30,584 nt of DNA from a virus, in IMG/VR virus record IMGVR_UViG_3300025030_000333, positions 1-30,584 of that record, one strand, 5' to 3'. Within the stretch, counting starts at the first letter, position 1, and each line of letters starts with the position of its first letter. Shown here piece by piece: positions 1-30,584 of the stretch. The position numbers and the translations under genes were made by a program. Under the pieces are notes generated by a model that worked only from the letters and a program-made list of their open reading frames with translations, was not told where the DNA came from and did no database searches.

Positions 1-919
1 TGTAGTAGTGTCGAATAATGATGAAATAGAAAGAATGTCAGTTCTTGAAGGTGGTGCGACAGGAAAAATTGAACAAATAACAATTGACACAACTACTACT
101 TCTAGGATAGCGGCGTTTGAAATAGCTAGCTCTAAAATAAAAAAATACGCACAAATAAGCAAAGTTTTAAATTTTAAAACACGAGTAGATAATTTTAATG
201 TCGGGATGATTATTACCGTAACCGGACTAAGTGAGCACGGAATAACAGACGGAGACGAATTTTTAATCAACGCTATGACATCTTATTACGAAGGACCTAT
301 CAAGTGGTTTGCGCTAGAGCTTGTCTATGGTCCAGAGCAGCAAAGCTGGCAAAAAGTCTTTGAAACCATGACAAACCGAAACGGAAACTTTAACGTAAGA
401 TCAAATATTAAAGAAGATGACGTCTTAACAACTCTAGAGACAAATTCAAGACTTTGGGAATTGACAGACGGTCCTAATATTTTTACAGAAGTTTATGCGG
501 CAACCGACATTTATCCATCAACAACCTTATTCCCAATGTTTGCCTTTTATGATAGAATAAAATATATCGAACTTTTAGACGCTTCTTCTAATGTTTTAGT
601 CAGAAAACAAGTAATAAAACAAGAAGGCGAAGAAACAGGCGTTATTACATCTACGTTTTATATTGACTCAACTGAAGGTGTTGGCGATATAGTGAGTTTA
701 AATGTTTATGGCGGTGCTTATGCTACTCAAACAAACGGTTCGGGAGTGCTTCATACTAATTTTGCTTTAGTAAAAACAAAAACAAGTTTAGAAGCCATTC
801 AAATAATTTTGACGGATACAAGGAATTTTACGCCAACAACTGGAACTTTGTCACTGAATCCTTATTTATGGGAAGGTATAGATGATTCCGTTGAATTGCT
901 TGAATTAAATTCTATTTAG
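1..919 (+). CDS. Tail hub (Tal-like) protein, C-terminal part, open at the window start
   Basis: The frame is already open at position 2 (codons gta gta gtg), so the true start lies outside the window; the GTG at 8 has no visible ribosome site. Roughly the first 110 residues match my memory of the C-terminal half of Firmicutes phage tail hub proteins: an EGGxTGK-type turn, a helix rich in A and K, then a V-x-F-K-T strand, a GMIITVTG strand, a GITDGDEFLI segment and a terminal SWQKVFETM. The remaining about 190 residues look beta-rich and may be a baseplate or fibre-docking extension. The N-terminal domain that should precede this is at 27313-27759 at the other end of the window. Its stop is followed at once by the fibre-like gene at 929. 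Hub identity is inference from pattern; the partial state is seen directly. Confidence 0.62.
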   Translation, partial: VVVSNNDEIERMSVLEGGATGKIEQITIDTTTTSRIAAFEIASSKIKKYAQISKVLNFKTRVDNFNVGMIITVTGLSEHGITDGDEFLINAMTSYYEGPIKWFALELVYGPEQQSWQKVFETMTNRNGNFNVRSNIKEDDVLTTLETNSRLWELTDGPNIFTEVYAATDIYPSTTLFPMFAFYDRIKYIELLDASSNVLVRKQVIKQEGEETGVITSTFYIDSTEGVGDIVSLNVYGGAYATQTNGSGVLHTNFALVKTKTSLEAIQIILTDTRNFTPTTGTLSLNPYLWEGIDDSVELLELNSI

Positions 920-928
920 GGGGTATTT

Positions 929-1885
929 ATGGCAAGTTGGCCAGAATCAAAAGCGTTAAGCGAAACTAATATAAGTGATTTAGAAGATAGAATTACTGCT
1001 GCTAATGCAGAAGTTGTAAACGGAAAGCAAGGCATATTTGATGCTATTGTAGCTAAGCACATTACGCCTTTGGGACAAACTTTTGCTCAATTAATAACCG
1101 CTATTGGTCAAATTGTTTTAGGCAGCGGTACCGCACTTGCTCAATACGTGCTAGAGCCATACACATTCACAAACAATGACGGTGTAGAATATACTGGCAC
1201 AATGCCAAATCGTGCAGGGGATACAGCTGCTATTGCAAGTTCGGTAAGTGGTACAACTTTAAAATTGAGAGCGTCAACAGGTTTTAGAGACGGTGTTGAT
1301 GATAACGTGACAATAACAGACGCTGATTTTTTAGCATCAAACATTAAAATAGGTGTTGATTTATTAGGGCTTGTCGGTGCTTTGAGTAACGTAAAATCTA
1401 TTCAACGCGGTACGTTGTCTGGTGTTTTAAGCGATTCAAACAATGTATCGATAACAAGTGTCGATGTAAGCAAAAGCGTTGTTATATCTGTACCTCGTGG
1501 CGATATGTCAAACGCGCAATACAGATTTTTAAATTGTAGGGCGTCTATTACGAGTTCAACAAATATTAATTTTGCTTTTGACGCATCCCCGGGATCAAGT
1601 GGACCAACCGTGGATTGGATTGTAGTTGAATTTGACAACGTCAAAAGCAAACAAACTGGTACTAATACAATAGCAGCTAACACAAATGTCACAATAACAT
1701 CTGTTGATATGTCAAAATCACTTGTATTTGTAAGTTTTAGCAATCCCAGTTCTTCAACTGCTGATGCAAGGGGTACAATGATAAACGGTGTATTGACATC
1801 AGCTACAAATTTATTGCTTTTAAATCCGTCAACTTATGTCACTGTTACTAATTCAATAAATTGGCAAATAATAGAGTTTAATTAA
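929..1885 (+). CDS. Tail fibre/appendage-like structural protein with a duplicated C-terminal domain
   Basis: A 318-residue protein starting at ATG 929 behind a G-run ribosome site just after the previous stop. Residues 1-65 are probably helical (trimer stalk). Around residues 77-95 there is a pattern of F-[ST]-N-x-D-G-x-x-Y-T-G-T-M-P-N-R type, which recurs in Firmicutes phage tail fibres. Residues about 157-236 and 239-317 look like two copies of one beta domain: each has an N/T-N-V-[ST]-I-T-S-V-D-[VM]-S-K-S strand pair and ends with W-I-V/Q-x-x-E-F. It lies between the tail hub piece and the lysis genes, where fibre or receptor-binding genes normally sit. The exact receptor role is not visible. 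Confidence 0.55.
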   Translation: MASWPESKALSETNISDLEDRITAANAEVVNGKQGIFDAIVAKHITPLGQTFAQLITAIGQIVLGSGTALAQYVLEPYTFTNNDGVEYTGTMPNRAGDTAAIASSVSGTTLKLRASTGFRDGVDDNVTITDADFLASNIKIGVDLLGLVGALSNVKSIQRGTLSGVLSDSNNVSITSVDVSKSVVISVPRGDMSNAQYRFLNCRASITSSTNINFAFDASPGSSGPTVDWIVVEFDNVKSKQTGTNTIAANTNVTITSVDMSKSLVFVSFSNPSSSTADARGTMINGVLTSATNLLLLNPSTYVTVTNSINWQIIEFN

Positions 1886-1895
1886 GGGGTATTTT

Positions 1896-2249
1896 ATGGC
1901 AGATCACGAACCTTCAAGTTGTCCAAACAAACTAATGATAGATAGCATGGCGATTGAAATTCAAAAGTTAAAGGAATCTTTTCATAGTATTGATAAGGAC
2001 AATTCTACCAGCATAGCTGTCATAAAAAATCAATACGAGACCATAATTAACATGCTTGTATCGCAGGGAAACGAGTACAAGGACGTAATGAGCAGAGTTT
2101 TAGACATCGAAAAAAAGTTTATTTTAAACGACTATAAAACAAATGAATCAACCGATTTAATCAAAAAAGTAACATGGGGCATGGTGGCCAAAGTCGGAGC
2201 GTTATTGATTGTCGTAGGCACGTTTTTAATATCTGCATTTAAACAATAA
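1896..2249 (+). CDS. XhlA-like hemolysin/holin-associated membrane protein
   Basis: A 117-residue protein with a charged, helical N-terminal region (about residues 10-90, likely coiled coil, containing repeated K/E/D and L/I positions) and one hydrophobic segment near residues 97-115, ending in a short K-Q tail. This layout, coiled coil followed by one C-terminal membrane anchor, is that of XhlA proteins of Bacillus and Clostridium phages, which act with the holin and endolysin in lysis. It sits directly upstream of the endolysin and holin, with 10-nt gaps and G-run ribosome sites. Assignment rests on architecture and position, not on a specific motif. Confidence 0.6.
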   Translation: MADHEPSSCPNKLMIDSMAIEIQKLKESFHSIDKDNSTSIAVIKNQYETIINMLVSQGNEYKDVMSRVLDIEKKFILNDYKTNESTDLIKKVTWGMVAKVGALLIVVGTFLISAFKQ

Positions 2250-2258
2250 GGGGGTAAT

Positions 2259-2681
2259 ATGAAATACACAGTAGTAAGCGTAGATACTGGATGGATTGGC
2301 GAACTCGATGGCGAACACTTAATCAGACCAAATTTTAAAGTAAAAGAATTAGCTTGTAATGATGGATCGGACGTGATTTTAGTATCGAGCAAATTATTAG
2401 ATTTTGTACAATCAATTAGAAATATTGTAAATACAAGCATTAATATCAATAGTTTTTATAGGACTGCTGCTTACAATTCTAAAATTGGTGGTGCGCTTAA
2501 GAGTAAACACAAAGTAGGCATGGCGTGCGATATGCAAGTCCCAAGCGGACTTACAGTTGATTCATTTGCTAAAATTGTTGAGCAAGTAGCTGGACCAAAT
2601 AGCGGTATAGGTAAGTATTATAAATCTAATTTTGTTCATTTAGACGTTGCTAAAAACGGAAAAAGAAGATGGACAGATTAA
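2259..2681 (+). CDS. Endolysin, M15-family peptidoglycan peptidase
   Basis: A 140-residue protein carrying the zinc peptidase signature of the M15 family: S-K-H-K-V-G-M-A-C-D around residues 82-91 (ligands H84 and D91) and V-H-L-D around residues 126-129 (H127). The upstream NSFYRT segment (about residues 64-69) is the usual substrate-loop strand. Members cut the peptide stem or cross-bridge of peptidoglycan. It has no separate cell wall-binding domain and no signal peptide, so export would depend on the adjacent holin. The first about 35 residues are a short N-terminal beta part also seen in stand-alone phage M15 lysins. It lies between the XhlA-like gene and the holin, which supports the lysis role. 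Confidence 0.82.
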   Translation: MKYTVVSVDTGWIGELDGEHLIRPNFKVKELACNDGSDVILVSSKLLDFVQSIRNIVNTSININSFYRTAAYNSKIGGALKSKHKVGMACDMQVPSGLTVDSFAKIVEQVAGPNSGIGKYYKSNFVHLDVAKNGKRRWTD

Positions 2682-2695
2682 AAAAAGGAGTCGTT

Positions 2696-2875
2696 ATGAA
2701 AAACAGAATAGCAAAGTTAATTGACGTTAAATCTATTGTCACATTTATTTTAGTCGGTGTATATGCTTATTTAGCAATAACCGAAAAAGTTGATCTAAAA
2801 GGCTATCACGATATTGTACTGATGATTATAGCGTTTTACTTTGGCACACAATTGACAAAAAAAGAGGGCCAATAG
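2696..2875 (+). CDS. Small holin with two membrane segments
   Basis: Encodes 59 residues from the ATG at 2696, chosen because AAAAAAGGAG lies at the right distance; the frame is open from an ATG at 2669 that overlaps the lysin and lacks such a site. Two hydrophobic stretches, about residues 14-28 (IVTFILVGVYAYLAI) and 38-52, are separated by a short charged loop, and the C-terminus is basic and polar (TKKEGQ). That is the usual build of small Firmicutes phage holins, and the position right after the endolysin agrees. It would form the membrane lesion that releases the lysin. The coding region ends inside the rho-independent terminator that closes the operon. Confidence 0.68.
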   Translation: MKNRIAKLIDVKSIVTFILVGVYAYLAITEKVDLKGYHDIVLMIIAFYFGTQLTKKEGQ

Positions 2876-2963
2876 GCCCTTTTATTTTTTTAATGCTGAT
2901 ACTACCGCAAATATACGCTAATCCTATTACAAGAGCAAAACTGCCCAATCCTAAGTATAACAT
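2826..2963 (-). CDS. Possible 45-residue single-pass membrane peptide, antisense to the holin end
   Basis: A leftward ORF from ATG at 2963 to TAA at 2826. The start has a good ribosome site (AGGTGG five bases upstream). The product begins MLYLGLGSFALVIGLAY, a single strong membrane segment with no charged residue, followed by a basic tail. It would be the last gene of the leftward accessory operon and overlaps the 3' end of the holin gene by about 50 bp, running through the terminator hairpin. The sequence of the tail is partly dictated by that hairpin, so the C-terminus may be incidental. No family recognised. Confidence 0.35.
   Translation of the reverse strand: MLYLGLGSFALVIGLAYICGSISIKKIKGPIGPLFLSIVCQSKTL
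2858..2890. terminator. Intrinsic terminator between convergent operons
   Basis: An A-rich run, then GAGGGCC, loop AATA, GGCCCTTTT and a T-tract with one A interruption. The stem extends by A-T pairs on both sides, so it can act in both directions; it closes the lysis operon from the left. Confidence 0.78.
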
Positions 2964-2975
2964 TTTTACCACCTC

Positions 2976-3167
2976 TCACATGCCACAAATAGGGCACAAT
3001 CTTTCTTTGTCTTTTACGTGACCACAACATTTACATTCAATTGGATTTAATTTAATTCTTGCGCTGCATGAGTATATTGGCGACTTTAAAGCATCACACA
3101 TTATTTTACAACGCTTGCAATTTTCCAAGTTTTTGCACAAAGTGCACACACATTCAAAGTTATTCAT
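2976..3167 (-). CDS. Small Cys-rich protein with a C-terminal zinc ribbon
   Basis: A 63-residue protein with ten Cys. The N-terminal half has C-x-x-C, C-x-x-C and further single Cys residues; the C-terminal half has CKCCG and a final CPICG, a typical zinc-ribbon knuckle pair. The ATG at 3167 follows GAAGGGAGA at a normal distance. It is the penultimate gene of the leftward accessory operon. Small proteins of this type are frequent in Firmicutes phages and their function is generally unknown; a nucleic acid-binding or protein-binding role would be a guess. Confidence 0.55.
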   Translation of the reverse strand: MNNFECVCTLCKNLENCKRCKIMCDALKSPIYSCSARIKLNPIECKCCGHVKDKERLCPICGM

Positions 3168-3171
3168 TTTA

Positions 3172-3263
3172 TTATCTCCCTTCTATCCAATCGTTAAATG
3201 CCTTCAAATATGTCTTAATTTCATCTGTACTGCGGTTTTCATTCTCGATGATATATTTCTTGT
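3172..3263 (-). pseudogene. Out-of-frame coding remnant downstream of the methyltransferase fragment
   Basis: In a different frame from the methyltransferase fragment, codons up to the TAA at 3172 read DKKYIIENENRS then DEIKTYLKAFNDWIEGR, a protein-like helical segment that ends five bases before the next gene. The preceding open frame (ELSKSV...DRQ) has the same helical character. The simplest reading is that a 1-bp frameshift near 3260 broke a small coiled-coil protein that had already been fused to the methyltransferase start. This is inference; there is no clear start codon in this frame. Confidence 0.3.
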
Positions 3264-3583
3264 CTGTCCTCAATAATGCTCTGCTGTGCTATAATCTTGT
3301 CTTGCAGCATCACTGATTTAGATAGTTCTTCTATTTGTTTTCCAGCTACACTAAACGCCTGACAAGGTGGCGAATACACGAACAAATCAATATTTTCAAC
3401 TTCTGGTCCGTCAACTTTAGTGATATTACCGTAATTTTTAACTTCTCCGTGGATGGCTTTGTAGCTTGCATATGGGTATTTATCATACTCAATGCAAAAT
3501 TGGTGTTTATACTCAATTCCTAAATATTTTAACGCCATCTCCCAAAAACCTACACCACTAAACGCACTTCCAGTTTTAATCAT
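3239..3583 (-). pseudogene. Truncated DNA (cytosine-5) methyltransferase, N-terminal fragment
   Basis: 114 residues beginning with the SAM-binding motif I of C5 methyltransferases (FSGVGFWEMAL), an acidic motif II region (IEYDKYPYASY), then the catalytic motif IV, SPPCQAFSVAG, with the nucleophilic Cys. After AGKQ the sequence stops resembling the family and ends about 30 residues later. Motif VI (ENV), motif VIII, the target recognition domain and motif X are all missing; full enzymes are about 300-400 residues. As it stands it cannot be a complete methyltransferase. It overlaps the upstream gene by ATGA, so it is still in an apparently translated operon. Likely a deletion product of a once active phage anti-restriction methylase. 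Confidence 0.7.
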
Positions 3584-3762
3584 CTTAAACCCCCAAGTCT
3601 TCTGCTCACTCTTATCTTTTTACATAATTCAAATTGCCGCACATCGTTTTCTTTGTATTTTATATCCTTTATCTTTTTAATCTCTGATCTGTATTCAATA
3701 TAATTTAAACAAGCATCGTGGCACCCGATTTTTCTTTTATTACAATTTAAACACGAATTCAT
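3580..3762 (-). CDS. Small Cys/His-rich phage protein
   Basis: 60 residues with the pattern C-x-x-C-x-x-(R/K)-x-x-G-C-H-x-x-C-x-x-Y (residues 4-21), followed by a lysine-rich helix. This arrangement recurs in short Firmicutes phage proteins with no assigned function; the spacing suggests one bound zinc. It is coupled to the methyltransferase fragment through a 4-base ATGA overlap and follows the hexapeptide-repeat gene after seven bases. I cannot say more about its role. Confidence 0.5.
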   Translation of the reverse strand: MNSCLNCNKRKIGCHDACLNYIEYRSEIKKIKDIKYKENDVRQFELCKKIRVSRRLGGLR

Positions 3763-3769
3763 TTATATC

Positions 3770-4891
3770 CTACTTTCTATATGTCACATAATCAAAAATT
3801 TCTTGGTCAAATTCTTCAAGTGACTTTAAATAATCCTCCATTTCTTTTGGCATTTTAGACCACGCTTCTTTTGGATCTTTTCTTTGTATTTCGGGTATAT
3901 TTGTTTCGTGCCATTCTTTGTTTCCTTTTAAATCAATAGCGTTTGTAAAATTTGGATACCAATTAAAACTATCTAATTTATTTTTTATTTCAATAAATCT
4001 ATTTTCTGCTATGCTTTTGTTAAACACCATAAGTTTTCCAGATGTTTTAAAAACAAAAATACATTTGCTAACGCCTTCACACTCTCTTCCGCCTATGATG
4101 TCATTTCCGCCTCTGATGCCATTGCCGCCTATGATGCCATTGCCGCCTGTGATGTAATTTCCGCCTCTGATGCCATTGCCGCCTCTGATGCCATTGCCGC
4201 CTCTGATGTCATTTCCGCCTCTGATGTCATTTCCGCCTATGATGTCATTTCCGCCTCTGATGTTATTTCCGCCTATGATGTCATTTCCGCCTATGATGTC
4301 ATTTCCGCCTCTGATGTCATTTCCGCCTGTGATGTAATTTCCGCCTCTGATGTAATTTCCGCCTCTGATGTCATTTCCGCCTATGATGTCATTTCCGCCT
4401 ATGATGTCATTTCCGCCTGTGATGTCATTTCCGCCTATGATGTCATTTCCGCCTCTGATGTTATTTCCGCCTATGATGTCATTTCCGCCTGTGATGTAAT
4501 TTCCGCCTCTGATGTTATTGCCTAAATTTTCATTAAAAGATTCTATAGCTTTTAAAAATTGATCAAAATTTAAAATCTCAATAATTTCAATTATTGAAGA
4601 TACGCTTTTATCTTCTTTGTTAATTAAATCGCCATAAGCGTTTACTTTTGCAAATTTATTCCACTGCAAAGGCTCGTAATAATTAAAGCAATGTAATGGA
4701 TTTTTGCTAAAATGCAAACCACACGAGCATTCTTTTATATTACCTTCAACTTTATAAATATTTCCGACTTCAACATTGCCATAAGTTGAGCTACCGTGTT
4801 TAGCAGACCAATCATTTTTAAAAATTTTGTAACCTGTTTCTAATTTTTCTAATCCTTCAATTTCTTTTCTTTCAACTTTTTGAATGTCCAT
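3770..4891 (-). CDS. DUF7666-like protein with 24 tandem G-G-N-x-I-x hexapeptides
   Basis: 373 residues in three parts. Residues 1-124 resemble the DUF7666-type module often found at the N-terminus of phage repeat proteins (tyrosine-rich start, YKVEG, CSCGLHFSKNP, FAKVNAYGDLI). Residues 125-268 are exactly 24 tandem hexapeptides N-[DNYG]-I-[RIT]-G-G without interruption. Residues 269-373 are a separate C-terminal domain with charged helices. A strict 6-residue period with Ile at one position suggests a left-handed beta-helix or a related solenoid, three repeats per turn, so about eight turns. Function unknown; the Ile-stacked solenoid could bind protein or mimic DNA-like surfaces, but that is speculation. 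The ATG at 4891 has a normal AAGGAG site. Confidence 0.6.
   Translation of the reverse strand: MDIQKVERKEIEGLEKLETGYKIFKNDWSAKHGSSTYGNVEVGNIYKVEGNIKECSCGLHFSKNPLHCFNYYEPLQWNKFAKVNAYGDLINKEDKSVSSIIEIIEILNFDQFLKAIESFNENLGNNIRGGNYITGGNDIIGGNNIRGGNDIIGGNDITGGNDIIGGNDIIGGNDIRGGNYIRGGNYITGGNDIRGGNDIIGGNDIIGGNNIRGGNDIIGGNDIRGGNDIRGGNGIRGGNGIRGGNYITGGNGIIGGNGIRGGNDIIGGRECEGVSKCIFVFKTSGKLMVFNKSIAENRFIEIKNKLDSFNWYPNFTNAIDLKGNKEWHETNIPEIQRKDPKEAWSKMPKEMEDYLKSLEEFDQEIFDYVTYRK
4088..4519 (-). repeat. 24 tandem 18-bp coding repeats
   Basis: An uninterrupted array of 18-bp units, each encoding one hexapeptide. Variation is confined mainly to two codons (D/N/Y/G and R/I/T) while the Gly-Gly-Asn codons are nearly constant, giving blocks of identical neighbours. 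That is what recent slippage or unequal exchange would leave. Confidence 0.92.
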
Positions 4892-4907
4892 ATAATCTCC
4901 TTTTAAT

Positions 4908-5045
4908 TTATTTATTTTCGTCCATCTGTGTAAAAATCATTTTAATAAAAGCACTTACAGATAATCCACGTTCTTTTGCAAGCCTTTCAATTTTTTGTTT
5001 TAACTCTTTGCTTAAACCCATGTTTAATGTCGTTTCATTTTTCAT
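4908..5045 (-). CDS. Small ribbon-helix-helix protein
   Basis: 45 residues from the ATG at 5045, chosen because AAAGGTGGTGG lies directly upstream and because the promoter at 5068-5096 would fall inside any longer version. The sequence, MKNETTLNMGLSKELKQKIE... then LAKERGLSVSAFIKMIF, is the standard ribbon-helix-helix pattern: one beta strand (TTLNMGLS), helix A (ELKQKIERLAKERG), a S-x-S-A-F turn and helix B. Such proteins bind DNA as dimers through the strand. As first gene of the accessory operon and next to its promoter, it may repress its own operon. Residue support is good; the target is inferred. Confidence 0.7.
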   Translation of the reverse strand: MKNETTLNMGLSKELKQKIERLAKERGLSVSAFIKMIFTQMDENK

Positions 5046-5067
5046 TTTTACCACCACCTTTATATAA

Positions 5068-5096
5068 ATTTTACAACACTTAAATATAAAAGTCAA
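5068..5096 (-). promoter_or_regulatory. Sigma-A-like promoter of the leftward accessory operon
   Basis: On the minus strand: TTGACT (5091-5096), 17-base spacer, TAAAAT (5068-5073). It lies 22 bases before the ribbon-helix-helix start codon. Confidence 0.72.
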
Positions 5097-5110
5097 TTAA
5101 CATTTAATTG

Positions 5111-5127
5111 TTTTACTGCCGAATTTT
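5111..5127 (-). promoter_or_regulatory. 17-bp upstream element, copy 1
   Basis: Plus strand TTTTACTGCCGAATTTT. It lies 14 bases upstream of the -35 box of the accessory promoter. An identical 17-mer lies 15 bases upstream of the -35 box of the other leftward promoter (9745-9761). Position and exact identity suggest a regulator site or a conserved UP-type element. Confidence 0.6.
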
Positions 5128-5134
5128 AAGCACT

Positions 5135-5157
5135 AAAAAAGACCGCACAAGCGATCT
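5135..5157 (-). terminator. Intrinsic terminator of the leftward recombination operon
   Basis: Minus strand AGATCGC, loop TTGT, GCGGTCT (7 bp with one G-U pair) followed by TTTTT. It ends the operon that starts near 9.7 kb, just before the next leftward promoter. Confidence 0.75.
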
Positions 5158-5258
5158 AATTTAGGTTGTAGTTCTCGTTATTAATTTATAATTCAAATAT
5201 CATAAAAGCCGGGTCCCTCCTTTCTGCGCCTTTGCGACTTATATTAGCATTTACGTTG

Positions 5259-5287
5259 CTTAACGACATAATTTTTAGGTTGTTAAG
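5259..5287. repeat. Inverted repeat, 9-bp arms
   Basis: CTTAACGAC (5259-5267) and GTTGTTAAG (5279-5287) pair with one G-T mismatch around an 11-base AT loop. The TTAAC core recurs in the next inverted repeat. Confidence 0.6.
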
Positions 5288-5310
5288 ACACTAAAGAATT
5301 ACTATGTATA

Positions 5311-5340
5311 TGCGTTAAATCGTGGTTTGAATTTAACGCA
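5311..5340. repeat. Perfect inverted repeat, 10-bp arms
   Basis: TGCGTTAAAT (5311-5320), 10-base spacer, ATTTAACGCA (5331-5340). Arms match perfectly. Arm centres are about two helical turns apart, so a dimeric protein site is as likely as an RNA hairpin. Confidence 0.8.
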
Positions 5341-5377
5341 AAGCAACTTGTGTTTGTTGTTCTCTCAATTATATTAA

Positions 5378-5524
5378 TCAGCCATAGCCAGAGCCAGAGC
5401 CAGAGCCAGAGCTATCGCCATAGCCAGAGCCAGAGCCAGAACCAGAGCTATCGCCATAGCCAGAGCCAGAGCCAGAGCCATCGCCAGAGCCAGAGCCAGA
5501 GTTAATTTTAATTAAGCTGTCCAT
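5378..5524 (-). CDS. 48-residue Gly-Ser repeat peptide
   Basis: A leftward gene from ATG at 5524 to TGA at 5378. The start overlaps the end of the upstream gene and is preceded by AAAAGGAG seven bases away, an excellent ribosome site. After an N-terminal MDSLIKIN the protein is only Gly, Ser, Tyr and Asp: alternating Ser-Gly with a 12-residue super-repeat SGSGSGSGYGDS, ending in YG. The DNA therefore looks like a simple (CCAGAG) repeat on the plus strand. Low-complexity S/G/D/Y peptides of this type exist in some phages, without known function to my knowledge. It is the last gene of the recombination operon. Disordered or phase-separating behaviour is conceivable but not shown. Confidence 0.62.
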   Translation of the reverse strand: MDSLIKINSGSGSGDGSGSGSGYGDSSGSGSGSGYGDSSGSGSGSGYG

Positions 5525-5856
5525 ACGGGCACTCCTTTTATACTGTTAATCGCAATTTGGGTACAGTTTGCAATTTCAATTACTCCAATTAATACAATTT
5601 TTGAAACTTCGCAAGGAAACTTGCATTTTTCTGGTTGTTTAACACCTTCCATTGCAAGTTGACTTAAAGATGCTGCGCCATACCATTGCCATAATCTTCT
5701 GGCATTTGCAAGTTCAACTTCGTCGCCTTCTTTCTTTATCAGCGTTCCAGCAAATACACCAGCTGAATACGTTCTAACGATTACATAATCACCAGATACC
5801 TTGTTTAAATCTTCTTTTGCTACGTATTCAATTCCGTTTAATGTAATTTCTCTCAT
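5512..5856 (-). CDS. Conserved phage protein, probably DUF6948 type
   Basis: 114 residues. The centre reads YVIVRTYSAGVFAGTL, then a charged strand, then ARRLWQWYGAASLSQLA and later CKFPCEV; this set of motifs is one I associate with phage proteins of the DUF6948 family. No membrane segment or nucleic acid-binding motif is evident. It overlaps RusA by one base at its start and the Gly-Ser peptide at its end, so it is translationally coupled in the recombination operon. Its biochemical role is not known. Confidence 0.5.
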   Translation of the reverse strand: MREITLNGIEYVAKEDLNKVSGDYVIVRTYSAGVFAGTLIKKEGDEVELANARRLWQWYGAASLSQLAMEGVKQPEKCKFPCEVSKIVLIGVIEIANCTQIAINSIKGVPVWTA

Positions 5857-6218
5857 TATTCCACCTCTCTTATTTTTACTAAAATGCTGTTGCCATTAAA
5901 ATCTAAATCATTCTTAAATCTAAGGCACAATCCTTGCACGTGGTTTTTATTATCATTTACAAGCCAACCACACTGCACGAGAGCATCTATTATAGTTTTT
6001 GCTATAATTGAATGACCATCAATATCAAGTCCACTTTCAAACCACATTTCAATAAACACTGGATTTTTAAAAGTATAACGTGGCATGCTGCTTATAGAAG
6101 ATTTTACTAACATGTGCCAATAATCAGCCCAATTTTTCCTTTTAGACCAATGCATCCCAGCATAAAACTTGTTTGTCCCGTCATCAGCTGTTATTTTGTG
6201 TTTGATGTAAAATTCCAT
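5856..6218 (-). CDS. RusA-family Holliday junction resolvase
   Basis: 120 residues. The catalytic acidic cluster of RusA nucleases is recognisable: D65-x-D67-G-H in place of the common D-x-D-N, followed by A-K-x-I-x-D78-A-L and a second acidic turn at N-D89. The family resolves four-way junctions made during phage recombination and replication, cleaving symmetrically as a dimer. Length fits the family (about 120 residues). The start overlaps the NinB-like gene by 28 bases. The replacement of the usual Asn by Gly after the second Asp is a mild departure, and activity is likely but not certain. Confidence 0.75.
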   Translation of the reverse strand: MEFYIKHKITADDGTNKFYAGMHWSKRKNWADYWHMLVKSSISSMPRYTFKNPVFIEMWFESGLDIDGHSIIAKTIIDALVQCGWLVNDNKNHVQGLCLRFKNDLDFNGNSILVKIREVE

Positions 6219-6748
6219 TGTTCACCCCATTTTTCAATTAATTGATTAATTTCATTTGGTGTCATCGTTTCTATTTCTAGTTCTTTTGCTTCAAAAACCA
6301 CGCCATCAACAAGTATTTTCATTTCTTCTACGTCATAGGTGCTAGAGCCACGTATAAGGCGATATGTTTTAGACTTAACATCATTAATAGTCGAATCTTT
6401 TATAGGCTCTACAATCTTATATACACGCTTTAAAATAGGCTCTGCCGTTTCAAGTGCTGCAACATAATCTCTAGTACCGTATTTTTTAAGCATTTCAATG
6501 TAAATCTCTTCATCTGTCGATTTTAATTTGATAGCCATTTTGTTTATTAAAACCCACATATAAGCGTTGACCGAAATAGAACGTTTCTTTTTAAATTTCT
6601 TGATCACGATTGTTTTCAGTTCGTTTGATATAATCATTTTATTTAATTCGTTAACTTGCGTCTGATATTCATTTGGTAAGTTAATCAACAAAGCTACTTG
6701 CCCGCTTGGATAAACAGAAACATTCCCATCGTTAAAATTAAATTGCAT
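6191..6748 (-). CDS. NinB-like recombination protein
   Basis: 185 residues. The stretch KKKRSISVNAYMWVLINKMA (residues about 53-72) is the R-S-x-x-x-N-A-x-M-W-x-L pattern of NinB/Orf-type phage recombination proteins, followed by a helical region with EIYIEMLKKYG and a C-terminal domain ending with a conserved EIETMTPNEINQLIEKWG type helix. NinB proteins bind single-stranded DNA and assist annealing or resolution. Its place between the HNH-like gene, the annealing-type protein and RusA is the usual one in Firmicutes phages. The start ATG at 6748 immediately follows the stop of the broken HNH-like gene. Confidence 0.6.
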   Translation of the reverse strand: MQFNFNDGNVSVYPSGQVALLINLPNEYQTQVNELNKMIISNELKTIVIKKFKKKRSISVNAYMWVLINKMAIKLKSTDEEIYIEMLKKYGTRDYVAALETAEPILKRVYKIVEPIKDSTINDVKSKTYRLIRGSSTYDVEEMKILVDGVVFEAKELEIETMTPNEINQLIEKWGEQWNFTSNTK

Positions 6749-6749
6749 T

Positions 6750-7052
6750 TTATCTGCCCCTTATATATTCTGTAAAAGTAACGCCCAAATAATTTTTGCC
6801 AAATGTTTTTATAAAACTTTCTTGATTAATTTCTTCAAATTTTTCTTGCGCAAGCTGCTTTGTTACAAAATCAAACTCACGATCAAAATGTATTCCTTCG
6901 CTGCCTGTGTGGTGCATTAAGCACAATCTAATAGTTAAGCCATACTTATCAGATGCCTTTTTGTTACTTGCGCCAAATACATGGTGAGTATGGAGTCCGT
7001 AAGTTGACTTACAGACTCAGCACTCGTTATTTTTCTGTATTATGCTTTTCAT
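6750..7052 (-). pseudogene. HNH-like zinc protein interrupted by an in-frame TGA at codon 12
   Basis: A 101-codon frame from ATG at 7052, in ATGA overlap with the upstream gene, to TAA at 6750 with the next ATG two bases on. It reads MKSIIQKNNEC, then TGA (7017-7019), then VCKSTYGLHTHHVFGA and LCLMHHTGSEGIHF. I recognise this as a phage HNH-like family with C-x-V-C, H-x-H-H, L-C-x-x-H-H zinc and active-site motifs, in which codon 12 is normally a sense residue between the two Cys. All other motifs and both ends are intact and there is no start codon between the TGA and the first His motif. So it is a very recent nonsense mutation, a sequencing error, or a readthrough site. Confidence 0.72.
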
Positions 7053-7708
7053 TTCTTTACCTCGTGAGGTTTATCAAGCATCTTCATAGCTTCAAAAAAT
7101 GTTTTAACTGTCATTAATTCTATTTTTTCTAACTTGTAAAACTCCAAAAGACCATCAATTCTATTTCCAGCTTTCTTAGTTATTACGGCAATTTTAGCTT
7201 CGTCTATCAATTCGGTTGATGCTTGTTTTGGTTTATCTGCTGTTTGTTTTGGTTTATCACCAGAATCCTGTTGTTGATCGTATTTTGTACGATCCTTTTG
7301 ATAATAAATATCAGCACCTATTCCCAAAGCTTTGCAAGCAACAGATATTGCATCTGTTAACGCCATCTTAAAACATTCATCAGAAACATAAAGCTTTCCA
7401 GATGTTTCTATTGTTGCAAAACTGCTACCACCAGTACCAGGTATTGCTTCCGACCATTCTCCATTATATTTAAAATAAAGTTCAATATCAACAAAAGCAG
7501 CCGTTTCACCAGTAGAAGAAGTTTCAAACCATTTTTTTATTACAATATATTTCCAACCTATCCCACACGGTCCAAATTGTTCGGTCAAAACCTTCAATCT
7601 CCACATTGGATTAATGTCAGTCATGCCTTTTAAACGTCCACCTCCAATTGCTTTTTGGGCTTCTTGCGGCACTGCTCTAAATTTTTCGTATAGTTCCAAA
7701 TTTGACAT
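7049..7708 (-). CDS. Putative single-strand annealing protein (Rad52-like), phage recombinase
   Basis: 219 residues. The N-terminal two thirds match a family I recall from Firmicutes phages and associate with Rad52-type annealing: VPQEAQKAI, GRLKGMTDINPMWR, then LTEQFGPCGIGWKY, AAFVDIELYFK, and SDECFKMALTDAISVACKALGIGAD. The last segment is the conserved helix of Rad52-like proteins. After residue about 150 comes a Q/D/K-rich linker with a repeated KPKQT motif, then a helical C-terminus. Such proteins anneal complementary single strands, working with an exonuclease. No exonuclease gene is obvious nearby. Exact subfamily uncertain; the coupling to DUF1351 upstream and HNH downstream is typical. 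Confidence 0.6.
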   Translation of the reverse strand: MSNLELYEKFRAVPQEAQKAIGGGRLKGMTDINPMWRLKVLTEQFGPCGIGWKYIVIKKWFETSSTGETAAFVDIELYFKYNGEWSEAIPGTGGSSFATIETSGKLYVSDECFKMALTDAISVACKALGIGADIYYQKDRTKYDQQQDSGDKPKQTADKPKQASTELIDEAKIAVITKKAGNRIDGLLEFYKLEKIELMTVKTFFEAMKMLDKPHEVKK

Positions 7709-8683
7709 CTAAATCACCTTCTCTTTGATCTCGTTTTTTTCAAACCAAGTTTTTAAATTTTCAAATTGACTTTTATATAACTCCACTTCAAATCTAAACA
7801 TTTTTTTAAGTTCTGTTTTGTCGTAAATTTTAACAGGTTCTTCAATTTTAACTTGAAATGCTACAAACTCGACCATTTCATTGATCTGTTGTTCATTTGC
7901 AATAACAAGTTCTTCAACTTTTTTATTAGCCAATTCGTTTGCCTTATCAATTTCTTTCTGCGCTTTTTCATGCGCTTCACGCTCTAATCTTTCAACGAGT
8001 GCTTTTTGTTGTTCAAATTGGCGTTCTGCTGCGTTTGTAATTGATTCTTTAATTTGGTCCATAGATTTATACTCTATCATTGATATAAACTGTTCGGCGT
8101 CCATTTTTACGCCTAAATCATATTTTGCACCAGAGAGTTCGACAAGCGTTTTTATTAATTCGACATTTTGATAATACCGTTGCTGCTTGTTTAAACATTC
8201 TTTTGCGTCATAGCTACAATTAGCCAATAAATCTTTTTCTTTTTTGGTCGAGTTTAACCAATCCGATCTAAATTCAATAATTTGGTATTTCTGCTCAATC
8301 TTAAGATTTTCATAAAGTTGACTAATAATTGATTTAATTTGAAGTGTTTTAACTCGAACTCTTTCGATCTCAAACGTTTCAAGCTGTTCGCTAATAAAAT
8401 TAATTGGATCGTCAAAGTCTGAAATAATATCTTTACATTGCTCTTCAAACTCACTTACAGACTGAGTTAAATCTTTTTTAGTCTTAACCTTAAAATCATT
8501 AATTGACTTTTGAATTTTATTCAATTCTGCAACTGTTTTTTTACCCTCTTTTACTGTTTCGTCTGTAAAAATTAATCCTTCGTATTCTGCTTTAATTTCA
8601 GCTGCTACATTTTTCATTTCTTCGTAATTAAATTTTACTATTGCTGGTTTAACTTCTAGTATTTTTACTTGTAATTCATTCAT
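7709..8683 (-). CDS. DUF1351 family protein
   Basis: 324 residues from ATG at 8683, chosen because of the TAGGAG site upstream; an open frame from 8731 would overlap the small gene at 8695-8781. The protein is mostly helical: MNELQVKILEVKPAIVKFNYEE, then IKAEYEGLIFTDETVKEGKKTVAELNKI, an arrangement typical of DUF1351. A long coiled-coil stretch rich in E, K and Q covers about residues 220-290. Members sit beside phage annealing proteins and are suspected helpers of recombination, but no activity is established that I know of. It ends next to the start of the annealing-type gene. Confidence 0.65.
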   Translation of the reverse strand: MNELQVKILEVKPAIVKFNYEEMKNVAAEIKAEYEGLIFTDETVKEGKKTVAELNKIQKSINDFKVKTKKDLTQSVSEFEEQCKDIISDFDDPINFISEQLETFEIERVRVKTLQIKSIISQLYENLKIEQKYQIIEFRSDWLNSTKKEKDLLANCSYDAKECLNKQQRYYQNVELIKTLVELSGAKYDLGVKMDAEQFISMIEYKSMDQIKESITNAAERQFEQQKALVERLEREAHEKAQKEIDKANELANKKVEELVIANEQQINEMVEFVAFQVKIEEPVKIYDKTELKKMFRFEVELYKSQFENLKTWFEKNEIKEKVI

Positions 8684-8694
8684 TTTACACACTC

Positions 8695-8781
8695 CTAAGA
8701 TTTGTAATCCGTTGGTTGATTTCCTAACCACTTCTGATATTCAAGTTCTTGTTCTTCTGTTAAATAATAATATTCGTTCAT
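8695..8781 (-). CDS. Very small protein (28 residues)
   Basis: ATG at 8781 behind a perfect AGGAGG, stop TAG at 8695, leaving a normal gap to the DUF1351 start. The product is MNEYYYLTEEQELEYQKWLG plus eight residues: acidic, aromatic and probably one helix. Tiny genes with consensus ribosome sites are common in such early operons. The function is unknown. Confidence 0.5.
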   Translation of the reverse strand: MNEYYYLTEEQELEYQKWLGNQPTDYKS

Positions 8782-8789
8782 TTTTCCTC

Positions 8790-9104
8790 CTAATCTCTCG
8801 GATCATAATACGTCAATTGATTTTTCCAGTAATCAAGTTCTGCTTTATTTCTTTCATTTTCGCTTTTAAGGTCCAGCAATGTATCGCTGATATAATTGTC
8901 TATGTCGTCAAATTCCATAGGAACACCTTCGTCTAAAGCGGTATATAATTGAGATAGTAAATCAAATAAATCCACTTGCACAAATTCTTTGTTACCAACT
9001 TTTAATTTCAATTGCTCTAGCCCGTCTGAGTTAAATTGTTCATAATTAATAACATGTAAAAAACTTTTCAGTGCGTTTAGTTGGCGTTCTCTTTTGCCAC
9101 TCAT
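8790..9104 (-). CDS. Hypothetical acidic helical protein
   Basis: 104 residues, start ATG at 9104 preceded by GAAGGTGA and overlapping the AbrB-like gene by four bases. It is acidic overall, with a central segment VDLFDLLSQLYTALDEGVPMEFDDIDNYISDTL and a C-terminal coiled-coil-like helix ending in YDPRD. No motif I can name. Its position between an AbrB-like regulator and the recombination genes does not by itself tell its role. Confidence 0.5.
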   Translation of the reverse strand: MSGKRERQLNALKSFLHVINYEQFNSDGLEQLKLKVGNKEFVQVDLFDLLSQLYTALDEGVPMEFDDIDNYISDTLLDLKSENERNKAELDYWKNQLTYYDPRD

Positions 9105-9268
9105 TTCGTCACCTTCTTTATAATGATTTCTTTTCGTGAGTTGACATAAATCTCAACTTCATCATCAACAAAGATTTCTGTAATCATGCAAATTGCTGTA
9201 GGTAGAGTTATTGATCGTGTGTTGTAGCTTCTGCCTATTCCTTTTACTTTTGTTAAAATTGGTTTCAT
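9101..9268 (-). CDS. AbrB/MazE-like small DNA-binding protein
   Basis: 55 residues from ATG at 9268, preferred over an ATG further upstream because GAAAGGAG sits seven bases before it. The sequence KVKGIGRSYNTRSITLPTAI, then a hydrophobic helix, then DDEVEIYVNSRKEIIIKKV has the swapped-hairpin AbrB layout: R-S-I-T-L-P strand, short helix, D-x-V-E-I strand and an I-I-I-K-K end. Such proteins bind DNA as dimers and often regulate early phage or toxin-antitoxin promoters. A second AbrB-like gene is transcribed away from the same control region at 9882, so the pair may regulate the divergent switch. Confidence 0.6.
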   Translation of the reverse strand: MKPILTKVKGIGRSYNTRSITLPTAICMITEIFVDDEVEIYVNSRKEIIIKKVTK

Positions 9269-9282
9269 TATTGCTCCTTTCT

Positions 9283-9317
9283 GCGGTTTAAGGATTACAG
9301 CCAACCTATTTTTTTAT
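9283..9317 (-). repeat. Leader repeat, copy A
   Basis: Starts GCGGTTTAAGGATTAC on the plus strand and ends CCTATTTTTTTATA; about 35 bases nearly identical to 9587-9622. On the minus strand it immediately precedes the ribosome site of the AbrB-like gene. Confidence 0.7.
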
Positions 9318-9565
9318 AAGTTTTCTAATCCAAAAATTTCAAATGCAAACTTGCTTCCCAACCAATCAATCGCGACATCAGTCGGTGGATGATTGTATCT
9401 CAACTCACCGCTTGACAGCATGTAGCTGTTGTCAAGTACAAATGCCAAAAACATTGTGTTAAGTTGGGTATTTCCAAAATCAAAATTTAATTCTGACATT
9501 TGGAATTCTAAACCTATTAAATCCATCTGTTGTTTGAATTCTATAATCATTTCATATGCTTTCAT
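9314..9565 (-). CDS. Hypothetical protein, first gene of the leftward early operon
   Basis: 83 residues with start ATG at 9565 behind CAGGAGGA. Helical N-terminus (YEMIIEFKQQMDLIG), a hydrophobic middle (MFLAFVLDNSYMLSSGELRYN) and a C-terminus with VAIDWLGSKFAFEIFG. No known family recognised, no Cys and no membrane segment long enough to be convincing. It is preceded by a roughly 130-base leader from the strong promoter at 9701-9729, containing repeat copy B. Confidence 0.5.
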   Translation of the reverse strand: MKAYEMIIEFKQQMDLIGLEFQMSELNFDFGNTQLNTMFLAFVLDNSYMLSSGELRYNHPPTDVAIDWLGSKFAFEIFGLENL

Positions 9566-9586
9566 AACAATCCTCCTGTTTTAAAG

Positions 9587-9622
9587 GCGGTTTAGGATTA
9601 CCGCAAACCTATTTTTTTAATA
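9587..9622 (-). repeat. Leader repeat, copy B
   Basis: Starts GCGGTTTAGGATTACCGC on the plus strand and ends in CCTATTTTTTTAATA. On the minus strand GGTTT and AAACC can pair around an 11-base loop. It lies between the early promoter and the first early gene, in the same place relative to its gene as copy A. Confidence 0.7.
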
Positions 9623-9700
9623 TTTATAAGGTTTTATTGTATGATTGTATCTTTCTGTATCAAAACCATCCCTTCAACTCTTTATTTATTATCTACCTTA

Positions 9701-9729
9701 ATTATATACCTCGGTACATACCATGTCAA
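9701..9729 (-). promoter_or_regulatory. Strong leftward early promoter
   Basis: Minus strand TTGACA (9724-9729), 17-base spacer, TATAAT (9701-9706): a perfect sigma-A consensus, driving the recombination operon. Confidence 0.85.
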
Positions 9730-9744
9730 CATCTTTTTAATATA

Positions 9745-9761
9745 TTTTACTGCCGAATTTT
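9745..9761 (-). promoter_or_regulatory. 17-bp upstream element, copy 2
   Basis: TTTTACTGCCGAATTTT, identical to 5111-5127, 15 bases upstream of the -35 box of the early promoter. It also lies about 70 bases before the rightward promoter, so it could act on both. Confidence 0.6.
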
Positions 9762-9830
9762 GGGCATATTTAATTTTAATTGCATATAATAGAAGAAAAA
9801 ATAAAATTTATATATTTTATAAAATAGGTG

Positions 9831-9859
9831 TTGAAATATTTTTAAATAAGGTTTATACT
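9831..9859 (+). promoter_or_regulatory. Rightward promoter of the replication genes
   Basis: TTGAAA (9831-9836), 17-base spacer, TATACT (9854-9859). It lies 22 bases before the start codon at 9882 and the ribosome site GAAAGGTGG. Confidence 0.68.
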
Positions 9860-9881
9860 AATTTTGAAAGGTGGTGAAAAT

Positions 9882-10058
9882 ATGAAAAATGAATTGTTTA
9901 GTGTAGAGTCAACAGTGCAAGTAAACGGTACAAATGTATTTGCGACAATACCAGGTGCGGTTAGAAGTGTATTAAAACCCAAAAAAGGTGATGTTGTAAA
10001 ATGGATTGTTTCTGGCGAAGGAATTGTTGAGATTGAAATAGTTAGAAAAGAGGAATAA
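9882..10058 (+). CDS. AbrB/SpoVT-like small DNA-binding protein
   Basis: 58 residues from ATG at 9882 (site GAAAGGTGGTG); an in-frame ATG at 9864 overlaps the promoter region and has no site. Layout: VESTVQVNGTNVFATIPGAV, then VRSVLKPKKGDVVKWIV, then GIVEIEIVRKEE. The I-P-x-x-V-R-x-x-L-x-x-K-x-G-D-x-V-x-W pattern is the AbrB-type swapped-hairpin fold. It is the first gene of the rightward replication operon and is placed symmetrically to the leftward AbrB-like gene at 9101. A role in controlling the divergent promoters is inference. Confidence 0.65.
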   Translation: MKNELFSVESTVQVNGTNVFATIPGAVRSVLKPKKGDVVKWIVSGEGIVEIEIVRKEE

Positions 10059-10059
10059 T

Positions 10060-10812
10060 ATGATTTATCCTATCGGGTATTTATATCTTCATAGAGAGTT
10101 AACTGAAAAGCCGATATGGACAAGCTCTACCCCAGAGCAAAAGGTAATTTTAATAACCCTTATGATGATGGCTAATTTCAAAGAAAAAGAATGGGAGTGG
10201 CAAGGAAAAAAATTCAAAGCAAAACCTGGTCAATTTATAACGAGTTTAGATGGAATCGTTAAAAATTGTGGCAAAGGAATATCAATAAAAAATGTCAGAA
10301 CGGCTTTAGTACGTTTTGAAAAACTCGAATTTTTGGCAAACGAACCGGCAAGCACTGGAAGGCTTATAACCATTACAAACTGGGGCTTGTATCAAAATAA
10401 TTTAGAAGAGTGGCAAACGGAACGGCAAAGGGGTGGCAAAGGGGTGGCAACTAGAGAAGAAAGAAATAAAGATAATATAAATACATTATCTGAAATTGAA
10501 GAAATTAGAAAACAATATCAAGGTGCAAAATCAAAGAAAGTAGCAGATTTAAAATTGCCTTCTCTGATTAAAAAATATGGCAAAGAAGAAATGATCAGAA
10601 CAATAGAAAGATACAACAAATATGTCGAACAAGAACGAAAAAACGGTTTTAAGGAATTGAAGTACAAAAACGAGAGTACATTTTGGAATGGTGGCTATAT
10701 TGATTACCTTGACGATAATTATGCAGAAGCTAATAAAGCTAATAAACCTAAAAGCAACGTTGTTGTTAAAGACGGCGTTAAATATGAAAATGGATTGAGG
10801 GTGTACGAATGA
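10060..10812 (+). CDS. Phage replisome organizer (winged-helix/DnaD-like initiator)
   Basis: 250 residues. Residues about 3-115 match the N-terminal winged-helix domain of phage replisome organizers (YLHRELTEKPIWTSSTPEQ, then KPGQFITSLDGIVKNCGKG and LITITNWGLYQ). A polar linker at about 118-140 is followed by a helical C-terminal domain ending in TFWNGGYIDYLDDNY, a typical end of DnaD-like phage initiators. Such proteins bind the origin and recruit the helicase encoded next door. The linker is encoded by an 11-bp direct repeat array that may be the origin itself. The gene overlaps the helicase by ATGA. Confidence 0.78.
   Translation: MIYPIGYLYLHRELTEKPIWTSSTPEQKVILITLMMMANFKEKEWEWQGKKFKAKPGQFITSLDGIVKNCGKGISIKNVRTALVRFEKLEFLANEPASTGRLITITNWGLYQNNLEEWQTERQRGGKGVATREERNKDNINTLSEIEEIRKQYQGAKSKKVADLKLPSLIKKYGKEEMIRTIERYNKYVEQERKNGFKELKYKNESTFWNGGYIDYLDDNYAEANKANKPKSNVVVKDGVKYENGLRVYE
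10412..10450 (+). repeat. 11-bp iteron-like direct repeats, candidate replication origin
   Basis: GGCAAAGGGGT occurs at 10424-10434 and 10435-10445, followed by GGCAA at 10446 and preceded by a diverged GGCAAACGGAAC at 10412. The unit is not a multiple of three, so it is not a protein repeat. It lies inside the replisome organizer gene, where initiator binding sites often sit in Gram-positive phages. Confidence 0.55.
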
Positions 10813-12026
10813 ATATACACGATATACAAGGTTATGTTATAAGTCAGTGGCTAGGAAATAATTATACAGAACATATCAATAACATAAATGTCAAATGTTT
10901 TGATGGAGAGTATGTAGACATAGTCAATTTAATCAGAAAACAATACACTAAAACCAATGAAATTGACATTGTGACAATTGAGTATGATTTTGAAGCATTA
11001 ACAATGATTGTCGATAAACACGATTATTTATCTCTAAAAATGAGTAGTTGTGTTGACAAGCTTAACGCTTATAGATCAGAAAAGGCACTTAAATATATTG
11101 GACACAAATTGTCTATAGGAGAAATAAGCGAAGTTGACGCAATAGACTTGTTAAATAAAAAAATTAATATGAGCGAATCTGACATTGATTTTGGGGATAT
11201 GGTTGCAGCACAAACATATATTGATATTGTTGAAGCTCACTCAAAACAATCTTCTAAAAAAATAGGGATAAAAGGATTTGATAATTTAATAGGCGATTTT
11301 AGTGAATCGGGTTTTTTTGTAATTGGCGGTAGACCCTCTAGCGGCAAAACTGTATTAGCTTTAAATATTGCTGACGAACTAGCAAAACAAGGAGATAATA
11401 TTTTATTTTTTAGTTTAGAAATGAGCAAAAAGAAAATAATGAGTAGGTTGTTAGTTTCTAATTCCTTTGTTGACAATGAAAAAGTAAAGACAAAACAATT
11501 GAGCGAGGATGAATTTAAAAGACTTATGAACGCATCAAAAAAACCTCACTTTAAAAACATACACATTATCGACAAGTCTGGAATGGATATATCAGAGATT
11601 ATAACAAAGTCAATAGCACTGCATCATAAATACAATTATTCTTGCGTTATTATTGACTACTTGCAATTAGTGCATGCCGAAGGTAGCTCAATTAGAGAGA
11701 AAATGATTAATGTGTCTCATGGGTGTGTAGCGCTTAAAAAAATACTTGGTATACCAATTATAGTAATTTCAAGTTTAAGTAGAGCCGGTGCGACAAGGAC
11801 GGACAAAAAACCTATTATGTCAGACTTAGCAGAAGCAGGAGCAATTGAGTTTGACGCAGATACAATAGCATTTGTTCATAGAGAATACATGGAAAATAAC
11901 GAGTGTGATCCTTTTGATGCTGAAATAATATTTAGAAAGAATCGTGATGGTAATTTGGGGATTGCAAAACAATACTTTGATGGTAGTCATTTTAAATTTA
12001 GTGATTATGATTTTAGAAAACGATAA
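10809..12026 (+). CDS. DnaB-type replicative helicase
   Basis: 405 residues. The RecA-like domain starts near residue 150 with Walker A GGRPSSGKT (173-181), followed by FFSLEMSKKKIMSRL, the Walker B strand CVIIDYLQL (D283), and the R-finger and loop regions ISSLSRAG and SDLAEAGAIEFDAD, then FRKNRDG near the end. These are classical DnaB helicase motifs. The N-terminal domain (1-130) is short and only weakly DnaB-like. It unwinds DNA at the phage fork, loaded by the replisome organizer upstream. No separate loader gene is visible. The start overlaps the previous stop. Confidence 0.88.
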   Translation: MNIHDIQGYVISQWLGNNYTEHINNINVKCFDGEYVDIVNLIRKQYTKTNEIDIVTIEYDFEALTMIVDKHDYLSLKMSSCVDKLNAYRSEKALKYIGHKLSIGEISEVDAIDLLNKKINMSESDIDFGDMVAAQTYIDIVEAHSKQSSKKIGIKGFDNLIGDFSESGFFVIGGRPSSGKTVLALNIADELAKQGDNILFFSLEMSKKKIMSRLLVSNSFVDNEKVKTKQLSEDEFKRLMNASKKPHFKNIHIIDKSGMDISEIITKSIALHHKYNYSCVIIDYLQLVHAEGSSIREKMINVSHGCVALKKILGIPIIVISSLSRAGATRTDKKPIMSDLAEAGAIEFDADTIAFVHREYMENNECDPFDAEIIFRKNRDGNLGIAKQYFDGSHFKFSDYDFRKR

Positions 12027-12050
12027 TTATAGATATAAGCGAGGTGTAAA

Positions 12051-12623
12051 ATGACAAAAGAACAACTAAAATTACTAGAACACATTATGAAATTTGAAGC
12101 CAAACGTAAAAGATTGCCAACGATTGGCGAACTTTCTGAACATTGCGGCTATGGTGTTAAACCTATTTTTTTAAAAAGCGTTATGGGAGATTATCCAGAA
12201 GAATTAACATGGACAGAATCAGAAAAAGAAATTTTTGAGTTGATGGAACTTGGGTATAAACTTCATGAAATTGTAGAAAAAACCGGAAAGGCATACGCTA
12301 ATGTTTATAGGATAGTTAAAAAGTTTAAGCCATTTAGCAAAAACAATAATTTAAGAGAGTATCCAAGAGACGAAAAACGACATTATACACAAGAGATAAC
12401 AGATCCTTTATACATCGAAGTCCAAACAAATAATAAAAAATACAACTTTTTAAACGGTTGTAGAGGTTATGCTGGCTTTGGTGGCAAAAAAGCAAAGTGC
12501 AAAATTTGGAAAAATTGTAAAGAATACAACATTGAATTGTACGACAATGAGTTTATTATAATTGAGCCTGTAAATGTTAAATTACACAAAGCACTTAAAA
12601 TAAGGCCTCTAATAATGCCATAA
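12051..12623 (+). CDS. Hypothetical protein with helix-turn-helix-like N-terminal half
   Basis: 190 residues. Residues 1-50 form a helical module (LLEHIMKFEAKRKRLPTIGELSEHCGYG) and residues about 58-95 a second one (WTESEKEIFELMELG, then EIVEKTGKAYANVYRIVKKF), resembling two helix-turn-helix units. The C-terminal half is different: NFLNGCRGYAGFGGKKAKCKIWKNC, with Cys residues and aromatic strands. Following the helicase, it may be a transcription regulator or DNA-binding accessory protein. In the +1 frame after the stop, about 27 sense codons continue with Cys residues, so a frameshifted C-terminus is possible but unproven. Confidence 0.45.
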   Translation: MTKEQLKLLEHIMKFEAKRKRLPTIGELSEHCGYGVKPIFLKSVMGDYPEELTWTESEKEIFELMELGYKLHEIVEKTGKAYANVYRIVKKFKPFSKNNNLREYPRDEKRHYTQEITDPLYIEVQTNNKKYNFLNGCRGYAGFGGKKAKCKIWKNCKEYNIELYDNEFIIIEPVNVKLHKALKIRPLIMP

Positions 12624-12701
12624 AGCGCATAAAATGCGAACAAAGTACAAAGCGTTGGCAAAACAATAAATATCAATACAGACGATGTAAAGGCGGTTTA
12701 A

Positions 12702-12926
12702 ATGGGTGAGTATTTAATATTAAAAGGGCACAATGAGGGTAAAAAGATATATTTGACCTGGTGCAATAACAAAGATCATATGGCAGATGAATTGGGAATC
12801 TTGTATCATGTAAATGACATTTGTCCTATCGAATCAATTGCAGAGTACGAAAAAATTATCTCGAGCGAGTTTAGATTATTAAAAGATAAGCACGATGTAT
12901 TGTGTCGATGGATGGCCGGGTTGTGA
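12702..12926 (+). CDS. Hypothetical protein
   Basis: 74 residues, ATG at 12702 behind AAAGGCGG. The sequence (EYLILKGHNEGKKIYLTWC, then a helical C-terminus with KDKHDVLCRWMAGL) shows no motif I can name. It directly abuts the next gene (TGA then ATG), so the two are co-translated. It belongs to a run of small genes between the helicase and terminase whose products are unknown. Confidence 0.45.
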   Translation: MGEYLILKGHNEGKKIYLTWCNNKDHMADELGILYHVNDICPIESIAEYEKIISSEFRLLKDKHDVLCRWMAGL

Positions 12927-13160
12927 ATGCGAAAGGATGTAGCGATAATTAAAAAAAGTGCTAGGTTTGTTAAAGAAAGAATTCCATCTTGTGAAAATTG
13001 TATTTATTATTCTGTAGCCATCAAAAAAAATTTAAAAGAACAATTGATAGAAATGGCGCATGGGCGTTGCTGGAAAAGCGGTTATGATTTAAAAGAAAAG
13101 CCATATAAACAAAGATATGAGTTATGTAAAAAGTGGTCGCATTATGGTGACGAAGTATGA
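12927..13160 (+). CDS. Small Cys-containing hypothetical protein
   Basis: 77 residues, beginning with the ATG right after the stop of the previous gene. Cys pattern: C-E-N-C-I-Y-Y, later G-R-C-W and E-L-C-K-K-W, consistent with one metal site made from four Cys. Basic overall. The C-x-x-C-x-Y-Y ... C-W ... C-x-x-W arrangement recurs in small phage proteins without assigned function. No stronger statement is possible. Confidence 0.45.
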   Translation: MRKDVAIIKKSARFVKERIPSCENCIYYSVAIKKNLKEQLIEMAHGRCWKSGYDLKEKPYKQRYELCKKWSHYGDEV

Positions 13161-13187
13161 TTAAATTTAAAAAATGGAGGTAATAAA

Positions 13188-13754
13188 ATGAAATATATTG
13201 ATACAATAACTAGCAATAAAAAAAGCACAATAAAAAATAATTGTCCAAGGCTTTTCTGTGAAGATTGGACTAAAAAAGACGTTAATACAATTAAATATAA
13301 TTGTGGAGCGGTAATTGGATGCAGAGGTATTACGTGCGAAGAGTGCTGGAATCAAGAAATTTACAAAGAAAATTTGCACGATCGAATGACAGAAATTATA
13401 GAAAATGCAAAAGCACTGGAATTTAAAAGCGTAAAAATTAAAACAATGAGCGAATTAAAAGATGGGGATGAAATAAAATATAGAGAATTAAATTTAAACA
13501 AAGTGGTTGTGTGTAGAGGACTAGAAAAATTAATGGGCAATTATGGCGGTGTTGATATAAGTTTGTACACAGAGGATATGAAATGTATTGTTGACACAGA
13601 TTATGATATAGCACAAGTGGTTAGAAATGGAGTTTTAGTTTATGATAGATCTGAAATTGAAAAAGATAACGAAGAATTAGAAAGTCCAACTAAAGATATT
13701 GATAATTTAATCAAAAAAATAAACGAGTTTAAAAGAAAGTGGTTAAATGAATAA
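13188..13754 (+). CDS. Hypothetical protein with an N-terminal Cys cluster
   Basis: 188 residues with ATG at 13188 behind TGGAGG. Residues 19-54 contain C-P-R-L-F-C, a further Cys, then GCRGITCEECW, likely one zinc-binding module. The remainder looks like a small beta domain (KIKTMSELKDGDEIKYRE) and a helical charged C-terminus. The region KTMSELKDGDEIKYRELN resembles DUF-type modules in Clostridium phages. The 3' end overlaps the small membrane peptide gene. Function unknown. Confidence 0.45.
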   Translation: MKYIDTITSNKKSTIKNNCPRLFCEDWTKKDVNTIKYNCGAVIGCRGITCEECWNQEIYKENLHDRMTEIIENAKALEFKSVKIKTMSELKDGDEIKYRELNLNKVVVCRGLEKLMGNYGGVDISLYTEDMKCIVDTDYDIAQVVRNGVLVYDRSEIEKDNEELESPTKDIDNLIKKINEFKRKWLNE

Positions 13755-13851
13755 ATTTTTAGGCAAAGCAATGGGATATATTTTTTTAACTGGCATAACT
13801 GTAATTTTTATTGCTGCATGCTTTAAGTTGGTATTTTATATTTTAAGTTAA
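13747..13851 (+). CDS. 34-residue membrane peptide
   Basis: ATG at 13747 overlaps the end of the previous gene by eight bases and the frame closes with TAA at 13849. Product: MNKFLGKAMGYIFLTGITV followed by more hydrophobic residues to the end, a single membrane segment with a basic N-terminus. The ribosome site is weak (AAGTGG), so it would depend on coupling. Function unknown; the size fits phage membrane toxins or superinfection peptides, but nothing specific supports that. Confidence 0.4.
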   Translation: MNKFLGKAMGYIFLTGITVIFIAACFKLVFYILS

Positions 13852-13869
13852 ACGTTGCAAAATAAACGA

Positions 13870-13898
13870 TTGTAAAAGATAAAACAATATGATATAAT
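13870..13898 (+). promoter_or_regulatory. Rightward promoter before the small-gene and packaging block
   Basis: TTGTAA (13870-13875), 17-base spacer, TATAAT (13893-13898), in a 60-base gap. The GTG start at 13912 follows closely. It probably feeds the terminase genes. Confidence 0.65.
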
Positions 13899-13911
13899 TA
13901 GAGGTGATTAA

Positions 13912-14058
13912 GTGGATAAAAATAATTTTGTTTGTGAATGTGGATCAATTAAATTTCTCGAAAATATAGAACGCCAAATGATAATGTGTGAAAATTGCAA
14001 TAAAATTCACAACAGTAAAACATTTAAAAATATTGATTTTGTAGGTGGTGAAAAATGA
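13912..14058 (+). CDS. Small zinc-ribbon protein, GTG start
   Basis: 48 residues from GTG at 13912 with the site GAGGTGAT. The motif FVCECGSIKF and, 18 residues on, MCENCNKIH form a C-x-C / C-x-x-C zinc ribbon. It overlaps the next gene by ATGA. With the -10 box ending 13 bases before the GTG, the leader is very short. Function unknown; small zinc ribbons in phages often bind nucleic acid or host RNA polymerase, which is only a possibility here. Confidence 0.55.
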   Translation: MDKNNFVCECGSIKFLENIERQMIMCENCNKIHNSKTFKNIDFVGGEK

Positions 14059-14270
14059 GATATTGCAAATACTGCAAAAGAGAAGTAAAAGGCACAAAAA
14101 AATTCAACTGGATCATTTTTATTTTGGGGTTGATTACATTTGGAGTTGTATCGATTGCATATTTGATTTATTACTTGTTAAAACGATCAACCAAGTGTCC
14201 TATTTGTGGTGGTAAAACTAAAGGTTGGGTTTGGAAATTGAGACACAAAGGAGAAGTCAATGGAATATAG
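14055..14270 (+). CDS. Membrane protein with flanking CxxC pairs
   Basis: 71 residues. C-x-x-C at residues 4-7, a hydrophobic segment at about 18-42 (WIIFILGLITFGVVSIAYLI), and a second pair CPICGG at 48-53. So a zinc ribbon is interrupted by a membrane-spanning hairpin, or two half-sites face the same side. Ribosome site GGTGG; start overlaps the previous stop. This arrangement is known from small phage and prophage proteins of unknown role. Confidence 0.5.
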   Translation: MRYCKYCKREVKGTKKFNWIIFILGLITFGVVSIAYLIYYLLKRSTKCPICGGKTKGWVWKLRHKGEVNGI

Positions 14271-14481
14271 CGATGAATTAGTTGGAAAAGCCGTAAGATG
14301 GTTTTATGAAAAAAATGATTATATTGATATTGGAGTATCTTCAAGTGGAGATAATGAGTTAAATGAAATTGTTGAGTTGTATTTAGAAGAAAAGTCAAAA
14401 GAAAAAGCCAAAGAAGATTTGTCTAAAGCAATTGCAGAATTTGAAGATAGTGTAAAAAAAAGTTTTAGAACCACTCGCTGA
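14260..14481 (+). CDS. Hypothetical acidic helical protein
   Basis: 73 residues with ATG at 14260 (AAAGGAG upstream), overlapping the previous gene by 11 bases. Acidic, mostly helical: YSDELVGKAVRWFYEKNDY then ELNEIVELYLEEKSKEKAKE. No recognised domain. It is the last small gene before the terminase genes; some phages carry an HNH gene or terminase helper here, but the sequence gives no support for either. Confidence 0.45.
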   Translation: MEYSDELVGKAVRWFYEKNDYIDIGVSSSGDNELNEIVELYLEEKSKEKAKEDLSKAIAEFEDSVKKSFRTTR

Positions 14482-14519
14482 AAGCATAAAAAACATTTTA
14501 GAAAAAAGGATGTGATTAA

Positions 14520-15101
14520 ATGTCCGCTAAAGAAAAATCTTCTACTAAACAATCAAGCCCAAGAGCGAAACCGAGTAATAAAAAGCCTGCTGAAATTAGC
14601 GGGCTTTCTGAGCGTAAAGGATTAACTTTGAAACAAGAGAAGTTTGTTGTTGCGGTTGCAGAGGGAAAAACACAAGTTGACGCTTACAAATTGGCTTATG
14701 ACGCAAAAAATATGAGTGACGCAAGCATATATCCTAAAGCATCTAAATTAATGGCGCAGGATAATATAAGGGTAAGATTTGACGAATTAAGGGGAAAGGT
14801 TGTCAATCGATTAGAAGAAAAGTCAATAGTGACTATTGAAGGATTGCTGAAAGACTTGCAGGATATAAAGCAAACTTCGTTGTTAAAGATACCCACAACG
14901 ATAAAAACGCCTACAGGTGACAGTATTGTGGTCAATCAGAATATTGATTCATCGGCAGCGTTAAAAGCCATTGAATTGATGGGCAAGCACCTCAAGATGT
15001 TTACGGATAAACTTGAGCTTGGTGGAGAATTGAAAATAGAGAGGTCTGATGATGAACTCGAATGTAGAATTAGAGAACTTGAGCGCATCTCAAAAGCTTG
15101 A
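14520..15101 (+). CDS. terS: Terminase small subunit
   Basis: 193 residues. After a basic, disordered N-terminus (about 1-35), residues 36-100 carry the small terminase pattern: LTLKQEKFVVAVAEGKTQVDAYKLAYD, then S-D-A-S-I-Y-x-K-A-S-K-L-M then V-R-x-R-F-D-E-L, a DNA-binding helix-turn-helix followed by an oligomerisation helix. This is the Terminase_2/SPP1 gp1 type, which recognises the packaging site. The 3' end overlaps the large subunit by 53 bases. A pac site would be expected in or near this gene, but I cannot identify it by eye. Confidence 0.85.
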   Translation: MSAKEKSSTKQSSPRAKPSNKKPAEISGLSERKGLTLKQEKFVVAVAEGKTQVDAYKLAYDAKNMSDASIYPKASKLMAQDNIRVRFDELRGKVVNRLEEKSIVTIEGLLKDLQDIKQTSLLKIPTTIKTPTGDSIVVNQNIDSSAALKAIELMGKHLKMFTDKLELGGELKIERSDDELECRIRELERISKA

Positions 15102-16506
15102 ATATCTTGAGTTGTTAGAAGAAAAGGTATCAAGAGAAGCTAAAAAAAGCATATTAAAGTTTTCGATGTACACCATGAATGATTATGTTCCAAATTGGCA
15201 TCATGTTGAGTACTGCAAAAAGATTGATAGATTCATACGTGGCGAAGTCAAAAATTTAATGGTTTTTATGCCGCCACAGCATGGAAAATCAGAAATATCG
15301 ACAAGGAGAACACCAGCAAAAATACTGGGAGATTATCCAGACAAAAAAATAGGCGTTATAGCTTACAATTATACGATAGCGTCAAAATTTAATAGAGACG
15401 TTCAGCGAATAATTGACAGCGAACAATATTCTAAAATATACCCGCAAACAACCCTAAATGGGAAAAACGTAAGAACTACAGACAATTACCTTAAAAATTC
15501 AGATGAATTTGAGATAGTCGGAAGAAAAGGATCGTTGGTAAGTGTTGGTGTTGGCGGCGGATTAACATCTCGAAAACTTGATGTAGCCATAATGGATGAC
15601 TTATACAAAGACGCTATGGATGCATGGTCACAAACAAAGCGCGAAAACGTTCAAGATTGGTATGACACTGTTTTAAGGACAAGACTGCATAACAACAGCC
15701 AACAATTATTAGTGTTTACAAGATGGCACGAAGACGATTTGGCTGGATATTTGCTTAGAACCGAGCCCGAAAAATGGGAAGTTGTGCTTTTTGAAGCCAT
15801 AAACACAAAACCAAGAAACAACGACATTAGAAGCATTGGGCAAGCACTATGGCCTGAACAGCACTCGTTGGAAAGTTTAGAAGCCATAAGAAAAAATAAT
15901 TCGGTTGTATTTGATTCTTTATATCAGCAAGACCCAACTCCGAAAGAAGGTTTGTTAATGTCGGAATCGGATTTGAAGCGTTTCAAATTAGATCAATTGC
16001 AATCTAAGCCAGATGGTATAATATCAACCATAGACACCGCCGACGAAGGCGATGACAAGTTGTGCCAGTTGGTTGGTTTTATCTATGGCGAAGAAATATA
16101 TATTGTTGACGTGATTTTCACAGACGAACCAATAGAAATAACTCAGCCTTTTGTTGCGAGTATGCTCGATAAATACTCAGTAGATAACGCTCACTTTGAG
16201 TCAAACAACGGTGGGAAAGGATACGCTCAAAAAGTCAAAGAATTGAAAAAAGGCAGAACAACAATACATTGGAAGCAAACGACACAAAACAAACACACTA
16301 GAATAGTGATGAAATCAGGGCAGATTAAAGAGTGTTTTAGATTTAGGTCTGATATTGACAAGCACGATGAATATAAAAGCTATTTGTATCAGTTGACGCA
16401 TTATCCTAAAAACGGAAAGACAAAACACGATGATGCGGCAGATGCAACAACCATGATGGCGGAACACGCATTTGGAAACAGAAACAAATGGGGTTGGACC
16501 AAATAA
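15049..16506 (+). CDS. terL: Terminase large subunit
   Basis: 485 residues. ATPase domain: Walker A MPPQHGKSE (74-82), motif IGVIAYNY, Walker B VAIMDDL (D183-D184) and a coupling segment LVFTRWHEDDLAG. The nuclease domain begins near residue 325 (ISTIDTADEGDDK) with acidic residues for metal binding and ends with KHDDAADATTMMAEHAF, the usual last catalytic acidic motif. This enzyme powers DNA packaging and cuts concatemers. Two ATG codons occur at 15049 and 15052 behind GAGAGG; either may be used. It overlaps the small subunit. Confidence 0.93.
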   Translation: MMNSNVELENLSASQKLEYLELLEEKVSREAKKSILKFSMYTMNDYVPNWHHVEYCKKIDRFIRGEVKNLMVFMPPQHGKSEISTRRTPAKILGDYPDKKIGVIAYNYTIASKFNRDVQRIIDSEQYSKIYPQTTLNGKNVRTTDNYLKNSDEFEIVGRKGSLVSVGVGGGLTSRKLDVAIMDDLYKDAMDAWSQTKRENVQDWYDTVLRTRLHNNSQQLLVFTRWHEDDLAGYLLRTEPEKWEVVLFEAINTKPRNNDIRSIGQALWPEQHSLESLEAIRKNNSVVFDSLYQQDPTPKEGLLMSESDLKRFKLDQLQSKPDGIISTIDTADEGDDKLCQLVGFIYGEEIYIVDVIFTDEPIEITQPFVASMLDKYSVDNAHFESNNGGKGYAQKVKELKKGRTTIHWKQTTQNKHTRIVMKSGQIKECFRFRSDIDKHDEYKSYLYQLTHYPKNGKTKHDDAADATTMMAEHAFGNRNKWGWTK

Positions 16507-16523
16507 TAAAAAGGCGGTGAAAC

Positions 16524-17840
16524 ATGGGTCTATTGAGCAAGATTAGAGATTTTGAATCATCAGAGCATTACAGATATTTTAGATACGGTAAAGATTATTA
16601 TACGGGGGACAACACCGAGATCATGAAGCGCAGAAAATGCATGTTCAACGAAATTTCAATGTCACTGTTGGACATACCATATAGGGCTAATCATAAGTAC
16701 CCATCTGGTTTTTTTAGGATTGTTGTAGATCAAAAGGTACAATATTTATTAGGAAATGGTGTAAAAGCGGAAGATGATGTTTTGGAAGCGTTAGACAATG
16801 CTACAGGTGGATTATACCCATTTTTAATCAAGTCAGCTACATCTGCGTCACAACAAGGTATCCAATGGGTATATATGTATGTAGATAGTGGTTCTTTAAA
16901 ATTTTCTTTGGTTGATCCCGAAAACGTGGCGCCTGTTTACAAATATGGCAGACTTGACAGTGTTATTTATACGTTTGACGAAAGTGAAATCTCTGTAGCA
17001 GAAGTGTGGACCGCAGAAAAGATGGAAAGATACGAAAAAACCAAGAAAGATACAGAGTTTCAGATGGTTTCAGAATCAGCGCACTATACAACCATTGAAT
17101 CGTTTGGTGGCAGAAAAGTTTCAGAACAACCGCATTCGTTCGGCATGATCCCTTTTGTCTGTCTGAGGAATAATCAGTATTCAAATAGTGATCTAAAAGA
17201 CATTAAAGCATTAATTGACATTTATGACATTATAGCAAGTGACTTTGCTAATAACATTGACGATATGCAAGATGCTTTTTATGTTGTCAAAAATTTTGGT
17301 GGTGAATCACTTAGCCAATTCATGAGCGACCTCAAGCAATACAAATCCATTCAAGTTGGGGATGATGGGAACGTCAGCGCAGAACAGCTAGAAATCCCCA
17401 CAGAGGCACGAAAAGTTTTTATTGAGCAATTGAATAAGGATATATTCAAATTTGCCATGGCGGTGGATGCAACGTCTATATCTGGTGGCTCAATCACAAA
17501 TGTAGTAATCAAGGCCATGTTTGCTAACCTTGATTTAAAGTGTGATAAGTTTGAAATGGAAGTTACTGACTATCTTAACGCCATGCTAGGCGCAATTAAT
17601 CTATTCTATGGCACAAGCCTACAGACAGATTACACCTTTGACCGTTCAATGATTATTAACCGCACAGAGGTGTTGACAGAGTTACCAAAGCAAACAGACC
17701 TGTCACTTAGAACAAGATTAGCATCTAACCCTCTAGTACAGAACGTAGATGAGGAACTTAAACAGCTTGAAATCGAAGAAGCGGAGCAAGTGAATAAGCT
17801 AGGCGGCGGAATGGGGTTTGATGATGGCGAAGGTCAGTGA
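16524..17840 (+). CDS. Portal protein (SPP1 gp6-like)
   Basis: 438 residues, ATG at 16524 behind AAAGGCGG. Recognisable portal features: an N-terminal RYFRYGKDYYTGDNTEIMKR segment, YRANHKYPSGFFRIVVDQKVQYLLG, then a wing region, IALIDIYDIIASDFANN-like helix around residues 230-245, and SGGSITNVVIKAMFANLDLK. These fit the SPP1-type portal that forms the dodecameric DNA channel at one capsid vertex. The 3' half has visibly higher GC than the early operons. It overlaps the next gene by about 17 bases. Confidence 0.85.
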   Translation: MGLLSKIRDFESSEHYRYFRYGKDYYTGDNTEIMKRRKCMFNEISMSLLDIPYRANHKYPSGFFRIVVDQKVQYLLGNGVKAEDDVLEALDNATGGLYPFLIKSATSASQQGIQWVYMYVDSGSLKFSLVDPENVAPVYKYGRLDSVIYTFDESEISVAEVWTAEKMERYEKTKKDTEFQMVSESAHYTTIESFGGRKVSEQPHSFGMIPFVCLRNNQYSNSDLKDIKALIDIYDIIASDFANNIDDMQDAFYVVKNFGGESLSQFMSDLKQYKSIQVGDDGNVSAEQLEIPTEARKVFIEQLNKDIFKFAMAVDATSISGGSITNVVIKAMFANLDLKCDKFEMEVTDYLNAMLGAINLFYGTSLQTDYTFDRSMIINRTEVLTELPKQTDLSLRTRLASNPLVQNVDEELKQLEIEEAEQVNKLGGGMGFDDGEGQ

Positions 17841-19854
17841 TCTAAAAACACGCAGTCAGGAATATTGGGAAGATCGTTTCTCAAAGCTACAGACAAAAGT
17901 TTTTAATGAGTCGGATAAATCATTCGTCAAAATTAACAAACTTTTCTCTGAGACATACAAGGAAATGAACGCAGTTGTTAATGAGACGTATAACAAGTAT
18001 GGCAAGGTCGTCGAGTCGCCTGTATTCACAACACTACCCGACGGAACAAGAGTCATAAGTGGGTCTGAAAAGGCACTTGCGCTTGATGATAAGATAATGG
18101 CCGCACCGCTTGCCAAAGGAACACGCATGGATAAGCTGAGTAATGACCTGAAACAGATTCTTTTGTCGTTGTCTGCCGACCAAAAGCAGATCATGATGGA
18201 CACGCTCAGCATAACGGCACAAGAGGCCTACTACCAAACCATGTATGAGATTCAAAAAGGCTATGGCGTGGGAAAGTCGTTTGATCTGCTGACGAAGCAA
18301 CAGGTCCAGTCATTGATAAGAAATCCTGTCAATGGCGCGGACTTTGTGGAGAGAATTGGCATCAATAACGATAAACTTGCAACAGAGGTTAATCAGATTA
18401 TGAAATCAGGCATTACACAAGGCATACCCAACAAGGAAATGGCTCGAAGGCTGTCGGATAAGATGCAGTTAGGCAATAATGTTGCCAAAACACTGATAAA
18501 TACAGAGATAACCAATAGCTTGAATCAGGCGACATTGTTGAGTTATCAGGATAGCGGGATTGTCAAGCAATATCAATTTTTGGCTACATTGGATGATAGG
18601 ACGAGCGAAGTTTGCCAAGACCTTGACATGGATGTATTTGATTTAGACAAGGCTGTCACTGGGCTTAATATGCCGCCGATGCACCCAAATTGCTTTGATA
18701 AAGAAACAGAAGTGTATACAGATAAAGGTTGGATGTTGTTTGATGATCTGACGGGCGGAGAAACATTTGTAAGTGTCAACACTGACGACATAACACAAAT
18801 GGAGTATGTCAAAGCAAAAGGCCGCATAAAATATAATTACAAAGGCGACATGATCCACTTTGTTAATCGGTCGTTTAACATGATGGTCACGCCTAATCAT
18901 CAAATGTTAGTCAAATATGTAAAGGCTGATTCATCAGGCAAATATAGATTTGTTGATGCTGAAAAAATGTCAAAGCACGCGAATTCAATTTATAGAGGTA
19001 TGCCAAACAATAACGCGCCTGTATCTAGCTTTAAACTTGGCAATTATGATATAGAGCCCGAATTATATTTAAAGTTTATGGCATGGTATTTGTCGGATGG
19101 TAATGCGACTAAGATCAAGGATAAAAACAGCTATAGAGTAAAAATAGCGCAAAAAACGCATTTAGATTTAATGTATGATGTATTGAAAAAGTTGCCTTTT
19201 AACGTTACAAAAATAAAAGAAGCCATCAACATTTATGATTATTCAGTTTGCAGTGAATTGCATAAGTTAGGAAAATGCGATAAAAAATATATACCCGATG
19301 CAATTAAAAACGTTTCAACAGATCAAGCAAAGTTATTTCTTGAAGCATATGCAATAGCGGACGGACACCAAAAGAAAGGAAAAGTGTTTAAAGGATATCA
19401 ATTCAAAGACACATACACTTTTTTTACAACCTCCGATAGACTGGCTTCCGACTTGGGGCATATGATTTGGTTAAGCGGTGGTAGGCCTAGTTTTAAACAA
19501 GAGAAGTCAAAAGTAAAAATTGTTAAATTTAAAAATGGCGATTATACAATGAATCACAATGTGTGGATCATATCGCTATGCACAAGCGTTAATGCTTCAA
19601 CAGACAACATCAAAACAGAGATAGTGCCTTATGATGACTTTGTTTATTGTGTCGAATTGGAAAAGTGGCACACGCTAATGACTAGGCGCAAAGGAAAAGT
19701 GGCGTGGTCTGGAAATTGCAGATCGACTACAATAGCGTACTTTGACGAATCAACAGATGGACTCACAAGAATTGCTAGAGACTTAGGTGGTAAGTCATTT
19801 TTAGTACCAGGTGATATGGCATATAAAGAATTTAAGTCGAAATACATCGACTAA
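17824..19854 (+). CDS. MuF/SPP1 gp7-type head morphogenesis protein interrupted by an intein
   Basis: About 676 residues, of which 334 are host protein and 342 an intein. I chose ATG 17824 (GGGG seven bases upstream); TTG 17818 and ATG 17821 are alternatives. The host part is typical of SPP1 gp7/Mu gpF: helical N-terminus, GITQGIPNKEMARRLSDKM, then INTEITNSLNQATLLSYQDSG, LATLDDRTSEVCQDLD and finally PPMHPN, which should be joined to CRSTTIAYFD. Between N and C lies the intein (18691-19716). After splicing the protein would be close to the usual about 300-340 residues. It binds portal and assists DNA retention or ejection. Unspliced product would presumably be inactive. Confidence 0.9.
   Translation: MAKVSDLKTRSQEYWEDRFSKLQTKVFNESDKSFVKINKLFSETYKEMNAVVNETYNKYGKVVESPVFTTLPDGTRVISGSEKALALDDKIMAAPLAKGTRMDKLSNDLKQILLSLSADQKQIMMDTLSITAQEAYYQTMYEIQKGYGVGKSFDLLTKQQVQSLIRNPVNGADFVERIGINNDKLATEVNQIMKSGITQGIPNKEMARRLSDKMQLGNNVAKTLINTEITNSLNQATLLSYQDSGIVKQYQFLATLDDRTSEVCQDLDMDVFDLDKAVTGLNMPPMHPNCFDKETEVYTDKGWMLFDDLTGGETFVSVNTDDITQMEYVKAKGRIKYNYKGDMIHFVNRSFNMMVTPNHQMLVKYVKADSSGKYRFVDAEKMSKHANSIYRGMPNNNAPVSSFKLGNYDIEPELYLKFMAWYLSDGNATKIKDKNSYRVKIAQKTHLDLMYDVLKKLPFNVTKIKEAINIYDYSVCSELHKLGKCDKKYIPDAIKNVSTDQAKLFLEAYAIADGHQKKGKVFKGYQFKDTYTFFTTSDRLASDLGHMIWLSGGRPSFKQEKSKVKIVKFKNGDYTMNHNVWIISLCTSVNASTDNIKTEIVPYDDFVYCVELEKWHTLMTRRKGKVAWSGNCRSTTIAYFDESTDGLTRIARDLGGKSFLVPGDMAYKEFKSKYID
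18691..19716 (+). mobile_element. Intein with a LAGLIDADG-type homing endonuclease domain
   Basis: 342 residues, in frame. Block A: CFDKETEVYTDKGW with Cys1. Block B: MMVTPNHQML with T67 and H70. Endonuclease motifs: LYLKFMAWYLSDGN (D136) and LFLEAYAIADGH (D224), spaced as in two-motif LAGLIDADG enzymes. Block F/G: DFVYCVELEKWHTLM, RRKGKVAWSGN, then Cys+1 of the host protein. The penultimate residue is Gly rather than His, a variant also known from other inteins. The intein DNA is clearly more AT-rich than the host gene. All splicing residues look intact, so splicing and homing are likely. Confidence 0.92.
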
Positions 19855-19871
19855 TTTTTTTTAACTGTTTT

Positions 19872-19905
19872 AGTGCAAAATCTTTTGCGCAAAAAATTTT
19901 GCACT
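19872..19905. repeat. Inverted repeat overlapping a promoter
   Basis: AGTGCAAAAT (19872-19881) and ATTTTGCACT (19896-19905) flank an inner palindrome TTTTGCGCAAAA. TTAAC/GTTAA arms extend it outward with a bulge. No T-tract follows, so it is not a forward terminator. Confidence 0.75.
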
Positions 19906-19927
19906 GTTAAAGTAAAAAGTGTATAAT
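19899..19927 (+). promoter_or_regulatory. Internal late promoter before scaffold and coat genes
   Basis: TTGCAC (19899-19904), 17-base spacer, TATAAT (19922-19927). The -35 box lies within the right arm of the inverted repeat, as in an operator-controlled promoter. Confidence 0.72.
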
Positions 19928-20006
19928 ATGTATAATGAAACATTACTTGCCGAAGAATAAACGGATTACTTGAACTAACAAGAATAAAAAAGATAGGGGT
20001 AAATTT

Positions 20007-20606
20007 ATGGAATGGTTAAAAGAATTACTAAAAGGAATTGTACCAGAAGATAAATTGGACGGTGTTGTGGAATCATTTAACAAAGAATTCCCAAAACACG
20101 CAGTACCTAAAACTGAATTTAATACGATCAAGGAAGAGTTGAAAATTGCCAAAACAAATGCAGATCAAACTAGCCAAACTCTTGAACAGTTAAAAACAGA
20201 AGTGGGTACAGTTGAAGAATACAAAACAAAAATTAAAGACATGACGGCGCAAATGGAAACAGCCAAAGTTGAATCCGAAAAGCAAGTGTCTAATGTCATT
20301 AAAAAAGTAAATTTTGAAAAGTTGTTGATCCAAAACAAAATGAATGAGTCGGCTGTGGATTTGGTAGTTAACACAATTAATTTTGATGAAATCGTCCTTG
20401 ATGCAGCTGGCAATATTGTAGACGCAGACAAGCACATTGGTAAGATTAAAGAGACCAGAGCGGCGTTATTTCTGACAACAACAACCGATTCTGATAAAAA
20501 AGAATCAGATATGAACAAAGACAAAAAGCCAGTAGGAAAACCTATTAGCGAAATGTCAAACGAAGAAGTTATGGCGCAGTATGACGCCAAGGGAATCACA
20601 CGATAA
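20007..20606 (+). CDS. Scaffold protein (phage GP20 family)
   Basis: 199 residues. N-terminal MEWLKELLKGIVPEDKLDGV, then a long coiled coil at about 35-105 with Q/E/K-rich heptads, a conserved-looking helical segment with NKMNESAVDLVVNTINFD, and a basic, disordered C-terminus ending in NEEVMAQYDAKGITR. That is the GP20-type minor structural or scaffolding family of Firmicutes phages, always just upstream of the coat gene. It would guide procapsid assembly and leave before or during packaging. Ribosome site AGGGGT. It follows an internal promoter. Confidence 0.8.
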   Translation: MEWLKELLKGIVPEDKLDGVVESFNKEFPKHAVPKTEFNTIKEELKIAKTNADQTSQTLEQLKTEVGTVEEYKTKIKDMTAQMETAKVESEKQVSNVIKKVNFEKLLIQNKMNESAVDLVVNTINFDEIVLDAAGNIVDADKHIGKIKETRAALFLTTTTDSDKKESDMNKDKKPVGKPISEMSNEEVMAQYDAKGITR

Positions 20607-20618
20607 AGGGGGACTAAA

Positions 20619-21767
20619 ATGTCTAACACTTTTTTAACATCAAACGAAATTTCAAAAAGAGCATTACCAGTATTATCGCAAAGTTTAGTTATGCCGGCGC
20701 TTGCTAATGTTGATTATTCGGATACATTTGCACAAAAAGGCGACACAATCCAAGTAAAAAGACCCGCTGTGTTTGTAGCGGACGAATTCGGATCCACAAT
20801 CAACTTACAAGACATTAACCCATTTCCTGTATTGGTTAAAATGGACAAAATTGCTGACGTATCAGTTGAAGTTACATCAAAACAGTTGGCGTTAAATATT
20901 GAAGATTTTAAAGTCAAAGTGTTGGAACCTGCGATTGTCGCATTAGCTGAAAAAATTAACGCAGATGGTTTGGACGTTTATGTTTATGTACCTAACTTTG
21001 TTGGAACAGCTGGCACAACTCCAGACGGATTAGATGATTTTGCAAACGCAGCAAAAAAATTAAACGATGCAAAAGCGCCAACAATGAACAGATTTGCAGT
21101 TTGGGACACTGCTTCAACAGCTAAATTTCAAGTCCTTGATGCAATCGTTGCTGCTGAAAAATCCGGCACTACAGAAGCATTAAGAGAAGGTGCTATTGGT
21201 AAAGTGTTTGGTATGAACAACTACATGACACAAGCCATCAAAACGCACACAGCTGGCGGCTATACTTCGCTTGCTGATGTAACGGTAACGGCAGACGATG
21301 CAAACAACGCAGTCGATGCAATTACAGGCTTTATGTATTCAAGTTTTGTGCTTACATCTGCTGCAGGAACAGCTACAACTAAACTTGAAAAAGGTGACTT
21401 ACTTACAGTAGGCACTAAACAATATACAGTGATCGAGCAAACCGCAGCTGCAATTGCAGGCGTCGTTACCGCAAAAGTATTCCCAAAAATCACAGCAGAC
21501 TTATCAGCTGCTGCAGTAACATTCGCAGACGTATCGGCTAGAGCGCACGTTGCGAATTTAGCGTTTAACAAAAATGCATTTGGATTTGTTACTAGACCTT
21601 TAGAGCCTATGGTTGGCGCTGATTCAAGCGTTATTTCGTATCAAGGTTTAAACATCCGAGTTACTATCCAGTCAGACATTAGCACAAAAAAGACTATTAT
21701 GTCGCTTGATACCTTATATGGATGGGCGCTGCTTTATCCGGAGCTCGCTACTCGGATTTTAGGTTAA
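20619..21767 (+). CDS. Major capsid protein (P22 coat-like)
   Basis: 382 residues. N-terminal half matches P22 gp5-type coat proteins: SNTFLTSNEISKRALPVLSQ, DTFAQKGDTIQVKRPAVF, VSVEVTSKQLALNIEDF, AEKINADGLDVY, and in the middle RFAVWDTASTAKFQ and GKVFGMNNYMTQAI. Residues about 215-305 are a beta-rich insertion (GDLLTVGTKQYTVIEQ), likely the telokin-like or Ig-like extra domain. The end carries LEPMVGADSSVISYQGLNIRV. HK97-fold proteins of this type build the icosahedral shell and use a separate scaffold, as here. Followed by a terminator, which suits high expression. Confidence 0.88.
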   Translation: MSNTFLTSNEISKRALPVLSQSLVMPALANVDYSDTFAQKGDTIQVKRPAVFVADEFGSTINLQDINPFPVLVKMDKIADVSVEVTSKQLALNIEDFKVKVLEPAIVALAEKINADGLDVYVYVPNFVGTAGTTPDGLDDFANAAKKLNDAKAPTMNRFAVWDTASTAKFQVLDAIVAAEKSGTTEALREGAIGKVFGMNNYMTQAIKTHTAGGYTSLADVTVTADDANNAVDAITGFMYSSFVLTSAAGTATTKLEKGDLLTVGTKQYTVIEQTAAAIAGVVTAKVFPKITADLSAAAVTFADVSARAHVANLAFNKNAFGFVTRPLEPMVGADSSVISYQGLNIRVTIQSDISTKKTIMSLDTLYGWALLYPELATRILG

Positions 21768-21820
21768 CCAATAAAGCAACAAAACCATTTGATTGTCAAG
21801 TGGTCAAGACAACACATTAA

Positions 21821-21853
21821 AAGGGTTGGGGTTAATGCCCTAGCCCTTTTTTA
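21821..21853 (+). terminator. Intrinsic terminator after the coat gene
   Basis: AAGGGTTGGG, loop, CCCTAGCCCTT with G-U pairs inside the stem, then TTTTTATT. Probably partial, as tail genes follow without a clear new promoter. Confidence 0.75.
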
Positions 21854-21868
21854 TTAAGGAGGTATAAC

Positions 21869-22072
21869 GTGATTTGTGATAAATGTGGACAAACGTTTAG
21901 CGATAAGGTAATGGAAATTCATTATCCTGTATGCAAAGCAAGCATTAAACAGGATTTAATCGAACAAACAGAGTTAGACGTTAGAGCAAAAGCCAAATTT
22001 TTAGGAATCAAAAGTTGGCACACTAAATCAATCGAAAGATTAGAGTCTGAAATTGAAGAATTGGAAAAATAG
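21869..22072 (+). CDS. Small zinc-finger-like protein with a helical C-terminus, GTG start
   Basis: 67 residues from GTG at 21869, behind a near-perfect AAGGAGG. Residues 3-22 read C-D-K-C-G ... H-Y-P-V-C, a C-x-x-C/H-x-x-x-C zinc finger; the rest has a short helical domain resembling the HeH/Rho-N type (VRAKAKFLGIKSWHTKSIERL) and an acidic end. Genes of this shape sit between coat and head-tail connector genes in many Firmicutes phages. It may be a connector-linked structural or assembly protein. Confidence 0.5.
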   Translation: MICDKCGQTFSDKVMEIHYPVCKASIKQDLIEQTELDVRAKAKFLGIKSWHTKSIERLESEIEELEK

Positions 22073-22080
22073 GGGGGCTT

Positions 22081-22653
22081 ATGTCTACAACTATTTTAGG
22101 AAACAAAAATGGTGTGGCGACAGAACTAGTGTTAGATGAAATTACAGGAGCTGCGGTTACGGTAACAAGCGACAGTTTGTTTATTCATAAAGGCACTGCA
22201 TTTGTGGCTTTTAGTAAAGATGTTGTTGCAACTGGATCAACGGTACAATTTAGCTTTAAAACTCCAACTACTGGAATTGTAAGATACAGACCAGCAGGAA
22301 TAACACCTTCTGCCGATAAAGTAGATACTCAAATATTTGAAGGTGCAGCATTTACCGCCGAAACCGGTACGGTTATTAATGCTTCAAATCGAAATAGATC
22401 AAGTTTAAATGCTTCGAAAATTGAACTTAGAAGAAACCCAACGTTTACAAACAACGGAACTTTGCTTGAAGGGTTTTCGTCATGGCTGCCCGGGTCAACT
22501 GGTATAGGTCAAACTAGAGCGCCAACAAGCGGAATTAGTGGTGATGAAATTGAATTTAAACCAAATACAGTTTACAGATTTGTTGCTACCAACGGATCGG
22601 CAGATTCAAATACCATTGCTTCTAAATTTTCTTGGCATGAGGGGGACGCATGA
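22081..22653 (+). CDS. Beta-rich structural protein, probable head decoration
   Basis: 190 residues, start at ATG 22081 with the G-run site AGGGGGG. The sequence is beta-rich with conserved-looking segments FVAFSKDVVATGSTVQFSFKT, ASNRNRSSLNASKIELRR, and NTVYRFVATNGS near the C-terminus. I recall similar proteins encoded between coat and connector in phages as head fibre or decoration proteins. The position supports a capsid surface role but nothing catalytic is seen. Confidence 0.5.
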   Translation: MSTTILGNKNGVATELVLDEITGAAVTVTSDSLFIHKGTAFVAFSKDVVATGSTVQFSFKTPTTGIVRYRPAGITPSADKVDTQIFEGAAFTAETGTVINASNRNRSSLNASKIELRRNPTFTNNGTLLEGFSSWLPGSTGIGQTRAPTSGISGDEIEFKPNTVYRFVATNGSADSNTIASKFSWHEGDA

Positions 22654-23123
22654 TTGACCAAATTTTAAAAGAAATTAACAATTATTTTGTGCGATCAGTT
22701 GAATACTCAACAATAACAATTGCAGGCACGCTTATTACTGGATTTTCCGAAACTTACATTGCCGGACAGTATATTAATATTGAAGGTTCAGTGCTCAATG
22801 ATGGAACATACAAAATATTAAGCAATACAAGTGGGGTAATAACATTAACAACAAGTCTTTCAAGCGAAACCACAAGCATGTACATCTATGGATTACAAAT
22901 ACCAAAAAGCATTATTGACTTATCAACAGAAATATCCACATATGCACAGGCAATTACACCGGGTGTAGCGTCAGAGTCGCAAGGTGGAAGAAGTGTATCG
23001 TATATTGAAGGTTCTTCGTCTTGGCAATCGGCTTATAAAAAGACTTTAAACGCTTATCGGTTGGCAATATCCGATAAAGAGAGGTGGACTAGATGTGGCA
23101 GACTGACACAGTTAAATTATTAG
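22650..23123 (+). CDS. Head-tail connector (adaptor) protein
   Basis: 157 residues, coupled to the previous gene by an ATGA overlap. It has a beta-rich middle (IAGTLITGFSETYIAGQYINIEGSVL) and a region GVASESQGGRSVSYIEGSSSW then a C-terminal helix (KKTLNAYRLAISDKERW). The GxxSEsxGxxSvsY pattern is typical of phage head-tail adaptors, which bind below the portal. It is the first in the ordered row adaptor, stopper, completion and terminator proteins. Confidence 0.6.
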   Translation: MIDQILKEINNYFVRSVEYSTITIAGTLITGFSETYIAGQYINIEGSVLNDGTYKILSNTSGVITLTTSLSSETTSMYIYGLQIPKSIIDLSTEISTYAQAITPGVASESQGGRSVSYIEGSSSWQSAYKKTLNAYRLAISDKERWTRCGRLTQLNY

Positions 23124-23413
23124 TCAAACAAACTGCCACTGGGTATGCTGGTGACATTATTACGTGGACTGCAACCGGTGGTACAGACGTAACTTGTGAT
23201 GTGCAAGATATTAATAAGGAAACTGTTTATAAGTCATATGGCATTGATGGTAACGAGTTTAAACAAGTGTTTGACTTAACCAACGCAAATTGGTTAATAG
23301 GCACACAGGTTAAATATGGCAGTTTAAATTTTTATGTAAAACTTGTTAACAAAAACATGAATAAGATGGGTTTGTCAAATCACACTTTCATTATTTTGGA
23401 AAAGGTGCAGTAA
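23093..23413 (+). CDS. Head closure (stopper) protein candidate
   Basis: 106 residues, beginning 31 bases inside the previous gene at ATG 23093 behind GAGGTGG. All-beta: VKLLVKQTATGYAGDIITWTA, then CDVQDINKETVYKSYGIDGNEFKQVF, and YVKLVNKNMNKMG. Size, predicted fold and position between adaptor and gp10-like protein are those of SPP1 gp16/lambda FII-like stoppers that close the portal until the tail docks. Assignment is largely by position. Confidence 0.55.
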   Translation: MWQTDTVKLLVKQTATGYAGDIITWTATGGTDVTCDVQDINKETVYKSYGIDGNEFKQVFDLTNANWLIGTQVKYGSLNFYVKLVNKNMNKMGLSNHTFIILEKVQ

Positions 23414-23790
23414 TGTTGTTAAATGAAAAAAAAATAATAGCAAACTTAAACAACGCTTTAAAAATTGTCTCTAAAGATGTTAGCGAAGCACTAGAAGAAG
23501 TTGGTCAACGCGGTGTGGGAATAACCAAAAAAAATACACCAGTAGATCAAGGGCGTCTTAGAAACTCTATCGGCTATACAATAGGCGGCAAAGTTGAAGG
23601 TAACGAAGATACTGTTAAACCATCAGGAGATAAATCAAGCGTTGTAATTGGCACAAATGTAGTATATGCAGCGTGGGTTGAATATATGGCAAAGAACGGT
23701 TCACAAGGCTACATGTTAAGGTCTTACAATCAAATCGTACCAATAGCCAAAAAAATATTTGAAACAGTCCTCAAAAGGGGGTTGAAATGA
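23413..23790 (+). CDS. HK97 gp10-like tail completion protein
   Basis: 125 residues. Contains the usual HK97 gp10 features: an N-terminal helix, GQRGVGITKKNTPVDQGRLRNSIGY (the T-P-V-D-x-G-x-L-R-x-S signature at about residues 40-55), and VVIGTNVVYAAWVEY in the middle, then an R/K-rich C-terminal helix. The family sits at the head-tail joint. One-base overlap with the previous gene and ATGA with the next indicate coupled translation. Confidence 0.8.
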   Translation: MLLNEKKIIANLNNALKIVSKDVSEALEEVGQRGVGITKKNTPVDQGRLRNSIGYTIGGKVEGNEDTVKPSGDKSSVVIGTNVVYAAWVEYMAKNGSQGYMLRSYNQIVPIAKKIFETVLKRGLK

Positions 23791-24170
23791 AAACGGAAGC
23801 ACAGATTAAAGCAGCAATTTATACAGCAATTACAACAGATACAGCAATAGTAGCCAACATGGGTACTCGTTTGATTTGGATGCTAAAACCAGAAATAACA
23901 AACATTTTTCCGATGGCTACAATGCAAATATTGGACACTGTAGGCGCGTATGTAATTGGTGGGTCGGTTATTTTATCAAGCGAAGATTTGGATGTGCAAA
24001 TAACTTTATATGCTGATTATTCTGATTATGTTAAGTTTGACACTCTAACCAACGACATTAAAAGAGTAATGGCATCAATAGGATATACGCTTACAGCATC
24101 GCCAGAATTTGTTGAAGAGTCTATAAACAAAACCGCAAAAGCAATGAGGTGGAGGTATATTAATGTTTAA
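23787..24170 (+). CDS. Tail terminator protein candidate (DUF3168-like)
   Basis: 127 residues. N-terminal helix EAQIKAAIYTAITTDTAIV, then mixed alpha/beta with IFPMATMQILDTVG, LSSEDLDVQITLYADY and SDYVKFDTLTNDIKRVMASIGYTL, a layout like the gpU/DUF3168 tail terminator family which caps the tail tube and joins it to the head. Position after gp10 and before the tail tube agrees. Start by ATGA overlap with the previous gene. Confidence 0.6.
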   Translation: MKTEAQIKAAIYTAITTDTAIVANMGTRLIWMLKPEITNIFPMATMQILDTVGAYVIGGSVILSSEDLDVQITLYADYSDYVKFDTLTNDIKRVMASIGYTLTASPEFVEESINKTAKAMRWRYINV

Positions 24171-24297
24171 AATATTTAAACGTGTAAAACAATTAGAAGA
24201 AATAGTTAATATGCTTTTAACAAGATTAGAAAACATTGAAAGAGCATATCAAAATTTGTGGGATGAAACGCATCCTAAAACAATGGGGGGTAAATAA
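24163..24297 (+). CDS. Small coiled-coil protein
   Basis: 44 residues. ATG at 24163 overlaps the previous gene by eight bases and follows GAGGTGGAGG, a very strong ribosome site. It is basic at the start (FKIFKRVKQ) then one amphipathic helix LEEIVNMLLTRLENIERAYQ, likely a short coiled coil. Small helical genes at this position between terminator and tube are known but unassigned. Confidence 0.55.
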   Translation: MFKIFKRVKQLEEIVNMLLTRLENIERAYQNLWDETHPKTMGGK

Positions 24298-24299
24298 CT

Positions 24300-24698
24300 A
24301 TGGCAGCAATTAGAGGTGTTGGAGCAAGTTTTTTATTAGGTACAAATGTAGTAGCTGGTCTTACAAGTATTTCAAATCCAATTTCAGCAGATTCTCTCGA
24401 TGTAACTACATTTAACGCTACTGCAATGCGTGATTTTATTGCAGGATTAAGATCAGGCTCAATCGATATTAGTGGATATTATGAAAGTACAGACACAACT
24501 GGTCAAGTAGCAATGTTTACAGCTATGCTTGCCGGCACTAAACTTACATCAACTCAAAAGCCTAAAATTTTGTGGAATGGCGTTAATGGATTTACTGGTG
24601 ACGGAATTATTACATCGTTGACAGTTGACGCAGCTGTTGATGGCATCGTTAATTTTTCGGCTACAATCCAACTTACTGGCACAATCGCAGTAGTATAG
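24300..24698 (+). CDS. Tail tube-like protein 1
   Basis: 132 residues, small beta-rich. It has the tube-protein pattern: LDVTTFNATAMRDFIAGLRSG, then ISGYYESTD, FTAMLAGT and, at the end, FTGDGIITSLTVDAAVDGIVNFSATIQLTG. This resembles TP901-1-type major tail proteins in miniature; the tube itself is built of hexameric rings of such a protein. Start at ATG 24300 behind a G-run. Either this or the next protein, its apparent paralogue, is the main tube subunit. Confidence 0.65.
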   Translation: MAAIRGVGASFLLGTNVVAGLTSISNPISADSLDVTTFNATAMRDFIAGLRSGSIDISGYYESTDTTGQVAMFTAMLAGTKLTSTQKPKILWNGVNGFTGDGIITSLTVDAAVDGIVNFSATIQLTGTIAVV

Positions 24699-24708
24699 GA
24701 GGCATATT

Positions 24709-25299
24709 ATGCCAATAAGAGGATATAAAGCTTTAGTAAAGGCTCAATCAAGCGCAGTGGCAATGACAAACGAAGCTACAACAATGAGTGGTGGCGATAC
24801 AATTTATACAATTACAAACGCCGCAAAACGCACGCTTGATATTGACACTCCTGTAATTGTTAAAGTTGGTGGATTTCCAGTAACGACTGGATTTGCAATT
24901 GATTATCTATCCGGAGTGATCACTTTTGCAACAGCCGCATCAAGAACGGTGACCGTAAGCGGATCATATGTAGTATTGTCAACAATCACAGAAGCCAAGG
25001 GATTTAGCGTGACAATTATACGAGATGCACTAGACACCACGAGATTTCAGCAAGAGTTTAGAGAGTTTGAAGCCGGATTGTTGTCTGGAACAGCTAGTTT
25101 AACAAATAACTATTTGGTAAATTCAGCGTTTTTTGCAATTTTAATTGCAGGCAGTAGAAAAGTAATTGAATACTATCCAAACGATGACTTAACACCTATC
25201 AGATTTTACGGTGTAATCACAAATAGCGAAGTTATTGCACCAGTAGATGGAATCATTGAAGAAACCATTTCGTTTCAAATCACATCGCAAGTAAAATAA
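24709..25299 (+). CDS. Tail tube-like protein 2, with an extra N-terminal domain
   Basis: 196 residues. The C-terminal about 100 residues align by eye to tail protein 1: L-D-T-T-R-F ... F-E-A-G-L-L-S-G ... FFAILIAGS ... IRFYGVITNSEV ... VDGIIEETISFQI. The N-terminal about 95 residues add a domain with YTITNAAKRTLDIDTPVIVKVGG. That N-terminal arrangement is also known in other Firmicutes phage tube proteins. Two adjacent tube-like genes may give a tube plus a collar or tip-proximal ring protein. AGGAGG site before ATG 24709. Confidence 0.6.
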   Translation: MPIRGYKALVKAQSSAVAMTNEATTMSGGDTIYTITNAAKRTLDIDTPVIVKVGGFPVTTGFAIDYLSGVITFATAASRTVTVSGSYVVLSTITEAKGFSVTIIRDALDTTRFQQEFREFEAGLLSGTASLTNNYLVNSAFFAILIAGSRKVIEYYPNDDLTPIRFYGVITNSEVIAPVDGIIEETISFQITSQVK

Positions 25300-25313
25300 A
25301 TCGGAGGATTAAA

Positions 25314-25664
25314 ATGACCGCTCTAGAAAAATTATTAAAAGCAAGTTTTAAAGAAGAACAATTAAAAATTGAAGGTACCACTTACATTGTCAAAGAAATG
25401 ACCGCAAAGGACAAATCAGAATATGAAGGGTCTCTTTACACGTTTAAACAAATTGGCAAAGAGGTAAAAGTGACTCCAAACATGGAAGGCGTAAAGTCCA
25501 AACTTGTATTTTACACTTTACATGATGAACAAGGTCAAAAGGTTTTTAAAGATTTATCAGACTTGCCTTTAGTTGATACTTTACCATCAAGCATAATTGA
25601 AATGATTTGTGACGTTGCCGGTAAAATCAACGGTTTAAATCAAGAGGAAGTAACAAAAAACTAG
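25314..25664 (+). CDS. Tail assembly chaperone (G)
   Basis: 116 residues, small and helical with YIVKEMTAKDKSEYEGSLY near the start and a conserved-looking DLPLVDTLPSSIIEMICDVAG end. It directly precedes the frameshifted extension and the tape measure gene. Such proteins (gpG of lambda, its Gram-positive equivalents) bind the tape measure and guide tube polymerisation. It ends TAG at 25662 right behind the slippery heptamer. AGGAGG-like site GGAGGAT before the ATG. Confidence 0.75.
   Translation: MTALEKLLKASFKEEQLKIEGTTYIVKEMTAKDKSEYEGSLYTFKQIGKEVKVTPNMEGVKSKLVFYTLHDEQGQKVFKDLSDLPLVDTLPSSIIEMICDVAGKINGLNQEEVTKN
25655..25661 (+). promoter_or_regulatory. -1 programmed ribosomal frameshift site A AAA AAC
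   Basis: The heptamer is in frame as acA AAA AAC TAG, the classical -1 slip site followed by the stop. An AGAGGA just upstream (25643-25648) may act as an internal stimulator. Shifted reading opens 48 further codons. Confidence 0.88.
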
Positions 25665-25807
25665 AAAGCGATCCATCCCGATTTATAATGTTTCAAATAG
25701 CCCACGAGTTAGGGATGACTGTAAAAGAGTTATCCTTAACAATGGGTGCTATGGAATTTGCTGAATGGATCGCTTACTTTACAATCATTAACCGAAAGGA
25801 GAGTTAA
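25661..25807 (+). CDS. Frameshift extension of the tail chaperone (T part of G-T)
   Basis: In the -1 frame after the slip, codons read L-E-S-D-P-S-R-F then IMFQIAHELGMTVKELSL and MEFAEWIAYFTIINRKES, stop TAA at 25805. The sequence has the usual T-part content: helix, M-T-V-x-E-L, E-x-x-E-W-x-x-Y or E-F-A-E-W-I-A-Y. The joined G-T protein would have 163-164 residues. The tape measure ATG starts directly after the TAA, so no independent start is needed. There is no plausible ATG with its own ribosome site for this part. Confidence 0.85.
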   Translation, partial: LESDPSRFIMFQIAHELGMTVKELSLTMGAMEFAEWIAYFTIINRKES

Positions 25808-27295
25808 ATGGACGTTGGTACTCTCATAATGAAAATAAACGCAGACACAAAAGGAATACAAGACGGAATAAATAAAGCATCAAGTATGATAGGCAATTTT
25901 GGAACGTCTGCTTTAAAAGGTGCTGCTATTGTTGGCGGTGCTTTAGGTGCTGGTTTGTCGTTTGCGGTTGCCGATGGTATAAAGGGTATCATGGAAATGG
26001 AAGAACAAACCGCACAGTTAGAAGCAGTGTTAAAATCAACCGGAAATGTAGCCGGAGTTACAGCAGAAAAAGCAACAAGTTTAGCTGAATCCCTTGAAAA
26101 AACAACTCGTTTTAGTGCCGAATCTGCTTTAGCTGCTGAAAACCTTTTGTTGACATTCACTAATATTGGAAAAGATGTATTTCCAGAAGCTACAAAAACA
26201 GCTTTGGACATGGCGCAAGCATTAGGTGGAGACGCAGCTGGTCAATCGGTTGCGCTTGGCAAAGCTTTAAATGATCCAATTGCCGGTATATCCGCTTTAA
26301 CAAGAGTAGGCGTTACTTTTACAGACGAACAAAAAAACATGATTAAATCAATGGTAGAAGCTGGTGACGTTGCAGCTGCACAAACCGTAATCCTAGACGA
26401 ATTACAAAAAGAATTTGGTGGATCTGCCGAAGCAGCAGGAAAAACTTTTGCCGGACAACTTGACATATTAAAAAATATGCTTGGCGAAGTATTTGAATCT
26501 TTAGCAATCACAGTAATGCCTATATTACAACAATTTACAGCTTTTGTTATTGCAAACATGCCTGTTATCCAATCAACAATGCAAACTGTTTTTAATGTAA
26601 TCTCTGACGTTGTATCAACTGTTTATGATTGGTTTAAAGTTTATCTTTTGCCTGTGTTGCTAGATGTTTTTGAATGGGTAAAATCCAACATGCCTGCGAT
26701 ACAAGCTACTTTTAGCACTGTGTTTGGCGTTATATCTACAGTAATTAAAACTGTTTGGGATATTATATCAAATGATTTGATCCCAATTTTTGAAGATTTG
26801 TGGTATTTAATTAAACCAACATTACCTTTGATTAGCGCAGCTTTTAAAGTAGCTTTTGATATTATAGTGGGTGCAATTAAAATTGTAATTGACACTTTTG
26901 CAACGCTTATTAGCATTATAAAAGAAACTGTAATTCAACTCGAAAAGTTTTTTAAGAAACAAGCAGAACAACCCAAAGCATCGTCTGTTAGTGGTTTTGG
27001 AGGTTCAAGCGCCGGTTTGGTTGGCGGTATAATTAGTGGTCAAAGAGCGAATGGTGGTCCTGTAAGTGCAGGTAAAAGCTATTTAATCAATGAAAGATTA
27101 GGCGGCGAAGTATTTACACCTAGTCAAAATGGCTATGTGTCGAATCAACAACAACCTCAACAGCAGCAAGTAATCATGCAAGGTGGCGGTTATTCAAATG
27201 CTACAATTATTATACAACTCGACAGCAAGCAAATAGGAAAAATGATAGGTGCACCTTTAATGGATGCTATAAGGGTTAAAACGAGTATTAGATAA
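25808..27295 (+). CDS. Tail tape measure protein (short)
   Basis: 495 residues. N-terminal MDVGTLIMKINADTKGIQDGI, then a membrane-like Gly/Ala-rich segment (KGAAIVGGALGAGLSFAVADG, about 35-57), then the well conserved core: LEKTTRFSAESALAAENLLLTF, ALDMAQALGGD, IAGISALTRVGVTFTDEQ. Hydrophobic segments follow in 240-380 (VISDVVSTVYDWF and similar). C-terminus with SGQRANGGPVSAGKSYLINERGGEVF-type motif. At about 1.5 angstroms per residue the tail would be near 75 nm. ATG follows the chaperone stop without a gap, GAAAGGAGAG being the ribosome site. Confidence 0.87.
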   Translation: MDVGTLIMKINADTKGIQDGINKASSMIGNFGTSALKGAAIVGGALGAGLSFAVADGIKGIMEMEEQTAQLEAVLKSTGNVAGVTAEKATSLAESLEKTTRFSAESALAAENLLLTFTNIGKDVFPEATKTALDMAQALGGDAAGQSVALGKALNDPIAGISALTRVGVTFTDEQKNMIKSMVEAGDVAAAQTVILDELQKEFGGSAEAAGKTFAGQLDILKNMLGEVFESLAITVMPILQQFTAFVIANMPVIQSTMQTVFNVISDVVSTVYDWFKVYLLPVLLDVFEWVKSNMPAIQATFSTVFGVISTVIKTVWDIISNDLIPIFEDLWYLIKPTLPLISAAFKVAFDIIVGAIKIVIDTFATLISIIKETVIQLEKFFKKQAEQPKASSVSGFGGSSAGLVGGIISGQRANGGPVSAGKSYLINERLGGEVFTPSQNGYVSNQQQPQQQQVIMQGGGYSNATIIIQLDSKQIGKMIGAPLMDAIRVKTSIR

Positions 27296-27312
27296 AAAGG
27301 GGGTATTACACT

Positions 27313-27759
27313 GTGATTACAATAAAGATATCTGGGGTGTATTACCCCGTTTTAATTGACACATATTCTTTAGAGTTAACATTAGGAGAAAGGTCTTTGG
27401 CAAACTTCGAAATAAAAGATGAAGTGGGGGTGCATTTTTCAAAAGGATCTCTTGTAGAAGTTTATGATGATTACAAATTAGAATTTAAAGGGTACATCGA
27501 AGGAAAACCGCAAGAACGCAGATTAAGACAAGGGGTTATGATACATTCAATAACCGCTGTTGATGGACATTATTTAGCGGACAAACGCATAATTGCAAAA
27601 GCTTACGAAAACACGCTTGCAGGAAATATAATTAAAGATATAATAACCGAAAAATTAGCTGATGAAGGAATTACGACAACACTAGATTCAACTCAACAAA
27701 CTTGGATTATGTACACAGGCAATACATTTTTAGAATTATCAAATCAAGGGGGTAACTAG
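27313..27759 (+). CDS. Tail hub (Tal-like) N-terminal domain, ends early
   Basis: 148 residues from GTG 27313 (AAAGGGGG upstream). Residues 1-120 match the N-terminus of Firmicutes hub proteins: ITIKISGVYYPVLIDTYSLEL, EVYDDYKLEFKGYIEGKPQER, HYLADKRIIAKAYENTLAG, IIKDIITEKLADEGI. A full hub should go on for several hundred residues with further domains. Here, after about residue 123, the sequence changes to QTWIMYTGNTFLELSNQGGN and stops. That last stretch looks more like the end of another tail protein. So either this is a shortened hub or a fused remnant; the missing C-terminal part resembles 1-919. It overlaps the fibre gene by TAGTG. Confidence 0.65.
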   Translation: MITIKISGVYYPVLIDTYSLELTLGERSLANFEIKDEVGVHFSKGSLVEVYDDYKLEFKGYIEGKPQERRLRQGVMIHSITAVDGHYLADKRIIAKAYENTLAGNIIKDIITEKLADEGITTTLDSTQQTWIMYTGNTFLELSNQGGN

Positions 27760-30167
27760 TGGAATATACGGGCGCAAATATGGATTTAAAAAAGCCGGAA
27801 ATAACCGACGAAATAACAACGGCTATTGTAGCGTATGGCGATAACTTTCAAGACATTGACGATTATGTTACCGCGCATATAAACTCTATTATAGCGCATT
27901 TAGATAGCTCTATAGTAAATACCGCTCCAATACCGGGATCAAAAGTCAGAGACGCAATGATTAATTTAAAATCTCAAGTTGATGCAATTGTGGTAGGCGG
28001 CACAGAAGTTGATCCAAGATTATCGCAGGCTCTAGTTGACTTTGAAAGCACAACATGGACTAATTTTAAAGACTTGCAAGATTTTTGGCAAGAAAGAATA
28101 GTAGTGTTAGAAGATGAAGTTAACACGCCAGACACATCTTCAATAATTTTATCAGAGCTCGCTCAACTCCAAACCGTGACCGACTCATACGACGGTATTC
28201 CAGATGTTGAAATTGGTAGTGCTACATTAAATCAAGCTATTACAGAAGGTGATTTTGATGCAGGTACTACTGGATGGTATGGAAATAATGGGACTATCGC
28301 AGTGGTCGATAAGTTACTTTCTCAAACTGGCACGGGAGCTAGTGCTTCCCCATATGTGGTAAAAAATCCAGCAATGAATTTGCCAATATCAGTAGGCATG
28401 AAAATATTTATTGAGGTAAGAAAAGTTAGAGTGACCAATTCATCATGCTTACAATTACGTGTTGGATATAGAGGAACTACTGGAGGGGCTACTACTACCG
28501 CAGAATCAAAAGTTAGTCCAGCTATCAACACTTGGTATACAATTAAAAAAATTATAACAGTTCCATCCGGATATACTGGAAATTTAGACCTTTTTATCTT
28601 TCAAGATTATTCGACATCCGAAATCGCAAACGGAAAAGCAATGGAAGTTGAAGGAGATTGGACGAAAGGTGGTGGTATATTTATAGTCCCTATGACCGGA
28701 ACTCCGTATGAGTCTGAAGCTGACCCCGAGATAATGAGTGCTAGGTTAAACGAATATTGGGAAGGATTGAAAAGCCCAGAAAGCATTGAGTTGTTGAGTA
28801 GAGGTATTAACAAGCATGACACTGAACTTGAGCAAGGGTCTCTAAGTTTAACAAACGGCTCAAATGCATCAACTACAACCGCTTTTAGGAGTAAAAACTT
28901 TATACTTTTAGACTCAGCAGAATCATTATCCACACAATCTTTATCTGATTATAAGATACTTAGGATTGTCTATTATAACAAAAATAAGGATTTTGTAGCA
29001 TCATATACCATTAACTCTAGCGCGGCTCAAAATAATTTATCAAGACCAACCACTGGAACGTACAAATTTATTAGATTTGTTTGGCAAAGGAATGATTTAG
29101 GTGTTGTTGGCAGCGTAGACTTTGATTATATCAATGAGAATGCAATGTTAAACTATGGAGCTACTGCTTTATCACACGAAGATTATAAAGGTTCAACCCT
29201 AAAAATCACATGTAATGATAAATCAAAATTTGACCTTGCAAAACTCCCAAACCTTGCCCAAAATGATATTAAAATTGCAGACGGAAAAAGGCTTGCAAAT
29301 AAGAGAGTTAACAGAAATGTGTTGTTGAGTAGTGGTATAGTCTCCGAATTATTAACATTGACAAATTTAGACGTGTATTATACCAGTGCTTTTACAGACA
29401 ACTCCGCATGGACTGCTGGTGTCGATGATAAAGTTATGGTTGACAAATTTTTAAAGGAAGTTGATTCTGGATTTACTGATGTTGCCACAAATGCATACTC
29501 GTTTTATGCTTCTCCAACAGCAGTGTTAGCCCTTATTGTTCCAAAGGGAACGTATGCAAATCTAACCGCCGCACAAGCAGGACTTGCTGGGACTGTAGTT
29601 TATTACCAACTTGCAACACCAATAGTAATCGAGGAGGTTGATTTACCTCAATATGGCATTAACATTGAAGGTTCTCTTGCATCAAATAGCGACTATACCG
29701 AATGGGTAGTAAATGATTATGACCTATTTGCTCCTGTCACAATCACATACCCAGCCAATATTTCGGAATCTGTAAACGGTTTAAAAGAAAGTGTCAGTGG
29801 ACTTAGAATTACAACTGATAGCAAGGCAGACAAGGCACAACCGCCGATTGTACATCCTGTACTGCTCAACTCTTGGGTTAATTTTGGCGGGGCATTTAGA
29901 AACATTGGGTACTACGTGAATTCGGTCAACGAGTTAGTGTTTCAAGGCATGATAAAAGACGGAGTAATTACTACTGGAACAGTGATATTTACACTAGACC
30001 CAGACGTTGTTGATTTGACTGCTATAGTTGGCATGAATATACCTGTGTTGACAAACGGAGTATTTGGCTATATCGATATTTTAGCTAATGGCGATGTGAG
30101 ATGTAGAGACGTAAATGCAACATATATATCTTTTGAAGGAAAAAATATTTCTTTAAACAAAAATTAA
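27759..30167 (+). CDS. Large tail fibre / receptor-binding protein
   Basis: 802 residues; GTG 27759 is favoured by the GGGGG seven bases upstream, ATG 27780 (MDLKKPEITDEI) is possible. Residues 8-110: helical shaft with the DLKKPEITD start typical of baseplate-attached fibres. Residues about 155-320: beta sandwich with GDFDAGTTGWYGNNG and LQLRVGYRGTTGG, reminiscent of carbohydrate-binding modules. Residues 350-470: second beta domain. About 590-640: SFYASPTAVLALIVPKGTY and VVYYQLATPIVIE, seen in other tail proteins. C-terminal 690-802: a knob with WVNFGGAFRNIGYY. Most likely the host-recognition fibre. Domain borders are by eye. Confidence 0.7.
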   Translation: MEYTGANMDLKKPEITDEITTAIVAYGDNFQDIDDYVTAHINSIIAHLDSSIVNTAPIPGSKVRDAMINLKSQVDAIVVGGTEVDPRLSQALVDFESTTWTNFKDLQDFWQERIVVLEDEVNTPDTSSIILSELAQLQTVTDSYDGIPDVEIGSATLNQAITEGDFDAGTTGWYGNNGTIAVVDKLLSQTGTGASASPYVVKNPAMNLPISVGMKIFIEVRKVRVTNSSCLQLRVGYRGTTGGATTTAESKVSPAINTWYTIKKIITVPSGYTGNLDLFIFQDYSTSEIANGKAMEVEGDWTKGGGIFIVPMTGTPYESEADPEIMSARLNEYWEGLKSPESIELLSRGINKHDTELEQGSLSLTNGSNASTTTAFRSKNFILLDSAESLSTQSLSDYKILRIVYYNKNKDFVASYTINSSAAQNNLSRPTTGTYKFIRFVWQRNDLGVVGSVDFDYINENAMLNYGATALSHEDYKGSTLKITCNDKSKFDLAKLPNLAQNDIKIADGKRLANKRVNRNVLLSSGIVSELLTLTNLDVYYTSAFTDNSAWTAGVDDKVMVDKFLKEVDSGFTDVATNAYSFYASPTAVLALIVPKGTYANLTAAQAGLAGTVVYYQLATPIVIEEVDLPQYGINIEGSLASNSDYTEWVVNDYDLFAPVTITYPANISESVNGLKESVSGLRITTDSKADKAQPPIVHPVLLNSWVNFGGAFRNIGYYVNSVNELVFQGMIKDGVITTGTVIFTLDPDVVDLTAIVGMNIPVLTNGVFGYIDILANGDVRCRDVNATYISFEGKNISLNKN

Positions 30168-30179
30168 GGCGGTGAAAAA

Positions 30180-30479
30180 ATGGATAAAGTAAGAGTGTTT
30201 TTATATAATGACGTTGGTGTATTTATAGGTGATAGGGAGTTTGATATTGATAATATCCCCGAAAACGCTACGCAAGTTAGACCGACAGACGGATTGTTTT
30301 TACCAACTTTTGCCGGAGAACAATGGATTGAAGGTAAGCCACAAGAAGAAATTGACTTAATAATTTCAGAGCCAAAACCAATTACAGCGATTGAATTGTT
30401 GATGCAAAAAATAGAAAAACAAGAAATAGCAATACAAAGAAATTATGAACTTAACTTGACTGCGTTGGAGGTATGGTAA
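30180..30479 (+). CDS. Small tail protein (XkdW/fibre-assembly-like)
   Basis: 99 residues, ATG 30180 behind AAGGCGGTG. N-terminal beta part VRVFLYNDVGVFIGDREFDID, then PENATQVRPTDG and a W-I-E-G-K-P segment, then a C-terminal helix (IELLMQKIEKQEIAIQRNY). Short proteins of this form, with the P-x-x-x-T-x-V-x-P motif, follow fibre genes in many Bacillus and Clostridium phages (XkdW type) and are taken to be baseplate or fibre accessory proteins. Function not established. Confidence 0.55.
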   Translation: MDKVRVFLYNDVGVFIGDREFDIDNIPENATQVRPTDGLFLPTFAGEQWIEGKPQEEIDLIISEPKPITAIELLMQKIEKQEIAIQRNYELNLTALEVW

Positions 30480-30480
30480 A

Positions 30481-30584
30481 ATGGGAATAGATAATTTAAA
30501 AGCAGCAATTACCAACCAAGAAAACATTGAAAAATTACAAAAGTTAAAATTAACGGGACTAGATAAGTTAATTGCGATCAACGA
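30481..30584 (+). CDS. Start of a further small gene, cut by the window end
   Basis: ATG at 30481, GGAGG 10 bases upstream. The frame MGIDNLKAAITNQENIEKLQ continues open to the last base. In such phages an XkdX-type small gene follows here. If the window end is joined to its start, the frame continues without a stop into the tail hub fragment at position 2, giving a 340-codon ORF ending at 919. It cannot be decided from this sequence whether that join is real. Confidence 0.5.
   Translation, partial: MGIDNLKAAITNQENIEKLQKLKLTGLDKLIAIN

Follow-up and report, generated by a model that had tools for sequence, protein, structure and literature searches.

The window analysed here is a virus record of 30,584 bases (IMGVR_UViG_3300025030_000333) with the gene order TerS, TerL, portal, MuF, scaffold, major head protein and tape measure. 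An open reading frame on the plus strand (17824-19854) encodes a 676-residue MuF/SPP1 gp7-like minor head protein including an insert; it starts with ATG, and an alternative upstream TTG start at 17818 is possible. The host flanks of the insert matched PF04233 (5e-15) and TIGR01641 (3e-21) above the profile cut-off as well as PHROG 115, minor head protein (2.5e-71). These profile matches and its place between portal and scaffold identify the host as a minor head protein of the MuF/SPP1 gp7 type. Directly past its stop codon, before the scaffold gene, lies an imperfect palindrome (19859-19918), possibly a terminator or a processing hairpin between the two genes. The following features were assigned:

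17824-18690, plus strand: N-extein, residues 1-289 of the MuF/SPP1 gp7-like minor head protein, ending with MHPN (PF04233, TIGR01641, PHROG 115)
18691-19716, plus strand: intein of 342 aa running from Cys1 to Asn342, a Hint splicing domain into which a LAGLIDADG part is inserted (translation; end-to-end phage intein matches; model pLDDT 81.5)
18889-18900, plus strand: block B, T67-P-N-H70 (residue check; T and H unchanged across seven MuF inteins)
19090-19101, plus strand: first LAGLIDADG motif, LSDG, residues 134-137 (residue check; alignment of seven MuF inteins)
19354-19365, plus strand: second LAGLIDADG motif, IADG, residues 222-225 (D224 and G225 invariant in seven MuF inteins)
19645-19671, plus strand: block F region, Y319-CVELEKW-H327, including Cys320 and His327 (residue check)
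19705-19716, plus strand: block G end, W-S-G-N342 (residue check; GN end in relatives)
19717-19854, plus strand: C-extein, CRSTT to the stop codon, with Cys+1 (translation; alignment with intein-free MuF proteins)
17286-18999, no strand: tract diverged between the window and contig L002, right end inside the intein (contig comparison; metagenome linkage as assembled)

Translation places the in-frame insert at 18691-19716 of the plus strand, corresponding to residues 290-631 of the MuF ORF (342 residues). It starts with CFDKETEV, the first residue being Cys1, ends with VAWSGN (Asn342) and is followed by Cys+1 in CRSTT. A first-pass annotation of the same DNA had described a 342-residue insert dividing MHPN from CRS, and its boundaries proved exact to the base; Cys1, the T-x-x-H block B, both D-G motifs, the S-G-N end and Cys+1 were likewise all found where it had placed them. 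Of the features of a class 1 intein we found Cys1, T67-P-N-H70, Asn342 with Cys+1, the Hint fold in a predicted model and seamless intein-free homologues, while Gly341 occupies the penultimate position instead of His. A penultimate His is usual, not obligatory, in class 1 inteins. Within the family, position 320 of block F varies (Cys or Asp), and His327 is not invariant, being replaced by Asn in some relatives. In the predicted model LSDG and IADG cap helices 123-136 and 210-224 and both motifs keep their acidic residue, so that the two helices with acidic ends of a LAGLIDADG homing endonuclease are present. Class 3 inteins have no nucleophile at position 1 and carry a Trp-Cys-Thr triplet. 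Assignment to this class was rejected: Cys1 is present and the triplet is incomplete, with Met two residues after the block B His, Ser before GN and the block F Cys alone shared, according to the block numbering that we take to define the triplet positions.

The penultimate Gly had been regarded as a departure from the canonical intein end. A scan with the intein alignment yielded 147 relatives, 80 of which were kept; 78 were inspected for their end residues and 70 of these end in GN, making Gly the norm of the family. A Gly-ended phage intein is also known to splice. The mycobacteriophage RDF intein (Bethlehem gp51), likewise a class 1 phage intein with a penultimate Gly, splices completely in a reporter and is slowed by a change of this Gly to His (PMC5050341), but its host is a recombination directionality factor.

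With tblastn the insert matched phage proteins of unrelated function from end to end (1-342), including a methylase of EBPR siphovirus 2 (9e-21) and the terminase (TerL) of Gordonia phage GMA6 (5e-17); further matches of this kind lay in a DNA polymerase, a thymidylate synthase and a mycobacteriophage nucleotidyltransferase. In the Pfam search no intein or endonuclease family passed the cut-off (Hint_2 matched weakly, 0.11), and TIGR01445 (intein_Nterm) matched residues 1-74 weakly, below its cut-off. Thus, a family label alone would not settle the identity of the insert. Among PDB sequences phmmer detected no true relative; the fold search did. For the AF2 model, which was built on an alignment of seven MuF inteins (pLDDT 81.5, pTM 0.79), the TliVMA intein was the best Foldseek match (2e-15), and VIA-align gave Z scores of 22.0 for PI-TkoII (2cw7; 302 residues aligned, rmsd 5.9) and 20.7 for PI-SceI (295 aligned, rmsd 4.5). 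Hedgehog and mini-intein Hint domains ranked lower, and the fold matches also include I-DmoI and I-SceI. The match of the model to solved LAGLIDADG inteins spans residues 1-342. PI-SceI, PI-TkoII and TliVMA (7qsu) likewise combine a Hint domain with a LAGLIDADG endonuclease; they differ from the phage intein in their larger size and cellular hosts and are 12-18% identical to it. Since the tblastn matches run end to end at values down to 9e-21 and these three inteins are the best structural matches, a chance match is excluded.

Removal of the insert leaves a protein of 334 aa and 37.6 kDa, in agreement with the product near 38 kDa that the first-pass annotation had predicted. The joined flanks read PPMHPNCRSTT. 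Comparison of the host with and without the insert, which had been proposed as a check, was seamless: the spliced sequence and MuF proteins that have no intein, e.g. that of Brevibacillus phage Powder (PPFHPNCRTTV), align across the junction without a gap. The whole motif PPMHPNCRSTT is present in three intein-free viral contigs, L221 (49% identity), L199 (58%) and L196 (47%), and 23-24 of the 30 central bases of their DNA at the site agree with the joined window site. The joined-flank DNA is a plausible homing site. The search for intein-free close relatives with an intact site was successful in part: the motif is whole in the nearest ones found, at 47-58% identity, and neither N-extein queries of viral and genome contigs nor blastn of phage records gave an intein-free allele of the same phage population.

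That the insert is simply one more domain of the head protein has a negligible probability and is in substance already refuted. It is in frame and conserved, as this explanation would have it, but many MuF proteins without it show neither gap nor scar, the same element sits in unrelated proteins, and its fold is that of an intein. We consider it very improbable that the insert is a Hint-type bacterial intein-like (BIL) domain, which would cleave or process the head protein without splicing. The weak match to Hint_2 and the occurrence of other Hint domains at the same MuF site point in this direction, whereas the joint presence of Cys+1, the terminal Asn and both endonuclease motifs argues against it, as does a C-extein that carries on the conserved MuF C-terminus seen in intein-free relatives. 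We give a probability of about 0.93 to the reading of the insert as a homing intein of the LAGLIDADG type, carried by a phage gene for a MuF minor head protein. The earlier description is supported in that the intein, located at a conserved Cys of a MuF head protein, is complete, of the class 1 type and equipped with a LAGLIDADG endonuclease of two motifs.

In the tree of relatives the 25 LAGLIDADG inteins hosted by MuF group together (support 100/99, the bootstrap not being fully settled); MuF hosts were assigned by profile where one matched and otherwise by eye from a flank of the H-x-N/C type. Inteins of this clade in other viral contigs (L006, L007, L013, L016, L043, L086 and others) share the GN end with the window intein and nearly all occupy the same H-x-N/C site, but are 35-43% identical to it. 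The nearest of them (L086:3001-3879, 43%) has HPR in place of HPN before it, and its ORF breaks at about intein residue 295; it is perhaps a decaying copy. A member of the MuF intein clade (L111:3001-4023) occupies another conserved Cys (TKI/CMDFEG) of a MuF-like protein, and the site may have moved within one gene.

A DNA pattern for the junction (P-x-H-P-N-C-[FLIMV]-x-x-[DE]-T) was found in 58 viral contigs, and each of these reads as a MuF gene in which an intein or Hint domain begins at that Cys. The LAGLIDADG type accounts for about eight, and most others belong to a second intein family with an SSN/C end at the MuF HPN/C site (e.g. L012:8587-9405 and similar loci). This family matches Pfam Intein_splicing at 5e-8, just below the cut-off; its middle part of 130-190 residues has a conserved LHGDG motif and is without Pfam match. 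AF2 modelled the Hint part well and the middle insert not. Relatives of the second family occur in 114 named phage records, mainly of Salmonella, Gordonia, Pseudomonas and Klebsiella phages; in many of them the annotation is head morphogenesis or MuF-like protein. Among three records that were read, Pantoea phage AH01 has the HPN/C flank; other residues precede the Cys in Gordonia phage Angelicage and Cronobacter phage ES2. In prokaryote genomes the pattern gave nine matches, one in a MuF gene (L081) and eight in unrelated proteins, and therefore that scan says little about prophages.

Inteins in such proteins have been published before. A Mu-like prophage of Methylococcus capsulatus carries one in protein F (gp30), reported in 2004 together with the suggestion that head morphogenesis might be regulated by splicing (PMC517821). 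Like the window intein it is located in a Mu F/MuF head protein, but according to that paper it is without recognisable endonuclease and resembles archaeal IF-2 inteins. For a Mu-like cryoconite phage a 0.8-kb homing endonuclease insert, likewise in the minor head protein, was described in 2020 for one variant (AB09; PMC7468147), and we liken it to the window intein by this description. The first-pass annotation had taken this head protein class for an uncommon intein host. Because of the 58 contigs with the pattern, the second family in the 114 named phage records and the published precedents (PMC517821, PMC7468147), the class is not rare. The window intein itself is new; inteins at this MuF site are already widespread in phages.

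Across 10 kb, contig L002 shows essentially no difference from the window outside 17286-18999, apart from a few bases located farther upstream and at the right end of the contig; the case of contig L003 is similar. Between L002 and the window the N-extein has 60% protein identity with saturated synonymous sites (pS 0.76), whereas identity rises to 89% over intein codons 1-103 (pS 0.40) and to 100% over codons 104-342. For L003 the corresponding values are 61%, 95% and then 99% (to codon 222). Taking both contigs, pS is 0.76-0.78 for the N-extein and 0.26-0.40 for the first 103 intein codons, the lower synonymous divergence of the intein having Fisher p values of 3e-6 and 3e-12; these are metagenome contigs, in which strain mixing in assembly could make false joins, and ordinary recombination could likewise give joins of this kind. 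The pattern fits an intein that passed from one old head-gene allele to another and within which recombination took place afterwards. The portal C-terminus (17286-17840) diverges jointly with the MuF N-extein between these near-identical phages, as if the two swapped as a unit.

From sequence and model we infer splicing, cleavage and homing of the MuF intein. The whole precursor of 77 kDa would be made first. The Hint domain, about residues 1-120 and 305-342, would join MHPN to CRSTT, most likely by canonical class 1 splicing with Cys1, T67/H70, N342 and Cys+1: an N-S acyl shift at Cys1 would be followed by transfer to Cys+1 and cyclisation of Asn342, releasing the 37.6-kDa head protein and a 39.5-kDa intein. 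Other residues may aid Asn cyclisation where the penultimate His is missing, one candidate being His327 of block F. MuF alleles that lack the intein would be cut at their uninterrupted HPN-C site by the central domain (about residues 120-300), so that repair would copy the intein in. The conserved site would restrict intein loss to exact deletion.

It appears rather unlikely that the intein can still splice but has lost its endonuclease activity and persists through vertical descent and ordinary phage recombination. Ordinary inheritance would also give one MuF intein clade, and the nearby mosaic tract could be due to routine phage recombination or contig assembly. Nevertheless, the acidic residue is kept in both LAGLIDADG motifs, D224 is invariant in seven diverged MuF inteins, synonymous divergence of the intein is below that of the extein, and related inteins occur in widely diverged MuF proteins, all of which argues against this reading. 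A more far-reaching proposal, which we put forward only tentatively and hold to be doubtful, is that MuF HPN/C is a hot spot at which at least two families of inteins arrived independently, namely the LAGLIDADG clade and the family with the uncharacterised middle domain, with homing there driving portal/MuF allele exchange or splicing timing head assembly.

According to these data MuF head proteins are a regular home of phage inteins too, beyond replication and terminase proteins, and one LAGLIDADG clade is specific to the MuF gene. The conserved site together with closely related alleles makes homing in a structural gene amenable to testing, and the same system would allow testing whether the splicing rate affects head assembly.
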